From: a virus
Direction: 5' to 3' (one strand)
Virus record (IMG/VR): IMGVR_UViG_3300033150_001333
Coordinates: 1-57,375 of that record
Length of the DNA: 57,375 nucleotides
Part shown: positions 1-57,375 of the stretch, piece after piece
How the letters are laid out: each line of letters begins with the position of its first letter
How positions within the stretch are numbered: position 1 is the first letter of the stretch
Position numbers and translations under genes: made by a program
Notes under the pieces: generated by a model
The model's input: only the letters and a program-made list of their open reading frames with translations
Told to the model about the DNA's origin: nothing
Databases searched by the model: none

Positions 1-110
1 CTAACTCTTTTCTCTAATATCCAATCTAGTTGTCTCTCCGTAAAACATGCCTTTGCCGTGCTTAAATCAATAGGTGCATCAAGTTGTATTGATGGCTGTG
101 GGCAAATCAT
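1..110 (-). CDS. Hypothetical protein, 3' end cut off by the window edge
   Basis: The reading frame opens at ATG 110-108, a few bases after the stop of the RyR-domain gene, and is still open at base 1, giving at least 36 codons. A GGTGAG stretch just upstream could serve as ribosome binding site. The visible part is mildly acidic and contains one CP motif near its start; I recognise no family. It would be the next gene of the minus-strand early operon. It could be spurious because only a short stretch is visible. Confidence 0.4.
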   Translation of the reverse strand, partial: MICPQPSIQLDAPIDLSTAKACFTERQLDWILEKRV

Positions 111-113
111 CAC

Positions 114-497
114 TCACCAGATATATTTACCTGCTATATCTACCAAAGCAAGAAACACATCATCCTTCACCTTTTCTCTTGGGTCTAATTTTTCATAGGG
201 AACAAGGTCTGGATGTATTTTCCTATCTGGGTCATAAACTTTGCCATACTTCCATCCCATTTCCTTATACTTTCTCATCCAAGAGTCATGAGCAGTTTTG
301 GGGTCAGAAAATGCCCGTTTCCCTGTAATTAAATCATCAACAAGCTCAATAAATTGTGATTTAAACTCACCTTCTCGTTCATTCCAAGGTTTAGGGATTA
401 CTGGGCAATTAAGCATCCTTGCATGTAGTCTTGCTCCTTCATAAACAAAGATTGCCCTACGAATTGCCTTACTCATTTCTAATGCATCTTTTTTCAT
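114..497 (-). CDS. RyR-domain protein
   Basis: The 127-residue protein carries a ryanodine-receptor (RyR, PF02026-type) domain. The visible signature is HDSW (residues 70-73), GWKYG (81-85), a YDP turn and HPDLVPY (95-101), followed by a charged helix; an N-terminal helical part of about 50 residues precedes it. RyR domains are named for eukaryotic calcium channels but also occur as small stand-alone proteins in bacteria and phages, where no biochemical role is established to my knowledge. There is no membrane segment, so it is not a channel. It is in the early minus-strand operon upstream of an edge-cut gene and downstream of a HicB-like gene. The family call is firm; the function is unknown. 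Confidence 0.85.
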   Translation of the reverse strand: MKKDALEMSKAIRRAIFVYEGARLHARMLNCPVIPKPWNEREGEFKSQFIELVDDLITGKRAFSDPKTAHDSWMRKYKEMGWKYGKVYDPDRKIHPDLVPYEKLDPREKVKDDVFLALVDIAGKYIW

Positions 498-545
498 TTG
501 TTCCTCCTTATACTCGTTGTCTTAATTGCTTAACTTTTCTTGCAT

Positions 546-806
546 TCATTTTTTGTCCTCTCCAATTTTGTATTTTGGCTCAGTAATTTCCAACCCTCTT
601 TCAAGGCTAACTTCTATCCATGCCCTCTTTGCTTCTTGCAATCTTTTTAGAGCTTCTTCTCTAGTCTTGCCCTCAGCTCCACAACCAGGTAATTCAGGTA
701 TTTCTGCACCAAAATATTTCTCGCCATTGTATTCAGTGTATTTGAATATTCTGATAGTATAAGGCAAATTTAAATAATATTTTAAATCTTTCTTTAAAAC
801 TCCCAT
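546..806 (-). CDS. HicB-like antitoxin-fold protein without HicA partner
   Basis: The 86-residue protein shows the HicB pattern: an N-terminal beta part, then IPELPGCGAEGKTREEAL (about residues 36-53), an amphipathic helix and a WIE...GLEI.EP tail. In HicAB systems this partial RNase-H-like fold neutralises the HicA mRNA interferase and usually has a DNA-binding extension. Here there is no C-terminal DNA-binding domain and no recognisable hicA in the neighbouring genes. It overlaps the upstream nuclease-like gene by 13 bases, so translation is probably coupled. It may be an orphan anti-toxin counter-defence protein or a repurposed fold; the fold call is good, the role is inferred. Confidence 0.75.
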   Translation of the reverse strand: MGVLKKDLKYYLNLPYTIRIFKYTEYNGEKYFGAEIPELPGCGAEGKTREEALKRLQEAKRAWIEVSLERGLEITEPKYKIGEDKK

Positions 807-1225
807 ACCACATATTCTCCTTTATAAAACTTCCTTCTAATTATTTTTCCAATCAAATGTAAACTATCACATCCCAGCATAAAAATATCCACATGCCCAT
901 CTTCTCTTTTAACCCATATTTGCACCATGTCCTCTTTGCCCCAAGGCACTGTTTGCAAGGCTTTCTTTTTTTCTCCTAGACCTGTATGTAGTGTAGCTTG
1001 TATCCATAAAGTAGGCTTATTCTCTTTTTTAGCAATTAAATCCACACAACCAAATACATCGTTTCGTTGGCTAATATAGATTTGTTTCTTTTTACCAAAC
1101 TTATCTTTTGTAACAATCATCCGTCCCACAGGTTTCTGGTTATGAATAATCCACCCTAATTCCTCAAGCCATTTTTTAATCCAGTCTTGAAAGGCTAGTC
1201 CTTTTTTTCTGCGAGTGTCTTTCAT
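794..1225 (-). CDS. PD-(D/E)XK-like nuclease-fold protein
   Basis: The 143-residue protein has the layout of small restriction-endonuclease-fold proteins: an N-terminal helix, a strand with RNDVFGCVDLIA (acidic D at the end of a strand), then WIQAT, where the usual (D/E)XK is replaced by QxT, and a basic helix after it. Phage proteins of this type commonly carry a Q-x-T/S variant, so activity may be retained or lost. It starts one base before the stop codon of the 180-residue gene upstream and overlaps the HicB-like gene downstream. A structure-specific DNA nuclease or DNA-binding derivative is plausible; substrate unknown. Confidence 0.55.
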   Translation of the reverse strand: MKDTRRKKGLAFQDWIKKWLEELGWIIHNQKPVGRMIVTKDKFGKKKQIYISQRNDVFGCVDLIAKKENKPTLWIQATLHTGLGEKKKALQTVPWGKEDMVQIWVKREDGHVDIFMLGCDSLHLIGKIIRRKFYKGEYVVWEF

Positions 1226-1768
1226 TTATTTCTCCCTACACAATTTTTCTTTCAAAGCTTTATAATCTTCATCAGATACTTCAATTTCTATACCATCAAT
1301 AATTATTGTATGCTTTTTAGGAATGGGGCGGGCATACTCATAAAATACACAGTCAAAACTCTTACCTTCTCTAAATCTATTCTCATCAAGTGAGTGCACG
1401 CATACATAAGGACGACTACTTCCATCAGCATAAGCTACATAAATTCTTTTTTTCCATTCTCCATCAGGCTGAGTAATTTCAATACCAGACCGACTAACTT
1501 CAATAAGTTCTCCAAATTTAAAGGCGTAACCTTCAAACATTTCATCAATCCAACAGCACCGCCCATTGTCTTCTTCAATATGATAATAGTCGTCCCTGAC
1601 TTCTCTTATAGTTACAACTTGTCCGCAAAATTTCCTGTTCGTCTTGAGAAATAGGAATGATTTCCCAAGAAAGCTAATGTTATCACATACCAATTTATTT
1701 CCTCTTAACATTGCTTTCCACTGACGAACCCTTACTCTATTTCCTACTTTATAACGCATTCTATTCAT
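1226..1768 (-). CDS. Hypothetical protein with SH3-like N-terminus
   Basis: No family was recognised for this 180-residue protein. The first 80 residues read like one or two small beta barrels (KVGNRVRVRQW; CGQVVTIREV; YYHIEEDNG), similar to KOW/SH3-like phage proteins. The C-terminus holds a charged helix (VSDEDYKALKEKL). It overlaps the start region of the upstream ATPase gene by 8 bases, so both are likely co-translated. It may accompany the replication ATPase, but this rests on position only. Confidence 0.6.
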   Translation of the reverse strand: MNRMRYKVGNRVRVRQWKAMLRGNKLVCDNISFLGKSFLFLKTNRKFCGQVVTIREVRDDYYHIEEDNGRCCWIDEMFEGYAFKFGELIEVSRSGIEITQPDGEWKKRIYVAYADGSSRPYVCVHSLDENRFREGKSFDCVFYEYARPIPKKHTIIIDGIEIEVSDEDYKALKEKLCREK

Positions 1769-2696
1769 CCTCCTTCTCTCTTAATATTTCTTTTAATTGT
1801 CCTCTATGATGACAATCCTCTAAATGAACTAAACGACCATTCTCTTCAAACTGCAAGTAAATTTCTTTACCCTCTGTATAATATTCGCTCTGCCTAACCT
1901 TTGTAAATTGCAGGATAGGATATTCTTTCCGTTTATCTTCGCCGTCATACAGAATTTCAAAACCATAGGCAGGCCGCTGCAATGAGCTTTCCCTGCCATA
2001 AGGTTTTAACTTCCCATATTCTTCTTTGGCCTGCCAGAATAAAAAGATTAAACTTCTATGTCCTTCCTGTAACTTACGAATAAACTTATTTACTCTATCA
2101 TACCTGCCAGTTAAATCTGCCCAGTCCCAAATGATTATGCTGTTTTTACTTATTGCTAAAGGTTTCATGAAAGGGTCTGTAATGGGAATAAATCTAACTT
2201 TTCCTTGTTCTTCCCATTCAATCATTTGTTCTACATCAACCAGTTTAGCAAATCTGTAAGCGATATTTTCCTTACATTCAGAATAATAGTAATGGACGGT
2301 CAATCCTCTTTGTAAATAAAAAAGAGCTATGTTAATAGCAAAGTAACTCTTTCCCTGTCCATAACTCGCATAAATCAAAATGATGTCTGAAGGAAACAAT
2401 AAACATTTATATCTAATGCCAAACGGTAAGGGTATCTTAAGCTCTGGCTTTAACATATCTTGGAAAGAAGTGGGCGTGGTATGCTTGATGATGCGGTAAT
2501 CTCTTGAATTGACTTTCTCTACCTTGCCAAATTCAACAGCCTTGTTCAATATTTTATATGCCGTTGAATATTGACTGCTGTTTAGTCCTAAAGTTTGCAT
2601 CATCTCTTTTATAGTAAAAACAAATTCACCGTCATAGTCTTGGAAACTGTCTAAATACTCCAAGACCAACTTTAAAACAGAACCTTTCTGCGTCAT
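1761..2696 (-). CDS. RecA/DnaB-like P-loop ATPase with N-terminal winged helix (replication-associated)
   Basis: The 311-residue protein has a predicted winged-helix region (about residues 5-70: helix-rich, with FTIKEMMQTLGL) followed by a RecA-type core. Walker A is ASYGQGKS (about 110-117), preceded by the strand IILIY. Walker B is SIIIWDWADL with Asp190. An SEC/KEN segment follows the second strand, as in RepA/DnaB-family ATPases. It is shorter than a replicative helicase (about 450 residues) and lacks a primase-binding N-domain, so it may be a single-domain hexameric helicase, a loader, or a KaiC-like regulator. Location near the initiator (6,898-8,166) in the same operon supports a replication role. 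The ATPase call is firm; the exact function is inferred. Confidence 0.8.
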   Translation of the reverse strand: MTQKGSVLKLVLEYLDSFQDYDGEFVFTIKEMMQTLGLNSSQYSTAYKILNKAVEFGKVEKVNSRDYRIIKHTTPTSFQDMLKPELKIPLPFGIRYKCLLFPSDIILIYASYGQGKSYFAINIALFYLQRGLTVHYYYSECKENIAYRFAKLVDVEQMIEWEEQGKVRFIPITDPFMKPLAISKNSIIIWDWADLTGRYDRVNKFIRKLQEGHRSLIFLFWQAKEEYGKLKPYGRESSLQRPAYGFEILYDGEDKRKEYPILQFTKVRQSEYYTEGKEIYLQFEENGRLVHLEDCHHRGQLKEILREKEDE

Positions 2697-2719
2697 TCAG
2701 CTCAAGTCCAGATGCCACT

Positions 2720-2872
2720 TTAGTCTTTGATTTTAAAATATTGCTTCAATGCCTGCCTTATTATATAGCTCCGATTGACATCTTTTTTCTCGCATTCTTT
2801 ATCAATCCTTACCAAATAATCAAGAGGTAAAGAAACAGTTACCGTGGTATTTCTTCCTCGTTGCATTTTCAT
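2720..2872 (-). CDS. Small ribbon-helix-helix DNA-binding protein
   Basis: A 50-residue protein starts at ATG 2872, which overlaps the TGA of the upstream gene (ATGA). It reads MKMQRGRNTTVTVSL, a beta strand, then LDYLVRIDKECEKK and a second helix SYIIRQALKQYF. This is the compact MetJ/Arc (CopG-type) pattern: a strand that docks in the major groove, a helix, a turn and a second dimerising helix. A second ATG two codons downstream is an alternative start. Such proteins bind operators as dimers or tetramers, so this is a candidate transcription regulator of the early block. Confidence 0.75.
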   Translation of the reverse strand: MKMQRGRNTTVTVSLPLDYLVRIDKECEKKDVNRSYIIRQALKQYFKIKD

Positions 2873-3510
2873 TTTGTTTTGTCCTCCTTATCAATTTTAA
2901 TATATTCTTTTAAAGCCTGTCTTGTTAATTGTTCAATTAACATTCTTCCAACTGGCATTCTGATAGGATGTGGTATCACAAAAGTTTCTTGATATATATC
3001 AAGGGCTACAGTAAGAGCCTGTCTTAATTCAAAAGGAGTAAGTGAACAATCCAAAATAAGATTTAACATAAAATCAACCACTTCTTTAAATTCATCATCA
3101 TAAAGATACCTTTCTCTTGGATTATCCTTTCTAATTGCATTTCTTTCATTATTAAATTGTTTTATACAAAATGAGCTAAAATTATATGTATGTCTTATAT
3201 CTTCTAATTGCTTTTCATCCAATACCATCAAATACTTTTCTGTATCTATATCAAACATCATACTTTTCAATGTTTCGCCTGCAACTTCCAATGCTCCAAA
3301 TCCATTTTCTTCTATTTCTTGAGCGATTAATTTCATAATCTCACGCAGTATTCTCACTCTTGACCTACGCTTTATTTCTTCTTCAAATTGTGCATACTCA
3401 TATTTATTAAATGTTTCTATTATTTTAAGAGCAAATATTCTTTCAATACTAACACCAAAACTTTCATTTCTAATTCTTAAATCCAAATAATCATCTATTT
3501 TCTTACTCAT
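2869..3510 (-). CDS. Hypothetical protein sharing a module with the gene at 44,676-44,927
   Basis: The 213-residue, helix-rich protein belongs to no family I recognise. Residues around 58-108 contain MKLIAQEIEENGFG, then GETLK, then KYLMVLDEKQLEDI. The small plus-strand protein at 44,676 has the matching series MKLVAQEIKDSGF, EGDLVK, QFLMLLNGKQLDRI, so the two share a homologous module although they lie 41 kb apart on opposite strands. The remaining C-terminal 100 residues are mostly helical. It is translationally coupled (ATGA) to the ribbon-helix-helix gene downstream. Function unknown. Confidence 0.65.
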   Translation of the reverse strand: MSKKIDDYLDLRIRNESFGVSIERIFALKIIETFNKYEYAQFEEEIKRRSRVRILREIMKLIAQEIEENGFGALEVAGETLKSMMFDIDTEKYLMVLDEKQLEDIRHTYNFSSFCIKQFNNERNAIRKDNPRERYLYDDEFKEVVDFMLNLILDCSLTPFELRQALTVALDIYQETFVIPHPIRMPVGRMLIEQLTRQALKEYIKIDKEDKTK

Positions 3511-3587
3511 AAGCTTTCCTTTATTAAAATAAGTTTTTCTTTTATTTCAAGTTTGCTTAATAAATTGAAATAATGTTTATTCTTCAT
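3507..3587 (-). CDS. Possible 26-residue micro-ORF
   Basis: A short frame starts at ATG 3587 inside the end of the frameshifted gene upstream and stops by overlapping the ATG of the 213-residue gene. Its start lies two bases after a GGAGGAA sequence, which is close for a ribosome binding site. The peptide is basic and Leu/Ile-rich. It might be only a coupling device that delivers ribosomes to the next gene. Support is weak. Confidence 0.2.
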   Translation of the reverse strand: MKNKHYFNLLSKLEIKEKLILIKESL

Positions 3588-3766
3588 TTCCTCCTTTAAT
3601 CTTCTTTAATTCCATTGGGTGCAAATAAAAAATGTTATCACCTATCTTTACTTTAATTTTGACTATTGTGTTGAAAAAGGAAATACCTCCAATTACTTTC
3701 GCCGTCTTCCCTATATGGGCAGGGCAAAACTTCAACAATGTCTCCTATTTCAAAAGGGTGTTCCAT
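3577..3766 (-). pseudogene. Small SH3/KOW-like gene interrupted by a one-base frameshift
   Basis: From ATG 3766 one frame reads MEHPFEIGDIVEVLPCPY, a typical start of a small beta-barrel protein, and then degenerates and stops. In the frame shifted by one base the sequence resumes as GKTAKVIGGISFF, then KIKVKIGDNIFYL and HPMELKKIKGGNEE, ending at TAA 3577-3579. The joined product is a coherent 62-residue SH3-like protein and the total length is 3n+1. The shift point is near 3707-3712 (TAT A GGG on the minus strand). An indel mutation, an assembly error or a programmed +1 frameshift would all explain it; nothing in the site resembles a known slippery signal strongly. Confidence 0.55.
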
Positions 3767-3769
3767 TTT

Positions 3770-4186
3770 TTAAAGCCCTTCAAAACTACTTGGTATGTCA
3801 TTCTCTGTTACAATTGGATTTATGGTCTTTTCTGGCAAAGATTTAACCCACTTTATAAATTTTTTTCTTAAAGTATTAGGTATCCCAAACCAATTATCCT
3901 TATCACTCCACCCGTAAGTTGCTATTCCAAAAAGTTTTTTACTAGTGTTTGGGTCATCAACAATTACAAATATAGCATCGTAAGACAATTTAAAGCGTTC
4001 TATATATAAATAAAAAGAGTTACCTTCTAATTCTCCATTATAAACAGAAATTGTTTTGCCTTCAATTCTCAAATAAATCCGATTTTTATATAATTCTATT
4101 AATGTGCCATCTAAGCATTTGATAATCGGCACGGTATTCTTCCCATTTTCATCCCATGCCATATAGTCCCAATTAAAAGAAGACAT
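3770..4186 (-). CDS. Hypothetical protein, beta-rich
   Basis: The 138-residue protein is unrecognised. It alternates short hydrophobic strands (TVPIIKCLDG; RIYLRIEGKTISVYNG; FYLYIERFKLSYDAIFVIVDD) and ends with a basic helix (TLRKKFIKWVKSL). An AAGGAGG sequence lies just before ATG 4186, so the start is well supported. A 224-base gap separates it from the next gene upstream, so it may have its own transcript start. No function can be proposed. Confidence 0.6.
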   Translation of the reverse strand: MSSFNWDYMAWDENGKNTVPIIKCLDGTLIELYKNRIYLRIEGKTISVYNGELEGNSFYLYIERFKLSYDAIFVIVDDPNTSKKLFGIATYGWSDKDNWFGIPNTLRKKFIKWVKSLPEKTINPIVTENDIPSSFEGL

Positions 4187-4410
4187 TTTATCCTCCTTAA
4201 TACAATAATTTAATTTCGTGAAAAAGTTTGAATTTGCTAACTTCTCTATAATCCATTAAAAACTTAACCAATTTTACCTCGTTATTCAAACTTTGAATTT
4301 CACCACTTTAGCTAAATATCCAATATATCATTCTTAAAAGCACCTTTTAAAATTTTGCTCAAAATGTATGAGGGTAATAGTAATAAATAATAAATATATA
4401 TAATAACTTA

Positions 4411-4593
4411 CTATGTTTCATCCTTTTCAAGCTCGTCAATAATTCTTTTAATATCAAGTAATGTATCTGCACAAATATTTACTACTCCATTACCTTGGTA
4501 TGTAGCTGTATAAGTTGCACTACTTGCTGTTAATTCTCTATTGTCTTCTAGATAGATATGATAGCCTTTATAAACTTCTATAAAGGTTTTCAT
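4411..4593 (-). CDS. Hypothetical small protein
   Basis: A 60-residue protein whose ATG overlaps the TGA of the 114-residue gene upstream (ATGA), indicating coupled translation. It begins MKTFIEVYKGYHIYLEDNREL, has a threonine/tyrosine-rich centre and ends in an acidic helix (LLDIKRIIDELEKDET). The alternating hydrophobics suggest a small alpha/beta fold. No family recognised. Confidence 0.55.
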   Translation of the reverse strand: MKTFIEVYKGYHIYLEDNRELTASSATYTATYQGNGVVNICADTLLDIKRIIDELEKDET

Positions 4594-4934
4594 TTAAAAG
4601 CTCCTTTATATTTGCTTTCAATTAGTAATATTTCCTCATAAGTTTCTATTGCAACCTTAAAATAATCTTCTATCTTTTGAATGTTCTCATATCTCGTTTT
4701 AAAATTACTTATTATTCTTGTAAGGTCTTCAGAGCTAAATGGTGTTGACTTTGGACTATGTTTAAGTTCTATTTTAATAAGACCAAGAGAAGTTGGAATT
4801 ATTTGTGTTTTAATTCTCATCTCCCATATTTTATCTTGCATTTCTTCAACAAATATATCTACATTGGCTTTTATCCATTGTTCTTTTGCATTATAATTAC
4901 CTACACTATCAATCAAGTCCTTTGTTATTTTCAT
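4590..4934 (-). CDS. Hypothetical protein
   Basis: The 114-residue protein is unrecognised. The first 45 residues are charged and helical, a central beta hairpin (QIIPTSLGLIKIELKHS) follows, and the last 40 residues form a predicted long helix (YENIQKIEDYFKVAIETYEEI). It overlaps the downstream 60-residue gene by 4 bases, and the two probably form a functional pair. The start has a GGAGGAG sequence at close spacing. Confidence 0.55.
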   Translation of the reverse strand: MKITKDLIDSVGNYNAKEQWIKANVDIFVEEMQDKIWEMRIKTQIIPTSLGLIKIELKHSPKSTPFSSEDLTRIISNFKTRYENIQKIEDYFKVAIETYEEILLIESKYKGAFK

Positions 4935-5117
4935 TTATTAAACTCCTCCATATTTTGTTTCTGAGCGAGGTTTAATGGCTTAGACAATGTTTTTATATGT
5001 CTTTTGGGTTGAAACTAGCTCAGCGGTTAAATATGTGCGTCTGAGAGCGGATGAGATGTTGTTTAGATACCCGATTTTAAATTGGCTTTTCATTATCTTA
5101 ATGATAAAACAAGTAAT

Positions 5118-5663
5118 TTATTTTGTCAAGGGTCTAATTTTTTTAAGTATAATTTTTTTCCCTTCCTGTGTTGTCCTGATGCCTGTGATAAAGTAATTAA
5201 CCTTTCTTAACTGTTTCCACCATTTCGTTGCTATTTCACTGTCTGCCATGGTTATTGAATGAACCTTATTGCTGTCATAGGCACTTATCACTCGCAATAG
5301 TGCATTATATTCCATATCATTAGGGTTAGGTAGTTTGCAATTTTTTACTTTAAATCTATTATAAGGGTTTGGCTGAGGTTCTTCTGGATGTTTGTGGTGA
5401 TATTTAATTCTAATTTTATTTATGACTTGTTGTGAGGATAATATACCTTTTTTTAACTTATCATATAAAAACAAACAGAAAGCTGCAAAACAATTTTTCT
5501 TGGCTCTAAGCTTGCAAAGGTTTTCCACTGCCTCAATGAATTGCAGGTCTGTATAATCATCACTAATAGTAATCAACCTTATCATTTCTTTCTCATGAAC
5601 CACTACATCATTTTTTTTGGCAATATCCTTAAAAATTTCAAGCCTGCTGTCTGAGTTAGTCAT
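5118..5663 (-). CDS. Hypothetical protein; 5' end duplicated upstream
   Basis: The 181-residue protein is unrecognised. The N-terminal half is helical and hydrophobic (LCKLRAKKNCFAAFCLFLY) and the middle is proline-rich (HHKHPEEPQPNPYNRF). The C-terminus is alpha/beta. Its first 33 bases (MTNSDSRLEIF) reappear with five mismatches at 6,392-6,424, where the equivalent of the ATG is ATA, so part of the gene seems to have been duplicated. It starts 3 bases after the stop of the upstream 142-residue gene. Confidence 0.6.
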   Translation of the reverse strand: MTNSDSRLEIFKDIAKKNDVVVHEKEMIRLITISDDYTDLQFIEAVENLCKLRAKKNCFAAFCLFLYDKLKKGILSSQQVINKIRIKYHHKHPEEPQPNPYNRFKVKNCKLPNPNDMEYNALLRVISAYDSNKVHSITMADSEIATKWWKQLRKVNYFITGIRTTQEGKKIILKKIRPLTK

Positions 5664-5666
5664 TAT

Positions 5667-6095
5667 TCAGCCTCCTTGGTTGAAGGTTATGTATCCATTT
5701 TCTCTTAACCAAATTGCCATTTTGGCTCGTGCATTAGCTTCAATTTTTTCTATAGCATACCATTCTGTAATATTTAATCTATCATAGTAATAATCGAAAC
5801 CATCTTCATTTTTTTCTATTCTTAAAAATCCCAGTTCTGGCAAATAAAATGGCAACCATTCACCCAATTCTGAGTTAGTAGGAGCTTTAATTACTTCTCT
5901 ATAACTAGGGTTGCAATTTCTTAGCATCTGCCAAAACTTTTTGTCCCGTTCTCTTTCAAGCAGCAATTGGACTCTATCCCCATCTTTATCATGATAAACT
6001 ACCCAAAACCAGCCTGGCTCTTTTTGAGGAAACCCTAATTCTTTTAGCCTCCTACTTAATTCCAAACTAGTTACTTCTTTTTCTGCCCAATGCAT
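5667..6095 (-). CDS. Conserved phage hypothetical protein
   Basis: The 142-residue protein has a pattern I have seen repeatedly in phage early regions: SLELSRRLKELGFPQ near the start, a WxxV strand, APTNSELGEWLP in the middle and EANARAKMAIWLRENGYI at the end. No activity is assigned to this family. The three conserved blocks support it as a real gene. It sits one base from the coiled-coil gene upstream and three bases from the gene downstream, in an unbroken operon. Confidence 0.7.
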   Translation of the reverse strand: MHWAEKEVTSLELSRRLKELGFPQKEPGWFWVVYHDKDGDRVQLLLERERDKKFWQMLRNCNPSYREVIKAPTNSELGEWLPFYLPELGFLRIEKNEDGFDYYYDRLNITEWYAIEKIEANARAKMAIWLRENGYITFNQGG

Positions 6096-6096
6096 T

Positions 6097-6372
6097 TTAT
6101 CCCTCCTTATTAGGGTATAAATTATTCATAAGATTTAATCCGGGATATGTTTCAAGTTCTTTATATGTAGGTTCTTTTCCTTCCGCAATTCTGTTCATGA
6201 TTGCATATATTTCATCATATTTTCGGCGTGCTTCTGCTGTTTGCTTCCTTAATGTTTCATATTTTTTGATATTCCGTTCTTTTAACAACTCAGCTCTTAA
6301 TTTTTGCCAAGCTTCTCGGTATTTTTGCATAATAGTATGTGCTTGTTTAAAACTTATTTCATTTTCTTTCAT
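6097..6372 (-). CDS. Small coiled-coil protein
   Basis: A 91-residue, strongly charged protein. Residues 5-65 form one predicted long helix with heptad-like spacing (FKQAHTIMQKYREAWQKL; AEARRKYDEIYAIMNRI), so it probably dimerises. The start has an AAGGAGG sequence. No family recognised; coiled-coil accessory proteins in phage early operons have many roles, so none is proposed. Confidence 0.6.
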   Translation of the reverse strand: MKENEISFKQAHTIMQKYREAWQKLRAELLKERNIKKYETLRKQTAEARRKYDEIYAIMNRIAEGKEPTYKELETYPGLNLMNNLYPNKEG

Positions 6373-6391
6373 ATTTGCCTCCTTTATTCAA

Positions 6392-6424
6392 AAAAATTTC
6401 AAGTCTGCTGTCTGGATTGGTTAT
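6392..6424 (-). repeat. Copy of the 5' end of the gene at 5,118-5,663
   Basis: This 33-base stretch matches 5,631-5,663 at 28 of 33 positions. Read on the minus strand it codes TNPDSRLEIF, against MTNSDSRLEIF in the intact gene, but the position of the start codon is ATA. It lies between two genes and includes the stop of the upstream one. It looks like the remains of a duplicated gene start. Confidence 0.55.
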
Positions 6425-6708
6425 TGTTTATCCTCCTTATCCTTCATTTGTTTTCTACATTCCAAATAAGATTGGCAAAAGAGTTCTAAAGTAAATTTAT
6501 CTTGCTCGCTTAAAAAATCTACTTGTGCCAAATCCCGCCCAAATTTTTGGTAGCTTAATTGAGTAAAACTATTATCAAGATGTCTTCTACTATTTAAATT
6601 GCTAGTAATAGAAAATATTGGTCTCCCATTTCCATCCCTGTGAAACTGTAAGGACAAAAGTGCATCGGTATGTGCTTTGTGTTTGTATTTATATTTTGGC
6701 CATTTCAT
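6421..6708 (-). CDS. Hypothetical protein
   Basis: The 95-residue protein has a basic, aromatic start (MKWPKYKYKHKAHTD), a beta stretch (RPIFSITSNLNSRR) and a helical C-terminus with a Cys (LELFCQSYLECRKQM). No family recognised. Its first base is the last base of the upstream gene's stop codon, so the two are translationally coupled. Confidence 0.55.
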   Translation of the reverse strand: MKWPKYKYKHKAHTDALLSLQFHRDGNGRPIFSITSNLNSRRHLDNSFTQLSYQKFGRDLAQVDFLSEQDKFTLELFCQSYLECRKQMKDKEDKQ

Positions 6709-6911
6709 TATTTACTCCTTTCATTATAAATTGAATATATTGTTTCAGGTGGGGTTGCAGTTGAATTTTGGCGTCCCATTAATGGACGAATAAGAATTTC
6801 AAACAAAGGAGCAAGCAGGGGCATTTCCTTTTTTAATTCTATCCATGCAGTGCTCTGTAAATTTCCTGAAGAAGATATTAGTTTTGCTATCTCTCTTTTA
6901 ATTTCTTTCAT
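6708..6911 (-). CDS. Hypothetical small protein
   Basis: A 67-residue protein starting 14 bases inside the end of the replication initiator gene, which suggests coupling to it. It has a helical N-terminus (IKREIAKLISS), a second helix (IELKKEMPLLAPLFEILIR) and a Thr/Pro-rich tail. It could be an accessory of the initiator, but only position supports this. Confidence 0.5.
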   Translation of the reverse strand: MKEIKREIAKLISSSGNLQSTAWIELKKEMPLLAPLFEILIRPLMGRQNSTATPPETIYSIYNERSK

Positions 6912-8166
6912 AATTGTCTCCTTTGCTTAAACTTAAATAAGCCCTTCGGAGAAGCTTTAAATCTTGGATATATTCTGGGCAGTAGTTGTTGTTTTTTAAG
7001 GCTTCATTGTAACTAGCTTCGTTTGTAATATCTTTATAAACCTCGTGATGAAGCCATCTTAAAGCAGCTTCAAAAGCTATTTTGTAATCCATTTTGTCTC
7101 TTTCTTCTTCAGTAGTCGTCCAGACTTTTTCAGGTTTGGGATATTGAACGCCTGGCTTATCCTCCCACCGCCGTTGAGCAAGGAATGTGCTGGGATATAT
7201 AATATATTCTAGTTCCATATTAGGCCATTCATACTTTATGTAATTATCTAAGCCTTCCATTATTTGGTTAAATAAAGCTTCATCAGGATTTATTTTTAAC
7301 CACTCTGCTAAAGCTCCTACTTTGTTTACTTTTCTGGGATAGTTTAGCCAAAACTTCTCAAATAGAATTCGTTGCTTTTTAATATTTTGTAGTAGTAAAT
7401 TATCTGGTGGTTTATAGGGCGGAAAAGGTTGTTGTTTTTCTTTTCCACTGATGAATTCACTTTTCTTATTTGAATCTTTAGAGCTATATAGATTATTATT
7501 TATATATTTTTTATTATTTTCTTTAAAAGAGTTATTTAAAGAAGATTTTATATCTGTAGTATTCTTTGTAGTATTCTTTGTATTTGTCCTAACTTCAGGA
7601 GAAGGAGGTGGTAACTTTGAAGTAGGGGGGTGGTTACTTTGAAGTAAAGAGGTATTTACTTCGGAATTAGGAGGTGGTGATTCTGAAGTAGGAAGGTGGT
7701 TATCTTGAGGTAAAGAGGGGGTTTTTTTAGATTTGCGTTGGTCGTATGTAATTTTAAGGACATTGTCAATAATTGGTTCTATAAACATGACATTTGAAAG
7801 TTTTAAACCTTCGTTAGTTTCTATTGTTTTAAATTCTCTTTTAACAAGTTTTAATCTTATCAAATCATCAAAAGCTCTTTTAACCTGTATTTTTGTGAAA
7901 CCAAATAAATCCACATAAGACTGGTAATTCTTTTGTAATCTATCAGCTTTAAACTTTTGTCTATAACCAATTACTTCGCCTGTTTCTGGATTTCTTTCTT
8001 CAACTGGCCTATACCAAAAAACAATGTCCGCCAATAATGTTATAGCTACATGATTCACTGTTCCGTTTTGAGTTTTTATATATCTATACCAACTTAAGGG
8101 GACAGTATTACCAGAAAATTCAACGCCAATTAGTTTTTTACATTGTTCATTTATTTCATTTCTCAT
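6898..8166 (-). CDS. Phage replication initiator (lambda-O-like helix-turn-helix protein)
   Basis: The 422-residue protein has the layout of phage replication initiators. Residues 1-130 form a winged-helix domain (residues 30-60 AITLLADIVFWYRP, then FTKIQVKRAFDDLIRLKLVKRE as wing and recognition helix). A low-complexity Pro/Ser/Asn linker follows (about 145-265), and a C-terminal module contains FEKFWLNYPRKVNKVGALAE, typical of the region that contacts the helicase loader. The linker contains two copies of a 22-residue repeat, created by six 22-bp DNA repeats at 7,585-7,716 that look like iterons, as in lambda O where the origin lies within the initiator gene. The start has GGAGGAG at good spacing and overlaps the tail of the HNH frame. 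A role in origin recognition is strongly suggested. Confidence 0.8.
   Translation of the reverse strand: MRNEINEQCKKLIGVEFSGNTVPLSWYRYIKTQNGTVNHVAITLLADIVFWYRPVEERNPETGEVIGYRQKFKADRLQKNYQSYVDLFGFTKIQVKRAFDDLIRLKLVKREFKTIETNEGLKLSNVMFIEPIIDNVLKITYDQRKSKKTPSLPQDNHLPTSESPPPNSEVNTSLLQSNHPPTSKLPPPSPEVRTNTKNTTKNTTDIKSSLNNSFKENNKKYINNNLYSSKDSNKKSEFISGKEKQQPFPPYKPPDNLLLQNIKKQRILFEKFWLNYPRKVNKVGALAEWLKINPDEALFNQIMEGLDNYIKYEWPNMELEYIIYPSTFLAQRRWEDKPGVQYPKPEKVWTTTEEERDKMDYKIAFEAALRWLHHEVYKDITNEASYNEALKNNNYCPEYIQDLKLLRRAYLSLSKGDNYERN
7585..7716. repeat. Six tandem 22-bp iteron-like repeats inside the initiator gene (candidate replication origin)
   Basis: Six direct repeats follow each other with an exact 22-bp period: 7585-7606, 7607-7628, 7629-7650, 7651-7672, 7673-7694 and 7695-7716. 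Most begin GGTGGT, and the best copy (7629-7650) contains the perfect dyad TTACTTTGAAGTAA. Others keep ACTTTGAAGTA, TTACTTCGGAATTA or TTATCTTGAGGTAA. The first copy is the most diverged. The repeats lie in the linker of the initiator gene, and because 66 bp is 22 codons they generate a repeated peptide. The position and the period match iteron origins bound by the protein encoded around them. Confidence 0.7.
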
Positions 8167-8236
8167 TTAACTCCTCCTGAAATATATTATGGAATTTTTT
8201 ATGGCAATTATCACATAGCACTATTAAATCTTCTTT

Positions 8237-8770
8237 TCATGTTAAATATTCTCTTCCTCTATTTTCATAGGTTTTATGGTGAACATTTAAATTTTGGTTT
8301 GAACCACATAATGAGCAAGTAGGGTTTTTCCATTTGACATATCTAGATACAACTCGCCAATAAAGGGTCTGGAGAAAATCTTTATAATTCATACTAGATA
8401 GGATTTCTATATCCTCTTTAGTTATTAAATCAAATAATAAATAAAAATCACAAGCTGGAGTATTTTTGCCTGTCCCAAAATTTGCTAGTTTTCTCTGTTG
8501 TCTTTCTTTTTCTCTTTTCTGGCGTTCTAATTCGGCTTTTTCTTCTCTTTCTTTGCGTTTTTCGTATCGTATTCTTTTACATTCAGGGCAAATTGCATTT
8601 TTGAAATCCCATTTATTATTTACAATTATAGTTTTCCCACAAATTGAACAAGCGATTTTATATTGTCTTAGTTTTAAAAATTCTCTTACTTTATTAAAAA
8701 CTTCTGTTTGATTTACTTCAATAGGCACTAATAAACAGGCTTCTTTTAATGCCTCTTCCCATTTCTCCAT
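8237..8770 (-). CDS. HNH endonuclease frame cut by an in-frame TGA
   Basis: The frame starts at ATG 8770. It has one zinc ribbon (CSICGK about residue 41, CPECKR about 61), a charged coiled coil (about 66-95) and an HNH N-half: CSLCGS (about 155), then NVHHKTYENRGREYL. TGA at 8237-8239 stops it exactly inside the nuclease. Beyond the TGA the same frame continues KEDLIVLCDNCHKKFH, which is the missing second half with the CxxCH metal and catalytic part, and ends at 8156-8158 (204 codons in total). So either the gene is inactivated by a nonsense change, the stop is read through, or the base is an error. It lies just before the replication initiator and after a structured leader. Confidence 0.75.
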   Translation of the reverse strand: MEKWEEALKEACLLVPIEVNQTEVFNKVREFLKLRQYKIACSICGKTIIVNNKWDFKNAICPECKRIRYEKRKEREEKAELERQKREKERQQRKLANFGTGKNTPACDFYLLFDLITKEDIEILSSMNYKDFLQTLYWRVVSRYVKWKNPTCSLCGSNQNLNVHHKTYENRGREYLT

Positions 8771-8782
8771 TTTAATTCCCTA

Positions 8783-8863
8783 AAAATAAAAAACCCACAC
8801 AGACAGAACAAGACTTTTTTGACATGGTGAAAGGCCAAGGTGTCTTGCTTGTCCGTGCGGGCT
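8783..8863 (-). terminator. Terminator-like hairpin in the leader of the HNH/initiator genes
   Basis: On the minus strand the arm 8863-8842 can pair with 8814-8793 over about 22 positions, allowing G-U pairs and a small bulge. A T-rich tail (GGGTTTTTTATTTTT) follows at 8797-8783, directly before the HNH gene. This has the form of an intrinsic terminator placed in a leader, and its arms interleave with those of a second hairpin (8824-8887). Confidence 0.6.
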
Positions 8864-8887
8864 TGGTTTCAAAATGCCTTTCACCAT
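8824..8887 (-). promoter_or_regulatory. Candidate antiterminator hairpin interleaved with the leader terminator
   Basis: ATGGTGAAAGGC (8824-8835) and GCCTTTCACCAT (8876-8887) are perfect 12-base inverted copies. An inner CCAAG/CTTGG pair (8835-8839 with 8862-8866) can extend the stem. Its loop contains the first arm of the terminator hairpin, and its 3' arm lies between the two terminator arms. The two helices therefore either exclude each other or form a pseudoknot. This is the architecture of an attenuator or RNA switch; the ligand or trigger is unknown. Confidence 0.5.
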
Positions 8888-8896
8888 ATTGATTTA

Positions 8897-8925
8897 TTCT
8901 TACCAGATTATTTTTAACTTGTCAA
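8897..8925 (-). promoter_or_regulatory. Promoter for the HNH-initiator transcript
   Basis: On the minus strand a perfect TTGACA (8925-8920) is followed by a 17-base spacer and TAAGAA (8902-8897). Transcription would start near 8890, immediately upstream of the interleaved hairpins, and run into the HNH and initiator genes. The -10 box is only a fair match. Confidence 0.5.
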
Positions 8926-8934
8926 TATCAAAAA

Positions 8935-9000
8935 TGCCTACACAAGCAAACAGGTGAGAAAGGGAGGAGAAAAGGTGGGACCTGTCTGCCCGTGCAGGCT
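8935..9000 (-). terminator. Second terminator-like hairpin, after the RecT gene
   Basis: Positions 9000-8980 and 8955-8935 (minus strand) are imperfect inverted copies, about 16 of 21 positions pairing, followed by ATTTTTG. It lies five bases past the RecT stop codon, so it probably ends the recombination operon. Its 3' arm resembles that of the leader terminator at 8842-8863 (shared CCGTGC(G/A)GGCT-type core on the plus strand), so the two hairpins may be related. Confidence 0.5.
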
Positions 9001-9005
9001 GTGAT

Positions 9006-10253
9006 TTAAAATAATTCTTCTAATTCTTTTGCTTTGGTGTCAATCATCAAGTAGATTTCTGTAGCTTCCGCCTCATCCGAAATATCATAAATACTATTAT
9101 AACCCTTTTCTTTCAAAACCTCATTCACTAGTTCACGGTCATAATTTGACAATTGCTCTTCTAATTCCACAAGCCATTGTGCGGGAGGTTGAGCTTTCTT
9201 TTCTGGTTTAGCCTTTTTAGGTTTTGGAGGAGAAGTAGCAGGCTTATTCTTTGCTTCCCATTCCTTAAATTTTTCTACAAACCTATCTATTTTCTTTGTA
9301 GCTTTTTCTTTTACATATTCCATCGAGCAATTAACACTCTTTGCTACTGTTTCAATGTATTCTTCTACTCTTTCTTTATCTAATTTTTTTTTAGCAATCA
9401 CATCATCAAAAAATATTATTCGTTCAGGTTCAGGAGCTTGGTCTTCAATTTGTTTGGGTTTGTCGTCCTTTTTTTCTTTTCCAGCCTCCATATCCTTTAT
9501 ATCAATCACTTTACCTTGGAAAGTTACTTCTTCCTTTTTAGGTTCTTCTTCAATTGTAGACAATACAATGTCCTCTTCTTCCTCAGAAATTGCTATATCT
9601 AATTCAGGTGTTTTGCGTTTCATTTTAAGCATTTTCAAAACTGCACTCTTTCTCATCATAGCTTCAGGCCATAAATGCCAAGGACTATCTTTAGTTCCAG
9701 CTTGTTCAGCCTTTCTCCATGAAAGAGACATTTTTCTTCTTTTTTCAATTTCTTCCATTCTGATTATATCGAAATCCACTCTATCATCCTTTTTCCAAAG
9801 AGCGTAAGCACAAACAGCTTTCCCTCTGTCTTTTAATGCAATTTTATGGTGCAAATAAGCATCAGTGCCCAATTGATAATTAAACTCATCATTCTCATAA
9901 ACTACATGGGCTTCCACTTCAGCATCTGTTACTCTGTTTACCAACTCAATAAGACCTTGATAACCAATTTGGGCATTGCATTCTATTGGATGTCCTTGTT
10001 TTCTATTATTACGCCTAGGTATCAAATAAACATTATCTCCGCCTGGTAGTAATCCCCACTCTGCACATTTCAATAATGCACTGAGCAAACTTTCAGGAGT
10101 GCATTGTTGCAATTGAGGGTTTTTGAAAAGAGCGTTCCAAAAGGCTGCAATCAGGACATCTTTCTTCATTCCTTTAGGTAGCACTTTTAACTTCTCACTT
10201 GTTTCAGGAGAAACTAATTTGGCCTTGATTTCTGCTAGTTGATTTTTTTTCAT
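9006..10253 (-). CDS. recT: RecT-family single-strand annealing protein
   Basis: Residues 1-240 match RecT: an N-terminal helical part, LLSALLKCAEWGLLPG, the NAQIGYQGLIEL motif, IRMEEIEKRRKMS and the PEAMMRKSAVLKMLK segment. RecT anneals complementary single strands and promotes recombination together with a 5'-3' exonuclease, encoded here at 11,672-12,196. The protein is 415 residues against about 270 for typical RecT. The extra part is an acidic and Lys/Pro-rich linker (about 240-355) plus a folded-looking C-terminus (WLVELEEQLSNYDREL..., about 356-415). This tail may recruit the host SSB or another partner. It starts three bases from the stop of the downstream-numbered membrane gene. Confidence 0.93.
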   Translation of the reverse strand: MKKNQLAEIKAKLVSPETSEKLKVLPKGMKKDVLIAAFWNALFKNPQLQQCTPESLLSALLKCAEWGLLPGGDNVYLIPRRNNRKQGHPIECNAQIGYQGLIELVNRVTDAEVEAHVVYENDEFNYQLGTDAYLHHKIALKDRGKAVCAYALWKKDDRVDFDIIRMEEIEKRRKMSLSWRKAEQAGTKDSPWHLWPEAMMRKSAVLKMLKMKRKTPELDIAISEEEEDIVLSTIEEEPKKEEVTFQGKVIDIKDMEAGKEKKDDKPKQIEDQAPEPERIIFFDDVIAKKKLDKERVEEYIETVAKSVNCSMEYVKEKATKKIDRFVEKFKEWEAKNKPATSPPKPKKAKPEKKAQPPAQWLVELEEQLSNYDRELVNEVLKEKGYNSIYDISDEAEATEIYLMIDTKAKELEELF

Positions 10254-10256
10254 TGC

Positions 10257-10451
10257 CTATCCTCCTACATTTATTATTTTAAAAACTAAATCTATTGCTA
10301 CGACAATACAAGAAAAAAGGATAATAGAAAATAATACCATACCAAGAAAGAAAAAAGGTGGACTTAGTTCTTCAAATTTTGTTTCTATTTTAAGCCCAAT
10401 ATTATTAAGCAAGATAAAAAATATAACTACAAAATAACAAAATGTTTTCAT
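10257..10451 (-). CDS. Small membrane protein
   Basis: The 64-residue protein has two hydrophobic segments: residues 3-20 (FCYFVVIFFILLNNIGL) and about 32-60 (FFLGMVLFSIILFSCIVVAI), joined by a short charged loop (KIETKFEEL). It is therefore probably a two-pass inner-membrane protein. Its first base is the last base of the upstream gene's stop codon. It lies in the recombination operon, so a holin role is less likely than an early membrane or superinfection function; this is inference. Confidence 0.55.
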   Translation of the reverse strand: MKTFCYFVVIFFILLNNIGLKIETKFEELSPPFFFLGMVLFSIILFSCIVVAIDLVFKIINVGG

Positions 10452-10660
10452 TATTTTTCTCCTTTATTTATTAAATCTTCAAGAGCTTCTCTTTCTTTCA
10501 CATAGTCTATCCATAGTTTAACTTCATCAACAGTCTTTCCATAGATATTTGTAAATTTTGGTTTTGGCACAGCTATATATTCATTGCCTTCCAAATAAAT
10601 TGCATAATTCCGATACTTTTCTATAAATCTTTTTCCTTCTTTGGTTTTTATTTTCCCCAT
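10451..10660 (-). CDS. Hypothetical small protein
   Basis: A 69-residue basic N-terminal/acidic C-terminal protein (KTKEGKRFIEKYRNYAIYLEG, then VDEVKLWIDYVKEREALEDL). The start is directly after the stop of the 224-residue gene and has AAGGAGG upstream. No family recognised. Its pattern (short strands, then two helices) suggests a small alpha/beta fold. Confidence 0.5.
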   Translation of the reverse strand: MGKIKTKEGKRFIEKYRNYAIYLEGNEYIAVPKPKFTNIYGKTVDEVKLWIDYVKEREALEDLINKGEK

Positions 10661-11335
10661 TCAAATCCTCCTTGTTGCTATTTCTACTTCTTGATATATT
10701 TCAAGGCCATCAATATTTCTTACTCCTGCCCTAATAGCTGCATTAACTTTTTTGTTATCTACCATTAAATATTCTTTTGGTATTTTGTCAAAGTCCACTA
10801 TTTTAAATGTCCAATATTTTCTTTCATATACAGTGCCATTGTCCGTGCTTACTTTTAATTTTTCTTTAGGCATAGCAATTTCAGGTAGCTTGACTGGTTC
10901 AATACCTTTTTCTTTAGCTTCCTTATCCAGTTGCTCTTGTAATTTTTTCCTTTCTTCTTCAGCTTTCTTTTCCATTTCTCTGCGTTCCATTTCAAGACGA
11001 GTTTTGTAATTTTTTAACTTCAATTTTACTATTTTCTTTGAATTAGAAAGAGGTTTAACTACTTCATTAACCCTAGCTTTCACCTTTTTTATAAATGTTT
11101 TAGGGACAATTATTCTTTTCTCACACTCTTCATTAATTCGTTTTTCGTATTTTGCTATTGTAGCCAATAGCTCAGCAGCCTTTTGGCAATTTTCTTCATT
11201 TGTTATTTCTAGCATCTTTACTTCTTTTTCTAACTGAGTAAATCTTTTCTTCCAAACCAAAAAGGCATTTTGTGCCTCTATTAAAGCTAAATTAGCCTTG
11301 AATTCCGTAAATACTCCATTACTTTTCTCCATCAT
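10661..11335 (-). CDS. Coiled-coil phage recombination-operon protein
   Basis: The 224-residue protein has an N-terminal helical half, a highly charged coiled coil (about 105-145, RLEMERREMEKKAEEERKKL) and a conserved C-terminal domain: YERKYWTFKIVDFDKIPKEY, then KKVNAAIRAGVRNIDGLEIY. This C-terminal pattern is common in phage proteins encoded next to RecT and exonuclease genes, as it is here. Its role is not established; a partner of the annealing machinery is plausible. The start overlaps the YopX-like gene by 4 bases. Confidence 0.7.
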   Translation of the reverse strand: MMEKSNGVFTEFKANLALIEAQNAFLVWKKRFTQLEKEVKMLEITNEENCQKAAELLATIAKYEKRINEECEKRIIVPKTFIKKVKARVNEVVKPLSNSKKIVKLKLKNYKTRLEMERREMEKKAEEERKKLQEQLDKEAKEKGIEPVKLPEIAMPKEKLKVSTDNGTVYERKYWTFKIVDFDKIPKEYLMVDNKKVNAAIRAGVRNIDGLEIYQEVEIATRRI

Positions 11336-11682
11336 TTATCTCCTTTTAATAAATTTGGATTTTCCCATACATTTCCTATTACTTCTAAATCATACCAATT
11401 TATTATCTCGCTTGATAAATCCATATAACTGCTGGTTATGGGATTTTTTAAATAAAAAGAACCGTTCCCAAAGCTAACTATCCATTTATCATAAAAAGAA
11501 GATATAATATCTTCTTCATAAATTTCTTTGCCGTTTATATCGGTCAATCCAGTAAATAGCATAAGAATAACATTTTTATAAAAACAACCTTCTATACTTA
11601 TTTCTTGATGTTTTAACCATATAGCATCAGGGTATAACATTTTTCTATTCTTTTTATCCCAAGCCCTAACTTTAATCTGCAT
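11332..11682 (-). CDS. YopX-family protein
   Basis: The 116-residue protein matches the phage YopX family (PF09643-type): IKVRAWDKKNRKML at the start, LMLFTGLTDINGKEIYEEDII in the middle and WYDLEVIGNVWENPNLL at the end. These proteins are widespread in phages of many bacteria and form a beta-rich fold, but no biochemical function is established. It overlaps the exonuclease gene upstream by 11 bases. Confidence 0.88.
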   Translation of the reverse strand: MQIKVRAWDKKNRKMLYPDAIWLKHQEISIEGCFYKNVILMLFTGLTDINGKEIYEEDIISSFYDKWIVSFGNGSFYLKNPITSSYMDLSSEIINWYDLEVIGNVWENPNLLKGDK

Positions 11683-12196
11683 TTAAATACCTCCATCCAT
11701 TCAAAAAATTTAAAAATGCCTGAAAGCCCTTATTCAGGTCATCAATAAAAATAGTGTCAACAATAGCAGGTTTCCCGTCTTTTTTAAGCCTTACCGCCGC
11801 CACTTTATTAGGTTTCAATTCTTCAGGCAGAGCATAATAATAAGCACTTAACTGCATTATCCATGCCTTGTTAGCTACCTCAGAGGTTTTTAAATCCCAT
11901 AGCCATTTTTCACCTTTCCATTCAACCAACATATCTGGATGCCCGATGTAGCCAAACTGCTTATGTTTAACTTCAAATTCAGCCTTGATTAGTTTCACAG
12001 GTAACAAGTTTCTAAAGGATTGAATATATCCTTCCAACTCTCCATATTCAGGCACAAACAAATTTTCAAGTTCAGCTACACAATACTTATGAATTAGCTT
12101 GCCTCTTTCACAAGCTAGCTCTAGCGTATTGCTTGAAACAGGAAATTCTAGGAAAGGTGATATTACTTCTGTAACTCTGGGATAACGCATAATCAC
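11672..12196 (-). CDS. PD-(D/E)XK exonuclease (RecB/Cas4-like), partner of RecT
   Basis: The 174-residue protein carries the RecB-nuclease pattern: RGKLIHKYC (His36), GHPDMLV (Asp88) and WLWDLKTS (Asp101, Lys103), then an MQLSAYYYAL helix matching motif QxxxY. Such phage enzymes degrade one strand of duplex ends so that RecT can anneal the remaining strand. The gene lies 2.7 kb upstream of recT in the same operon. It lacks the iron-sulphur cysteines of Cas4, so it is closer to a minimal lambda-Exo-like or RecB-like nuclease. The catalytic set looks complete. Confidence 0.85.
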   Translation of the reverse strand: MIMRYPRVTEVISPFLEFPVSSNTLELACERGKLIHKYCVAELENLFVPEYGELEGYIQSFRNLLPVKLIKAEFEVKHKQFGYIGHPDMLVEWKGEKWLWDLKTSEVANKAWIMQLSAYYYALPEELKPNKVAAVRLKKDGKPAIVDTIFIDDLNKGFQAFLNFLNGWRYLNAD

Positions 12197-12201
12197 TCCT
12201 T

Positions 12202-12402
12202 TTAAGCTAAGTCTCTTATTCTTCCTTCTTCTTCTGAAACTTCGTGCAGAAAAGAACTAATCCTTTCAATTTCTGTATCAGAAAGCCGTTTTTCTATAGG
12301 CAAAAGATTATTTAAGGCGTAAAGGAAATTATGAACTCTACGTTTGTGGTCAAGTGGAATGTATTTTCCATTTTTTTCTTTGTAATTAATTTCGTAATTC
12401 AT
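12202..12402 (-). CDS. Hypothetical small protein
   Basis: The 66-residue protein is unrecognised. It starts with a Lys/Tyr/Asn-rich stretch (NYEINYKEKNGKYIPL), followed by a helix (RRVHNFLYALNNLLP) and an acidic helix (DTEIERISSFLHEVSEEEGRI). AAGGAGG precedes the start at good spacing. It is immediately upstream of the exonuclease. Confidence 0.5.
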   Translation of the reverse strand: MNYEINYKEKNGKYIPLDHKRRVHNFLYALNNLLPIEKRLSDTEIERISSFLHEVSEEEGRIRDLA

Positions 12403-12417
12403 ATTTGCCTCCTTTTT

Positions 12418-12645
12418 TTATTCTACAAATGAATGATTACAAATAATACATCCTGTAATCCGTTTATTTGACACAATGAAAGCTCCACAAATAGGACAGC
12501 TATCCCAGTTAAACAAATCCCACTTCTGTTGCACTTTTTCTAAATGCCCTGTTTCCCATAACTCTACCACTTCAGAAGCCTCTTTTTCAGTAAAGCCTTC
12601 AAAGTGGTAATTTGACCGTCTTGCTACAATCTTTCTTCCATTCAT
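12418..12645 (-). CDS. Small zinc-ribbon protein
   Basis: The 75-residue protein ends in a zinc ribbon: CPICGAF (about residue 51) and GCIICNH (about 65). An N-terminal helical part (EGFTEKEASEVVELWETG) precedes it. Four cysteines in two CxxC pairs would bind one zinc. It may bind DNA or a protein; no family name can be given. Confidence 0.6.
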   Translation of the reverse strand: MNGRKIVARRSNYHFEGFTEKEASEVVELWETGHLEKVQQKWDLFNWDSCPICGAFIVSNKRITGCIICNHSFVE

Positions 12646-12658
12646 TCCGACCTCCCTC

Positions 12659-12904
12659 TTATATAAAAACTTTCAATCTAATTCCATCCGTTCCATATTT
12701 TGAATACCTAAAATTTTTACACCAAATAATTCCTGATTCCATAATTCCAATAAAGTCTTCAATACCATCCTCATCTAAAGCAAAAATAAAAACAGGGATT
12801 ACAGTGTAGGATACTGGGATAATGAAGAATTCTTTAGAAAGAGCTGGATAATAATGACAAAATACGCCTTCCTCATTAATTGTAATCAATTTTAATTCAT
12901 CCAT
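12659..12904 (-). CDS. Hypothetical protein, paralogue of the gene at 13,584
   Basis: I place the start at ATG 12904 because GGGAGGAG precedes it; the longer open frame upstream is antisense to the plus-strand gene. The 81-residue protein has ITINEEGVFCHYY, hydrophobic strands (FFIIPVSYTVIPVFIFAL) and FIGIMESGIIWCKNFRYSKYG. The last block resembles YIGDLEKGGVWCTEWRYG in the protein at 13,584-13,847, so the two are likely diverged copies. No known family. Confidence 0.55.
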   Translation of the reverse strand: MDELKLITINEEGVFCHYYPALSKEFFIIPVSYTVIPVFIFALDEDGIEDFIGIMESGIIWCKNFRYSKYGTDGIRLKVFI

Positions 12905-12952
12905 CTTTCTCCTCCCTTTTTTTAAATTTAAATTAAATCCCCAAAAACTATC

Positions 12953-12981
12953 TTGCACCTTGTATGCTGTTAGGTTATAAT
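12953..12981 (+). promoter_or_regulatory. Promoter for the lone plus-strand gene
   Basis: TTGCAC (12953-12958), a 17-base spacer and a perfect TATAAT (12976-12981) precede the plus-strand gene at 13,031 by about 50 bases. It opposes the early operon, so its transcript would be antisense to any early transcript crossing the region. Confidence 0.55.
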
Positions 12982-13030
12982 CTTCTTTTAAGTATTCTAC
13001 TGTATGCTTCTTATGGAGGGATAGTAAATC

Positions 13031-13306
13031 ATGCCAAAACGGCTTGTTTACCACACCAAAACAGAAGAAAATAAAATCGTAACCCTCTATCCGCCAAGGC
13101 TTCATTCTTTTGAACAGATTTTGAATTACATTGCATTCATTTGCAAAGGAGTAGAGAAAGGTTTGATTTCTGAAACTCAAGCCACCACAGTTAAGGAGTT
13201 GATTAGCATTGCAATAGAGGCCGTCCGTAAGAAACAAGAATTTGAGAAGTATGATGAAGTAGTAAGGTTCAGAGAGAAAGATGAAGAGGAAGACGAGGAA
13301 GAATAA
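13031..13306 (+). CDS. Lone plus-strand acidic-tailed protein inside the early block
   Basis: The 91-residue protein is the only plus-strand gene in the first 18 kb. It is supported by its own promoter (12953-12981), a GGAGGG ribosome binding site before ATG 13031, and protein-like composition: a basic start (MPKRLVYHTKTEE), two helices (FEQILNYIAFICKG; TVKELISIAIEAVRKK) and a very acidic tail (REKDEEEDEEE). The acidic tail recalls DNA mimics or regulator tails, but no family is recognised. The antisense frame on the minus strand is long but of low complexity, so I prefer this strand. Confidence 0.6.
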   Translation: MPKRLVYHTKTEENKIVTLYPPRLHSFEQILNYIAFICKGVEKGLISETQATTVKELISIAIEAVRKKQEFEKYDEVVRFREKDEEEDEEE

Positions 13307-13329
13307 ATTTATATTGGCACTATTTAGCA

Positions 13330-13584
13330 TTATTTATCTTCCCTCCAAATTACCCAAACATTTGTTTTGACTGTATATAAAATAGTAATTCGCTTTATCT
13401 TAGCCGTTTTACATCTCTGCTTAACAAAATATTGTGCTATTTTTATTGCATCAATAGGAGAAAGGTTAGGTTTAAGGGAAATAGAAGTTTTATAAGTGTT
13501 TCTGGTAATTTTTCTAGTGATATGGTAACCTATAGCAACTGAGGCAATCCAGAGAGCAATTAGTAAGATAATTAAGTCTTTCAT
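13330..13584 (-). CDS. Membrane-anchored small protein
   Basis: The 84-residue protein starts with one hydrophobic helix (residues 4-20, LIILLIALWIASVAIGY), followed by a basic stretch and a soluble alpha/beta tail (SPIDAIKIAQYFVKQ; RITILYTVKTNVWVIW). It is probably anchored in the inner membrane with the tail on the cytoplasmic side or outside. The start overlaps the stop of the upstream gene by one base. Function unknown. Confidence 0.55.
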   Translation of the reverse strand: MKDLIILLIALWIASVAIGYHITRKITRNTYKTSISLKPNLSPIDAIKIAQYFVKQRCKTAKIKRITILYTVKTNVWVIWREDK

Positions 13585-13847
13585 TAATCAACTCCTAGAA
13601 TTGCTTTTAAACATTCAACCTCAGTTTCTACTTGGCAGACAATACATAATTTGCCAAGGTGAAGACCATATCGCCATTCAGTACACCATACTCCACCTTT
13701 CTCTAAGTCTCCGATATAGACTAAACTATTATACATTTCCACTTTCAATGGCGAAAAAGAGAGAGGCACGCCTATAATTTTATCTTCACAAAAATATAAA
13801 ATAGTTTCATTTTTTGTTACATGAATATTGTAAGGTGGCAATTTCAT
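13584..13847 (-). CDS. Hypothetical protein, paralogue of the gene at 12,659
   Basis: The 87-residue beta-rich protein (YNIHVTKNETILYFC; GVPLSFSPLKVEMY; LVYIGDLEKGGVWCTEWRYG) shares its C-terminal block and overall strand order with the protein at 12,659-12,904. It ends with a CQVETEVECLKAILG helix. Its ATG overlaps the stop of a small basic protein upstream. No known family. Confidence 0.5.
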   Translation of the reverse strand: MKLPPYNIHVTKNETILYFCEDKIIGVPLSFSPLKVEMYNSLVYIGDLEKGGVWCTEWRYGLHLGKLCIVCQVETEVECLKAILGVD

Positions 13848-14020
13848 TTAACAAGCTCCTTTTCCAGTCTTTTGCATTGATTATGTAGGGCACTTTCAAT
13901 TACTTTCCTAAACGATTTATTTGCCATTATCCGTCTTGTGCCTTTTACATGCGACCTATGTCCATAACGGCTAAACCCCACCTTGGGCAATTTCTTCTTG
14001 AGTATTTTTTCTTTAAACAT
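13844..14020 (-). CDS. Small basic protein
   Basis: A 58-residue, strongly basic protein begins at ATG 14020, two bases after the stop of the clamp-like gene, and ends with TGA overlapping the next ATG. It reads MFKEKILKKKLPKVGFSRYG, then a Lys/Arg-rich middle (HRSHVKGTRRIMANKSFRK) and a helix. AGGAGGCTAGCA precedes the start. The charge suggests nucleic-acid binding. Confidence 0.5.
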   Translation of the reverse strand: MFKEKILKKKLPKVGFSRYGHRSHVKGTRRIMANKSFRKVIESALHNQCKRLEKELVK

Positions 14021-14022
14021 TG

Positions 14023-14643
14023 CTAGCCTCCTTTTTCATCTAAGCAAACTAATAAACCTTTCATTTTTTGCTCCGTTATAGTGTTAACGACTTCAAACTT
14101 AATAAATTTGTTATATTCATCTTGATAAATAGAAATAGTAACGGGTTTATTTTTCTCATCATTAAATTTTTCAACTTGAGTGGCTATTTCTTTTAAGAGC
14201 TTTGCATTTACAGTTAGTGTTATAATTGGATTTTCTTTAGGATATGCTTTATCTGTATCAGGATATGAAATATCTTTGTTTTTTATGGACATTGTAAAGA
14301 CATTATCTAAATCTGTTGTTACCAAGATTGTCTTATCTTCTTTTTGAGATACCATGACATTTTCAAGAATAGGAAGAGGGCTTTTAGGGATTAACTTTCG
14401 AATTTTTGTTACTTCATTTTTGCTAAGATAGAAATCTCGCTCTTGTTTATATTCAAGCCCAGTTTCAGGATATTCCTCATAAGGTAAATTTGGCCTTGTT
14501 ACTTCTATTAATAAATACCTATCAGTAACAACTGTTTTTTCTTTAGTCACTTTAATAACTTGTGAAATATCAAAGTCATCTGAACTGTAATCACTTTCCT
14601 TTTCAAGTAAATTTGCTATTTGAAGATTGTATTTATTTAGCAT
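14023..14643 (-). CDS. Possible divergent sliding-clamp-like protein
   Basis: The 206-residue protein has features of beta-clamp (DnaN) half-domains: KSPLPILENVMVS near residues 87-99, a strand-rich middle with VTTDLDNVFTMSI, then TLTVNAKLLKEIATQVEKF, which resembles the NPKYLLEVLKAL-type clamp helix, and KPVTISIYQDEYNKFIKFEV. It is shorter than a bacterial clamp (about 370 residues), so it may cover two of three domains or be a phage clamp variant. No DNA polymerase was found in the window, so it might act with host polymerase III. The family call is tentative. Confidence 0.45.
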   Translation of the reverse strand: MLNKYNLQIANLLEKESDYSSDDFDISQVIKVTKEKTVVTDRYLLIEVTRPNLPYEEYPETGLEYKQERDFYLSKNEVTKIRKLIPKSPLPILENVMVSQKEDKTILVTTDLDNVFTMSIKNKDISYPDTDKAYPKENPIITLTVNAKLLKEIATQVEKFNDEKNKPVTISIYQDEYNKFIKFEVVNTITEQKMKGLLVCLDEKGG

Positions 14644-14667
14644 TTTTATTACCTCCTTCTCTTTTTT

Positions 14668-15189
14668 TTATAAATAAAATTCTTTTCCCAAAACATACTG
14701 CAATGCTTCAGCAATATGGGTTGTCTTGATATTATCTTCTTTGTCTATTTCGCTAATAGTTTTAGCAACTCTTAAAGTTGTCTCTAATTCAGAAGGAAGC
14801 ATCCCTTTGGTTTTATATGCAGTTTCCAGAAGATTTAACCCTTCTTTATCTATTTTGCTTTTATCAAATTCAAGATACTCAAAGTTAAAGCAGTTAATTG
14901 CTGTAAAAGTCATATCCGTTTGAGGAAGATTTATTTGATACTTTTTAATTTCTTCTGGCGTGCATTTACATATTCTATTTGTGGAATTGAAGTTACCGCA
15001 AGGGCAAGGTTTTTTGACATAAATGATTTCTTCCAAAAGGTATCTTTGTTCTTCAGGAATGGTCTTTTTTAATCCGAATACTACTTGTTGAATGAAATAT
15101 ACATCACTCGTAATAATCAATAATGAATGTTTGCCATTTAAAGCAACATCTAAAACTCTTAAAAAATGTGGTGAATTAAATTTAATCAT
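14668..15189 (-). CDS. Shrunken ComM/Mg-chelatase-like AAA protein lacking a P-loop
   Basis: The 173-residue protein resembles bacterial ComM (YifB; Mg-chelatase ChlI-like AAA+), but is about a third of its length (about 500). FLRVLDVALNGKHSLLIITS (9-28) matches the region just before Walker A, where ComM has GHNLLL and GPPGSGKT, but here the P-loop is gone. PCPCGNFNS...CKCTPEEIKKYQ (61-85) matches the CxC...CxC insert of ComM (Cys62, 64, 74, 76). LRVAKTISEIDKEDNIKT and HIAEALQYV near the end match the C-terminal lid. ComM is a hexameric branch-migration helicase, so this protein could be a zinc-binding partner or an inhibitor of the host hexamer. Confidence 0.65.
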   Translation of the reverse strand: MIKFNSPHFLRVLDVALNGKHSLLIITSDVYFIQQVVFGLKKTIPEEQRYLLEEIIYVKKPCPCGNFNSTNRICKCTPEEIKKYQINLPQTDMTFTAINCFNFEYLEFDKSKIDKEGLNLLETAYKTKGMLPSELETTLRVAKTISEIDKEDNIKTTHIAEALQYVLGKEFYL

Positions 15190-15203
15190 TTTAGCCTCCT
15201 TTC

Positions 15204-15278
15204 TTAATCATTTATCCATTTACAAATAATCCATCCTGTTAACCAAAACGCTATTAAATAACCAAAAAAATCAATCAT
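15204..15278 (-). CDS. 24-residue membrane micro-protein
   Basis: ATG 15278 overlaps the stop of the basic gene upstream (ATGA) and is preceded by GGAGGAAGCAAAG. The peptide reads MIDFFGYLIAFWLTGWIICK and ends WIND, a single hydrophobic span with a charged end. It is too short for most gene callers. The tight spacing and ribosome binding site favour a real membrane micro-protein. Confidence 0.45.
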   Translation of the reverse strand: MIDFFGYLIAFWLTGWIICKWIND

Positions 15279-15466
15279 CTTTGCTTCCTCCTTGTTTCTT
15301 TTGCAATTTTGTTTCTTCTTCTTCGTTTTAGAAATGTCTTTATAAGATGTCCTCTTTTTCTAGTAGAAGGCCTTTTACCAGTAAGATTGAATTTATTTTG
15401 GCCAAATAAAATGTCATGATATTCAAAGAATTTTGTTAATAGTTGTTGGTATGTTTTATAATTCAT
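15275..15466 (-). CDS. Small very basic protein
   Basis: The 63-residue protein ends in an Arg/Lys block (GKRPSTRKRGHLIKTFLKRR, then RRNKIAKETRRKQR) after a short helical start (YQQLLTKFFEYHDILF). It overlaps the coiled-coil gene upstream by 4 bases. The charge suggests nucleic-acid or ribosome binding. No family recognised. Confidence 0.5.
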   Translation of the reverse strand: MNYKTYQQLLTKFFEYHDILFGQNKFNLTGKRPSTRKRGHLIKTFLKRRRRNKIAKETRRKQR

Positions 15467-15684
15467 TTTGTTCTCCTTTTCACAAGCAATTTAGTCAAGC
15501 CGTCCTCTGCACCATCAACTTGCTTTCTTCTTTGTTCTTCCCTAATTTCTGCCTGTAAATAATAAATAGCACTTTCAATATTATTTAATTCTCTTTGTTT
15601 AGCTACCTCAGTCATCATAGTATGCGATTTTTCTAATATTTCTTTTGTTTTTAGCAATCTTTGTAAAGTTTCTAATTTCCCCAT
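15463..15684 (-). CDS. Small coiled-coil protein
   Basis: I place the start at ATG 15684, which follows GGAGGGCTTGAA at good spacing; a longer frame would run into the terminator hairpin. The 73-residue protein is almost entirely helical (LETLQRLLKTKEILEKSHT; NNIESAIYYLQAEIREEQRR) with a basic C-terminus. It is the first gene after the terminator at 15,700-15,740. Confidence 0.55.
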   Translation of the reverse strand: MGKLETLQRLLKTKEILEKSHTMMTEVAKQRELNNIESAIYYLQAEIREEQRRKQVDGAEDGLTKLLVKRRTK

Positions 15685-15699
15685 TTCAAGCCCTCCTTT

Positions 15700-15740
15700 C
15701 AAAATAAAAAAGCCCGATGCTCCATAAAGGAACACCGAGC
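15700..15740 (-). terminator. Intrinsic terminator on the minus strand
   Basis: On the minus strand GCTCGGTGTTCC (15740-15729) and GGAGCATCGGGC (15723-15712) pair over all 12 positions with G-U pairs, around a 5-base loop, followed by TTTTTTATTTT (15711-15701). It ends or attenuates transcripts from the small genes at 15,772-17,767 before the ComM-like, clamp-like and recombination genes. Confidence 0.75.
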
Positions 15741-15771
15741 CTAAATTTTTAGGGTGGGTGCTTAATTATTC

Positions 15772-15960
15772 TTATAAATCAACTTCTGAATGCTTCCCGC
15801 AATACTCTTTTTCCATTTCCTCCCATTTTTGTTTTTCTTTATAATAGCAATCTTCACAAAGTCCGTGTGCCCATTCTGCTTGAGGTGGAAAAATCCTTCC
15901 ACATCTTTTACAAGTAAAAGTTTCTTCTTCCCATCCTATTTCTTCTTTTTCTTTTGTCAT
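15772..15960 (-). CDS. Small zinc-finger protein
   Basis: The 62-residue protein has two CxxC pairs: CKRCGRIFPPQ (Cys17, 20) and GLCEDCYYKE (Cys35, 38), with acidic helices on both sides. This spacing suits one zinc site of the kind seen in many small phage proteins. It lies directly upstream of the terminator. No target known. Confidence 0.6.
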   Translation of the reverse strand: MTKEKEEIGWEEETFTCKRCGRIFPPQAEWAHGLCEDCYYKEKQKWEEMEKEYCGKHSEVDL

Positions 15961-15987
15961 TTACTTTACCTCCTTTCTCTTAAATTC

Positions 15988-16137
15988 TTAGATATTCAAC
16001 GCTTCTTTTATTTTTGCTATTTTCTCTGCTTCAGTTTCAAATGTTTTCATTTTTGAGATATTTTCAAGAAACTCTTCAAGTGCGACGCTGGCATCCTTTA
16101 TATTGATATATGTCAGTTCAATAATATATACAGGCAC
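15988..16137 (-). CDS. Possible small protein or readthrough extension of the 87-residue gene
   Basis: After the TGA of the gene at 16,141 the same frame stays open for 51 codons. A GTG two codons after the TGA (16137-16135) could start a 49-residue protein with a beta start (PVYIIELTYINIKDA) and a helical end (LEEFLENISKMKTFETEAEK). No clear ribosome binding site precedes this GTG, so readthrough or a lost codon is an alternative. Protein-like composition supports coding in one of these ways. Confidence 0.35.
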   Translation of the reverse strand: MPVYIIELTYINIKDASVALEEFLENISKMKTFETEAEKIAKIKEALNI

Positions 16138-16140
16138 AAC

Positions 16141-16404
16141 TCAATCTGATATTTCAATCACCGCTTTACCATTTCTCAAGGCGAAATTAGCCTCCCCACC
16201 ACAATTATTATGCCAATTATGTCCATCCCAGTAGTCATATTTAACAATGAATTTCTGCTTTGTATCATATCCTGTTACAGCATCAGGCACTTGCTTAGAC
16301 ACCCAATCCAATATTGCTTGGATATCTTCTTTAGCCTTTTTGGTTGCTCTTTCCCTTCTTTTCATTCTTTCAATTATCCCTGTAATTCTTTCTATTTCTT
16401 GCAT
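16141..16404 (-). CDS. Hypothetical protein
   Basis: The 87-residue protein starts with a basic helical segment (IERITGIIERMKRRERATKK), followed by a beta part with KFIVKYDYWDGHNWHNNCGG and NGKAVIEISD. TGA at 16141-16143 ends it, but the frame continues beyond (see 15,988-16,137). AAAGGAGG precedes the start. No family recognised. Confidence 0.5.
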   Translation of the reverse strand: MQEIERITGIIERMKRRERATKKAKEDIQAILDWVSKQVPDAVTGYDTKQKFIVKYDYWDGHNWHNNCGGEANFALRNGKAVIEISD

Positions 16405-16419
16405 TGTTACTTACCTCCT

Positions 16420-16668
16420 TTAAATAAATTTAGCTAAATTATTTACTTCTTTGGCAAAAGGTGAAAATAAAGGCGGTTTATAAGGTCTTTTTCTACACCA
16501 AATGTCAATTATGGCCTTAGCTAATAAATAGTTGTCTTCTAGCATGTCATTTGAACAAGCTCCGCTATTTAGTGCTTGCTGAGCCATTTCATACATTGTT
16601 TGTTTAGAGTTTTCTAGCATTTCATTTATTTGCTCTTTAACTTGTTTGAGTTTTTGTTCTTCAGTCAT
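16420..16668 (-). CDS. Hypothetical helical protein
   Basis: The 82-residue protein is mainly helical (LKQVKEQINEMLENSKQT; NYLLAKAIIDIWCRKR) with a Pro-rich turn (KRPYKPPLFSP) near the end. The start is preceded by AAAGGAGG. It lies between two other small unassigned genes. No family recognised. Confidence 0.5.
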   Translation of the reverse strand: MTEEQKLKQVKEQINEMLENSKQTMYEMAQQALNSGACSNDMLEDNYLLAKAIIDIWCRKRPYKPPLFSPFAKEVNNLAKFI

Positions 16669-16687
16669 TTTTACTTACCTCCTTTCT

Positions 16688-16918
16688 TTATATAGTATTA
16701 TTTAATGCATTTTTAATAGCTTGTATCTTGCCTCTTTCATAATCATTGTAAGGTTTATGCTTTACAACTTTCTTTAAAATATTCATAGATGCTCTTTTAG
16801 CGATTTGACAGCCATGATAATACCCCAATTTATACGTTTTTTCCCCATCGTTGTTTGTTACAAACTCTCCATTATGATAATAGCCTTTTCCTATATAATG
16901 TTTACCATTTTGATACAT
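16688..16918 (-). CDS. Hypothetical small protein
   Basis: The 76-residue protein has a Tyr/Gly-rich N-terminus (YQNGKHYIGKGYYHNGEF; KTYKLGYYHGCQIAKR) that looks like a small beta sheet, then a basic helical tail. Its start follows the stop of the zinc-ribbon gene by two bases. No family recognised. Confidence 0.5.
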   Translation of the reverse strand: MYQNGKHYIGKGYYHNGEFVTNNDGEKTYKLGYYHGCQIAKRASMNILKKVVKHKPYNDYERGKIQAIKNALNNTI

Positions 16919-16920
16919 CG

Positions 16921-17100
16921 TTACTCCTCTCCTTTCTTCAAAATTTTCTCCGTCACCCGCTCAGTACCAATAAGATGCCGACGGAGAGTAGTTATTTCAG
17001 CCTGCAATTTGGCAAGGCATTGAGGGCAAATTCCATGTGTTACGCCCGTGCCTTGCTTTTGCCCTATTACCTTTTTGCACCAAGCACAGATGATAGTCAT
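16921..17100 (-). CDS. Small zinc-ribbon protein
   Basis: The start is set at ATG 17100, which follows GGGAGGTGATACT. The 59-residue protein has CAWCKKVIG (Cys5, Cys8) and THGICPQCLAKL with a second CxxC, then a helix rich in charged residues. The CxWC...THGICPxCL pattern recurs in small bacterial and phage zinc proteins. It may bind DNA or act as a protein adaptor; no function is known. Confidence 0.65.
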   Translation of the reverse strand: MTIICAWCKKVIGQKQGTGVTHGICPQCLAKLQAEITTLRRHLIGTERVTEKILKKGEE

Positions 17101-17104
17101 AGTA

Positions 17105-17308
17105 TCACCTCCCTTCAAAATATTCCTTTTCACAATGCCTAGAGCAGAAAACTAAATGCAAATCCGTTTCAAAAGCACGCCGTATTTTTACGGGATAGCG
17201 TGCTTTCTTTTCATAGCAATTAGAACAAACATCAGGATAGTTTCCCTTTTTGAGCCAGTCCCGATGAGGATGAAATACTTCCCAGTTTTCAGGATATTTG
17301 ATTTTCAT
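17105..17308 (-). CDS. Small zinc-binding protein (MYM/TRASH-like spacing)
   Basis: The 67-residue protein has VCSNCYEK (two Cys) and, 24 residues on, LVFCSRHCEKEYFEG (two Cys). The CxxC...FCxxxC..xY spacing recalls TRASH/MYM-type metal-binding modules. An aromatic/His-rich start (ENWEVFHPHRDWLKKGNY) precedes it. The start has an AAAGGAGG-type site. Target unknown. Confidence 0.55.
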   Translation of the reverse strand: MKIKYPENWEVFHPHRDWLKKGNYPDVCSNCYEKKARYPVKIRRAFETDLHLVFCSRHCEKEYFEGR

Positions 17309-17325
17309 TTTATCACCTCCTTTTT

Positions 17326-17628
17326 TTATTTCAACGGGATAACTATCCCGTCATACCGCCAGTATTTCAATTTATCTTTGTCAGAATGCAAACAAAGAGG
17401 CATTCCTCTAGGGTCTGAGCAAATATCAACATGAAGTCCCCATTTCTTGGCTATTTCCTTAACTTTCTTTTCAAGTTTTATTACTCTTTTTTCTTGTCTA
17501 GGAGTTAGGCCGTAATTGCAATGCTGTGTGTATAGATTGTGTAGAGAGCGAGCCAACCTTTTCAATTCTTCATAATCTGCTAGAAACTCTTTTAAATCCT
17601 CAATGTTTTTGATGTTTTTCATTTTCAA
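17326..17628 (-). CDS. Hypothetical protein
   Basis: The 100-residue protein has a helical N-terminus (IEDLKEFLADYEELKRLARS), a basic middle (YGLTPRQEKRVIKLEKKVKE) and a C-terminal part with WGLHVDICSDPRGMPL and KLKYWRYDGIVIPL. AAGGGAGG precedes the start. No family recognised. Confidence 0.5.
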   Translation of the reverse strand: MKMKNIKNIEDLKEFLADYEELKRLARSLHNLYTQHCNYGLTPRQEKRVIKLEKKVKEIAKKWGLHVDICSDPRGMPLCLHSDKDKLKYWRYDGIVIPLK

Positions 17629-17635
17629 ACCTCCC

Positions 17636-17767
17636 TTATTGTTCTTTCTTTAAAAAGCTTACGATTAATATTTTCCTGTCTTCAAAGCACCACCACATTA
17701 AAAAGTGTAATCTTTCAAGCCTTAGTCCTTTTGTTACCTTTACCACTTCTTTGATTTTTTCTAACAT
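17636..17767 (-). CDS. 43-residue leader gene of the early operon
   Basis: ATG 17767 follows GAAAGGGAGGTGAT at good spacing and opens a 43-residue frame ending at TAA 17636. The peptide has a basic helix (LEKIKEVVKVTKGLRLERL) and a Trp/Cys-rich hydrophobic centre (HFLMWWCFEDRK). It is the first gene behind the early promoter at 17,800-17,829. Function unknown. Confidence 0.5.
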   Translation of the reverse strand: MLEKIKEVVKVTKGLRLERLHFLMWWCFEDRKILIVSFLKKEQ

Positions 17768-17799
17768 TTTTTAATCACCTCCCTTTCTCATGATACCCT

Positions 17800-17829
17800 A
17801 TTTTAGCATAATTAAATTTTGTTTGTCAA
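17800..17829 (-). promoter_or_regulatory. Main early promoter (minus strand)
   Basis: TTGACA (17829-17824), an 18-base spacer and TAAAAT (17805-17800) stand just upstream of the first minus-strand gene at 17,767. The boxes match sigma-70 consensus at 11 of 12 positions. It should drive the whole early block with host polymerase. Confidence 0.75.
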
Positions 17830-18078
17830 GCCCTATTTTAAATTTCTTTGAAAACCACATTAGACAAGGCTTTGAAAAGAATTTGCACATAACTAGCCTG
17901 TAAGCTTGATTAAAACTTATATACCTTAGCCTTCAACCCTTGCTCACAATTGAAATATGACAATATATGTCAATATATTTATTTGCTGACCTGCTTAGCT
18001 TGCTTATGTCTTCTGCTTCCTTTTATTTTGTCTTGCCTAAATAAATTAAAACCATTCCTAGTCTAAAATAATTCCTAA

Positions 18079-18095
18079 TTTAGAACCATTCTAAA
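18079..18095. promoter_or_regulatory. 17-bp palindromic operator candidate, early copy
   Basis: TTTAGAACCATTCTAAA has perfect 7-base arms around a 3-base centre. The same arms with a different centre recur at 19021-19037 next to the capsid promoter. It lies among further ATTCTAAA half sites, so several dimers may bind here. Confidence 0.55.
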
Positions 18096-18201
18096 CTAAC
18101 ACTCATTCTAAATAATATGTTTCCTTTGTTTCTGTAGAAATGATGCGTGTTTTATAAGATATGGCTGACTTAAAAAGTGTGGGAAAGGATGTCTTGCCCG
18201 C

Positions 18202-18230
18202 GTTAACCTCGTTAACTCACTTGGTTAACC
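18202..18230. repeat. Three GTTAAC sites in 28 bp
   Basis: GTTAAC occurs at 18202-18207, 18211-18216 and 18224-18229, the last as the 8-bp palindrome GGTTAACC. The sites lie about 55-80 bases upstream of the HNH gene's promoter boxes at 18,261-18,289. They may be operators for the plus-strand promoter or binding sites for an early regulator. Confidence 0.45.
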
Positions 18231-18260
18231 AGTTTAGTCTAGTAAAATTGCCTAATTATA

Positions 18261-18289
18261 TTGATTAAATAAGGGTTTTAGGGTATTAT
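18261..18289 (+). promoter_or_regulatory. Promoter of the HNH gene, predicted leaderless
   Basis: TTGATT (18261-18266), a 17-base spacer and TATTAT (18284-18289) end only 9 bases before ATG 18299. The predicted start of transcription is within a few bases of the ATG, and no ribosome binding site is present. The mRNA would therefore be leaderless or nearly so, unlike the rest of the genome. Confidence 0.5.
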
Positions 18290-18298
18290 AATAGTATT

Positions 18299-18814
18299 AT
18301 GAAGCAAGGATATAAAGTAAAAAAGGAAGAAATTAGAGAAATTGTAAGACTTTATGTTAAAGAGCATTTGTCTTGTGGGAAGATTGCCAAAAAGATAGGA
18401 AAGATTAGCAGACAACAAGTATGGAATGTATTGAAAAGTTATGGAGTAAATACAACTAAAAAAGATAATGCAGAAGTTGAGGTTAGATGTGAGTATTGTG
18501 GCCAAGTTTTTAAACGGAAACGCTATATTTATTTGAAAAGTCATAAACATTTCTGTTCTTTATCATGTTACCACAAATATTTAAAATTGTCTTCTTATTT
18601 TGAGTGGAGACAAGGCCAAAGGATTGCTAGAAAAGTAATTCAATCACACTTTCCTGAAATTGATAGTTTATATCCTAATTGGGTAGCCCATCACATTGAC
18701 GGTGATTGCACTAACAATCATATTTCTAATCTTATGGCTTTTAAATGCCAAGGAGACCATATTAAATGGCATCGTTCCAAAAATAAACCTAAGCCAATTT
18801 GGCCAAAGCAATAG
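18299..18814 (+). CDS. HNH endonuclease with N-terminal helix-turn-helix
   Basis: The 171-residue protein has a homeodomain-like helix-turn-helix at residues 8-50 (IREIVRLYVKEHLSCGKIA, then SRQQVWNVLKSYGV), a zinc site (CEYCGQ at 64-67; CSLSC at 86-90) and a His-Me finger nuclease: VAHHIDGDCTNNHISNLMAF (His131, His132, Asn140, Asn144) and HIKWH. This is the common free-standing phage HNH type. It may be a homing-type nuclease or a packaging/replication nuclease. It sits alone between the control gap and the capsid genes and lacks a ribosome binding site, so it may be a mobile insertion. Confidence 0.88.
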   Translation: MKQGYKVKKEEIREIVRLYVKEHLSCGKIAKKIGKISRQQVWNVLKSYGVNTTKKDNAEVEVRCEYCGQVFKRKRYIYLKSHKHFCSLSCYHKYLKLSSYFEWRQGQRIARKVIQSHFPEIDSLYPNWVAHHIDGDCTNNHISNLMAFKCQGDHIKWHRSKNKPKPIWPKQ

Positions 18815-18946
18815 CCTGCCTTTTTAATTCCTGTCAAACTGTGCCCATGTGCCCTATTTTACTTTGCTTTTCACAACCAGAGCATTGCCCTTATGCGTTC
18901 TAGTTTACTTTGTTGCTTGATTGCTTGGCTGTTTTTTTAGGCAGAT

Positions 18947-18989
18947 GGGGGGGTAGGAAAAGGCAGGGGTGAGGGGCGTTATGAGGGGG
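18947..18989 (+). other. G-rich block, possible G-quadruplex
   Basis: Four G runs of 7, 4, 4 and 5 bases occur within 43 bases in an otherwise AT-rich genome (18947-18953, 18966-18969, 18973-18976, 18985-18989). Two of the three loops are longer than the classical seven bases, so folding is uncertain. It lies upstream of the capsid promoter. Confidence 0.35.
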
Positions 18990-19020
18990 TTATATTCCCA
19001 CCTCACTCTCCACGCCATGA

Positions 19021-19037
19021 TTTAGAATAATTCTAAA
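19021..19037. promoter_or_regulatory. 17-bp palindromic operator candidate, late copy
   Basis: TTTAGAATAATTCTAAA has the same 7-base arms as the copy at 18079-18095. It ends 13 bases before the -35 box of the capsid promoter, which suits an activator or an upstream repressor site. Confidence 0.55.
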
Positions 19038-19050
19038 TTAAGAATGGTTC

Positions 19051-19079
19051 TTGACAAACAGTTACAAATGTGTTATAGG
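19051..19079 (+). promoter_or_regulatory. Promoter of the capsid (late) operon
   Basis: TTGACA (19051-19056), a 17-base spacer and TATAGG (19074-19079) precede the major capsid gene by about 150 bases. The -35 is perfect and the -10 is fair, which would suit a promoter that needs help from the adjacent palindrome. Confidence 0.6.
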
Positions 19080-19225
19080 ATATATATCTGGCAGTATAGG
19101 AGTTCGCCACTCCGTTCTTTTATTTCTTAGTTTTCCTATTATTGGCTGTAGTAGGTTTCGCCAGCCTAAAGATAAATGGGTTTACGTGTAAACGTATAAT
19201 AAATTTATATAGGAGGTAAAGAAAG

Positions 19226-20230
19226 ATGGCAGATTGGAAACCTGGGAGTTCAATGTATGCAAAGAGGTATGCCACATCTACCTTTATTGAATATAAGACT
19301 GGTATTTGGTGGGACAAGCATGGATATGTGGGGAAGGATGAGAACAATGTAATACAGTTAATAGAGGATTTCACGAGGGAACCTGGTAATAGTATGAGGT
19401 TTTATTTGACTATGGTGCCTGAAGGAGACCCGATTGTTGATGATGATACCTTAGAAGGCAACGAGATGAATATTACCAATTACTATCAGGACGTAACGCT
19501 TCATGAGTATCGTGGTGGTATTCGTCTTTATGGTAATATGGAAGAGAAGGCGGTTGCCTTTAATATGAGGGAGACAGCGAGGAGAGTATTAGGAATTTGG
19601 AAGAGGCAGGAAACGGGTGATGCTATATTTAGTGCATTAGCCAGTTCTCCGACCAAGGTTATATATGGTGGGGATGCTACTTCTACTTCTACTTTAGAGT
19701 CTAGTGATTTATGCAATCTTAAGCTTTTATTGCATGCTGCTACTTATGCGGAAAGTGTAGCTGACCCTCGTATTCCTCCGTTAATAATAGATGGTGAGGA
19801 GAAGTATATAGTTATTTTGCACAAGCATTGTTTATCTGATATGCAGTTATATGATAGTGATTTTCGTGCATTAGGGCAGAGTGTATATCAGAGAAATAGT
19901 GATAATCCTTTGATTAAGAGGGCTGCTTTTGTTTACAATAATCTTATTGTTTATTCTACTGATAAGATACCCACTGCTGATAATTGGGGTTCTGGCGGTG
20001 ATGTTCATGGAGCTACCAATTTATTGCTTGGTGCTCAAGCAGCTCTTTTAGGTAGGGGCAAGACCAAAGGTGGAGTTATTCCTCAATTTGATTGGAGAGA
20101 GCAGACTTGGGATTATGGGCATAAATATGGTATTGCTGTTGGTGAAACCAGAGCATTAGCCAAGACTGTTTTTAATTCCAAGGACTTTTCTACTGTAGCT
20201 ATTAGGACTGCTGCTAATAGTTATGCTTAA
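19226..20230 (+). CDS. Major capsid protein, N4-gp56 family
   Basis: The 334-residue protein matches the N4-gp56-type major capsid family of the HK97 fold: a hydrophobic strand RFYLTMVPEGDP, then VDDDTLEGNEMNITNYYQDV (residues 70-89), an EYRGGIR strand, EKAVAFNMRETARRVLGIW, YIVILHKHCLSDM, and near the end IPQFDWREQTWDYGHKYGIA. About 415 copies would build a T=7 shell if the lattice is typical. Ribosome binding is strong (AGGAGG) and the gene is first in its operon, consistent with high expression. The family indicates a short-tailed phage. Confidence 0.92.
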   Translation: MADWKPGSSMYAKRYATSTFIEYKTGIWWDKHGYVGKDENNVIQLIEDFTREPGNSMRFYLTMVPEGDPIVDDDTLEGNEMNITNYYQDVTLHEYRGGIRLYGNMEEKAVAFNMRETARRVLGIWKRQETGDAIFSALASSPTKVIYGGDATSTSTLESSDLCNLKLLLHAATYAESVADPRIPPLIIDGEEKYIVILHKHCLSDMQLYDSDFRALGQSVYQRNSDNPLIKRAAFVYNNLIVYSTDKIPTADNWGSGGDVHGATNLLLGAQAALLGRGKTKGGVIPQFDWREQTWDYGHKYGIAVGETRALAKTVFNSKDFSTVAIRTAANSYA

Positions 20231-20247
20231 TAAACAAGGAGGATTTT

Positions 20248-20784
20248 ATGCCAAAAAGTAAATTATCCGAGGAAGAATTGGAAAAGATTAAGGAAGAAGT
20301 AATAAAGGAAGCTTCTCCTTATTCTGAAGGTAATCTTATAATTAAGGCAAAAAAACTGCGTGAGCCAGCTCCTCCACTTGAAAAATTAGGAATAAAAGCT
20401 TCTGATGTAATTAAATGGGTTGGTCCCGTTTCAGAGGATTATCAAAATTATCCATCTATACCTGTTAAGATAAGAGGCAGGTTTGTAGATGTGGTTTTTG
20501 ATAGAGTTTATAAAGGATATAAGTATTGTGCTCATGTTCCTAATGATGTTATTAAGGCTGAAATATTTTGTAAATTCTTTTTTAATCCAGCGACAGATAG
20601 GACTGAGGTAGTTGTTAATAAGGATGTAGCTTTTGTTCTTCCCAAAGCTCAGGCAAAACAAAAGATTAGGCAGTTAAAGAGCATTTTTCTTAAAAGACAT
20701 CGCAATTCTCCTGAAGCTTATGATATAGCAGACCATGTGGTGACTGTAGCTGATGTTGCAGCAGCCTTAGGGGAGGGTTTGTGA
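20248..20784 (+). CDS. Hypothetical protein following the capsid gene
   Basis: The 178-residue protein is unrecognised. It has an acidic helical start (LSEEELEKIKEEVIKEA), a beta-rich middle (VKIRGRFVDVVFDRVYKGYK; TEVVVNKDVAFVLP) and a helical end (AEIF..., VADVAAALGEGL). It lies 17 bases after the capsid gene with an AAGGAGG site, so a head-associated or capsid-assembly role is plausible. Its TGA overlaps the start region of the next gene. Confidence 0.6.
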   Translation: MPKSKLSEEELEKIKEEVIKEASPYSEGNLIIKAKKLREPAPPLEKLGIKASDVIKWVGPVSEDYQNYPSIPVKIRGRFVDVVFDRVYKGYKYCAHVPNDVIKAEIFCKFFFNPATDRTEVVVNKDVAFVLPKAQAKQKIRQLKSIFLKRHRNSPEAYDIADHVVTVADVAAALGEGL

Positions 20785-21101
20785 TGGCTAGGGCTAAAAA
20801 GAAAAAGAAGGTTAAAGAAGGCCCTTTTTTACAAACGCCAAGAGCTAAAAAAAGACCTGGGAAGACAGTTGCTCCTAGTGGAATACAGGTAATTAAGCCT
20901 GTTAAAAAAGGGCAGAAGCCTATTGCTTTTAAAAAAGGAGCATTAACAAAACAGGCTGCCAAATATGGTATGACGCCTAGAGAGTTTTGCCAGAGCAAAA
21001 AAGGAGATTCTCCTTTAAAACGCAAGAGATGCACTCTTGCCTTTAAGGGAGCATTAGCTGCGGGAAGAAAAACATTAGCTGCTAAAAGGAAGAAAAAATA
21101 G
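20784..21101 (+). CDS. Highly basic virion-associated protein
   Basis: I use ATG 20784, eight bases after GGGAGGG; a GTG three bases earlier is possible. The 105-residue protein is about a third Lys/Arg, with PFLQTPRAKKRPGKTVAP, VIKPVKKGQKPIAFKKGAL and a Lys/Ala-rich tail. Phages commonly encode such a protein near the capsid gene. It may bind packaged DNA or the inner shell. No enzyme motif is present. Confidence 0.6.
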   Translation: MARAKKKKKVKEGPFLQTPRAKKRPGKTVAPSGIQVIKPVKKGQKPIAFKKGALTKQAAKYGMTPREFCQSKKGDSPLKRKRCTLAFKGALAAGRKTLAAKRKKK

Positions 21102-21115
21102 GGGAGGTTAAGGTT

Positions 21116-21577
21116 ATGGGAATAGAAAAATATATTATCAGTCCATATGAGCCTGCTTCTGCATGGGCTGGTTTAATCTGGGTGGATACTTCTGCTACTC
21201 CTTATATAGTGAAGATGAGAAATAGCACTAATACAGCTTGGATTAATATATTTGGTAAAGCTAGAATAGTGGATAAGACAAGTAATTACACTGTTACTAA
21301 AGAGGATTCGTTTACTGTTTTTACCAATAAAGGTGCTACCAGCACAGTTACATTTACATTGCCTGCTGCTGAAGCTGGATTGAAATATACTTTTGTTAGA
21401 ATAGCAAGCCAAGAAGTTCGTATTGACCCTAATGGAAGTGAAACTATTGCTGGTGGTAGTGCTGGTAAATATGCTATTTTGGATGCTGACTATGAAAGTA
21501 TTACTGTTCAAGCTACCCAGACAGGCAAATGGGAAGTTGTGGCTTATTATGGCTGGGGAGGAACTTTTGAATCTTAA
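21116..21577 (+). CDS. Beta-rich structural protein
   Basis: The 153-residue protein has a short N-terminal module (EPASAWAGLIWVDTSATPYI) followed by a TVTFTLPAAEAGLKYTFVRI / IDPNGSETIAGG / YESITVQATQTGKWEVV pattern. That pattern is common at the ends of phage fibres and decoration proteins. Position between head and adaptor genes fits a capsid decoration or fibre-attachment protein. Inference from composition and position. Confidence 0.6.
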   Translation: MGIEKYIISPYEPASAWAGLIWVDTSATPYIVKMRNSTNTAWINIFGKARIVDKTSNYTVTKEDSFTVFTNKGATSTVTFTLPAAEAGLKYTFVRIASQEVRIDPNGSETIAGGSAGKYAILDADYESITVQATQTGKWEVVAYYGWGGTFES

Positions 21578-21607
21578 TTAAAATAAAAATAAAGGAGGAA
21601 ATAGCAA

Positions 21608-22027
21608 ATGGCAACTGATAGTTATTTTTTAAAACATTGCAGGACAAATTTACAAGTAGGGGCAGTTGAGGGTAATTGTCTTTGTTATGTAGATACCAGT
21701 GAACATAATCTTGCCAGTGGAGATACCTGCCCAGTGCTTTATATTCCTGAGAATTGTCTTGTTAGGCGTGTTACTGTGATAAATGTTACTGCTGAAGGTG
21801 CGGCTGCTACCCTTAAAGTAGGTGATGGTAGCGATGATGATGGTTGGGATACCGATGCTAATGTGAACTCTGCTGGAACGATTACCATTGGTGATGGTGC
21901 TTATGCCAGTGCTAATGGGAAAATATATGCTTCAGCGGATACAATTGATGTTATTCCAAGCACTGATTTAGACCAAGCTACTTTTTGGGTAATAGCAGAA
22001 TTTTTCAAACTGCCTGATAATGATTAA
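21608..22027 (+). CDS. Structural protein, possible head decoration protein
   Basis: The 139-residue, acidic, beta-rich protein has VLYIPENCLVRRVTVINVTA, LKVGDGSDDDGWDTDANVNS and IDVIPSTDLDQATFWVIAEF. Similar proteins are found beside capsid genes of short-tailed phages. A hairpin terminator follows at 22,034-22,094, which would separate abundant head proteins from the genes downstream. Confidence 0.55.
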   Translation: MATDSYFLKHCRTNLQVGAVEGNCLCYVDTSEHNLASGDTCPVLYIPENCLVRRVTVINVTAEGAAATLKVGDGSDDDGWDTDANVNSAGTITIGDGAYASANGKIYASADTIDVIPSTDLDQATFWVIAEFFKLPDND

Positions 22028-22033
22028 GTTTTG

Positions 22034-22094
22034 TTGGGGAATAAGGTATAAAAAGTGTTGATTTTTACCCATTAACTTCTGCCTTATTCCCCAA
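22034..22094 (+). terminator. Terminator-like hairpin after the head genes
   Basis: TTGGGGAATAAGG (22034-22046) and CCTTATTCCCCAA (22082-22094) are perfect 13-base inverted copies, followed by TTTTAAAAT. The 35-base loop is long for an intrinsic terminator, so it may be a partial terminator or a processing site that lets capsid mRNA outnumber tail mRNA. Confidence 0.55.
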
Positions 22095-22115
22095 TTTTAA
22101 AATAGGAGAAGTTAA

Positions 22116-22760
22116 TTGTCTCAAGTATCTACTATAATTCAATATATTGGGGATGAATTAGGGCAGGGTATAACAATAACTTCTACTTCAAGACCTTCTA
22201 CCGCAGAGATTATAAGGCGGATAAATAGAACAACCAAAACTTTTGCTAAAATTCTTGCTCAATACCAGAGTGATTTATCTAGAGAAGAAGGCACTATAAC
22301 AACTATTGCTGGCACGGCAGAATATGCTGATTTAGCAAGTGAAATGTTAACTCCAGATGACACAGCTTATTATATAGATGGAGATAGTAAAGTTCCTATT
22401 TATAAAAAAAATTACCAAGAAATTCTTTATTTACCAACTGATTCTGCTGCACCTTATTACTTTTATGTAACTAAAAACAATCATATAGGATTTTATCCTA
22501 CTCCAGATGATACTTATACAATAAAAGTGCCGTATTGGCATATTGGAAAAGAAGTTTCAAGTGAGAATGATGATATGCCATTTAAAGGAATGTTAGATGA
22601 TATTTATGTGGAAGCTATTGTAAGACGGCTTTTGAATAGAGATGAATTTAATGTTGATTTTGAAAGTAAATGGTTACAGTTTGTAACTATGAATATATTA
22701 AGCACACTTAACTTAAGGAGAGAAAATTTAACACAATTAGGGAAGAATGACTACTTATGA
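22116..22760 (+). CDS. Head-tail adaptor protein (podovirus type)
   Basis: The 214-residue protein starts at TTG 22116 after GGAGAAG. It has a helical N-terminus with IIRRINRTTKTFAKILAQYQ, then TITTIAGTAEYADLASEMLT and YYFYVTKNNHIGFYPTPDD, and a helical C-terminus. Adaptor proteins of short-tailed phages share this pattern, with a Y/D-rich central beta sheet. The gene precedes the large hub-like protein with a 4-base overlap, as is typical. Confidence 0.65.
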   Translation: MSQVSTIIQYIGDELGQGITITSTSRPSTAEIIRRINRTTKTFAKILAQYQSDLSREEGTITTIAGTAEYADLASEMLTPDDTAYYIDGDSKVPIYKKNYQEILYLPTDSAAPYYFYVTKNNHIGFYPTPDDTYTIKVPYWHIGKEVSSENDDMPFKGMLDDIYVEAIVRRLLNRDEFNVDFESKWLQFVTMNILSTLNLRRENLTQLGKNDYL

Positions 22761-24361
22761 GCATACGGTCTTCTAAACATCAAGGACAAACATATATATT
22801 TATTAAAAAATTTAAAGGAGTAAATATTGCCAATAGTCCTTGGTATGTAAGTGAAGAAGATGTTGGTTCTCTTTCAGTAGGAACTAATGTTATTTTTGAT
22901 AGAAATGGGGTTTTAAGAACTCGCTACGGTTTAACTCAAAAAACTTCCACTGCTTTATCAAATCCGATAGATTGTATTCATTATTTTATATATGATAAAG
23001 TAAATAATAAAAAACAATATTTAGTTACTTCAGGACATAAATTATATAAAGTCGTTCAAGGCACTACAGATTGGTCATTTACTTCAATAGGAAATTTAAC
23101 AGGAACTAATCGCCCTACTATATTTTCTTCAGAAGCTTTATTTAATGGCAAAGCTATTATAGCTTCTGGAGGTAAATTACAATCTTATGATTATACTAAT
23201 TTAGAGACTATAACAGGTGTGAGTTTACCAGAGTTTACCAGTGGTGATGGAACGCTGGACGATTTAAGTGCTCAGGGAACTTATACAGGCTCTGCTGATT
23301 ATACAGATTATGTAGTTAAAATAGATGCTAAGGGTAGTCCTGATACTTTTAAATGGTCTGATGATGGTGGTGATACTTGGGAAGCTACAGGAGTAAGTAT
23401 TACTGGTGATTGGCAGGATTTAAATAATGGTATTCAAATTAAATTTGATAACACTACTGGGCATGAAGTAGATGATTATTGGACTTTTAGGGCTTATTAC
23501 GCTCCTAAAGCAAAATGGGTAATAATGCAAACAGCCTCTTTAATTGTTTCTGGAGATTCAAATAATCCAAGTTATGTATATGCCAGTGGAGTAGGAGATG
23601 AAACAGGATGGTATACAGATAATCCAGTTAACTGGGCAAAGCGTATAGATACAGGAAATGTTATTGGATTAACTTCAGTTGGTGATTATGTTATTGCTTT
23701 TTGCCGAGACCCAGAAGAAATAAATTTATTAGATTTTATTGATTGTAAATTACGCCAGTTAGTTAAAGGTGTATCTGCAATAAATCATTATTCTATTGTT
23801 ACTATTGGCTCGTTTGTTTTTATTATTGATAATGATGGAATAAAACAAATTGCTTTAGGACGGTCAACAGGTAAAGGTAGATTAAGTGACCCTATAGGAG
23901 AAAATTTTGTTTCTCCAGATGAAGACCATGCTTTTGCTTTTTATTATCCTCCACATGCCCAATTATGGTTTATTTTTGAAAACTCAAATTATGCTTGGTG
24001 TTATCATGTTATACATAAAGCTTGGACTAAATTAGTTTTCCCAATTACTATAACATCAGCTTATTACAATCCAGATGCCCAAGAGCTTATTTTAGGTGGG
24101 AATGATGGGCATCTTTATTTATATGACCCTGATAATTTTATAGAAAGTTTTGATGTAGAAATAATTACCAAATTCTTTGAAGCAGACCCTCTTAATGAGG
24201 CTTTATATGATGTATTGGAATATACATTTGAAAAATTAAGACCAGGAACTATTACAGCTTATGCTGTTGATGAATTAGAAAATGAAACTGAAATCGGCTC
24301 TACTACATTTGGTGGTTATGGTAGAGGAACTTATGGAAGTAGTAATTATGGAGAAGGATAG
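22757..24361 (+). CDS. Tail hub/stabilisation-type structural protein
   Basis: The 534-residue protein is beta-rich throughout. It starts FKGVNIANSPWYVSEEDVGS, continues GVLRTRYGL and repeated blades such as YLVTSGHKLYKV, PTIFSSEALFNGKAIIASGG, VGDYVIAFCRD and IGSFVFIIDNDGIKQI, and ends in a Gly/Tyr/Ser-rich tail (FGGYGRGTYGSSNYG). This reads like a beta-propeller hub or nozzle protein of a short-tailed phage. It follows the adaptor with overlapping start and stop codons. Confidence 0.7.
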   Translation: MSIRSSKHQGQTYIFIKKFKGVNIANSPWYVSEEDVGSLSVGTNVIFDRNGVLRTRYGLTQKTSTALSNPIDCIHYFIYDKVNNKKQYLVTSGHKLYKVVQGTTDWSFTSIGNLTGTNRPTIFSSEALFNGKAIIASGGKLQSYDYTNLETITGVSLPEFTSGDGTLDDLSAQGTYTGSADYTDYVVKIDAKGSPDTFKWSDDGGDTWEATGVSITGDWQDLNNGIQIKFDNTTGHEVDDYWTFRAYYAPKAKWVIMQTASLIVSGDSNNPSYVYASGVGDETGWYTDNPVNWAKRIDTGNVIGLTSVGDYVIAFCRDPEEINLLDFIDCKLRQLVKGVSAINHYSIVTIGSFVFIIDNDGIKQIALGRSTGKGRLSDPIGENFVSPDEDHAFAFYYPPHAQLWFIFENSNYAWCYHVIHKAWTKLVFPITITSAYYNPDAQELILGGNDGHLYLYDPDNFIESFDVEIITKFFEADPLNEALYDVLEYTFEKLRPGTITAYAVDELENETEIGSTTFGGYGRGTYGSSNYGEG

Positions 24362-24376
24362 TTAGGAGGTTTAAAT

Positions 24377-25882
24377 ATGGCAAGGTTACCAGTAATTGGT
24401 CAAGATGAAGATAGCTGGGGTGGTATTTTAAATGAGTTTTTACAAGTAGGACATTATGAAGATGGAACATTAAAGAGTGGATTAGGAGCATATTCAGCAA
24501 TTGTTTATATTGATGGTAGTTCTGTAATTGCAAGGGATTATAAAGGCGATTTGATTGCTTCAGGCACAGCAGGCACAGATGATTACTCTGTATTACAGGC
24601 TGCTATAAACAATCAATCAGGTCTAATCAAAGTTATAAGTGATTTGACTTTGACTAATAAAGTAGAACCTGCAAGCAATATAATTTTAGATTTCCGTGGG
24701 CAGACTATAAAATCTGCCTTTACTAATGCCATCATTCAAAAAACAACTACGGGTAATGATATTACTATAATTGGAGGGATTTTTGATTCTCAAAACAGCT
24801 ATGCCACTCCAATTGCCTTTTACAATATAACTAATTTGAGAATAATTGATGTAGAGGTTAAAGATGTCAATGTTACAGATGGTGGATATGGGATATACAT
24901 TGAGGATTGTGATTATGTTTGGATAATAAATCCAAAAATCTCAAATATAACTTCAAGAGATGGATTACAATTCAAGGGCGTGCATAATGGTTGGATTATC
25001 AATCCTTATGTGAATTCGGCTTCTATTTATGGGATTGATTGCCATGCTTCCACAACTCCAAGATATTGTGAGGATATTTATATTGTTAATCCTAAAGTTT
25101 ATAACTCTCAGAATGGAATTCATCTTGCTGATACATCCTTTCATTTAATTAATCCCCGAATTACTGGGTCATCTGCTAATGGATTGACCATTGATGGTGA
25201 TGGAACTGTAGTATATATAATTTCTCCTTACATTTATAATTCGGGTCAAAATGGTATTAATACTTACGATGCTACTAGTATAAGCTTTCTTCAGGTGATA
25301 GGTGGTGAAATAGATACGACGGGAGCAGATAAGGATGGAATGTATCTTAAGAACATAACTAAGACAAAAATTGAGAATATTTTTATTCATAATGCAGGAA
25401 GATATGGAGTGAATGTTCAGAGTGATAATATTGATATTAGTTTTGCTGAAATAAAAGATTGTGGTAATCATGGTATTTTCATTGGAGGAAAAAGTCATAC
25501 TCGTATAATCAACAATGTCATTAAAAATAATGGAGGATATGGCATTCTTGAATACACTGGTAGCGATAATAATGTGATAGAATTGAATGAATTTAGCGGT
25601 AATACTTCTGGTGCTGTTTCTAAGGTTGGCAGTAATACTAAAGTGCAAAATAATATTGGTTATGTTACCGAAAATGAAAGTTCAGCTACAATCACTAATG
25701 GCAATACCTCTGTAACGGTAAATCATGGCCTTGTTGATACTCCTACTAATATTCAGTTGACTGGCACTCATAGCGAAGTAAAAGATGCTTATGTTACAAA
25801 CCCGGGTGCTACGAGTTTTGATATTACTGTAGATGCTGCAGTAACAGCAGACAGAACAGTTTATTGGAAAGCTAAGGTATGA
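24377..25882 (+). CDS. Tailspike with right-handed beta-helix
   Basis: The 501-residue protein begins with LPVIGQDEDSWGGILNEFLQ, the usual N-terminus of tail-associated proteins. A VLQAAINNQSGLIKVISDLT onset leads into about 14 rungs (IIGGIFDSQN; WIINPKISNI; IYIVNPKVYN; VIKNNGGYGI and others). The C-terminus (ITNGNTSVTVNHGLVDTPT...) is a beta domain common in phage fibres. Such spikes bind and often degrade surface polysaccharide. The active-site acids of a depolymerase cannot be identified here. It overlaps the next small frame by 4 bases. Confidence 0.85.
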   Translation: MARLPVIGQDEDSWGGILNEFLQVGHYEDGTLKSGLGAYSAIVYIDGSSVIARDYKGDLIASGTAGTDDYSVLQAAINNQSGLIKVISDLTLTNKVEPASNIILDFRGQTIKSAFTNAIIQKTTTGNDITIIGGIFDSQNSYATPIAFYNITNLRIIDVEVKDVNVTDGGYGIYIEDCDYVWIINPKISNITSRDGLQFKGVHNGWIINPYVNSASIYGIDCHASTTPRYCEDIYIVNPKVYNSQNGIHLADTSFHLINPRITGSSANGLTIDGDGTVVYIISPYIYNSGQNGINTYDATSISFLQVIGGEIDTTGADKDGMYLKNITKTKIENIFIHNAGRYGVNVQSDNIDISFAEIKDCGNHGIFIGGKSHTRIINNVIKNNGGYGILEYTGSDNNVIELNEFSGNTSGAVSKVGSNTKVQNNIGYVTENESSATITNGNTSVTVNHGLVDTPTNIQLTGTHSEVKDAYVTNPGATSFDITVDAAVTADRTVYWKAKV

Positions 25883-26022
25883 AATTAACAAGATGGAGAA
25901 TATTTCCACCTACTTTATTAAGAGATAGAAGTTATAAATTTAAAATAACCAGTAGTGGAATTATGTTTAAATTATATTCTTTAAGTATAAGTATTAAAAC
26001 AGTTAAAAAGGTAGGAAATTAA
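25879..26022 (+). CDS. Small basic protein between spike and fibre
   Basis: ATG 25879 overlaps the TGA of the spike gene, and the 47-residue frame ends where the fibre gene begins. The peptide is basic (KLTRWRIFPPTLLRDRSYKF; LSISIKTVKKVGN). The tight overlaps on both sides favour a real gene, perhaps an attachment or assembly peptide. There is no family match. Confidence 0.45.
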   Translation: MKLTRWRIFPPTLLRDRSYKFKITSSGIMFKLYSLSISIKTVKKVGN

Positions 26023-27209
26023 TGACTATTACGGACGGGAAAGGTGATTTAATTTATTCCAGTAGAGATTTAAAAAGAAAATTTCCAGAACAAGGTTTTT
26101 ATAACCATATCAAAATTGATACTAGTGGTATAGTTTTAAGTAATAGTTGCCGTCCTTTTTTAGATATAGATGGGAATGCTATAAATGATGGTAGTATTCC
26201 TGATAGTAAAATAATAGATGTAGATTTTGCCAAAATAAAAAATGTTTTAATAGATACAGCACAAATTAAAGATGCTGCCATTACAACTGCTAAGATAGCC
26301 GACCTTGCCGTAACAAATGCCAAAATAGCAAATGCTGCTATTACTAATGCCAAAATAGCTAATTTAGCCGTAACAAATGCTAAAATAGCTGACTTATCTG
26401 CTTCAAAAATCAATGCAGGATATATTGTTACTACTCAATTAGAGGCAGGTTCTAATCCTTCCACTGGATGTATTTTGGACGGTAATGGTTTACGAGCCTA
26501 TAAATCAGGCACAAAGATGGTGGATATAAGCGAAGACCCATTTTTTAGAGGTGTAGGGCATTTTGGGGATGATAATTTTTTTATAGAAATAGGGAATGAT
26601 ACTTATCCAGGATATATTTTGTTTGAAAAAGATAGTGAATACAAAACGCAGATTTATATAGCAGGGACAAATTATAATGAGTTATATATTACTGCAAAAA
26701 GTAGAATACACTTTTTCCCTGGAAGCGCAGTGCGGTTTAGGGTCACTGATACAGAAAATATTTCAATCACTCTTCGTCCTTGGTCAGATGCCGCTTCTGA
26801 CCTTGGAACATCCTCTTATGCATGGAACAATGTTTATTATTGTGTGGCAAATGATGTTTGCTCGCTTGGAGTAGTAGAAGAAATATCAAATCCACTTGAA
26901 CTGCTTAAAAATATTAAGGTCAGTAAAGACAAATATACCCCAAAAGAAATCCCTAAGGCAGATTACAAAACTCTACCCAAATTTATTAAAACGGTAAAGT
27001 ATAGTGATTTAAAAAAGAGTAAGAAAAACTTTAAAGAACATTTACAAAGCGTTTTATCTAAAAATGCAGAAGTAACTTATGAGGATGATAAAAAAGTAAC
27101 TGTAAAAATAGAGGCATTAGATATAACAGCAACAATAAGTCTATTATTAGGGGCTATAAGACAATTAAGTGAGAAGATAGAAGCATTAGAAAGGGGTAAT
27201 ATACAATGA
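26022..27209 (+). CDS. Tail fibre with ten-residue repeats
   Basis: The 395-residue protein has a helical/trimeric repeat region (about residues 55-130) built from units like AVTNAKIADL, AITNAKIANA and a final LSASKINAGYI, as in many trimeric fibres. A globular beta part follows (FFIEIGNDTYPGYILFE; AGTNYNELYITAKSRIHF) with RPWSDAASDLGTSSYAWNNV, a motif common in fibres just before the C-terminal domain. The C-terminus is a charged coiled coil (LLLGAIRQLSEKIEALERG). Overlap with the next gene is 4 bases. A host-binding fibre is the best reading. Confidence 0.75.
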   Translation: MTITDGKGDLIYSSRDLKRKFPEQGFYNHIKIDTSGIVLSNSCRPFLDIDGNAINDGSIPDSKIIDVDFAKIKNVLIDTAQIKDAAITTAKIADLAVTNAKIANAAITNAKIANLAVTNAKIADLSASKINAGYIVTTQLEAGSNPSTGCILDGNGLRAYKSGTKMVDISEDPFFRGVGHFGDDNFFIEIGNDTYPGYILFEKDSEYKTQIYIAGTNYNELYITAKSRIHFFPGSAVRFRVTDTENISITLRPWSDAASDLGTSSYAWNNVYYCVANDVCSLGVVEEISNPLELLKNIKVSKDKYTPKEIPKADYKTLPKFIKTVKYSDLKKSKKNFKEHLQSVLSKNAEVTYEDDKKVTVKIEALDITATISLLLGAIRQLSEKIEALERGNIQ

Positions 27210-27394
27210 AAGAATTAAAACAAAAAATTATGGAAATACTTGCTGTATTTAAACAAGAAGAATTAGGTAATAGGCTTTCTCAATTTTCTATAAATGGTCT
27301 AATTATAGCAATTGATAATGTATTTGAGGAAGAAATGAAGAAAGATAAAAAGGAGGAAAAGATAAATGGCAAAGATGTTCAAAAGAACAAGTGA
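27206..27394 (+). CDS. Small helical protein following the fibre
   Basis: The 62-residue protein is helical and charged (ELKQKIMEILAVFKQEELGN; AIDNVFEEEMKKDKKEEK). It starts inside the end of the fibre gene and overlaps the next gene by 29 bases, an arrangement seen for fibre chaperones. A chaperone role is inference only. Confidence 0.5.
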   Translation: MKELKQKIMEILAVFKQEELGNRLSQFSINGLIIAIDNVFEEEMKKDKKEEKINGKDVQKNK

Positions 27395-27977
27395 TACTGA
27401 TATGGTAGGAACTTTTCTTGCACTGCAAAAAGTAAGTGATAAGTATCCCTGGGGTAATGGTTTTACTTATCTTTTAATGCTTAATCCTTCTCCTTCAGAT
27501 TTGGATGGTGATGATACATTGGATTATGAAGAAAAAACAAATATTACTGATACTTCTGAAGCATTACAAATTGGTAAGACTTTTGTATTTGCAGATTTAT
27601 TACCTGCAGATGGTAATTTACCAAGAGTTGCACGTGGCGGTTATGTTAGGGCTGTGGTGCAGGCTGGCATTGCAAGAACAGGTAGCACTGATGGAAATGT
27701 TTATCTGACTAAAATCACTTTTGACCTGGGCTATGTAGATTCCAGCAGCAACTTTATTTCTAAATCTAGTGCAAACGCAACACCTAATTTTCACACAAAT
27801 GAGACGGATTATCAGCTTTGTAGTAGCCAAGTTTGGCTTGATTATAATTTTGATATACCTAGCGGGTATATGCTTGCTCTGCGAGTAAGGCTTTATGGTT
27901 ATATTGCTACAACTGAAAGTGGTAAGATGAAATTGTGTTGTAGTAGGGGCTCTTCCGACAGTTATCTGGAGTTTTAG
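27366..27977 (+). CDS. Structural protein, beta-rich
   Basis: The 203-residue protein has a mixed start, an acidic turn (DLDGDDTLDYEEKTNITDTS) and a long beta-rich part (GYVRAVVQAGIARTG; VYLTKITFDLGYVDSSSN; YMLALRVRLYGYIATTESGK). The composition fits a jelly-roll receptor-binding or decoration protein. It is preceded by AAAGGAGG and lies in the tail-fibre cluster. No family recognised. Confidence 0.6.
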   Translation: MAKMFKRTSDTDMVGTFLALQKVSDKYPWGNGFTYLLMLNPSPSDLDGDDTLDYEEKTNITDTSEALQIGKTFVFADLLPADGNLPRVARGGYVRAVVQAGIARTGSTDGNVYLTKITFDLGYVDSSSNFISKSSANATPNFHTNETDYQLCSSQVWLDYNFDIPSGYMLALRVRLYGYIATTESGKMKLCCSRGSSDSYLEF

Positions 27978-27986
27978 GAGGTGAAT

Positions 27987-28169
27987 ATGAAAGTTTTGGG
28001 CTTGTCATATTATCCACTGGATTGCAGGTTAGGAAAATGGTCGCCAGATGAAGTCCGTGAAAACATGTATCGCTCACCAATTTACAGAATGTTGCGAAGC
28101 TTGCCACACAGCATGATATATACGAGAGTGCCTTGGAAACAGATACAAGGAGGAAATTGTGCCAAGTAG
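27987..28169 (+). CDS. Small hypothetical protein
   Basis: I use ATG 27987, which follows TTAGGAGGTGAAT; GTG 27981 is part of the ribosome binding site region. The 60-residue protein is basic with aromatic residues (LSYYPLDCRLGKWSPDEVRE; YTRVPWKQIQGGN). It overlaps the following gene by 11 bases. No family recognised. Confidence 0.45.
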   Translation: MKVLGLSYYPLDCRLGKWSPDEVRENMYRSPIYRMLRSLPHSMIYTRVPWKQIQGGNCAK

Positions 28170-28365
28170 AAGTAGGGCTCAACACCGTTTAATGAGTATG
28201 GCTTATTGTTATAAGAAAGGACAATGCAAATTATCAAATTTTCCTATAGGTGTAAGAAAGAAAATACAAAAAATAGCTAAGAATATGACTTTGAGCCAAT
28301 TAAGAGATTTTGCTAAGACAAAAGAAACTGGATTGCCATATAGAAAGAAAAAACGGAGGAAATGA
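28159..28365 (+). CDS. Small conserved Lys-rich phage protein
   Basis: The 68-residue protein starts at GTG 28159 after AAGGAGGAAATT. It has SRSRAQHRLMSMAYCYKKG near the start, a central helix (GVRKKIQKIAKNMTLSQLRD) and FAKTKETGLPYRKKK at the end. The S(K/R)AQ(H/Q)RLM ... LRDFAxTK..GLP pattern recurs in large phages near structural genes, with no known function. A small virion or DNA-binding role is possible. Confidence 0.65.
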   Translation: MPSRSRAQHRLMSMAYCYKKGQCKLSNFPIGVRKKIQKIAKNMTLSQLRDFAKTKETGLPYRKKKRRK

Positions 28366-28586
28366 AAATGCCATCTAACAGTAATAATCTTATTGGGATT
28401 ATTAACAGAGAGACATTTGAAACATTAGATACTGAACAAAAGTTGCAATTGATTTATGGAATTTTACTTGAGATACAAAAAGAAATGAAAACAAAAAAGC
28501 GAGCAGATAAATTTTTTAGTTTTGTTGGCGGAGTTATAGGTGGCATTCTTTTTTGGTTAGGCATAAAAATAAATAAAGGAGGATAG
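28362..28586 (+). CDS. Small protein with C-terminal membrane helix
   Basis: The 74-residue protein has a soluble helical part (TLDTEQKLQLIYGILLEIQK, basic KTKKRADK) and one C-terminal membrane segment (FFSFVGGVIGGILFWLGIKI). ATG 28362 overlaps the stop of the previous gene, and a second ATG at 28368 has better distance to GGAGGAA. It could be a pinholin-like or tail-associated membrane protein. Confidence 0.5.
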   Translation: MKMPSNSNNLIGIINRETFETLDTEQKLQLIYGILLEIQKEMKTKKRADKFFSFVGGVIGGILFWLGIKINKGG

Positions 28587-28594
28587 AATATATT

Positions 28595-29566
28595 ATGTAT
28601 CAGGCAAGTGGTTATTTAGAAGTAAATGGCACTAAATTTCCTGTTGTTATGGATAATGGTATTTATTATTTAATGGACCCAAATACAGAACAAGCCATTG
28701 CTTATTTTAATCCTAGCGACCCTAATTTACAAATTATGGATTATAATACAAATCAACCTATAGGAGTATTTGACTATAATAATAACAGAGTAATTGGTAT
28801 TGGTGCTTATGAAGGGATTGTAGGTTCTTATAGACCTTTTACATCTGCAACAATAAATGAAGTTTTTACTCCTATTGGAGAAACTGTTATAGGCAATACT
28901 CAATATTTTGTTGCTCCATATCAAGGTAAGAATTGGCTTATAAATCCACAAACAGGTGAAGCTCCTTTTTATGCAGATGATAATGGGAATATTTATGATG
29001 CTGTAACAGGCCAAATAGTGGGGAAAGGACAACCAGACCCAACTTCACCTACTGGTGCATGGACTGTTACTATTGGTAATGCCATAGGTGCTTATCAGCC
29101 TTATCAAGCAGGATTTAATATTCCTACTAATTTATTTCCTTTTACCACAAGAGAGCAAGAAGAGCAAAGTTGGCAAGAAAGTCAAAGCCGTCAATATTTG
29201 CCTGAATGGGCAGCTAAATTATTAGAAGAAATAGTAACTACTTTAAAAAATCCATCTGCTTTTGCTTATTCTGTTAAACCTGCAATAAATCAAGCATTTA
29301 CTAGAACATTAGGAGAGTTAGCTAAAAGAGGAGTGATAGGTGGACGTGCTGGCGGTAGTAGTGTTGTTTCTAAAGCGTTAGGAGAAGTAGGTAGAGCTAT
29401 ACCTCAAGCATGGGGACAAACATTAATAGGTGCAGGAGGGTTGTTAGGGCAGGCAAGAGAAGCTACTGCACAAAGTAGTGGTGGTGGTTGGGGACGGTCT
29501 TATACTTACCAGGCCAATCCTTTAGCACCATATACTTTAATGGGAAGTTTATTAGACTTATTATAG
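28595..29566 (+). CDS. Virion protein, possibly ejected
   Basis: The 323-residue protein has an N-terminal half of repeated short beta motifs (YLMDPNTEQAIAYFNPSDPN; GVFDYNNNRVIGIG; LINPQTGEAPFYADDNGNIY) and a C-terminal helical half rich in Gly/Ala (RGVIGGRAGGSSVVSKALGE; IGAGGLLGQAREATAQ). The latter is typical of internal ejection proteins that line the channel. It starts the run of genes that ends with the 2,075-residue polyvalent protein. Confidence 0.55.
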   Translation: MYQASGYLEVNGTKFPVVMDNGIYYLMDPNTEQAIAYFNPSDPNLQIMDYNTNQPIGVFDYNNNRVIGIGAYEGIVGSYRPFTSATINEVFTPIGETVIGNTQYFVAPYQGKNWLINPQTGEAPFYADDNGNIYDAVTGQIVGKGQPDPTSPTGAWTVTIGNAIGAYQPYQAGFNIPTNLFPFTTREQEEQSWQESQSRQYLPEWAAKLLEEIVTTLKNPSAFAYSVKPAINQAFTRTLGELAKRGVIGGRAGGSSVVSKALGEVGRAIPQAWGQTLIGAGGLLGQAREATAQSSGGGWGRSYTYQANPLAPYTLMGSLLDLL

Positions 29567-29576
29567 GAGGCTAAAG

Positions 29577-29975
29577 ATGGATTATATTAAAATTAAAGCT
29601 ATATTAACAAATGCTTTAATGAATGGAGATATGCAAACTACTGCAGCTATTCTTGCTCAATTAGGTATTGACCCTAATATTGCTTTAACATATATGAATG
29701 CTATTACTCCAAGGATACCAGGTGAAGTTCCAGCAAATAGTTTATTTGATTTATTAGGAGCAACTCCTAGAATGTCTCAATTACAGCCTCCCCCTGCTAC
29801 TACTCAGCAACAACAACCACAAATTCCTACTCTTCCTCAATCTCAATTTAAATTAAATCTTAAATCTTCTACTCCTGATATAAATAAGAATTTGTATTGG
29901 CAACCTGGGCAAACGCCTAATACTACAACTACTACCAGTCGTAAGAAAGACCTTATTTCTTTATTAGGGCTATAA
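29577..29975 (+). CDS. Gln/Pro-rich structural protein
   Basis: The 132-residue protein has a helical start (KAILTNALMNGDMQTTAAIL), a mid part with SLFDLLGATPRMS, and a Gln/Thr/Pro-rich linker (QPPPATTQQQQPQIPTLP). The tail (SRKKDLISLLGL) is short. Gln-rich linkers occur in virion proteins that are partly disordered. Function unknown; ejection machinery by position. Confidence 0.5.
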   Translation: MDYIKIKAILTNALMNGDMQTTAAILAQLGIDPNIALTYMNAITPRIPGEVPANSLFDLLGATPRMSQLQPPPATTQQQQPQIPTLPQSQFKLNLKSSTPDINKNLYWQPGQTPNTTTTTSRKKDLISLLGL

Positions 29976-29977
29976 AA

Positions 29978-30436
29978 ATGAAAGGCATTTTAATTGCAAA
30001 TGATGCTATTTGGCAAAAGTATAAAGAGCAATTACTTCCCTTAATGGAAGATTATAATAAAAGAGCTAAAAAGCATTGTGTATTTAATGATTATAAAGAT
30101 TGGGATATGGTAGAGTGGATAGATAATTTTATAAATTATCCACAAATTATGATGTGTGCTATTTGGGATGAAGAAAAAGATAAATTTATTGGATTTGTTG
30201 TTTTTGAGATAGTAAATTTCGTAGATATGATAATCTTATTCTGGAGACAAACTTATGTTATTCCTGAAATAAACTTTTCAAAAATTATTGGGAATATAAT
30301 AGAAATTATAACGCCAATTTCTTTATTTTTAGGAATAAATTTATGGATAACTTTAAGTTTGAGTGATTCAATAAATAAAGTTTTAAAGAAATATGATGTT
30401 ACTCATAGTGGATATTTTTGGAAGATAAAAATATAG
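29978..30436 (+). CDS. Possible GNAT-fold protein
   Basis: The 152-residue protein has the order of elements seen in N-acetyltransferases (a helical start, CAIWDEEKDKFIGFVVFEIV as strand-turn-strand, then a hydrophobic helix region). The acetyl-CoA-binding R/Q-x-x-G-x-G/A is not visible. GNAT-like proteins of this size occur among podovirus structural genes. The call is tentative. Confidence 0.35.
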   Translation: MKGILIANDAIWQKYKEQLLPLMEDYNKRAKKHCVFNDYKDWDMVEWIDNFINYPQIMMCAIWDEEKDKFIGFVVFEIVNFVDMIILFWRQTYVIPEINFSKIIGNIIEIITPISLFLGINLWITLSLSDSINKVLKKYDVTHSGYFWKIKI

Positions 30437-30450
30437 TAAGGGGGTGAATT

Positions 30451-31236
30451 ATGCCAGCACCAGTAGCTGCAGCAGGAATAATTGGAGCGAGCACTTTAGG
30501 TGCAGCAGCTTTGAGTAAAGGAGGCCAAAAAGCAGGTAAAGTTCCTAGACCTTCAGCAGAAGAAAGGTCACTTCAAAAAGCTTTATTACCTTTATTATTA
30601 TCTTCTTTATATGAAAAACCTGAAGATGCTTTACGTGCTCCTAAAAGTTGGACACAAGAAGAATGGGAAGCTTATTTAAGGGAAACAGGTATCCCTGTTG
30701 ATTTAGTTAAATCAGGTATTTTAAGTAAGTATAAAAAAACAATTGATGAGATTGAGAAAATGATTGCTGGTATGTCAGAAAGAGAAAAAGAAGAGCTTGC
30801 ACCAATTATTGAAGATTATGAAAGATATAAAAAATCTTTAGAACCAGGGTTAAAATCAGTTCCATTATCGCTTGGTGGTAGATATATAGGTAGTGCTTTC
30901 CCAGCTAGAAGGGCAGATTTCTTACGCTTATTATTAGGAGAAGAAGCAAAAACCATAACACAATCTTATAATAGATTATTACAAGAAGCTCAAGAAAGAG
31001 AACGCTTAGCTGGTGCAAGATTGGGATTATTTGAATATCCTTATAGTTTGTATAAAACAATGCTTACTGCACGATATGGAGTTTCTCCAGTGCAAACGAC
31101 AGGAGTATTACCAGGGCTTTTTGCAGGATTAGGAACGGCAGGAGGACAAATTTTGGGACAAATTTTAACTAAAAAGCCAACTACAACAAATTTAGGGGCT
31201 AAATTCCCTACTAATTATGTGCCCTTAACTTATTAA
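30451..31236 (+). CDS. Virion protein, likely ejected internal protein
   Basis: The 261-residue protein starts with a hydrophobic, Ala/Gly-rich stretch (APVAAAGIIGASTLGAAALS), followed by charged helices (KSWTQEEWEAYLRETGIP; MIAGMSEREKEELAPIIEDY) and ends with a Gly-rich part (GLFAGLGTAGGQILGQIL). The pattern (membrane-active N-terminus plus helical body) is common for proteins that leave the virion to build the DNA channel. It precedes two further large proteins of that kind. Confidence 0.5.
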   Translation: MPAPVAAAGIIGASTLGAAALSKGGQKAGKVPRPSAEERSLQKALLPLLLSSLYEKPEDALRAPKSWTQEEWEAYLRETGIPVDLVKSGILSKYKKTIDEIEKMIAGMSEREKEELAPIIEDYERYKKSLEPGLKSVPLSLGGRYIGSAFPARRADFLRLLLGEEAKTITQSYNRLLQEAQERERLAGARLGLFEYPYSLYKTMLTARYGVSPVQTTGVLPGLFAGLGTAGGQILGQILTKKPTTTNLGAKFPTNYVPLTY

Positions 31237-31246
31237 GGAGGTAATA

Positions 31247-32839
31247 ATGGCTTTTTCAGATTTTATAAAAAGTCCAGAATTTTTAGGATTACTTTTAGCA
31301 GGGTTAGGTGGAGCTTCTATGGCTAATTTGCCTCCCAGTATTGGCATTCCTGCTGCCCAAAGTTTAGGAGCTGGTATAGGTGCAGGATTAGCCAAATATA
31401 GAGAAGCAAAGGATTTTAAAGAAAAGGTAAGAATTATTAGTGATGCTGTTAAAAATAAAAATATATCTATCTCTGAAATAAATGCAATGTTAAATGAAAT
31501 TCCTGATGAAGATAGACGGAAAAAGATAGAACTTCTTATTAAGCCTTACTTAGAGCAAAAAAAATTACAAGTAATGGATGAGATGTATAAAAGATATATA
31601 AATGGAGATATAAGTGGGGCTGAACAATTAGGGATGTTAAATGGTATTAATTTATATGATAAAGAAGTGCAAAATTATTTTGCTACAAAACATGCACTAG
31701 GGCCAGCAGGTATTACTCAAAATATATTTAGGCAGAACATCCCTCAAACGCCAATGGTTAATATAAATATTCCACAGACACGTCAAGAATTTATGAGAAC
31801 TCCTGTAACTCAAGCAATAACTCCAATTGTTAGGTCAACAAGGCCATTAACATCTATAACAGGGCAACCTACACAGCAACCGTCAATAGCAAGTATGCCT
31901 CCTAGTGGGATGGAGAGATTTCCTGCTAAAACAAGCTCTTATAATGTTCCTAGCACAGGATTAGGGCAAGGAATTGCTAGTTATTTAAGTAGGCTTTCTG
32001 GCCCAGAATTATTATTAGCAAGCAAAAGTCCAGCTTTTCATCCTTTAGTAGATTATCTATTTAAAGACATATTAGCAAGAGAACGATGGGTAAGAGAAAG
32101 GAAAGGAAAAGAATTAGATTGGCAAATAAAGATGCAAACTCCTAAAACAGAATTTAGAGTTATTAATAGTGAAGGTTATACAATAACTTATCTCCCAACT
32201 GGAGATATTGTGAATGTAAACAAAACAAAACTTTCAGAAGATTTAGGCAAGATTGAAAATATCATTGCTTATAATGATAAGGTTTATATTATTCCGCAAG
32301 GAAGAAAAGCTGTATCAATAAGTGATATTAAAGATAAAACACTTAAAAGAGACTATTTAATGACAGCTCTAGGATTTGTAGATAATGAAATAAAGGCTCT
32401 TTTATCTAAAATAGGAACGGCTAAATTATCAGCTTCTGAATTGAGAAATTTAAGAAATTTTGCTATGAGACTTAATATTAGTGATGAAGATTTAGATAAA
32501 TTAATGAAAGAAGCAGAAGCACAAGGCGTTAATATAGGATTACCTAAAACAGAAGAAGTTAAAGACCCAGAAGAAATAATAAGGTATATGAATAAATTAG
32601 AAAATACAAGGCAAGTAATTTTAGATAATCTTAGTAAATTAGGAATGAAGAAAAAAGAAATAGAAAGGATTAAACGGTTAGATGCAGAAAAAATACCGCA
32701 GGGGATAGAAATTACTGAGAAAACTTCTACGCAAACCCTTAGTGATGAAGAAGTGCTTAAACGCTATCCAGATGCAAAGAAAGCACCTGATGGAAATTGG
32801 TATGTTAAAAGAAATGGGAAATGGTATAGAATTGAGTAA
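31247..32839 (+). CDS. Virion protein, likely ejected internal protein
   Basis: The 530-residue protein begins with a Leu/Gly/Ala-rich helix (SPEFLGLLLAGLGGASMANL), then helical segments, a Pro/Thr/Gln-rich linker (about residues 175-240), and a helical C-terminal half (LRNFAMRLNISDEDLDKLMK) ending in a small beta motif (YPDAKKAPDGNWYVKRNGKW) that resembles a short phage cap module. It is next to the polyvalent protein gene and is probably part of the ejection apparatus. No enzyme motif seen. Confidence 0.55.
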   Translation: MAFSDFIKSPEFLGLLLAGLGGASMANLPPSIGIPAAQSLGAGIGAGLAKYREAKDFKEKVRIISDAVKNKNISISEINAMLNEIPDEDRRKKIELLIKPYLEQKKLQVMDEMYKRYINGDISGAEQLGMLNGINLYDKEVQNYFATKHALGPAGITQNIFRQNIPQTPMVNINIPQTRQEFMRTPVTQAITPIVRSTRPLTSITGQPTQQPSIASMPPSGMERFPAKTSSYNVPSTGLGQGIASYLSRLSGPELLLASKSPAFHPLVDYLFKDILARERWVRERKGKELDWQIKMQTPKTEFRVINSEGYTITYLPTGDIVNVNKTKLSEDLGKIENIIAYNDKVYIIPQGRKAVSISDIKDKTLKRDYLMTALGFVDNEIKALLSKIGTAKLSASELRNLRNFAMRLNISDEDLDKLMKEAEAQGVNIGLPKTEEVKDPEEIIRYMNKLENTRQVILDNLSKLGMKKKEIERIKRLDAEKIPQGIEITEKTSTQTLSDEEVLKRYPDAKKAPDGNWYVKRNGKWYRIE

Positions 32840-32852
32840 ATAGGAGAAAAAC

Positions 32853-35800
32853 ATGCCATTAACCCCAGTTGACTATGACCCTTTTAAAGAAGAAAAACAA
32901 TCTTCAAAAAAATTAACAAAAAAACAAAAAGCAAAATTAGTTCCCGTTGATTATGACCCTTTTGCTTCTGAAAAAAAGCAACCAGAAATCAGTGCTGAAA
33001 AAGGTATCCCACAATACCTCATCCCTTTTAGTAAATACCTAGGTATAGAACCAACTTATGTAAAACCAGGCTCATTTCTTGGTAATTTATTGGCTGTGCC
33101 TCATGCCTTTTTTGAAGCTGGAACGACTGCATTTGAAAGCCCTTATTATATTTTAAAAGGGCTAGGGAAAATATTACGATTACCTTCTTTAGAAAAAGCT
33201 GGCGAATGGGGGATTAAAGGACTTGAACCTACAAGAAGACATCATGAATTAATGCGTAAACAATTATATGTGCCACCTACTTCACCAACAGCACGATTAG
33301 CCCATTCCATTAGTAAAAAAGTAGCAGAAGCAATAGGAAGTTTTGCCCGTCCTGATTTGCCTGTTTTAGTAGCTAGTCCTACAGCTTATGGTTTTCTTAG
33401 TGGATTAGAAACATTAGGAGCAGGAGCTCCACCTACACAAGCTTTAACAGCAGGCATACATGGAATGATAGCAGGTAAAACTTTTGAAGCTGTTAGAGGA
33501 TTAAGTCCTATGCAGGCACTTACTAGAGCCGGGGCTGTTGGAGCTACACCTGAAGTTGCAAGAGGTCTTATTACTGGTAAACCAGAGCAAATTGGTAAAG
33601 GAATAGAGGAAGGACTAAGCCTTGGTATATTTTCTGCATTGGCTACAATAAAAACTCCCTTAGCAAGAGAAATATATAGAAATAAAGTAAAAGCAGGCGT
33701 TCCAAGAGAAAAAGCATTACAAACAGCCTCTTTAGTAGAAGAAACAATTAAATCCTTAGATATTGATAAAGCTAAAAGTCTACCTCTTAAAGAAAAAGAA
33801 ATACAAAAAGTAGAGAAAATCATTAGGGAGATAAGTAAACAAATAGAAGATTTACCAGAAGTTATAAAAGGTAAACGGGGATATAAGACAGAGAAAGGAG
33901 CTAAAATAGGGTTAAGATTGTTTGCTAAAGAAAATAAATTACCAAAAGATATGGATTTAACCCAACATTACAATTTAGAGAAGGACGAAGCAGGTAATTT
34001 TGTTTGGAGAAAGATAACTGAAAAGCCAACGGAAATTAAACCTGCAATTAAACCTAAAGAAGAAGTAAAGCCTCCAGAGGTAGAAATTCCTAAAGAAGAA
34101 AAACCTCCAGCAAAAGAAATCAAAGAAAAGGTTGAAGAAAAGCCTAAGAAAGCCAAACCTTATGAAAGCGTTGAACCTGGCAGTGCAGAATGGATGAAAA
34201 TCTGGAAAGAGCATCCAGAGCTACAAAAGGAGATGGCTGAGATACGCCAGAAACAAATAGTTGAGGAAGGTAAGAAAGAAGAAGCTTTACCAGAGGCTAA
34301 ACCTGAAAAAGAACCTCCCAAAGAAAAACCTCCAGTAGTGCCTTTAACTAAGACACTTTATGAAAATTCCTATCCCATTGAATTAAGTAAGGCCAGTGAG
34401 GTGTTTCCTAAACATAGACTTGGCGTTGATTATGTAGTTAAGCTGGTGGATAAAAATACAGGTAAGGTTACTTGGGCTAGTTTAAGTGAGAAAAGGGCAA
34501 GAGAGTTATTTCCACGGTCTTTTGAAGAAAAGGCTAAGGAAGTTCCTAAAGCAGAAGCTGAATGGCAACCTGTAAAGGATTACAGCAAAGAAATAACTGA
34601 AGGAACTCATGTCAAATGGAAATATAAAGGCAAAGAGGGTGAAGGAATAGCCACAGGCAAGACAGGAAGGCGTAAGACAGGATTTGTTTATCATAAAGTT
34701 AAAACTCCAGAAGGCAAAACAAAATATATGCCTTGGACACCTAAAGCAGAATATTGGATTAAGGCAGAGAAAAAAGTTAAACCTGTTAAAGAAACAAAGG
34801 CAGAGGTTAAAGAAAAAGAACCTATAATAGCTATTTCTAAACGTGAACCTAATTTACAATTTGAAATTGACCGTATAGAAGGAAATAAATTTATTGTAAA
34901 ACGTCCTGTTATTATAAGCACATTGAAAGGAGAAGAAGGGAAAATAGTAGAAACACCTGATAAATATTTAATAGGGCGAGAATATCCCGTTGAGAATTTT
35001 AGATTTGTAACACCCAAAGAATATGTAGCAGAAGTAAAAACAAAAGAAGCAAAAATAAAAGCAGAAAGAGAAGCACAAAGGGAAACAGAACGAAAAAAAC
35101 AGGAAGAAATTAAACAAGCACTTAAAGCCAAGCCAGTTACAGATAAGTATTATATTTATTTAAAGGACAAAGGTTTTGAGGAAGTTGAGAAAGCCTATCC
35201 TGTTAAAATCTCAGGGTTTGAAAAGTATGATTTATTTGCCCATAAGGTAGGTAAAAAATGGAAAGTTTCTGAAAGTAAAACTGGTGTTGCTATAACAAAA
35301 GCCCTTCCAACCCGTAAAGAAGCAATAAAACAAGCTACTGAAATTTTAAATAGGCATAAAGAAAAATCTGATGAAATGATAGAAGATGCTATAGCCTATG
35401 CGTTATCTCAGACAGGAATTTCTCCACGATATAAGCCTATTTCTAAAGAACCTACAATAACTCAACCCAAAGAAAATTTATATGAAGTGCGTCATCCAGA
35501 GAAAAAGACATGGTATCAAATCAAAGAAGACCCAGAAACAGAGCAATGGAGAGTTATAAAGTTTGAGCCTTATGAAACTATACATGAAGGACAAAAAGTA
35601 ACTGTTAATAAAGCTACTGAAACAAAGTTTTTTAAAACTTTAGAAGAAGCAAAAGATTTTGCTCAAAAAGGAATTATAGGCAAGCCAGTAGAAGTAAAAA
35701 TAAGTTCTTTTGTAAAAGATGCTTATCTGGAAGAATATGGCAAAGAAAAAGGCACACAAGAATTATCAAATTTAAAAAATAAAGTTCAAAAAGCATGGGA

Positions 35801-38800
35801 TATTTTAAAAAAGAAATATCCTCAATATGCTAATAAAATTACTTCAATTACTATTCATAGAATGTCCCCAGAAGATATAGCATTAGGTGGTGTTTCTTCT
35901 ATTGGTAAGAAAGGAGATGTTATTGTTGACCCAACTCATGCTAAAACAGAGCCTATGGAAACGCTTGCTCATGAAATGTTACATGCAACAGGAGCTACTG
36001 AAAAAGAAGCTCGTGCTTTTGAAAAAACTATATCTAAAGAAACTAAATTTTATTCTGGTATCCCTATTGATGAAATAGTTAAAACAGTCAATGAAACAAC
36101 TAAGAAGGTTGTTGATTATATTAAACAAAAAAAGATTGAAAAAGTTGATAAAGCAGAAATAGAACATACAGATAGATTTCTTTCTTTTTATGCTAAACAA
36201 ATACCTAAAGTATTAACTAGACTATATGAAAAAGAACACCTCAAAACAGCTCATCCAGAAACTGTTTATAGAGAGGCTTTAGGTGAATTACCTACTACTA
36301 TGCCTGAAAAAGTTAAAAAGCCAATAGTTAATGCTTTGGATGCTTCAAGAGAACACGATTATAAGCTTAGTGGTTATGAAATAAAAGTTAAAGAAAAATT
36401 ATTAGGTAGTTACAATGCTATTTATAAAATATATGGCAAAAAAGGAATAAAAAGATTTTTTGATTTACTTTCTGCTGAAGCACATAAACGCCATGCAATT
36501 AGTGAAAAACAGTTAAAAGAATTACCACCTGAGTTTCAATTAGCTTATAAAAGAACAAAAGAATATTTATTAAACCCATTAAAAGAATATATGAAGTTTT
36601 TAGAAGAAAAATATCCTGAAGGATATAAAACAGAAGAAATGGCTAAAAAAGCATTAGCTGAAGTTGCAGAAAAGAAACAAATAGAAAATATAGAAAGCTT
36701 ATATACTTTAAAACAAAATAAAGCCAACCTATTTTATTGGGAGAAAAACCCTAATGCTGAAAAAATAGCTAAAAAGAAATTACCTCAAATTATTACAAAA
36801 TGGAATAAAGAATATCAAAAAGTAAAAGAGTTATTAAAACAGGCAGAAAAAGATTATTTTTATCAACCTACTGTTAGAACTCATGAAGATATTATCCTTG
36901 TTCTTAAAAAACCTAAAAAAGAAGGTGCTAAATCTACCGTTGTAGGAGCTTTTGAATTCCCTAATGAAAGGAAAGCTAAACAACAATACAATAGAATGCT
37001 TAAAGGTGATTATACAGCTATTCTTAATTGGTTTAGACGGGTAGGAGATTTAGAAGCTGGAAGAGATTTTGTAAATAACATTAAAAAGGGTGATTATACA
37101 TTAAAGCTTATCAAATTTAAAACAGAGCCTACTTATACTCCTGAAGATATACCTCTACAAAGTGTAATGGGCATTTTATCTAAATACAAAGGGAAACAAA
37201 TCAAAGCTAAAAATCTTCAGGCTAAAGCTATTGCTGAAGATATACAGCGGTTTATTGAGAAGTTTGTTAATCCTATTAGTGTTAAAAGTTTTCATTTAGA
37301 AAAGAAGAATATCCCTGGATGGAGCTTAGACCCTCTTGATAGAAATGATATTTTACTTAGAAGGGTGCTTTCTGAAAAATCTCTTATTGAGAAATTAAAA
37401 CTTTCTGATGTTATAACTAATTCTTTTGCTCAAATAGACCCAGAACAACATCCACAATATTATAAATGGCTTTCTGATTTTAATAAATATATGATGACGC
37501 CTAGAGAACCTGAAACTACTCGCCGTATTCTTTCTGCTTGGAGTATGTGGGGCAATGCAATGTCTGTTATAGCTAATGCTACTCAGTCTTATATTTTAGG
37601 CCCCGCTGTAATAATAGAAAATAAATTAAATCCTGCTAAGTTTTTAAAATATGAAACTGAGTATTTAAGAAAGTATATTGAAAGTGATTACGATAGTAAA
37701 GACTTAGCTTATCTTGAATGGGGAAAGAAAAACGGTGTATTTGCTCCTACAGCATGGAAAGAAGCTATGCTTGGTTTAACGGGAGAGAGAGGAGGAGTAA
37801 TACCCAAGATAGAAGATATAGGTTATGCGGGATTTACTTTTGTTGAGTCTGTTAAAAACAGAATGAATACTTTTCTCTCTGTAGCTAAAATGCTTGAAGA
37901 AAAAGGAATGCCTTTTGAAGAAGCTATGAAAAAAGCTCGTGATATTACTTTTGATATTCATTTTGATATGAATAAATGGAATACGTTGATTAGAAAGAAA
38001 TATCCTAGATTATTTCAAACCTTAATGAGTTTTACATTTCATTCCTTTAAAACATTAAGAAGACTTATTTTTAAATCTTTTCCTTCTGCTAGAGAAAGAA
38101 AATATGCTATAGGTGCATTAGCTACTTTTTATTTAACTCATTTTTTAGTTGGCGGAATGGCAGCTACTCCAGGCGGAGAACTTTTCTGGCAGATGGTTGA
38201 TATTCCCTTTAAAAAAGTTTTTAGGCAATCTATAAAGACTTATTTAATGAATGAATTTTCTGATAAAGAACGCAAAAAATTACGTTTGTTCATACAATAT
38301 GGATTGTTGGGATTGGCAGGATTACCAAGTGTAGCAGATAGAATTGGATTTGGTTATAGAGAAGTAAGTAAACTTAATAATTTTATAGCAGATGCAATGG
38401 CTCATTTAGCTCCTATTCCAGTAATGGTTGCTAATCAAGCTGTTAAAGCTATTAGAATGACGCAAAAGGGATATTCTTGGCCGACTGCTATTTCTCAACA
38501 ATTCTCTCCTACCGTTGTAAGGAATATTTCTAGAACGCTGTATGCAATTAAAAAAGGTTATTTGCCAACATCCTATGGTAAACCTCTGCAAGATATATAT
38601 GGTAATAACTTTGTGCCTACTGGATTAGAAGAAATTGCTATGTCTTTTATTGGTGCAATTCCACCTGAACAACAAGAGATTTATGAAATTAAAGAAGCTC
38701 AAAGAAAAAAAGAAGATATAAGATTGGCTCACTTACACGATATTACTAATGATATAGTATTAGGATACCTTGATAAAGATTATGCACGAATAGGAAGAGG

Positions 38801-39080
38801 GTTTGCAAAATGGACAAAATATAATAAAGAAATAATTAAAAAGATAATTAAGGCAAAAAAAGAGAAAAGAAATGATTTAGCTCGCTTCTGGTCAACTCAG
38901 TTAATAGAGCAAAAAGCAGTTGAAACATCTATTAGAAATAGATTAGGAAGACATGAAAGTGCACCAAATTTGTTAATGATGAGCTGGTGGAAAAAAGGAC
39001 AAAAAGGTTATGAAGAAGCTGTTAAAGTTATTCTCTTAAGGGAATATTTACGCAGGCTTAAACAAAGGTTAAGGAGGTAA
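32853..39080 (+). CDS. 2,075-residue polyvalent virion protein with metallopeptidase motif
   Basis: The N-terminus contains a repeated PVDYDPF box and hydrophobic Gly/Ala-rich helices (about residues 95-260). A Lys/Glu/Pro linker spans about 390-500, followed by several copies of small beta modules (for example VKWKYKGKEGEGIATGKTG) and long charged helices. HEMLH (1040-1044) with GATEKEARAFE behind it is a gluzincin-like zinc site, preceded by VIVDPTHAKTEPMETLA. The C-terminal third has WSMWGNAMSVIANATQSYI and hydrophobic blocks, as in large polyvalent proteins that are injected with DNA. It fills the slot of N4 virion RNA polymerase, but no polymerase motifs were seen. It is probably ejected into the host. 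Confidence 0.75.
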   Translation: MPLTPVDYDPFKEEKQSSKKLTKKQKAKLVPVDYDPFASEKKQPEISAEKGIPQYLIPFSKYLGIEPTYVKPGSFLGNLLAVPHAFFEAGTTAFESPYYILKGLGKILRLPSLEKAGEWGIKGLEPTRRHHELMRKQLYVPPTSPTARLAHSISKKVAEAIGSFARPDLPVLVASPTAYGFLSGLETLGAGAPPTQALTAGIHGMIAGKTFEAVRGLSPMQALTRAGAVGATPEVARGLITGKPEQIGKGIEEGLSLGIFSALATIKTPLAREIYRNKVKAGVPREKALQTASLVEETIKSLDIDKAKSLPLKEKEIQKVEKIIREISKQIEDLPEVIKGKRGYKTEKGAKIGLRLFAKENKLPKDMDLTQHYNLEKDEAGNFVWRKITEKPTEIKPAIKPKEEVKPPEVEIPKEEKPPAKEIKEKVEEKPKKAKPYESVEPGSAEWMKIWKEHPELQKEMAEIRQKQIVEEGKKEEALPEAKPEKEPPKEKPPVVPLTKTLYENSYPIELSKASEVFPKHRLGVDYVVKLVDKNTGKVTWASLSEKRARELFPRSFEEKAKEVPKAEAEWQPVKDYSKEITEGTHVKWKYKGKEGEGIATGKTGRRKTGFVYHKVKTPEGKTKYMPWTPKAEYWIKAEKKVKPVKETKAEVKEKEPIIAISKREPNLQFEIDRIEGNKFIVKRPVIISTLKGEEGKIVETPDKYLIGREYPVENFRFVTPKEYVAEVKTKEAKIKAEREAQRETERKKQEEIKQALKAKPVTDKYYIYLKDKGFEEVEKAYPVKISGFEKYDLFAHKVGKKWKVSESKTGVAITKALPTRKEAIKQATEILNRHKEKSDEMIEDAIAYALSQTGISPRYKPISKEPTITQPKENLYEVRHPEKKTWYQIKEDPETEQWRVIKFEPYETIHEGQKVTVNKATETKFFKTLEEAKDFAQKGIIGKPVEVKISSFVKDAYLEEYGKEKGTQELSNLKNKVQKAWDILKKKYPQYANKITSITIHRMSPEDIALGGVSSIGKKGDVIVDPTHAKTEPMETLAHEMLHATGATEKEARAFEKTISKETKFYSGIPIDEIVKTVNETTKKVVDYIKQKKIEKVDKAEIEHTDRFLSFYAKQIPKVLTRLYEKEHLKTAHPETVYREALGELPTTMPEKVKKPIVNALDASREHDYKLSGYEIKVKEKLLGSYNAIYKIYGKKGIKRFFDLLSAEAHKRHAISEKQLKELPPEFQLAYKRTKEYLLNPLKEYMKFLEEKYPEGYKTEEMAKKALAEVAEKKQIENIESLYTLKQNKANLFYWEKNPNAEKIAKKKLPQIITKWNKEYQKVKELLKQAEKDYFYQPTVRTHEDIILVLKKPKKEGAKSTVVGAFEFPNERKAKQQYNRMLKGDYTAILNWFRRVGDLEAGRDFVNNIKKGDYTLKLIKFKTEPTYTPEDIPLQSVMGILSKYKGKQIKAKNLQAKAIAEDIQRFIEKFVNPISVKSFHLEKKNIPGWSLDPLDRNDILLRRVLSEKSLIEKLKLSDVITNSFAQIDPEQHPQYYKWLSDFNKYMMTPREPETTRRILSAWSMWGNAMSVIANATQSYILGPAVIIENKLNPAKFLKYETEYLRKYIESDYDSKDLAYLEWGKKNGVFAPTAWKEAMLGLTGERGGVIPKIEDIGYAGFTFVESVKNRMNTFLSVAKMLEEKGMPFEEAMKKARDITFDIHFDMNKWNTLIRKKYPRLFQTLMSFTFHSFKTLRRLIFKSFPSARERKYAIGALATFYLTHFLVGGMAATPGGELFWQMVDIPFKKVFRQSIKTYLMNEFSDKERKKLRLFIQYGLLGLAGLPSVADRIGFGYREVSKLNNFIADAMAHLAPIPVMVANQAVKAIRMTQKGYSWPTAISQQFSPTVVRNISRTLYAIKKGYLPTSYGKPLQDIYGNNFVPTGLEEIAMSFIGAIPPEQQEIYEIKEAQRKKEDIRLAHLHDITNDIVLGYLDKDYARIGRGFAKWTKYNKEIIKKIIKAKKEKRNDLARFWSTQLIEQKAVETSIRNRLGRHESAPNLLMMSWWKKGQKGYEEAVKVILLREYLRRLKQRLRR

Positions 39081-39084
39081 TATA

Positions 39085-39342
39085 ATGGGAGAGAACAAAG
39101 ATAAACAGGCAGGATTACAGTGGCTTTGGCAACATGCTCTTTTCTTGCCTAAGAATAGTGTAAGGGCAATTGCATTTCTGTTTACACTTATGCTTCTTGG
39201 TTATCTAGCATTAAATTTAAAAGGGCAAGTTCAAATGACGATTATAGGTGGACTTATTAGCGTGCTTACAAGTGCTCTGCATTATTATTTTGGAGGAAGA
39301 GAAAAACAAGAGGAGAGAAATAATGAGCAAAGTAATAGCTGA
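39085..39342 (+). CDS. Two-pass membrane protein, holin candidate
   Basis: The 85-residue protein has a charged start (GENKDKQAG), two hydrophobic spans (RAIAFLFTLMLLGYLALNL and MTIIGGLISVLTSALHYYF) and a charged, acidic end (GREKQEERNNEQ). This fits a class II holin. The endolysin is far away (53,245-53,781) on the minus strand, so the lysis genes are not clustered. The next gene starts inside its end. Confidence 0.55.
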   Translation: MGENKDKQAGLQWLWQHALFLPKNSVRAIAFLFTLMLLGYLALNLKGQVQMTIIGGLISVLTSALHYYFGGREKQEERNNEQSNS

Positions 39343-39640
39343 AAATGAGAATTGGAGAATAAGACAAGCAGAAGGAGACAATTATGCTCTTACTTGTGCA
39401 AAAGGCCACTTCACATTCTACATTAAGGGTAAAAATGAAAAGCTGGTATTCTATAATACTCTTAAATCAGTAGAAGCAAAAATGAAAGAGGTAGCTTTTC
39501 TTACTTTTGGCGGATGGTTTGCTTTATGGTTAACTACAGAAGATGTAGCATTTCTTTTAGCAAATCTTCCTATGACTGATGCAGAAAAACAGGCAAGTAT
39601 AAATGCTGAAGTAGTAGATGAAAAGATAACTATTCAGTAA
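39323..39640 (+). CDS. Hypothetical protein
   Basis: I set the start at ATG 39323 because GAGGAGAG precedes it. The 105-residue protein has beta segments (NWRIRQAEGDNYALTCAKGH; FTFYIKGKNEKLVFY) and a helical part (EVAFLTFGGWFALWLTTEDV). It overlaps the holin-like gene by 20 bases and precedes the phosphoesterase directly. No family recognised. Confidence 0.5.
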   Translation: MSKVIAENENWRIRQAEGDNYALTCAKGHFTFYIKGKNEKLVFYNTLKSVEAKMKEVAFLTFGGWFALWLTTEDVAFLLANLPMTDAEKQASINAEVVDEKITIQ

Positions 39641-40297
39641 ATGATGGAAAATAAAAAGATAATTTGTATCAGCGACCTTCACATTCCTTATACTAGCCGA
39701 TATTTTATTCCTTTTGCTGGTTATGCTTGTAAAGCGGATAAGGTAATTTTTAATGGAGATATTCTGGATTTAGTGAGATGCAATACAAACGAAATTAAAA
39801 ATAGCTATATTGGACAAAAGTTGATTAGTGCATTGAAAAAGATTGTAAAATCAACCCAAACAATGTTCATTGAGGGTAATCATGACCCAGAATTAGAAAA
39901 AAGTCTAACTGAATTATTAGGAATGGAAATTGCTACATTCCCTTTTTATCGTATAGGCAGGATAGGATTTGTGCATGGACATCAATTTGACCCCTTCTGC
40001 AAACATTGGAATTGGCAATTACTATCAAAGTTTGGGCCTTGGTTTTTTAATCCACCTTCTAGATGGAAACAGAAAGATAGAGAAAAATGGAAAGAGAAAA
40101 TAGGAAAAATATATACAGAAGCATTTTCTTTCTTAGAAAAAGCTAGTTGGTGTAGAATATTAGTTATTGGACATACTCATTATCCTTCTGTCCATAAATT
40201 GGAAACAGGACAAAAGCTAGCTGATTGTGGAGATTGGATAGATAGTAAGAGTTGGGTGGAAATTGAAAGAGGTAAAGTGGAAATTAAAACATTGTAA
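39641..40297 (+). CDS. Calcineurin-like metallophosphoesterase
   Basis: The 218-residue protein shows all five metallophosphoesterase motifs: SDLH (11-14), NGDILD (Asp40), EGNHD (78-82), VHGHQFD (112-117) and IGHTH near the end. It resembles the UDP-diacylglucosamine hydrolase-like and phage phosphoesterase groups. It uses two metal ions to hydrolyse phosphate esters; the substrate is unknown. Located among structural genes but immediately upstream of the TnpB element, it could act on a nucleotide signal, DNA ends or lipids. It starts right after the previous stop (ATGATG). Confidence 0.9.
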   Translation: MMENKKIICISDLHIPYTSRYFIPFAGYACKADKVIFNGDILDLVRCNTNEIKNSYIGQKLISALKKIVKSTQTMFIEGNHDPELEKSLTELLGMEIATFPFYRIGRIGFVHGHQFDPFCKHWNWQLLSKFGPWFFNPPSRWKQKDREKWKEKIGKIYTEAFSFLEKASWCRILVIGHTHYPSVHKLETGQKLADCGDWIDSKSWVEIERGKVEIKTL

Positions 40298-40309
40298 GCT
40301 ACCCCTTTT

Positions 40310-41488
40310 TTACGGAAGGGGCTTTATCAGTGAGGAATAATCCTCCTGATTTAGGGCAGGCTTACAAACTGCCCAGCCCAAGAAGGAACTTTTGCCTTCA
40401 AGGGCAAAGATAGCAAGATTTTTGGAGGCATTGTAATCAGCATGGACTTGATAGCCACAAGCCTTACAACAAAAAACAGAACCATTACGATTAGAAGATT
40501 GAATATGGCCACACTTACTACATCTTTGAGAACTGTATTTAGGGTCAACAAACCAAACATCAATACCCTCTTCAAGTGCTTTGTATTGAATATAATTTGG
40601 GAGTTTAGAAAATGCCCAGAGAGAAACTTTATGTTTTTCAGCTTTTCTCCATTTTTTTACACTTCCTCTAATACTATTAAGATTTTCCATAGCAATTACT
40701 TGAGCACCAATCCTTTTTGCCTTCTCAACAATTTGCCGAGAAATATTATGCAAAACCCAGTTAACAAAGCGGTTTTCTCGCCCACTCATTCTCTTAAGCA
40801 AGAGATGGGCAGAGCGAGTGCCTTTCTTTTGGATTTTGCTTCTCCGTTCGGCAAACTGTCTTCTTTTATCATTAAGCATTCCTGCTTTAAAAAATTTGCC
40901 TATAGAGGTTACAGCAATATTCTTAACTCCCAAATCAACTCCCATAACAGTTTCAGGTTTTCTAACAAGAGCGGGTTTAATTATTGTAATATTAAGAAAG
41001 AAATCTTTGCCATTATAAGAAAGTGTAGCAGTCCTAAATTCATAATTTGTATTATCAAGTATTTTCTTTTGATAATCTCCAAGAAGATATTTGGCTTTTA
41101 CTCTACCATTTACAGTAGAAAAAGTGCATTCTCTATTTTTAATAGTTACAGTTCTTTTATCAAGTTGAATTGCAGAAAAAGGCCTGAAGGTTGGTTTAGT
41201 TGCTTTTCTCTTTTTACTCCAATTGATAACACAAAGTTTAACCGCATCACAAGCTTTATTCCGAGCAGAACATATCAAATTAGCTTGAAGATTGGTTTGC
41301 TTTTTAAGTGGATAGTAAACAAGTTTATGGAGTTTAGATTTATTGATTATCTTCTTTTCAGGCTTCCATGCTTCATTTATGCAAAAATTAAGAGCAAAAT
41401 TATATTGTCTAAAAGTTTCAAGAACATCTTGCTTTCTTTCTTGTGGAATATCCAGTTTTACTTTACAAGTCTTGATTATTTTTCTCAT
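40310..41488 (-). CDS. tnpB: TnpB RNA-guided nuclease (IS605 OrfB family)
   Basis: The 392-residue protein has the complete RuvC set: GVDLGVKN (Asp185), AMENLNS (Glu268) and HADYNASKN (Asp351). A zinc ribbon lies between the last two, with SQRCSKCGH (Cys323, Cys326) and CKACG (Cys341, Cys344). TnpB uses an omega RNA made from the element's 3' end to cut DNA next to a short motif. The 3' end of the gene and the RE hairpin (40,298-40,400) would encode that RNA. A nearly perfect promoter lies upstream (41,498-41,525). An intact catalytic triad suggests an active nuclease. Confidence 0.93.
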   Translation of the reverse strand: MRKIIKTCKVKLDIPQERKQDVLETFRQYNFALNFCINEAWKPEKKIINKSKLHKLVYYPLKKQTNLQANLICSARNKACDAVKLCVINWSKKRKATKPTFRPFSAIQLDKRTVTIKNRECTFSTVNGRVKAKYLLGDYQKKILDNTNYEFRTATLSYNGKDFFLNITIIKPALVRKPETVMGVDLGVKNIAVTSIGKFFKAGMLNDKRRQFAERRSKIQKKGTRSAHLLLKRMSGRENRFVNWVLHNISRQIVEKAKRIGAQVIAMENLNSIRGSVKKWRKAEKHKVSLWAFSKLPNYIQYKALEEGIDVWFVDPKYSSQRCSKCGHIQSSNRNGSVFCCKACGYQVHADYNASKNLAIFALEGKSSFLGWAVCKPALNQEDYSSLIKPLP

Positions 41489-41497
41489 CGTGGTAAA

Positions 41498-41525
41498 ATT
41501 ATATCATGTTTATCTGAAATGTCAA
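41498..41525 (-). promoter_or_regulatory. Promoter of tnpB
   Basis: TTGACA (41525-41520) and TATAAT (41503-41498) are both perfect and 16 bases apart. They stand 10 bases before ATG 41488, so the mRNA would be almost leaderless. It is the best promoter in the window. Confidence 0.75.
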
Positions 41526-41588
41526 GAAAGGAGTAAAAAGGCAATTCCTCCCCACCCTTACGGATGGGGTCTCCTTGCCTAATTCTAG

Positions 41589-41774
41589 ATGAACCAGCAA
41601 GAGATAGAAGCAAGAAGACTTACTACTTTAATCAAGCAGTGGGCAATAGAAATTAGGACTAGATGTTCTGAAACAGAAGACCCAGAAGAGTGCAAAAGAC
41701 TTATAGAACAATTACTTAAAGCATGTGAAAAGTTTGAACGGTTGATAAATTTAATTGGATATTTTAAAAATTAA
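41589..41774 (+). CDS. Hypothetical helical protein next to the TnpB element
   Basis: The 61-residue, charged helical protein has a Cys pair (IRTRCSETEDPEECKRLIEQ). No ribosome binding site precedes ATG 41589, and only eight bases separate it from the element end, so the original translation signal was perhaps lost by the insertion. It precedes a lipoprotein gene. Confidence 0.45.
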   Translation: MNQQEIEARRLTTLIKQWAIEIRTRCSETEDPEECKRLIEQLLKACEKFERLINLIGYFKN

Positions 41775-41787
41775 GCAGGAGGCAAAA

Positions 41788-42162
41788 ATGAAGAAATTAC
41801 CTATTATTTTTCTCTGCTTTATATTTTTGGGTTGTGCTGGGCATACAGGTAAGCTTGTCAAGAATTATGATGATTTTATGAAACAGGCTAATGAGTTGGC
41901 CATTGTTCTTTGCACACATAGTGAATTCTCCACTTGTTATTGGCAGGCTGCACTAGGAGATGATATAAACAAACTGCCTGCTGAAGCTTTAAACATTCTG
42001 GATGAGATTGAACAAACAGTTAAAGGTAAAACGGTAGATGAACTAACGGAATGTGAAAAAGGGAAGTTATTAGGTTTATGGCAGAGATTTACTTATCTTG
42101 TAGGCAAGGATATAATAGAGAAGGTCGTGCCTTATATGATTAAGTTTGTAGGGGCTTTGTAA
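41788..42162 (+). CDS. Phage lipoprotein
   Basis: I place the start at ATG 41788 after GCAGGAGGCAAAA. The 124-residue protein has an N-terminal MKKLPIIFLCFIFLGCAGHT, a signal peptide with a lipobox (LGC, cleavage before Cys16), then a helical soluble body with three more cysteines. It would be attached to the outer face of the inner membrane or the inner face of the outer membrane. Possible roles are an outer-membrane spanin subunit or a superinfection-exclusion lipoprotein. It lies downstream of the holin candidate. Confidence 0.7.
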   Translation: MKKLPIIFLCFIFLGCAGHTGKLVKNYDDFMKQANELAIVLCTHSEFSTCYWQAALGDDINKLPAEALNILDEIEQTVKGKTVDELTECEKGKLLGLWQRFTYLVGKDIIEKVVPYMIKFVGAL

Positions 42163-42323
42163 TGACATGGAAAGAATTTAAAGAGAAAGTTGATAAAGAA
42201 TTAAAAGAGCTTGAGATTAATGAGGATACTAATATTTGTTGGATTGATGTTACCTTTTATATTTCTACGGAAGTGAAAATTAGATATGACCGTGGTGGGA
42301 AGTGTTTAATAATTGAAAATTGA
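42162..42323 (+). CDS. Small conserved phage protein
   Basis: A 53-residue protein starts at ATG 42162, sharing one base with the previous stop. It reads TWKEFKEKVDKELKELEINE, then ICWIDVTFYISTEVKIRYD. The WKEFKEKVDKELKELGI... pattern followed by two strands recurs in phage genomes as small proteins of unknown function. The TGA overlaps the next start. Confidence 0.6.
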   Translation: MTWKEFKEKVDKELKELEINEDTNICWIDVTFYISTEVKIRYDRGGKCLIIEN

Positions 42324-42508
42324 GATGGAAAATAGAGAAACATGCTGACGAATGGTGGATTAGAATTAAATATAACATGTTTCAGTTAAGGGAAACAGAG
42401 ATAGTAGTTATAGAAATAGAGGACTTGCTTTATGCTGGCCCAAATAAAAAGATAAAAAATAAAATGGTTAGATTATTTAGGAAATTATATGGGAAGGAGG
42501 TTCGGTAA
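42320..42508 (+). CDS. Hypothetical small protein
   Basis: The 62-residue protein uses a TTG start overlapping the previous TGA (TTGA). It has a beta/helical start (RWKIEKHADEWWIRIKYNMF), IVVIEIEDLLYAG and a basic tail (KIKNKMVRLFRKLYGK). The overlaps with both neighbours suggest a coupled set. No family recognised. Confidence 0.5.
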   Translation: MRWKIEKHADEWWIRIKYNMFQLRETEIVVIEIEDLLYAGPNKKIKNKMVRLFRKLYGKEVR

Positions 42509-43026
42509 TGCCTGCTGAATTGCTTATAAAGGCTTGTGATGCAACCCACAGTAATGAGGTAAAAGACCTGCGGGGTTGTTATAAAAAAGGTTATGTGGTT
42601 GTAATTAAGCCTGATGGTTGGAAATGGGGCAAAGAAGAACTAAACAAGGAAAAGTTTTACATTGTCCGAGTTAAGGATGCTAATCCTGAAGACTTGCAAC
42701 ATCTAATACAATTCCATGAAATAAGCCTTGGAACTAGATACCATGCTATGTCAGATAAACTCGGTGTTTTTGTTAGCAGTCCAGACAAGGATGCTGCCGA
42801 GAGTGAGTGTTTGAAGAAATGTCAACTTGTGGCTCAAGAGTTAACTCGCTTTGGGATTAATGTAGGTGAAGAAGACTATAATATTAAAATTAAAGAAGAA
42901 CCAGAAATCCATACAATAGCACGGAGGCGGTATAAAATTGATATTAGTGGAATGGAAGATAGTTTAAAGAAAGGCATAATTGAGGTAAATGCAAAAGATT
43001 TAAAAATCATTGACCAGAGACAATAA
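42508..43026 (+). CDS. Conserved phage virion-region protein
   Basis: The 172-residue protein starts KACDATHSNEVKDLRGCYKK, then VVVIKPDGWKWGKEEL and FYIVRVKDANPEDLQHLI. This order (KA..ATH..P..D..GCYK.G, PDG..WG..E) recurs in phage structural clusters and no function is known. The C-terminal part (RRRYKIDISGMEDSLKKG) is variable. It starts one base inside the previous stop. Confidence 0.6.
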   Translation: MPAELLIKACDATHSNEVKDLRGCYKKGYVVVIKPDGWKWGKEELNKEKFYIVRVKDANPEDLQHLIQFHEISLGTRYHAMSDKLGVFVSSPDKDAAESECLKKCQLVAQELTRFGINVGEEDYNIKIKEEPEIHTIARRRYKIDISGMEDSLKKGIIEVNAKDLKIIDQRQ

Positions 43027-44555
43027 TGGCAACTGAAGTAGTAAAAGTGATTGACCCAGACAATGGCACGGGAGCGGATTATACCTCTCTTTCTGCTTGG
43101 GAAGCAGGAGAGGAGAAAGATTTACAACAGGCAGATGAGATAGCTGTTGCCAAGTGCCGATGCACAGGTGGAAGTGCAGATACTGATGCTGTGGTTATTG
43201 ATGGTAGTTGGAATCCAGATGCTACTCGTTACATTAAAATCTGGACTGACCCAAGTGAAGGATATAGGCATGATGGGAAATGGAATGACAGTAAATACAG
43301 GTTAGTTAATAATGCTGATTCTTATGCACTTGATGTTAATGAGCCTTATACGAAAATTGAGGGACTTCAAATCAGACAAACAGGGCCTGGTGATTACAAT
43401 CACGCTTTGGATGTTAGGAATGCTTCTTATTTTGAAGTTTCATATACTATCGTTCGTGGATGCAACGGAAATAATGCAAAGGGGATTTATGGAAGTGTAT
43501 CTGAAGGTCCTGTAAAACTTTGGAATAACATTGTTTATGATTTTAATAGCTCAGATGGAATAGTATTAAGTATATCCACGGCAGGACAAAAAGCTTATGT
43601 TTATAACAACACAGTTTATAATTGCAATATAGGTATTTATTCAGGAGGATACCAAGATATTGTAGCTAAAAATAACCTCGTTCAAGACTGCACTGATGGA
43701 TATGAAGGTGATTTTGACTCTGATTCTGATTACAACATCTCAGACATCTCTGGCGACGCACCAGGTGCAAATAGTAAGACCTGCACAGTTTCCTTTGTTG
43801 ATGAAGCTAATGATGATTTCCATCTTGCATCCAGTGATACTTGTACACGGAGCGGGACTTGGGATATTGGAGCGGATGAGTATGTAGTGGCTGGAGGCTT
43901 AATCAAAATAATGGATGAGACTGTTTCAATATCAGAGACTTTAATAAGAAGACTTTATGCAAATCGTTTTATCGGAGAGACAGTTGCAATTACTGAAACT
44001 ATGCCAAGGAGAGGATATTCAAATCGTTTAATAAACGAGACAATTACTATATCTGAAGGAATATTAAGAAGGTTAAGGTCAAATAGGATTATAAACGAGA
44101 CAATATCAATTGCTGAGGCAATATCTCGTAGAGCATTCTCAAGTAGAGTTATAAATGAAACATTAAGCATAGCTGAAGCAGTGCTTAAGCGATTAAGGGC
44201 TGTAAGGATTATCAGTGAGACTGTATCTGTATCTGAAAGCTTAGTAAGAAGATTACGGTCGATAAGGATAATTAGTGAGACAATTGGTATAACAGAGAAC
44301 TTTGTCCGTTCATGTGTTGCTACATTAGTAAAAATAATGAATGAAGTCATATCAATTACAGAAAATTTAGTTAAAATTAAAACTTTTATTGAAACAGTAA
44401 GTGAAGTAACAATAGGTAAAATAATTTTTCATGCTCATCGTGCATCTATAGGGTTTAAAAATTTTTATTCATCTATAGAATTTAAGAAGTTTTGTTCGTC
44501 TATAAGTTTTAAAAAGTTTATGGCTAAAATAAGCTTTAAAAGAAAAGGAGATTAA
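43026..44555 (+). CDS. Beta-helix spike-like protein with C-terminal repeats
   Basis: The 509-residue protein has a short N-terminal domain (VIDPDNGTGADYTSLSAWEA, residues 8-27), a right-handed beta-helix (about 110-275; IVRGCNGNNAKGIYGS, VYNNTVYNCNIGIYSG, VAKNNLVQDCTDGYEG) ending in DIGADEY, a typical end of secreted beta-helix proteins. Two repeat regions follow: eight 20-residue units of the form IINETISIAEAISRRLRSNR (about 293-453) and four 9-residue units of the form SSIEFKKFC (about 473-505). The repeats may trimerise or link to another virion part. It could be a second spike for a different receptor. Confidence 0.75.
   Translation: MATEVVKVIDPDNGTGADYTSLSAWEAGEEKDLQQADEIAVAKCRCTGGSADTDAVVIDGSWNPDATRYIKIWTDPSEGYRHDGKWNDSKYRLVNNADSYALDVNEPYTKIEGLQIRQTGPGDYNHALDVRNASYFEVSYTIVRGCNGNNAKGIYGSVSEGPVKLWNNIVYDFNSSDGIVLSISTAGQKAYVYNNTVYNCNIGIYSGGYQDIVAKNNLVQDCTDGYEGDFDSDSDYNISDISGDAPGANSKTCTVSFVDEANDDFHLASSDTCTRSGTWDIGADEYVVAGGLIKIMDETVSISETLIRRLYANRFIGETVAITETMPRRGYSNRLINETITISEGILRRLRSNRIINETISIAEAISRRAFSSRVINETLSIAEAVLKRLRAVRIISETVSVSESLVRRLRSIRIISETIGITENFVRSCVATLVKIMNEVISITENLVKIKTFIETVSEVTIGKIIFHAHRASIGFKNFYSSIEFKKFCSSISFKKFMAKISFKRKGD
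43900..44385 (+). repeat. Eight tandem 60-bp coding repeats
   Basis: The C-terminal part of the beta-helix gene is made of units of 20 codons whose pattern is (I/V)INET(I/V)SI(A/S)E..(I/L)RRLR.NR. Eight units can be counted, the last two diverged. The DNA copies differ from each other (codon-level divergence), so the array is old or under selection at protein level. Confidence 0.7.
44442..44540 (+). repeat. Four tandem 27-bp coding repeats
   Basis: The last part of the same gene encodes four 9-residue units: SIGFKNFYS, SIEFKKFCS, SISFKKFMA and KISFKRKG. They alternate beta-forming and basic residues, and the final unit ends the protein. Confidence 0.65.
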
Positions 44556-44672
44556 ATGTTTAAAAAATTACTTAGAAAAATCTTACGATATGTAAGAGAG
44601 AAAATGATAAGAGAAAAGATTGATATTTCAGATAATATGATTGTAGTTTTTAAATCTAAAGAAAAGAGGTGA
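44556..44672 (+). CDS. Small basic protein
   Basis: ATG 44556 follows the previous TAA immediately, with AAAAGGAG upstream. The 38-residue peptide is basic and helical at the start (FKKLLRKILRYVREKMIRE) with a short strand (NMIVVFKSK). It ends three bases before the next gene. No family known. Confidence 0.45.
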   Translation: MFKKLLRKILRYVREKMIREKIDISDNMIVVFKSKEKR

Positions 44673-44675
44673 AAC

Positions 44676-44927
44676 ATGAATGAATTAAATGATTTTTTTA
44701 AATTTTTGGAAGAAAAAGAAGAGAATAAGTCTGTATTTAGTTTTGAAGCTCTTAAACTTATTTTTATGAAACTAGTAGCTCAAGAGATTAAGGATAGTGG
44801 TTTTGACAGTTCAGTAGCATTTGAGGGTGATTTAGTAAAATGCAAACAGGTAGGCCATGACCAATTTCTTATGTTATTGAATGGAAAACAATTAGACAGA
44901 ATATTTAAAATGATTAAGGAGAAATGA
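44676..44927 (+). CDS. Hypothetical protein sharing a module with the gene at 2,869-3,510
   Basis: The 83-residue helical protein has IFMKLVAQEIKDSGF, EGDLVKCKQVG and FLMLLNGKQLDRIFKMI. The early 213-residue protein contains the same series in its middle part. The gene lies after the repeat-rich spike gene with AAAGAGGTG as ribosome binding site. The shared module may be a dimerisation domain or a ligand for the same partner; no function known. Confidence 0.55.
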   Translation: MNELNDFFKFLEEKEENKSVFSFEALKLIFMKLVAQEIKDSGFDSSVAFEGDLVKCKQVGHDQFLMLLNGKQLDRIFKMIKEK

Positions 44928-44960
44928 AATTAAAATTATTTTAGAAGGAGGGAAAGAAGA

Positions 44961-45533
44961 ATGTTACTCGGTAAGAAAATTAAGTTAGGTAGGTTTGGAA
45001 AAATTTGGGTGCCGTTAAGGGTAATGTTTAATGAAGACTTAGCTTTACTGTCTGATGCTCTAGTTGTTCTTGTAAATGAAAAAACAGCAGACCGCATAAT
45101 TATCCCTGGACGCAATATTGTAACTGATGAGGGTGATAAATATTATGCTCAAAAGGCTTGTGGTGAAACTCCAGATAATGACTTTAATTCTCTTTATCTA
45201 GCGACGGCAGGTCCTGACCCTGTTGGTAAATCAGATAATTATGGCAGTTTTACTGTAGCTAGCGGTAGCGAAAAAGCCGTAAGTTCGGGTTATCCCAAGA
45301 CCAATGACAGTGATAGTGATAATACAGGTGCTGGTGTTGATGTAATAACTTGGTTATTTCAATATTCAACCAGTGATGGGCCTTTTAGTAATATAACTCA
45401 TTCATTTATTTCAATAGCTAGTGCTAGTGGCACTGACCCGATATTGAATAGTTACAAATGGGCATCTAGTTGGGATAAGGACGGCTCAACCTCTTGTAAA
45501 ATATTTGCAAACCATACTGAAAATGGGACATAA
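44961..45533 (+). CDS. Structural protein, beta-rich
   Basis: The 190-residue protein starts with a small module (LGKKIKLGRFGKIWVPLRVM), then EKTADRIIIPGRNIVTDEGD, and a Gly/Ser/Asp-rich beta part (YGSFTVASGSEKAVSSGYPK; WLFQYSTSDGPFSNITHSFI). Similar proteins lie in phage tail gene clusters. Its AAGGAGGG site is strong. A fibre-associated protein is most likely. Confidence 0.55.
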   Translation: MLLGKKIKLGRFGKIWVPLRVMFNEDLALLSDALVVLVNEKTADRIIIPGRNIVTDEGDKYYAQKACGETPDNDFNSLYLATAGPDPVGKSDNYGSFTVASGSEKAVSSGYPKTNDSDSDNTGAGVDVITWLFQYSTSDGPFSNITHSFISIASASGTDPILNSYKWASSWDKDGSTSCKIFANHTENGT

Positions 45534-45536
45534 AAG

Positions 45537-45890
45537 ATGCCGATAGATTTAAGTTTTAATATTACAGAGCAAAGCGGTGTAGTTATTGAAGCTAATTTTA
45601 TGGATGTGGATGGTTCTACTATTCCTGTGGCTAATATCAAATCTATAAAGTGGACGTTGAAGGATGTGCTTACTGGTAATATTGTAAATAATAGAGAAGA
45701 TGTATCTGAAGATATAGATAATCCTGTTTATATTTTTCTGTCTGATGATGATTTAGCGATTGTTGATAGAACAAACAAATCAGAAAAGAAAGAGCTAATA
45801 GTAACTGTAATTTATGATAGTAAATATAAGACAAACGCAAAGCTTAATGAGTCATGTTTATTTAAAGTTGATAGGCTAACTTCTGGTTAA
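45537..45890 (+). CDS. Ig-like structural protein
   Basis: The 117-residue protein has the strand order of a small Ig-like or fibronectin-like domain: SFNITEQSGVVIEANFMDVD, IKSIKWTLKDVLTGNIVNN, VYIFLSDDDLAIVD, LIVTVIYDSKYK. Such domains decorate capsids or tails. It begins three bases after the previous stop, so the two are co-translated. Confidence 0.5.
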   Translation: MPIDLSFNITEQSGVVIEANFMDVDGSTIPVANIKSIKWTLKDVLTGNIVNNREDVSEDIDNPVYIFLSDDDLAIVDRTNKSEKKELIVTVIYDSKYKTNAKLNESCLFKVDRLTSG

Positions 45891-45899
45891 AGAGATTGG

Positions 45900-46391
45900 A
45901 TGATTAAATTTCTTGCATACAAAGGCACTGATTGGCTGGCTAAAGTAATTAAGTGGGAAACTCAGTCAGATTATTCCCACATAGCATATCTTTATGATGA
46001 CAACCATATAATAGAATGTTGGCCTGAGCATTGGTATCAATTGTTGAATGTAAGGTGGAATATCAGGCCAATGTTTAAAGGATACAAAAAGGGTGATGAA
46101 TACGAGATATGGGGCTTAGAGGTTTCGGACGGACAAGCTTGTGTTATTCATAATTTCTTTCTAGGGCTTGTAGAGAAGAAAGCCAAATTTGATTATGTAG
46201 CTGGATTTGGATTATTTACAAAATGGAAGAAAGAAAAAATAGGACAATATTTTTGCAGTGAAGGATGTATTACTCCACTTGTAAGAATATTTGATTGGAC
46301 ACATATTAAGCCTTGGAAAGTAACGCCTGAAAATTTCATACAAATTATTCAGGCTTGTGGTGGGAAGTTAATAGAAAAAGGTAAAGTTTAA
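45900..46391 (+). CDS. Papain-like (YiiX/NlpC-P60-type) hydrolase
   Basis: The 163-residue protein has the permuted papain-like order: a His in DYSHIAYL (His27) and an acidic HIIEC (Glu39) before the nucleophile in QYFCSEG (Cys119). KFDYVAGFG and a WP.HW segment support the fold. Enzymes of this type cut peptides or amide bonds in cell walls or lipids. Its place between tail proteins and the terminase suits a virion-associated wall hydrolase. The overlap with the next gene is one base. Confidence 0.7.
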   Translation: MIKFLAYKGTDWLAKVIKWETQSDYSHIAYLYDDNHIIECWPEHWYQLLNVRWNIRPMFKGYKKGDEYEIWGLEVSDGQACVIHNFFLGLVEKKAKFDYVAGFGLFTKWKKEKIGQYFCSEGCITPLVRIFDWTHIKPWKVTPENFIQIIQACGGKLIEKGKV

Positions 46392-47092
46392 TGTCAAATT
46401 CTAACAAGCCATATAGAGTTGTCTATTTTTCTGGTGGTAAAGATAGCACTGCCATGTTAATAGTGTTATTGGAAAACCAAATACCTTTTGATGAAATAAT
46501 TTTTAATGATACTGAGGTAGAATTTCCAGAAATATACACACATATAAATTTAGTTCAAAAGAAGCTTGAGGTTAAAATAACATATTTAAAACCTAAGAAA
46601 CATTTTGAATACTGGATGTGTGAACACAGAACTAGAAAAGGGAATATTGGTTATGGATGGCCTCGGATAAAATTGCGATGGTGCACTAAACTTTTTAAGC
46701 AACGAGCAGAAAGTTCATACTTTAAGAAAAAACAATTAAAAAATATCCGTAAACTAATAGGAATAAGTACAAGTGAAATAAATAGAATGAAAAAATATTA
46801 TAAGCAAGAAATTTATCCTCTTGTAAAATTTGGAATTGACAGCCAAGAAGCGTTAAAAATATGTTATCGTTATGGTTTTGATTGGAATGGATTATATGAG
46901 AAATTAAGCCATACAGGCTGTTTTTGGTGTCCATTTCGGAGACTGAGAGAATTAGAAAATATTTATCGTTTTTATCCTCATTTATGGGTAAAAATGATGG
47001 AACTAGATGGTAAGTGTTGGAATAAATTTAGAGAAAATTGGACTTTGAAAGAATTAGAAAAACGATTTAAAAACACAGTTTATCTTTTTTAA
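46391..47092 (+). CDS. PAPS-reductase-like PP-loop protein
   Basis: The 233-residue protein has the PP-loop SGGKDST (14-20), an acid pair (FNDTEVEFPE), LRWCTKLFK and CFWCPFRR. This matches the phosphoadenosine-phosphosulphate reductase/adenine-nucleotide alpha-hydrolase group that occurs in phages and in DndC-like proteins. The Cys in RWCT and CxxC may bind an iron-sulphur cluster or act in sulphur transfer. Possible roles are sulphate assimilation or DNA/tRNA modification. The neighbours are a hydrolase and terminase, which gives no pathway. Confidence 0.85.
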   Translation: MSNSNKPYRVVYFSGGKDSTAMLIVLLENQIPFDEIIFNDTEVEFPEIYTHINLVQKKLEVKITYLKPKKHFEYWMCEHRTRKGNIGYGWPRIKLRWCTKLFKQRAESSYFKKKQLKNIRKLIGISTSEINRMKKYYKQEIYPLVKFGIDSQEALKICYRYGFDWNGLYEKLSHTGCFWCPFRRLRELENIYRFYPHLWVKMMELDGKCWNKFRENWTLKELEKRFKNTVYLF

Positions 47093-47192
47093 GGCAATAA
47101 ACTGCCACATATTTAGCCTCTGAGGCAGGTTTGAATTGAAACAGGATGTTTGATATGGGTAAGGCCGAGAAAATGCAATACGGGGCAATCTC
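47093..47192 (+). other. Non-coding stretch before the small terminase
   Basis: No gene is supported. It contains the near palindrome GCCTCTGAGGC, a GGCAATAAACTGCC hairpin and GC-richer blocks than its surroundings. DNA just upstream of the small terminase is a usual place for a packaging (pac/cos) signal, but no direct evidence is visible. Confidence 0.3.
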
Positions 47193-47762
47193 GTGCAAAA
47201 AACAGCTTTAGGAGAAAAAATTACACAACAAGACCATAATTTAAAAGTTAAGATTTATAAATATTTACTTTCTCTGCCTTTTGATGTTGTTCCTACTTCA
47301 GCAGAGATTGCAGAAAAGTTCCAGGTAGATGTTAAGGATGTTGAGAGGGTTCTTGGTTTATTATTGGAACGACTTTACGAATATAGAAGTAAGCATGTTA
47401 ATAGAGTTCTGCTTATGCTTGAAAGCAAGTTACTTGAAAAAGCTATGGAAGGCAAACTTGGTGCTATTGAATTAGGATTAAAAATATATAATAAATTAAA
47501 AGAAACTTTAGAAATCAGACATAATATAAATGTTGATACTCCTTTATCTCAATACAATATAAATATTTTTACAGAGCAAGATAAGAATTTAATAGATAGA
47601 ATAAACAGAGCATTAAGTTCCATTCCTTCTCTATCTGATAAAGAGAAAGATAAAGGAGTAATTGATGCAGAAGTGGTTAAAGAAGAGGGGGGGAATATAA
47701 AATTTCCAGAGCGTCAATTTGTTAAAAATTTGATTAAGAAGGACAAAAAGAAAAAGAAATAA
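47193..47762 (+). CDS. Small terminase subunit-like protein
   Basis: The 189-residue protein starts at GTG 47193. It has a helix-turn-helix (PTSAEIAEKFQVDVKDVERV), a helical oligomerisation part (LLEKAMEGKLGAIELGLKIY, KLKETLEIRHNI) and a basic tail. This is the order of small terminases, which recognise the packaging site and feed the large subunit. It lies next to terL, but the two genes converge with no base between their stop codons. The start codon choice is uncertain because no strong ribosome binding site precedes it. Confidence 0.65.
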   Translation: MQKTALGEKITQQDHNLKVKIYKYLLSLPFDVVPTSAEIAEKFQVDVKDVERVLGLLLERLYEYRSKHVNRVLLMLESKLLEKAMEGKLGAIELGLKIYNKLKETLEIRHNINVDTPLSQYNINIFTEQDKNLIDRINRALSSIPSLSDKEKDKGVIDAEVVKEEGGNIKFPERQFVKNLIKKDKKKKK

Positions 47763-49451
47763 TTATTTACCTATCCAATGTCTTCTCTCTTTTTCTTGGT
47801 TTTGTAATTCTCTCCATCTATCTTTTCTTTTTTTAGCCATTTCACGGCGTTCAAAATAAGGGAATAAATATAAAATTATATATCCAATACAATCCATGCC
47901 ATGAGCTAAATATTCATCTCTTTCCCAAGTTAATTCATTAGTCTTTTTAGTTTTAAGATATTGGAAACATCTATGAATATAAGCACAACTTTCTGTTGAA
48001 ATAAAATTTTCTACAGGGTTATCAGGAATTTCATCATTTATCAAAAGCCCAGGTTTCCCATTATATTCATCAGTTAATTTATTTCTTATTTGCACGGTCA
48101 TCCGTTCTTTTCTGTTAGGAATAGGTATAACAGGAGATAAGCCAGCAGCTATTAAAGCTTCTACACTCATTCCTTTATCGGTTCTTTGTTGTCCTGCTTC
48201 ATCTGCAAGATAAATAAATGATGCTGCTTTTCCAAACCATTGTTTTAATTTACTTTTTACATATTTAGCAAAGGGAAATATATCTATTTGTTTACCAAGA
48301 ATACATTTTAAAATAAGAAGACAATCATCATCATCTACTTGAGCACATACCACGCAGGGATGTAGAAAGCCATAATCTATGCCTACATATACAGGTTTTT
48401 CTTTAATATATGTAAGCTGTCTTATATGCTTAAATTTATCATATTGGGGAAAATGTTTGCCTGATTGTGGAATATCAAAAGTTCCTAATACATTTATAGC
48501 AAAGTCAATAGCTCCTCTTTGTTGTTTTTCTCTTTCCACATCCTTTTTAGACATCTCATCATCATATCTCCAATCAAACTCATAAATACTAGGTAACTTT
48601 AAATTTGGATTTGTCCTTAACGGTTGTCTTTTACTGAATAATTGATAGAAATAATAAGAAGTATAATCATTATCAGCAGGTATAAGTCTTTCTCTAGCAG
48701 GAGTTCCACAAGCTATTCTACATGATACTGTATCAGTTAATGTTGACCATGCTGCGGCGTCTGTATGATACCATAAAGTATATTCATCTAAAAAGGCTGC
48801 TCTTGCTCTACCACCAGCTCCAAAATCTGCTGTATTTGCCTTTCCTCTAATAGATACTCCAGTTTCAGGATTGATTAAAAGGCGTGTCCTGTCATGTTCT
48901 CTCCATTTAAATCCTTTAGGTAATAACCAATCAGGTAGTGATTTCAATAAATATCTTACTTTTTCAAAAAGACTATCCATATCTCCTCTTCTATCTACTG
49001 TTTCTTCATTCACTGAACCAAGAAGAAAATCACTAGGAAAGAATGGATTAAGAAAAAAGAAAAGAAAAACTCCTGCTACTGTAAAAGTAAATCCGATACT
49101 TCTTTTTTTAAGAGCTATTAAATCGCCTCCATATAATATTCTTTCAACAATAGCTGGGACTAATATTTCTCTTTGATATTTCCATAAAATATATGGTCTA
49201 TGAGGACTATTAGGATGTCTTACTGGACAATATATATAAAGAAAACAATCAAAGAAAAAGATTATATCTTTAAAAGTATATAATTTAATATCCTGTCTGA
49301 ATTTACTATCTTTCCTTGCTTTTTTGAGAAGTTCTCTTCTAAATTCTAAATTTGCCTTATATTCTATTGGATATTTTATCTTATTTTTAGGAAAAACAGC
49401 ATTTAAATGTTCAATAGAGGGTGCAAACTCAGAGAATTTTTGGGATTTCAT
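47763..49451 (-). CDS. terL: Large terminase subunit
   Basis: The 562-residue protein has ATPase and nuclease halves. The Walker A-like KKRSIGFTFT is of the degenerate terminase type, Walker B is AAFLDEY, and a coupling motif GTPARER follows. The nuclease acids lie in VYVGIDYGF, YLADEAG and LAHGMDCIGY. It pumps DNA into the capsid and cuts it. It is the only minus-strand gene among packaging and head genes, converging with the small terminase and diverging from the portal. It has its own promoter and a nearly leaderless start. Confidence 0.93.
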   Translation of the reverse strand: MKSQKFSEFAPSIEHLNAVFPKNKIKYPIEYKANLEFRRELLKKARKDSKFRQDIKLYTFKDIIFFFDCFLYIYCPVRHPNSPHRPYILWKYQREILVPAIVERILYGGDLIALKKRSIGFTFTVAGVFLFFFLNPFFPSDFLLGSVNEETVDRRGDMDSLFEKVRYLLKSLPDWLLPKGFKWREHDRTRLLINPETGVSIRGKANTADFGAGGRARAAFLDEYTLWYHTDAAAWSTLTDTVSCRIACGTPARERLIPADNDYTSYYFYQLFSKRQPLRTNPNLKLPSIYEFDWRYDDEMSKKDVEREKQQRGAIDFAINVLGTFDIPQSGKHFPQYDKFKHIRQLTYIKEKPVYVGIDYGFLHPCVVCAQVDDDDCLLILKCILGKQIDIFPFAKYVKSKLKQWFGKAASFIYLADEAGQQRTDKGMSVEALIAAGLSPVIPIPNRKERMTVQIRNKLTDEYNGKPGLLINDEIPDNPVENFISTESCAYIHRCFQYLKTKKTNELTWERDEYLAHGMDCIGYIILYLFPYFERREMAKKRKDRWRELQNQEKERRHWIGK

Positions 49452-49459
49452 ATATATTT

Positions 49460-49486
49460 TTTATATTAAATCGTTCTTTTTGTCAA
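49460..49486 (-). promoter_or_regulatory. Promoter of the large terminase gene
   Basis: TTGACA (49486-49481) is followed at 15 bases by TATAAA (49465-49460), or at 17 by TAAAAA. The start of transcription would lie at or near the ATG at 49451, and there is no ribosome binding site. It is back to back with the portal promoter. Confidence 0.55.
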
Positions 49487-49498
49487 TTTACCATTGCC

Positions 49499-49527
49499 TT
49501 GACAAAATTATGATTATAATTTATCAT
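49499..49527 (+). promoter_or_regulatory. Promoter of the portal gene
   Basis: TTGACA (49499-49504), 17 bases and TATCAT (49522-49527). The predicted transcript starts about 10 bases before ATG 49545 and shows no ribosome binding site, so the portal mRNA would be short-leadered. Confidence 0.6.
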
Positions 49528-49544
49528 ATCCATAATAAATTCTT

Positions 49545-51461
49545 ATGAGAAAAAAGAAAGAAATAGATGTTATTTTAGAACGATATGAAGAAACAAAGTC
49601 TGCCTATAAGGATTTTTGGAAAAAGGCTGAAGAAAGCTACGGCTTTGTTTATGGCAACAAATATCAATGGTATGTAGATGGAAGCGACAAATACTATAAA
49701 GATTTAAAAGATGCAGAGCGCCCTACTTTATCTATAAATAGAATACAGGCCAAATTAAATCTCCTTGATGGTTATTTTCTTACTACCAGATATGATATTA
49801 AATTCCGTCCACAACAAAAGAAAGACCAAGAAATAGTTGATATAGCTAATCAATTATATAAATTAGTTTGGTATCAAATAAAAGGCGATGCGATTGAAGG
49901 AGAAGTTTTTTATAATGGCATAATTTCAGGAGAGCATTATTTTTATATTTATCCTGATTATTCTAAAGATATTATTCGTGGTGATGTAGGTCTTTGTGCT
50001 TGTTCTCCATGGGAGATAATGTTTGACCCACGAGCAAAACGATATGATAAAACAGATGCTGAATATGTCTTTAGGTCTGTATGGCTTCCCATAGAAACAA
50101 TTAAACGAAGATGGCCTCAAAAAGCCAGACAAATAGATAAATTAGTTAAAGTTTTAACTATTATCTCTACTGAAGGATTTGAAGCTCTTAAACAAAGCGT
50201 TCATATTACACATCCTTACGATAGATGGAGAGATGCTTTATCACGGCCTTATAATATTAAAGCAAATGAAGGAAGAATAGATGAGTATTGGTATAAAACT
50301 TGGGAAAAAGTTGAAATTATTGTTGATGCTATTACAAAAAAAGTCATTGATGAAAGTGAAATAGACAAAGAAACCTTGGAAATTAGGAAAAAAGCTGGAG
50401 ATATAGAAGTTTTAACCAGATATATTCCTAAAGTAAGAGTTAAATATTTGTTTGGAGATATAGAGCTTAGTGATGAACCTTCTCCTTGGACAAAAGGAGA
50501 ATTAGCAAAGAATTTCCCTTTTGTTCCTTTTACAATATATAAAATATATTTACCTACAGAAAAGAAATATTTAATCTGGGGTGCTGTAGAAGTTCTTAAA
50601 GATGTTCAAAGAGAGATAAATAAAAGGCATAGTTATCTTGTAGAGGCTATGCTTAATGCTCCTTATAGTGTTTTAATATATGAAGACCAAACTTTTACTC
50701 CTGAAAGTGAAGAAGCTTTAAGCAAAAAAGGTTTCCGCCCAGGTATGTCTTTAAAAACTTATCCAGGGAAAATAAATAGTTATAAAATTGAAAACACTGT
50801 GCAATTCCCTGTAGGTTTATTGGAATTAGAAAATTTAGCTCTTAAAGACGCTGATATAGTTTCTCCTATTATTCCGCCTTCTGGTAAAGTTAAATCTGGT
50901 TCTGCAATGCTTCAAGAAGAAAGAATTATGCTTACAGATAAAGCAAGAATATTTAATAATTTCAAAGATACAAAAATACTTTTAGCTAGATATTTATTTA
51001 ATGCTATTCAGCAAACTTATGATTATGAGAAAACTTTTAAGGCTGTTGACAGCGATGAAGAATATACTATAAATCAAGTAGTTTTTGCTACCAAAACAGA
51101 GCCTCATCCACTTACTGGTTCTCCTGTTGAAACTGTTGTTAGAGATAAATTTGGCAGGCCTGTAATAGAAAAAATAGTAAATGATATTACAAATGAAGCT
51201 CTTGATTTTGATATTATTGCTACTGAAGTTAATGCTTCACCAAGTTATAGATTAGCAGTAGCCAATGATTTATTAAAAATAATTCAGACAACGCCAAATC
51301 CGATTTTTATTAAAATGTTGTTTGAATATCTAGATTTACCTTCCCATATTAAAAAAGAATTAGAGCAACAAATGAATGCTCAAACGCAGCAAGCATTACA
51401 ACAACAAAATTTGCCACAAAATATAAGACAGTTACAAACCCCATTCAAGCAAGGAGGATAA
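49545..51461 (+). CDS. Portal protein
   Basis: The 638-residue protein has the order of podovirus/P22-type portals: a helical start (ERYEETKSAYKDFWKKAEES), NRIQAKLNLLDGYFLTTRYD, DAIEGEVFYNGIISGEHYF, a PWEIMFDPRAKRYD clip region and VLKDVQREINKRHSYLVEAM. The C-terminal helices are followed by a Gln-rich barrel tail (QQMNAQTQQALQQQNLP). It forms the 12-fold ring through which DNA enters. It is directly followed by the scaffold gene. Confidence 0.88.
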   Translation: MRKKKEIDVILERYEETKSAYKDFWKKAEESYGFVYGNKYQWYVDGSDKYYKDLKDAERPTLSINRIQAKLNLLDGYFLTTRYDIKFRPQQKKDQEIVDIANQLYKLVWYQIKGDAIEGEVFYNGIISGEHYFYIYPDYSKDIIRGDVGLCACSPWEIMFDPRAKRYDKTDAEYVFRSVWLPIETIKRRWPQKARQIDKLVKVLTIISTEGFEALKQSVHITHPYDRWRDALSRPYNIKANEGRIDEYWYKTWEKVEIIVDAITKKVIDESEIDKETLEIRKKAGDIEVLTRYIPKVRVKYLFGDIELSDEPSPWTKGELAKNFPFVPFTIYKIYLPTEKKYLIWGAVEVLKDVQREINKRHSYLVEAMLNAPYSVLIYEDQTFTPESEEALSKKGFRPGMSLKTYPGKINSYKIENTVQFPVGLLELENLALKDADIVSPIIPPSGKVKSGSAMLQEERIMLTDKARIFNNFKDTKILLARYLFNAIQQTYDYEKTFKAVDSDEEYTINQVVFATKTEPHPLTGSPVETVVRDKFGRPVIEKIVNDITNEALDFDIIATEVNASPSYRLAVANDLLKIIQTTPNPIFIKMLFEYLDLPSHIKKELEQQMNAQTQQALQQQNLPQNIRQLQTPFKQGG

Positions 51462-51464
51462 GGC

Positions 51465-52439
51465 ATGGGTGAAGAAGAAACCAAAGAAACAATAGAAAAC
51501 CCTGAGGAAACTTTATCTCCAGAAGGAACTGAAGAAACTACAAAGCCACAAGTATCTTCTGAAGAAACTGAAAAAGAACCTGAAACACCGCCAGAGAAAA
51601 AAGATAAAGAATATAATTTTAAAGTTTTAAGAAATGAATTAGAAAAACAGAAGAAGTTAGTTGATTATTATGCTAATCTAGCAAAACAAACACAAACTCA
51701 GCCAGTTCAACCACCTTATGATATTCCTAAGCAACCATTTCCACAGAATATTCCACAAACTCCTCTTATTCCTACACCAACAATGCCTACTTCTTTTAGT
51801 CCTGTGCCACCTAATGTTACTCCAACTTCGCCTACTTTATCTAAAGATATAACTGAGTTTAGCCCTGAAGAAGAAACACAAATAGCTGAAGCAGATGATC
51901 CTGCTGCTAAAGCAAAAGAAATTTTACAAAATAAAATTCGTGCTTATACTGATTATATTTATCAAGCACAAGCCCTACAGCAACCACAAATCTCTCCAAC
52001 AGATATTGCTCGTTTAATAGATGAAAAGGTAAATGAAAAATTAGAAATGGATAGAGTGCAAAGAGGATTAGAAGAAGTAAGCCAAAACCCAGAATTTATT
52101 GAACTTGTTAAGAAACATGTAGAACCTACTAAAGATAGATTAGCATCTTTCTGGAATAGTTTTTATGTATTTGGAGAAAATGCAGGTAAGGTTTTGTATG
52201 AAGTTTTAAAGGCTTTAGATAAAAGTGAGCCAGAGGTAGCTAAGGAAGCTTTTAAAGCTGGGCAAAAACAAATTGTTGAAAAGTTACAGCAAAGAGCAAC
52301 AGCTCCAACTCCACCTATGGGTAGAGTATCTACAAAAACAGAATATACAGCAGAAGATTTAGAAAATATGTCTGTTGATGAGATAATGAATGTTCCACCT
52401 GAAATAATAGAGAAATGGAGAAAAGGAGAATTGGATTAA
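51465..52439 (+). CDS. Scaffolding protein
   Basis: The 324-residue protein is acidic at the start (EEETKETIENPEETLSPEGT), Pro/Thr/Gln-rich in the middle (TPLIPTPTMPTSFSPVPPN) and helical at the end. This composition and the position right after the portal are those of podovirus scaffold proteins, which guide capsid assembly and leave. Its partner, the major capsid protein, is far away at 19,226. It ends in a 4-base convergent overlap with the next gene. Confidence 0.75.
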   Translation: MGEEETKETIENPEETLSPEGTEETTKPQVSSEETEKEPETPPEKKDKEYNFKVLRNELEKQKKLVDYYANLAKQTQTQPVQPPYDIPKQPFPQNIPQTPLIPTPTMPTSFSPVPPNVTPTSPTLSKDITEFSPEEETQIAEADDPAAKAKEILQNKIRAYTDYIYQAQALQQPQISPTDIARLIDEKVNEKLEMDRVQRGLEEVSQNPEFIELVKKHVEPTKDRLASFWNSFYVFGENAGKVLYEVLKALDKSEPEVAKEAFKAGQKQIVEKLQQRATAPTPPMGRVSTKTEYTAEDLENMSVDEIMNVPPEIIEKWRKGELD

Positions 52440-52870
52440 TCTTTTTTTGCTAAGTTTTTAAGTTGTTTTAATTTTCTCATAAGTTGTATTTCTTTTTTTC
52501 TTTCTAACTGTATCATTTTATACATTTCCTGTTTGCTTAAACGGGCTTTTTCTTTTTCTTGTTCTATTTCTTTCACTCTCTTTTTCACATCCATCTTAGC
52601 CAATTCCATTAATTCTAATACTTTTAAAAGAGGATTACCAAATTCTTTTGGATACAGCCAACATAATCTACTAACTCCTGTTACTTGTTCTAGCTTTTTT
52701 GCTAATTCTAAAGAAGGTCTTGTATCCTGATGAGCCCATCTACATAAAGAGCCAAATGAGGCCCCAGTTGCCTGAGACAACTTCTTTAAAATTTCATAAT
52801 ATTGCTTTCTTAGTTTGCGGTATCGTCTTTTTGGTTTTTCTATTGGTTCGTCAAACCACTTATTCTTCAT
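52436..52870 (-). CDS. XRE-like helix-turn-helix regulator
   Basis: The 144-residue protein has a helix-turn-helix at about residues 25-70 (EILKKLSQATGASFGSLCRW, then DTRPSLELAKKLEQVTGVSR) of the Cro/C1 type, followed by a basic coiled coil (VKKRVKEIEQEKEKARLSKQ). It is a candidate regulator that could bind the operators described above. It is last in the right-hand minus operon and converges with the scaffold gene. Confidence 0.7.
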   Translation of the reverse strand: MKNKWFDEPIEKPKRRYRKLRKQYYEILKKLSQATGASFGSLCRWAHQDTRPSLELAKKLEQVTGVSRLCWLYPKEFGNPLLKVLELMELAKMDVKKRVKEIEQEKEKARLSKQEMYKMIQLERKKEIQLMRKLKQLKNLAKKD

Positions 52871-53009
52871 TAGCAGTGCAACAGATTATATATACTTGCC
52901 CATCAATAGTGCACATTCCTGATGGGAATGTCCCAATAGGACATATTTCACCTGCTGGCACTATAATACAAAAATAAAGAGCAAATAAAAGTGCAAGTAT
53001 TCTTTTCAT
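52860..53009 (-). CDS. Small secreted Cys-rich protein
   Basis: ATG 53009 follows AGGAGGTTAAAA. The 49-residue precursor starts MKRILALLFALYFCIIVPAG, a signal peptide, and continues with a Cys-rich part (EICPIGTFPSGMCTIDGQ, then VYIICCTANEE). The four cysteines after the signal could form two disulphides in the periplasm. The stop codon overlaps the next gene's start. It may be a superinfection-exclusion or lysis-modulating peptide. Confidence 0.6.
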   Translation of the reverse strand: MKRILALLFALYFCIIVPAGEICPIGTFPSGMCTIDGQVYIICCTANEE

Positions 53010-53024
53010 TTTTAACCTCCTAAT

Positions 53025-53252
53025 TTAATATTCTACTTCTTCTTTTTCCATCCAAATTCTAAATTTCCAACCACATTCGCTACAATTGAAGTTAATTGCA
53101 TTGTCAGAAATATTTTTTTTATTTGGGCAAGAAAATATTATTTTAAGTTCTTCTCCTTCTGGCCAATGCCCAAATGTATATATTTTACCACAATTTGGAC
53201 ACTGCCAAATAAGTTTACAAAGTTTTTCTTTCATTTTTTTCTCCTTATTCAA
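53025..53252 (-). CDS. Zinc-ribbon protein
   Basis: The 75-residue protein has QCPNCGKIYTFG (two Cys), a further SCPNKKN and NCSECGWKF near the end. This makes a zinc ribbon with an insertion. It overlaps the end of the amidase gene by 8 bases. No target known. Confidence 0.6.
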   Translation of the reverse strand: MNKEKKMKEKLCKLIWQCPNCGKIYTFGHWPEGEELKIIFSCPNKKNISDNAINFNCSECGWKFRIWMEKEEVEY

Positions 53253-53781
53253 TATTTAACAAATATCTTTTAATCCCATTATTAATTAAAAATGCTGCTT
53301 TTATTTGGGCATCGGAAGAATGTAATGGGAGAAGGGGATTATCTATAAAACCTACTTCAATTAAAACAGCAGGCATTTTGGTTTTCCTTAATACATAAAA
53401 ATTTCCTTCTTTAATTCCTCTGAACTTGCCTGGGACAATCTCATCAATAAATGTAGCAATATTATCTGCTAGTTTAGCACTTTTAATTGAACCAGGATAA
53501 ATCCAGATTTCCTCTCCCTTAGCATTATGTTTAGGAGAAGCATTAACATGAATACTAACAAAGGCATCTGCTTTTACACTATTTGCAATAAAAACCCTAT
53601 CTCGCAATGGCACATATATATCAGCCGTTCTGGTATAAATACAGTTTACCATATTGGATAAAAAACCACCCAAATATAATGCAATAGGCAAAACTATATC
53701 TTTTTCTTTGTATCCTGCATAAACAGCCCCTGGGTCTTTACCTCCATGCCCTGGGTCAATTACTATGGTGTATTTTTTCAT
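53245..53781 (-). CDS. N-acetylmuramoyl-L-alanine amidase (endolysin)
   Basis: The 178-residue protein is an Amidase_3 enzyme: VIDPGHGGKDPG (His12), YKEKDI (Glu26), SIHVNA (His78) and VLIEVGFIDN (Glu142). The three zinc ligands and the catalytic Glu are present. It cuts the bond between muramic acid and the peptide stem. There is no signal peptide or wall-binding domain, so a holin would release it. It lies in the minus-strand block, 14 kb from the holin candidate at 39,085. Confidence 0.93.
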   Translation of the reverse strand: MKKYTIVIDPGHGGKDPGAVYAGYKEKDIVLPIALYLGGFLSNMVNCIYTRTADIYVPLRDRVFIANSVKADAFVSIHVNASPKHNAKGEEIWIYPGSIKSAKLADNIATFIDEIVPGKFRGIKEGNFYVLRKTKMPAVLIEVGFIDNPLLPLHSSDAQIKAAFLINNGIKRYLLNIE

Positions 53782-53969
53782 ATCTTTTCTACCTCACTTA
53801 ACAACAAATAAAACTTCCCTCTATTTGGCACTTCAACCCTTACTTGTTTAGGCTCGTCATTGCATATATGCACTACAGTGGCCTCCTCTCCACATATATT
53901 AAGCTCCTTAGTGTAAAAATTAGGTAAAATCCTTACTTTATCACCTATTTTAAAGCTGGTTTGACTCAT
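53778..53969 (-). CDS. Small SH3/KOW-like protein
   Basis: I place the start at ATG 53969, preceded by GGAGAAAGGTA; a longer frame with a hydrophobic N-terminus lies within the upstream gene's end. The 63-residue protein reads SFKIGDKVRILPNFYTKELN, then EEATVVHICNDEPKQVRVEV, a five-strand SH3-like barrel. It overlaps the amidase gene's start by 4 bases. It is similar in style to the frameshifted gene at 3,577-3,766. Confidence 0.55.
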   Translation of the reverse strand: MSQTSFKIGDKVRILPNFYTKELNICGEEATVVHICNDEPKQVRVEVPNRGKFYLLLSEVEKI

Positions 53970-54153
53970 TACCTTTCTCCATCTCCAATTCAGGAATATA
54001 ATTAGAACAATACTCAATAAAAGGCCCTCCATTTTTTGTCCCAGCTGAACAATTTTGACTAAAAAGATTATTCCAATATTTACATTTTGTATTAATACAG
54101 GGGGTTTCAGCAGATTTTGCTCTTTCCACTAATTCCATCTTTTTACCTTTCAT
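53950..54153 (-). CDS. Small Cys-rich protein
   Basis: The 67-residue protein has four cysteines in a CINTKCKYWNN...NCSAG...IEYCSNYI pattern that recurs in small bacterial and phage proteins, probably as a zinc site. A Met at residue 6 is an alternative start. It overlaps its neighbours at both ends. Confidence 0.55.
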   Translation of the reverse strand: MKGKKMELVERAKSAETPCINTKCKYWNNLFSQNCSAGTKNGGPFIEYCSNYIPELEMEKGNESNQL

Positions 54154-54682
54154 TACTTATTTCCTCCATCTCCAAAATTTTATCTGCAATTATCTTAGCA
54201 GTTTCTTTTGGCTTATTTTCAATAATATACACTTCCTCATAAGGCAATGTAAACCGCACTAACACTTTCCTAACTGCCTCGGTTACTTCAGCGTCCTCTC
54301 TTTCCTTAGACCTCATAAAGAAAGTATATAAATTAACTCCATGAAAATCCAATAAATGAATTGTATTTAATGGCAACTTGGCTAATAAACGGTAAGCACA
54401 CATATCAACTATGCTTCTGTCTGCTACAATTATCTTGTCTCTATGAACCAAATAGCTACTAATAGTGCAAAAATCTAATGCATTTTCAAAGTAATTGTAA
54501 GCTGGACGGTTAGTAAAAATCTTTTCTTTCCAAGTATCCCTTATTCCCATTTGCACCAATATCCAATGAGCAAACTCACCTACAAAGGCAAACTTTTCAG
54601 GTGGCAATAGCTTTTCAAGATAGACAAATGTCATTGTCTTGCCAATACCGTGACTTCCGCTTAATGCGTAAACTTTAATCAT
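54143..54682 (-). CDS. P-loop kinase-like protein (deoxynucleoside kinase/AAA_28 type)
   Basis: The 179-residue protein has Walker A GSHGIGKT (9-16), a FEN motif with Glu near residue 65, and ADRSIVDMCAYR (Asp88-Arg89-Ser90), the DR(S) motif of nucleoside and thymidylate kinases. An R-rich lid (FFMRSKEREDAEVTEAVRKV) follows. It may phosphorylate deoxynucleosides for phage DNA synthesis, or be a NadR/AAA_28-like kinase. Position in the right-hand minus operon gives no further clue. Confidence 0.75.
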   Translation of the reverse strand: MIKVYALSGSHGIGKTMTFVYLEKLLPPEKFAFVGEFAHWILVQMGIRDTWKEKIFTNRPAYNYFENALDFCTISSYLVHRDKIIVADRSIVDMCAYRLLAKLPLNTIHLLDFHGVNLYTFFMRSKEREDAEVTEAVRKVLVRFTLPYEEVYIIENKPKETAKIIADKILEMEEISNER

Positions 54683-54694
54683 AATTTAGCTCCT

Positions 54695-54919
54695 TTACCA
54701 TTTAAAAGCATTCTCTATTATTCTTACCCGTGTTACCAATCTAGGATAATCTTCCTTAAACAACTCCAGTGCTTCTTGGCTCATTAAAAATCGGTTAAAT
54801 CTCTCCACATCCTCCAATTCAATAGAGCTACGCACAAGAGAAATAATTGAATCTACCTGCAATGCAATGCGTAACCAATAGTCTATGTCTGGTTTTAATT
54901 GAGTTACTTTGTTTGGCAT
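54695..54919 (-). CDS. Hypothetical helical protein
   Basis: The 74-residue protein is helical (DYWLRIALQVDSIISLVRSS; RFLMSQEALELFKEDYPRLV). AAAGGAG precedes the start. No family recognised; it lies between a kinase-like gene and an 85-residue unknown. Confidence 0.5.
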   Translation of the reverse strand: MPNKVTQLKPDIDYWLRIALQVDSIISLVRSSIELEDVERFNRFLMSQEALELFKEDYPRLVTRVRIIENAFKW

Positions 54920-54922
54920 AGT

Positions 54923-55180
54923 TTACTCCTTTTTAAATAAATTTCTTACCGAATTTGATATAAATAGTTTTTTACACTCTTCTTCAGCTTTCGTGTAAAA
55001 TTTAGCTACCAATTCTATTTTCTCTAATTCTCTTTCATGCTCAAATCCATAATCTTTTATATCTAAGAAATCCCGATAAGTTTGATAAGCATCATCCAAA
55101 TTATCAGATATTACATATACAGTCTTATATTGACTACCAAACCCTTTAACTGTTACTTTAAAAAGACAAAGTGTATTCAT
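54923..55180 (-). CDS. Hypothetical small protein
   Basis: The 85-residue protein starts with two strands (LCLFKVTVKGFGSQYKTVYV), then acidic helices (DNLDDAYQTYRDFLDIKDYG; TKAEEECKKLFISNS). It begins 23 bases inside the end of the upstream gene. The pattern resembles a small alpha/beta host-interaction protein. No family recognised. Confidence 0.5.
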   Translation of the reverse strand: MNTLCLFKVTVKGFGSQYKTVYVISDNLDDAYQTYRDFLDIKDYGFEHERELEKIELVAKFYTKAEEECKKLFISNSVRNLFKKE

Positions 55181-55496
55181 TTATTTCCTCCTTTTTTAAA
55201 TATTCTAATGTAAACAATTTTGCACAATCAGGGCATAAAATCATAACTGGCATATCCAAGGAAAATAAATCACCCTCTTCAAATGCTTGATCAAATTCTT
55301 CTTCAGTTAATTCCCATGTTACGTAAAAACATTGTTCGATAGGATACCAAAGCCGTCTAGGATGTAAAATATGGTCATTATCACAACGTAACTTTTTAGG
55401 CAATTTACCTTCCTTATATTCTTTCGTTTCTGTTACTGGTTTGGGTTTGCTCCACCTACCACGCCTTGGACCGCAAATGAAGCCTTTAATCTCCAT
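55158..55496 (-). CDS. Hypothetical protein with zinc-type cysteines
   Basis: The 112-residue protein has a basic Gly/Arg-rich start (GFICGPRRGRWSKPKPV), a CDNDHILHPRRLWYP segment, an acidic stretch (ELTEEEFDQAFEEGDLF) and LCPDCAKLFTLEYL near the end. The CxxD/H and CxxC pairs could share one zinc ion. It overlaps the neighbouring genes on both sides. No family recognised. Confidence 0.5.
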   Translation of the reverse strand: MEIKGFICGPRRGRWSKPKPVTETKEYKEGKLPKKLRCDNDHILHPRRLWYPIEQCFYVTWELTEEEFDQAFEEGDLFSLDMPVMILCPDCAKLFTLEYLKKEEINEYTLSF

Positions 55497-56016
55497 TTAC
55501 TTTTCCTCCTTTAACTTTCCATTTTCCCTCTTTTCTATCATAATAATATCCCTGTTTTTTTAGATAAATTGCCAAATTAATAGAATGAACTTTACAAACT
55601 TTACTGAATTTTGCCATGCTTCCAAATTGTTTCAAAACTGCTTCTATTCCGCCATATTTTTCAAATGCTTCGCTAGCTAAACCATGTGGAGCGTTATTAT
55701 ATATTGGCGGTTTGATTTTAATACCCATTTTTTTAAGTCCTTCCTGTATTGTATGATAATCAAATCCCCATAATTTCCCCATTTCTATCGTGCCTTTTTC
55801 TTTGTATTGCTTCCTTAATTCTTCCCTTACCTTTTCTGCATCACACTCATAATGATAAAATGCGTTCCAAAGAAAAGATCCTCTGGAATATCCAGATAAA
55901 GCACAAGCAAGGGCATCTTTGACTTTTTTAGCAAGAGTAGGATTAAGCTTGTCAGCCCACTTAAATAATTCCTTGCCTTCTTGATTTGAGATATTTAGTT
56001 TAAGTTGTTTCCACAT
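55486..56016 (-). CDS. Helix-turn-helix DNA-binding protein
   Basis: I set the start at ATG 56016, preceded by GGGAGAGGAG. The 176-residue protein has a helical front, TIEMGKLWGFDYHTIQEGLK followed by KMGIKIKP (about 76-106, a helix-turn-helix pair) and a second helical repeat (GGIEAVLKQFGSMAKFSKVC, then SINLAIYLKKQGYYYDRKEG) that looks like another such motif. Two DNA-binding units suggest a regulator. It is one of three candidate regulators in this block. Confidence 0.6.
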   Translation of the reverse strand: MWKQLKLNISNQEGKELFKWADKLNPTLAKKVKDALACALSGYSRGSFLWNAFYHYECDAEKVREELRKQYKEKGTIEMGKLWGFDYHTIQEGLKKMGIKIKPPIYNNAPHGLASEAFEKYGGIEAVLKQFGSMAKFSKVCKVHSINLAIYLKKQGYYYDRKEGKWKVKGGKVNGD

Positions 56017-56248
56017 TTTTTCTCCTCTCCCAATCTTCATTTACAAGCAACTGCAACATTTTAACGGTTCTTGAATTTTTAAACTTTACAGGCTTTTTCC
56101 TTCTACTAGCATACCTTATATACTGGTTTAACCAACATCCAACACAATACCTTCCCTTTGGAATAGCTGGCTTTCCACAGAGGATACATCTACCCTCTTC
56201 CATCATTTTCCTCTGCCATTTTAACTGTCTTGATATAATTTCTTTCAT
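56000..56248 (-). CDS. Small zinc-finger protein; N-terminus shared with next gene
   Basis: The 82-residue protein has MKEIISRQLKWQRKM at the start, then RCILCGKPAIPKGRYCVGCW, two CxxC pairs, and a basic tail. The first twelve residues almost equal those of the neighbouring 63-residue protein (MKEIISSQIKWPKK). The rest is unrelated, so the two share only a 5' end. It overlaps the next gene by 17 bases. Confidence 0.6.
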   Translation of the reverse strand: MKEIISRQLKWQRKMMEEGRCILCGKPAIPKGRYCVGCWLNQYIRYASRRKKPVKFKNSRTVKMLQLLVNEDWERRKNVETT

Positions 56249-56250
56249 AA

Positions 56251-56442
56251 TTACCTCCTATAATATTCTCTCTTAGCAAGTTCAATCACTAATTGGGTAA
56301 ATTTCTTTTCAAAATTCTCAATAAAATTCTTTATTTCAAACATATCTTTTTTAAGCTCTTCAAGCTCTTTTTTTATTTCTTCTTTAGATTCTTGCTCTAT
56401 CTTCTTCGGCCATTTAATTTGGCTTGAGATAATTTCCTTCAT
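56251..56442 (-). CDS. Small coiled-coil protein; N-terminus shared with neighbour
   Basis: The 63-residue protein starts MKEIISSQIKWPKKI and continues as one long charged helix (KEEIKKELEELKKDMFEIKN; FEKKFTQLVIELAKREY). The shared start with the zinc-finger gene suggests that a 5' coding segment was copied and joined to a different body. It ends two bases before that gene. No function known. Confidence 0.55.
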   Translation of the reverse strand: MKEIISSQIKWPKKIEQESKEEIKKELEELKKDMFEIKNFIENFEKKFTQLVIELAKREYYRR

Positions 56443-56464
56443 GATTGTCCTCCATTTAATTTAT

Positions 56465-56770
56465 TTACCATTTCATCCAACTCTCTATTACTAACTGGAT
56501 TCTTCTCAATACTGCCTTTCTACAATCATTCCAACCATCTTTGTATGCACGAAGTTCGTTTTCAGGAATTTTCCAATCTTTTTTCATTTCTTTAAGATGT
56601 GCTTCAGGGGGCAGGAAGTCAAAAAAACAGCAATGTGCATAAACATTCATTATTTCTCTTACAAATGCTTCCCAACTAAAATTTCTACTCCAAATTTTTC
56701 TTAATTCTTCTTCAAAATCCATTGATGTCTTTACTACAATAATCTTTCCTTCATTAACTTCTTGTCCCAT
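56465..56770 (-). CDS. Hypothetical protein
   Basis: The 101-residue protein has a start with EGKIIVVKTSMDFEEELRKI, an aromatic middle (AHCCFFDFLPPEAHLKEMKK) and a basic helical end (WNDCRKAVLRRIQLVIESW). GGAGGAAAAA precedes the start. No family recognised. Confidence 0.5.
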   Translation of the reverse strand: MGQEVNEGKIIVVKTSMDFEEELRKIWSRNFSWEAFVREIMNVYAHCCFFDFLPPEAHLKEMKKDWKIPENELRAYKDGWNDCRKAVLRRIQLVIESWMKW

Positions 56771-56846
56771 TTTTTCCTCCTAGGCTCAAGACAAATAGTT
56801 ATCTTTTTTCCTTAATAATATCCCAATCTCGCTTATACTCATCATA

Positions 56847-57110
56847 CTAAGCAAATATGAGGGTTGAGATATCATCAATTTTCTTATATCTCTTTTGTAA
56901 ATACTTCTGTATTTTTTCAAATACAAACGGATAAAATAATCTTTCTTTGTCTTTATTCGTTAATTTTCTAAATTCTTTTTTGGAATAAGTTGAATTAATG
57001 ATTATTATTCTTTTATGAGTTCTAACAGTATCATAAATAAATGATGGATTTTGTAAGTAATTTTTTTGACCAGCAACTCTAACTTTTATTCCGAAAGTAA
57101 TTCGCATCAT
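56847..57110 (-). CDS. Hypothetical basic protein
   Basis: The 87-residue protein is basic with Tyr/Phe (RITFGIKVRVAGQKNYLQNP; RTHKRIIIINSTYSKKEFRK) and a helical end (FYPFVFEKIQKYLQKRYKK). ATAGGAGGCC precedes ATG 57110. It starts 32 bases inside the end of the zinc-finger gene upstream. No family recognised. Confidence 0.5.
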   Translation of the reverse strand: MMRITFGIKVRVAGQKNYLQNPSFIYDTVRTHKRIIIINSTYSKKEFRKLTNKDKERLFYPFVFEKIQKYLQKRYKKIDDISTLIFA

Positions 57111-57375
57111 GGCCTCCTATAATCATTAATAATTTAATTACCAATAACTCAATATACCTATCCCACTCTTTCTTTCTTCTAAGATGGTGATAACAAACTG
57201 TGCATAAACCTGCACTATGGTGTTTTCTCAATCTTTTACAATGGGTGCAAATTATCTTATTACCTCTTGTTACCTCTCTTATTCCATATCTTATTTTTTT
57301 ATCCCGCTTGAGATATCCATAACAATGGACGCACATCCCTTTGCTTTTATGAATACGCAGTTGCCCACATCTCTT
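57079..57375 (-). CDS. Zinc-finger repeat protein, 5' end cut by the window edge
   Basis: The frame is open to the window edge. Two zinc-finger-like units are visible: CGQLRIHKSKGMCVHCY (cut at its first cysteine pair) and CTHCKRLRKHHSAGLCTVCY, each followed by a basic stretch. The first unit continues into the edge, so the protein starts outside the window rather than at the internal ATG 57336. It may bind DNA or RNA through the repeated ribbons. The C-terminus is helical and basic. Confidence 0.55.
   Translation of the reverse strand, partial: KRCGQLRIHKSKGMCVHCYGYLKRDKKIRYGIREVTRGNKIICTHCKRLRKHHSAGLCTVCYHHLRRKKEWDRYIELLVIKLLMIIGGHDANYFRNKS

Follow-up and report, generated by a model that had tools for sequence, protein, structure and literature searches.

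The part of a phage replication initiator gene that codes for the linker between its two domains is very probably the replication origin of the phage, a lambda-type origin comprising iterons, a strand-opening element, and a hairpin. The gene lies in a stretch of viral DNA of 57,375 nucleotides, here called the window. Iteron origins located inside genes are already known, as in lambda. What appears to be unrecorded in the literature searched is an opening zone that consists of a sharply conserved 12-mer, found across a large number of widely diverged initiator genes of phages. In the non-subscription literature, which leaves aside older reviews on the replication modules of phages, a text search found no paper printing this 12-mer. 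As a DNA signature, the 12-mer allows origins to be located in uncultivated phages; it also predicts the place of strand opening, and it points to a common strand-capture or helicase-loading step that is testable by synonymous mutations.

The Initiator Gene and Its Neighborhood

The initiator gene (6898..8166, minus strand) codes for 422 amino acids, arranged as a winged-helix N-domain, a linker, and a C-domain. In a profile search, its product matches phrog_270, replication initiation (E=1e-23), and more weakly the "O-like" phrog_391 (residues 68-206, E=1e-5); phrog_9474 is also among its phrog matches, and a Pfam search gave no match. The N-domain, encoded at 7731..8166 (minus strand), is modeled with confidence as a winged helix (pLDDT 90.6) and is the presumed iteron binder. 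No PDB relatives of the initiator are found by sequence, and by fold there are weak winged-helix matches only, those of the N-domain being to the N-domain of DnaD (2v79) and to the plasmid initiators 4pql, 4pt7, and 5kbj. The last residues of the initiator, about 60 in number (6898-7100), form a separate ORF (MDYKIAFE...) in the relatives L003 and L005, and in the 3' part of the window gene two genes appear to be fused.

Two genes upstream of the initiator, a RecT-type annealing protein is encoded (9006-10253, minus strand). The same strand codes for a short DNA polymerase III β-clamp-like protein (14023-14643), which matches the processivity factor phrog_947 and weakly a Pfam family, and for another short protein, containing the C-terminal portion of the magnesium chelatase subunit ChlI (14668-15189), which is unusual for a phage early region. 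GC skew, which the sequence-only reading had proposed as a check for the origin, follows gene orientation in the window and does not locate one.

Iterons in the Linker

Six adjacent 22-bp repeats with an exact period had been claimed for the linker of the initiator, and such an array is present between the regions coding for the N- and C-domains. It occupies about 7582..7713 on the coding (minus) strand, with units starting at 7713, 7691, 7669, 7647, 7625, and 7603. Compared with the 14-bp dyad TTACTTCAAAGTAA, these units match, in order, at 11, 10, 10, 14, 12, and 7 of 14 positions. The array is made up of five good dyad copies and one half-site, the sixth unit (7/14), which runs into the 12-mer element. 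The perfect dyad described for the best copy, TTACTTTGAAGTAA, is found in unit 4 at 7634-7647.

The lag-22 identity of the array is 0.627, compared with 0.387±0.042 in 5000 synonymous recodings that retain the peptide and draw codons from the gene's own use, none of which was as high. It is unequalled by any other 132-bp stretch in the window, and a stricter 12-mer site-count test on the array gave p=0.026. The dyad motif by itself is not rare in the window (26 occurrences found at 3 mismatches versus 34 expected), so it is the register, and not the motif alone, that makes the array. A 27-bp tandem repeat at 44443-44519, in the last part of a 509-aa ORF, is a coding repeat of 9 codons and not an iteron array.

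The duplicated 22-residue linker noticed in the sequence-only reading exists as well (SLPQDNHLPTSESPPPNSEV / SLLQSNHPPTSKLPPPSPEV). Since 22 is not a multiple of 3, the protein reads the DNA repeat in three frames (TSK, SEV/PEV, and LLQS), and its own repeat takes 22 residues to recur; repetition of a peptide cannot by itself give rise to a DNA period of 22 bp. Relatives whose N-domains are 94-97% identical to that of the window (L001, L003, and L004) keep the array. In close relatives, the linker has 1 synonymous-variable and 9 nonsynonymous-variable codons, compared with 15 and 13, respectively, in the N-domain (Fisher p=0.025). Judged by these codons, the linker DNA is held more strictly than its peptide, in agreement with the proposed conservation of the repeat DNA over the peptide. 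Relatives that keep the peptide and lose the DNA repeats had been named as a refuting case; the outcome is the opposite, and 80 distant genes keep the period of 22 or 23 bp.

A Conserved 12-mer Element Adjoins the Iterons

Immediately next to the iterons, at 7587-7555 on the minus strand, stands ACAAATACAAAGAATACTACAAAGAATACTACA. This sequence belongs to an element at 7546..7587 (minus strand; ACAAATACAAAGAATACTACAAAGAATACTACAGATATAAAA), in which the lead-in ACAAAT precedes two complete 12-mers and part of a third. The consensus of the 12-bp-repeat element is RAGANTACTACA, and the window contains at least two such units phased to the iterons, the feature by which element carriers are defined. 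An exact pattern match lies at 7555-7581, with a chance expectation of 0 in the window, and the PWM score of the element, 43.5, is by far the best in the window. Both the element and the hairpin beyond it had been missed by the sequence-only reading, and the element is more conserved than the iterons.

Relatives were gathered from viral and genome collections by similarity of the N-domain protein sequence, yielding 154 distinct genes. Nearly all of them share the DNA ACAAATACAGAGATTACTACAGAGATTACTACA at the element site irrespective of host, with Bacillus, Lachnospiraceae, Yersinia, Acinetobacter, Desulfosarcina, Herpetosiphon, and a contig binned as Candidatus Syntrophoarchaeum represented. 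The element is common to initiator genes of Bacillota, Pseudomonadota, Chloroflexota, cyanobacterial phages, and others. The closest relative outside the viral collection, with 62% N-domain identity, is encoded on the Candidatus Syntrophoarchaeum contig (L103, 2501-2911), which may reflect a binning error or an archaeal virus.

Among 55 representatives, the third base of element codon 3 is A in 53, that of codon 4 is G in 47, and that of codon 6 is T in 41, whereas 20.8, 22.5, and 15.6, respectively, are expected from their own codon use. First and second bases of element codons vary, resulting in the residues E/K and I/N/T/S. The GC3 of the element does not track that of the gene (Spearman 0.14, p=0.42), and 11 genes possess an extra copy of the element in another frame, encoding RDY, KDY, or QRL. 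Fixed wobble bases, variable residues, and out-of-frame copies together indicate that the constraint acts on the nucleic acid. One might suppose that what matters is the peptide TNTEITTEITT, as a flexible linker or contact site, with the DNA repeats as a by-product, and among the matches listed the 27-bp pattern in genes is indeed always in one frame. We give this explanation hardly any credence, as the wobble bases are more fixed than the residues, copies in other frames encode RDY/KDY, the 22/23-bp period does not correspond to whole codons, and the element also occurs in non-coding DNA of plasmids and of a prophage contig. As a separate candidate role for the element, primase trinucleotide sites were rejected, because CTG disappears wherever GAG turns into AAG.

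Distribution of the Element Among Phages and Bacterial Genomes

In an unbiased scan of viral contigs, the bare DNA pattern ACARAGANTACTACARAGANTACTACA was found at no fewer than 134 sites, distributed over at least 119 loci, and among the matches listed 133 of 134 sites fall inside an ORF that runs on the strand of the pattern, always in one frame. The N-domains of the pattern-carrying proteins (at least 119 loci) join into one very diverged winged-helix group. An alignment of 40 sampled proteins has a mean identity of 14%, and 36 of these 40 match "replication initiation O-like". In annotated phages, the genes that contain the element are for the most part labeled replication protein O, primosomal protein I, DnaD-like, or hypothetical. 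Of 5426 complete E. coli genomes, 2363 (44%; E<=0.1) have it in prophages; in the sample inspected, the features carrying it are chiefly replication proteins of phages or else hypothetical proteins, and in one of these E. coli genes the C-domain resembles lambda O by eye. The Rac gene ydaU of E. coli, examined for the element, lacks it. Going by the genes in which it occurs, the 12-mer element is a marker of initiator genes.

Two further observations concern single genomes. In L186 (2-907, minus strand), the initiator linker between the winged-helix domain and the 12-mer element appears to hold an inserted HNH domain. In the Felix-O1-like phage bumzen (L306, 1500-1535), a near-element 12-bp repeat, ACACAGATTACT, lies inside a gene annotated as a membrane protein; it may be an origin or a coincidence.

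The C-domains of the pattern-carrying proteins fall into about 20 unrelated clusters, which among the matches listed all follow one common element, and this element sits at the module boundary. Both features would suit a recombination joint at which N- and C-modules of initiators are swapped and which repeated exchange keeps uniform; the iterons would then be the origin and the element would not. Such a joint seems unlikely to us, since the N-domains, at the 14% mean identity of the sampled proteins, are too diverged for recent exchange, and since exchange alone leaves the iteron phase, the downstream hairpins, and the non-coding copies with iterons unexplained. L005 to L008 have only the C-domain in common with the window initiator. 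L005 and L007, natural swaps that combine the same C-domain with another N-domain, are without the 12-mer element, and in L008 the element is degraded. Its absence from L005 and L007 indicates that the unit of iterons and element travels with the N-domain and not with the C-domain.

Phasing of Iterons, Element, and Hairpin

In 80 non-redundant genes, the autocorrelation of the 126 bp before the element, compared with synonymous recoding, peaks at lags 22 (z=19), 23 (z=23), and 44-46, and a control region is flat. As a period of 22/23 bp is not a multiple of the codon length, the peptide is not its cause. In the same 80 genes, counting from the first ACA-RAG, mean dyad symmetry is highest at positions that include -15.5, -37.5, -59.5, and -81.5, and these set distances imply that differing iteron sequences stand in fixed phase to one common element. 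In the site-count test, 15 of 22 representatives of the C-clusters reach p<=0.05, typically with 23-bp spacing. Iteron sequence co-varies weakly with the sequence of the N-domain (partial r=0.12, p=0.02).

An inverted repeat capable of forming a hairpin adjoins the downstream end of the element at 7516..7546, with 12-nt arms (7516-7527 and 7535-7546; 92%) and a 7-nt loop. Across the family, 16 of 79 genes have such a repeat behind the element at p<=0.05, compared with 3 of 76 in a control region. By direct reading, the tract downstream of the element (7487..7546) is A+T-rich, as is the whole of 7487-7587, which includes the element; family-wide, A+T after the element is raised only slightly (0.61 versus 0.57).

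Copies Outside Initiator Genes

Plasmid pBSG3 and five B. velezensis plasmids share 136 identical bp in unannotated DNA (735-870 of L303 in the pBSG3 copy). This unit contains three iterons at 22-23-bp spacing and three 12-mers and is without an initiator N- or C-domain. Over iterons plus element, it is 82% identical to the initiator gene of phage PM1; the exact plasmid iteron pair was searched for in viral contigs and not found. A prophage contig (L218, 3966-4046) has an intergenic copy of the element, flanked by structural-type genes on both sides; two 22-bp repeats stand before it, with a lag-22 identity of 0.63 in 60 bp that none of 5000 shuffles reached. No helper initiator was found within the 29.8-kb L218 record, which is a fragment. 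As the non-coding copies in the plasmids and in L218 show, iterons and element travel together as a single portable piece of DNA. The plasmid may make use of a helper phage, a possible route of amplification; its unit could also be a relic.

Plasmid initiators can repress their own genes via iterons. Repeats and element might thus be regulatory, as an autoregulatory operator or an mRNA element, and not an origin. We regard this as quite improbable, since they lie deep inside the gene and away from the promoter, and since further copies of the unit stand in plasmid and intergenic DNA that is distant from the initiator gene; the precedent of lambda also argues against it.

A Model for the Origin and Comparison With Known Systems

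At the proposed origin, the N-terminal winged-helix domain would bind the 22-bp dyad iterons, in line with the sequence-only reading, in which the protein was supposed to bind its own coding sequence, and the resulting nucleoprotein complex would strain the adjoining DNA, which would open at the 12-mer element. There one strand would be captured and the replicative helicase loaded, and the downstream hairpin and A+T-rich tract would complete the origin. Intrinsic melting needs no fixed sequence, whereas the 12-mer is strictly conserved, and for this reason it is likely that the initiator, a loader, or some protein of the host recognizes it as a single strand.

In lambda, O dimers bind iterons within gene O, and the adjoining 40-bp A+T-rich zone opens (PMC5043065; PMC3349717). 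Beyond that zone, our analysis found a 12-nt inverted repeat, with arms at 1163-1174 and 1179-1190 of L302. The window shares with ori-lambda regular dyad iterons inside the initiator gene, between the DNA-binding N-domain and the helicase-recruiting C-domain (roles presumed for the window), an A+T-rich zone of about 40 bp that opens in lambda and would open in the window, and a 12-nt inverted repeat beyond it, in the same order and at about equal distances. The two differ in the N-domain, which is another one in lambda, and in the 22/23-bp spacing of the window family. The A+T-rich zone of lambda lacks the canonical 12-mer, the best match in gene O not being significant (score 8.0; shuffles 0.8±3.7, maximum 14). 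In a lambdoid phage, synonymous changes in the iterons abolish replication of an ori plasmid (PMC7466680). Phage P1 likewise has an in-gene origin, oriL inside repL. Replication from it is blocked when an A/T-rich stretch is changed synonymously, and a copy that is non-coding functions in trans (PMC9948254); in repL, neither the 12-mer nor a 22/23-bp array was found. The initiator of Bacillus phage PM1 has N-domain family, iterons, and element in common with that of the window (BFVD E=2e-13), although its iteron sequence and its C-domain are different.

B. subtilis oriC also has initiator boxes beside a short-period repeat, with TAG/TAA on one of its strands and TnnT on the opposite one (PMC10201434). 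Its unwinding region consists of DnaA-boxes, DnaA-trios, and the DnaD recognition element (DRE), with a period of 3 as compared with 12 in the phage element, and the initiator of the window system is phage-encoded, unlike that of oriC. Ungapped similarity between the published DRE and the 12-mer is not significant (p=0.058). Tentatively, the 12-mer may be the phage counterpart of the DnaA-box/DnaA-trio unwinding module, a codon-independent element in initiator genes of phages from many bacterial phyla that is phase-locked to lineage-specific iterons, recognized as ssDNA by a common phage or host factor, and borrowed by plasmids; we hold this as an idea of roughly balanced prospects, leaning slightly to the doubtful side. 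The DnaA-trio/DRE region of B. subtilis provides the best analogy for the 12-mer element.

Follow-up and report, generated by a model that had tools for sequence, protein, structure and literature searches.

A conserved leader RNA with interleaved helices ahead of phage replication genes: a candidate transcription attenuator

Between recT and the replication operon of the virus studied here lies a short leader with four pairing arms, which raises the question of whether its RNA really adopts a structure and what such a structure might do in front of the replication genes. The window, that is, the whole stretch of DNA analysed, is an IMG/VR record of 57,375 bases, and the leader is read from its minus strand. 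The sequence-only reading had described a TTGACA promoter followed by arms in the order A, B, A' and B', with A and A' being perfect 12-base complements and B and B' forming a long terminator-like helix before a U-run. All of these elements were recovered on the minus strand, as listed below.

8897-8925, minus strand: promoter, with TTGACA (8925-8920), a 17-nt spacer and an extended -10 element TGG-TAAGAA (8905-8897); 14 nt after TTGACA come TGG, TAAGAA (8902-8897), nine bases and then A
8887-8876, minus strand: arm A, ATGGTGAAAGGC, at the predicted 5' end of the RNA and beginning with AUG
8875-8862, minus strand: linker L1 from A to B, 14 nt in the window
8861-8842, minus strand: arm B, 5' strand of the terminator-like stem
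8841-8836, minus strand: linker L2 from B to A'
8835-8824, minus strand: arm A', GCCTTTCACCAT, complement of A, in the apical loop of B:B'
8823-8815, minus strand: linker L3, GUCAAAAAA, whose GUCAA pairs with UUGGC (8838-8834)
8814-8794, minus strand: arm B', which completes the terminator-like stem as its 3' strand; its sequence is strongly conserved
8793-8782, minus strand: U-run, TTTTTTATTTTT, directly past the B:B' stem

In the window, A and A' are 12 nt long, 100% complementary and separated by 40 nt, and of the 14 pairs listed across the whole window at a spacing of up to 80, no other reaches 100% complementarity. The leader RNA was predicted to fold at -38.6 kcal/mol (z = -3.47), a value equalled in 1 of 200 shuffles. 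Of 20,000 Markov-shuffled leaders, 74 contained a perfect 11-bp inverted repeat at some position; thus, the repeat is unlikely but not impossible on one sequence, and it is the relatives that decide. As in an attenuator, the stem and its U-run sit between the promoter and the first gene. Transcription generally starts 6-8 nt downstream of the -10 element, and A begins 7-9 nt past it across the 10 distinct copies of the leader described below, so that A would lie at, or a few bases from, the 5' end of the RNA. The arrangement TTGACA-17-TA is present in 9 of these 10 copies. In the copy of locus L152, a short tandem duplication just before position 1637 shifts TTGACA off the -10 element, and the remaining leader is intact.

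Relatives were collected from IMG/VR by HNH and RecT searches, by scans for the leader pattern and by a search with the initiator of locus L045. Leaders were called by sequence and by a covariance model, R1, which covers only B:B' and the apical stem and excludes A:A'. The leader was found on 12 virus contigs including the window (3300016457_000426, 3300014914_000500, 3300017593_000582, 3300021483_000006, 3300021491_000039, 3300005265_000383, 3300021491_000048, 3300021483_000025, 3300021495_000009, 3300005098_000378, 3300005098_000118 and the window itself), corresponding to 10 distinct sequences (two contig pairs share one). All copies outside the window come from IMG/VR metagenome contigs and are related to each other. 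Apart from the window, all nine contigs with a close RecT (L010-L017, L054) carry the leader downstream of recT, and no R1 match was observed at 73 distant RecT loci (L018, L019, L055-L125). Two loci with a close L045-type initiator, L150 and L151, also lack it (L151 has only a 13.9-bit match elsewhere), which indicates that the leader is not universal. In the first pattern scan, 10 of 22 contigs carried the leader and 12 were chance matches by eye; in the second, the corresponding numbers were 10 and 7 of 17. Among bacterial genome contigs, none of 13 pattern matches was a leader according to R1. Locus L127, the only one of the 13 with even a weak R1 match (21 bits, E 0.036), was considered as a further copy and rejected, the match lying away from the pattern site and looking like another hairpin. 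No match was found for the window copy among 50,697 phage records or for the L152 copy among 72,556 plasmid records. A transposase search in plasmids, bearing on the host of the phage, found nothing.

Covariation in relatives had been set beforehand by the sequence-only reading as the first half of the test of its proposal, and it was observed in both helices: 7 of 11 A:A' positions and 3 of 20 B:B' pairs differ between copies in both partners and still pair, in what is a small sample of ten related sequences and four arm versions. Since MAFFT sets A one column off register, A:A' was counted ungapped by script. Eleven Watson-Crick pairs are present in each of the 10 distinct copies (110 of 110 cells), with a 12th in some. 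The arms occur as version 1 (window, L045), version 2 (L042, L152), version 3 (L026, L036, L013, L039) and version 4 (L027, L030). When the 3' letters were redealt among the four versions, all 44 paired cells were reached in none of 20,000 tries, and sliding A' by 1-3 nt left 36-68 of 110 cells paired. The AUG/CAU end of A:A' is invariant, which pairing alone does not explain.

The 20-pair B:B' helix has 98.0% of its cells in standard pairs, against 29-55% in slid registers, and one of its doubly changed pairs occurs as C-G, U-G and U-A. The shuffle control was only modest for this helix, the number of double-change pairs being equalled in 28 of 500 trials and that of further pair types in 13 of 500, because 11 of the 20 pairs are invariant. 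The apical stem UUGGC/GUCAA, which would hold A' in a ten-base loop, is invariant at 5 of 5 pairs and so is no proof of pairing by itself. On the other hand, B:B' contains many G-U pairs, each of which would be A-C on the plus strand; thus, the minus-strand RNA is the constrained, functional form. On the basis of the pairing and covariation in A:A' and B:B', we conclude that the leader RNA structure is real and conserved, with selection keeping both helices on the minus-strand RNA. L3 measures 9 nt in L026 and in the four copies with versions 1 and 2, compared with 8 nt in the remaining five, a difference that tracks 12 versus 11 Watson-Crick A:A' pairs with the exception of L026. This pattern would fit an L3 that spans A:A' in a pseudoknot, with few independent changes behind it.

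Unlike B:B', the A:A' helix is free of G-U pairs at positions 1-11 throughout the copies. Such strict Watson-Crick symmetry (zero G-U in 110 cells) would also be expected if A and A' were DNA half-sites for a phage repressor or activator, covarying through one protein, with B:B' as a plain terminator. Phage repressor specificities vary in just such a matched fashion, and A lies on the predicted transcription start. However, the half-sites would be 40 bp apart and in opposite orientation around B, A' lies precisely within the apical loop of a hairpin whose G-U pairs show constraint on the RNA, and the operon yielded no linked candidate repressor. The lack of G-U pairs keeps this operator reading under consideration, and we regard it as improbable.

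Conservation is distributed unevenly along the leader. Between the window and L036, identity is 92% in the promoter, 50% in A, 60% across L1, B and L2, 58% in A' and 97% across L3 and B'. Such low identity from A to A' between conserved flanks suggests that this module has been exchanged or has diverged fast, with its pairing kept. Two versions span separate lineages: version 1 in the window and version 2 in L042 belong to the recT lineage, and both versions are also present in the L045/L152 lineage, whose two initiators are 92% identical over the best segment and which bear the same sample number. In the RecT tree, L017 (version 4) groups with version 3 with support (96/96) and is separated from L010, which also has version 4; this tree comprises nine sequences, too few for dating events. 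As judged from sequence comparison, such variation is what would be expected for a specificity element moving between lineages.

The same distribution bears on the possibility of a riboswitch bound by a small molecule or a protein, in which the invariant UUGGC / GUCAAAAA of the terminator loop would be the binding site and A:A' the expression platform. The apical stem is indeed invariant and L3 nearly so, and a riboswitch inside a terminator stem has a precedent in the HMP-PP (thiS) element, where the terminator stem-loop itself is described as housing the regulatory element and a pseudoknot may form (PMC6478431). The core of that element is described as conserved and metabolite-binding, whereas the pairing module here is hypervariable. 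In the present leader the helix that would take the decision is the most variable part, rather than the most conserved one, and the conserved core is very small. Screening against Rfam gave no match at the gathering score in the whole window, and the three matches in 8765-9010 were sub-threshold and chance-like (best E 0.14, to a microRNA family); a known RNA class is ruled out on this basis, in line with the original failure to recognize any riboswitch consensus. A small-molecule riboswitch is therefore a less likely explanation, and we give the riboswitch reading only a small chance. Type III toxin-antitoxin RNAs consist of tandem repeats before a terminator and a toxin gene. The leader has a single A/A' unit and its downstream genes are not homologous, which ruled out this class too. 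No published description of the leader was found in titles and abstract openings on leaderless attenuation, pseudoknot terminators, P4 immunity, plasmid attenuation, structured phage RNAs or hypervariable leader RNAs.

The genes and the second long hairpin around the leader in the window are as follows.

10253-9006, minus strand: recT (Pfam RecT, E 3.7e-32)
8936-8999, minus strand: second long hairpin, just 3' of recT, with 20 bp and a 24-nt pyrimidine-rich loop (z = -6.95)
8237-8770, minus strand: HNH endonuclease-like gene, first of the operon, 177 aa
6898-8166, minus strand: replication initiation protein (DnaD / O-like), 422 aa (PHROG 270, E 1.3e-23; tblastn to DnaD-like phage proteins)

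The position before replication genes, as originally noted for the window, holds in relatives as well. The gene right behind the leader varies: it is the HNH gene in the window and L036, the replication initiator in L026, L030 and L045, a predicted protein common to L027 and L013, and a short frame in L039. The leader is kept while the next gene changes and is therefore an element of the operon rather than of the HNH gene. In L042, the place of the HNH gene after the leader is taken by a protein that resembles ParB at its start and a methyltransferase at its end (named by eye). The HNH proteins of the window and L036 are 90% identical; at 8237-8270 (minus strand) the window has an in-frame TGA where L036 has TGG, hence a shorter protein. 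By eye, the frame past this TGA is open up to the initiator start and contains the end of the HNH motif.

The recT-side hairpin (8999-8936) was absent from the sequence-only reading. Its 5' arm resembles leader arm B, and model R1 also matches it. The hairpin and its loop CCUCCUCCC are conserved 3' of recT in the eight relatives inspected, often with an SD-like GGAGG next to them, and six contigs sharing a 17-mer of the hairpin gave no R1 match. Elsewhere in the window, a TnpB / Cas12f1-like transposon protein (40310-41488, minus strand; PF07282, E 4.4e-22) lies within the plus-strand late region, and a protein matching magnesium chelatase ChlI domains (14668-15189, minus strand; PF13335, E 2.6e-08) lies near the replication and recombination genes.

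The retention of the leader while neighbouring genes are replaced also speaks against the idea that nothing is regulated here. According to this idea, the locus would be a promoter with an ordinary terminator, and A and A' would be kept identical by template switching during replication, a process that can correct imperfect inverted repeats. However, every one of the 10 copies has the same arm ends (11-12 pairs), an AUG at the start and an unchanged position relative to the promoter and the terminator loop. We therefore consider this explanation very improbable.

How the two helices could relate to each other depends on their topology and on the order in which they form. A:A' and B:B' interleave without common bases. 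The sequence-only reading had stated that they could not form side by side as simple hairpins; the interleaving stands, but the helices are not strictly exclusive, as a pseudoknot could hold both. With no shared base, ordinary strand displacement cannot swap one for the other, and the routes left are that A:A' opens, that B' threads its loop or that a pseudoknot forms. With pseudoknots disallowed, the best full-length fold was B:B' in all nine copies folded (-38.0 to -47.4 kcal/mol), the best folds with A:A' in these copies reaching -26.9 to -33.8 kcal/mol. When growing chains were folded for 3 of the 10 copies, A:A' was the best structure between lengths of about 66-72 nt and about 90-93 nt, and B:B' at greater lengths, indicating that A:A' can form first in time; any delay that it imposed on B:B' would depend on kinetics and topology.

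We consider it somewhat probable that the leader is a transcription attenuator of the phage replication operon, in which A:A' would gate the B:B' terminator and A/A' would serve as a specificity tag. In the nascent RNA, A:A' would form first, trapping B in its loop. The 20-bp B:B' helix would then have to thread the closed A:A' loop or break A:A', and would come too late at the U-run, so that the polymerase would read through into the replication genes. If A were kept from its own A', B:B' would form and transcription would end, leaving an RNA of about 110 nt. The competitor for A may be another copy of this short RNA, whose A' loop would pair with the nascent A; this is the least certain step. 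Because A/A' varies as a matched pair while the promoter and B' stay constant, another copy of the leader RNA would be the simplest competitor, and a system with such a competitor would sense its own kind and its copy number. Pairing of a 16-mer containing A with the A' loop was predicted at -21.8 to -23.1 kcal/mol in the four copies tried. The search for other A' targets in the window (at most two mismatches) gave seven sites including A and A', against 4.1 expected, and 12 of 100 shuffles reached seven; thus, targets of A' elsewhere in the window receive no support.

Several observations count against the attenuator reading, namely that equilibrium folds favour B:B', that strict Watson-Crick covariation in A:A' would also be expected from a protein-bound inverted repeat in DNA, and that one end of A:A' is the invariant AUG/CAU. 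From the switch as originally proposed, the two conserved, covarying helices stand; switching, termination and any action in trans are inferred.

The invariant AUG is the best argument for a different gate, namely a ribosome. The AUG of A would be a leaderless or near-leaderless start, a ribosome crossing B would block both A:A' and B:B' and give readthrough, and A:A' hiding the AUG would lead to termination. The AUG has been kept while 7 of the other 8 pairs turned over. Moreover, it opens a frame of 35-48 codons that runs past the U-run in 10 of 10 copies and ends near the start of the next gene in most of them, with stops in 0 of 337 codons, the two alternative frames having 14 in 332 and 11 in 329. 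However, B, B' and L3 hold few possible stops in any frame, and when only the linkers were shuffled with the arms fixed, the frame was open in 42-62% of trials per copy, so that 10 of 10 open frames in related copies are only mildly surprising. The peptide is not conserved, the frame shifts inside the leader (the 3' part in the window and L152 is off-frame relative to the other eight copies), and no ribosome-binding site was seen upstream of the AUG. Given how often the frame stays open by chance, ribosome gating is treated as a rival and not as the main reading, and we judge it unlikely, if far from negligible.

For the attenuator reading, partial parallels are available. In the plasmids pT181 and pIP501, a terminator lies in the leader of the replication initiator gene, and attenuation uses a counter-transcribed antisense RNA. 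The leader studied here differs in that A finds its complement within its own transcript and that no conserved promoter facing the other way was seen. The only site in the window that could read into the leader from the other strand is a weak plus-strand promoter-like sequence at 8601-8629, inside the HNH gene (6 such sites versus 7.1 expected). In pT181, specificity is described as residing in letters of the RNA loop and stem that can be changed as matched pairs (PMC3753616).

In phage P4, pairing of the CI RNA with leader sequences terminates transcription of the replication genes (PMC4825925). The leader resembles this system in being a replication-operon leader with self-complementary segments, in which an RNA from the same leader would pair in or onto it; such pairing is described for P4 (PMC4825925) and is here predicted from sequence. 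On the other hand, the P4 CI RNA is described as a processed product with two targets (seqA and seqC), whereas the present leader has a single A and a single A', the latter placed in the loop of a hairpin with a U tail. Lysogeny also finds no support here: no integrase or clear repressor was found among the proteins scanned (a subset of ORFs), leaving immunity in the lysogenic sense unsupported. The Gifsy-1 IsrK RNA provides a further comparison: in this prophage leader, the short RNA left by termination and the readthrough RNA are each described as functional and as pairing with one another (PMC4825925). IsrK opens translation of a downstream frame, whereas the decision predicted here is transcription termination. 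The P4 CI RNA and pT181 show that each half of the attenuator idea exists in nature.

A more tentative extension of the attenuator reading, which we would not expect to hold in full, is that of a self-recognizing RNA. The terminated leader of about 110 nt, with A as its 5' tail and the complementary A' in a loop, would act in trans on nascent leaders of the same version and thereby tune the expression of the replication genes to kin and copy number. Compatibility groups under diversifying selection, exchanged between phage lineages, would then be represented by the four A/A' versions.

What this locus offers is a small, covariation-backed candidate RNA control element before phage replication genes, one that is unnamed in the libraries searched. 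With interleaved helices that share no base, it would put to the test whether a terminator can be gated by topology and the order of folding alone. If A/A' is a specificity tag, one short RNA would serve the phages both in controlling replication and in telling their own kind from others.
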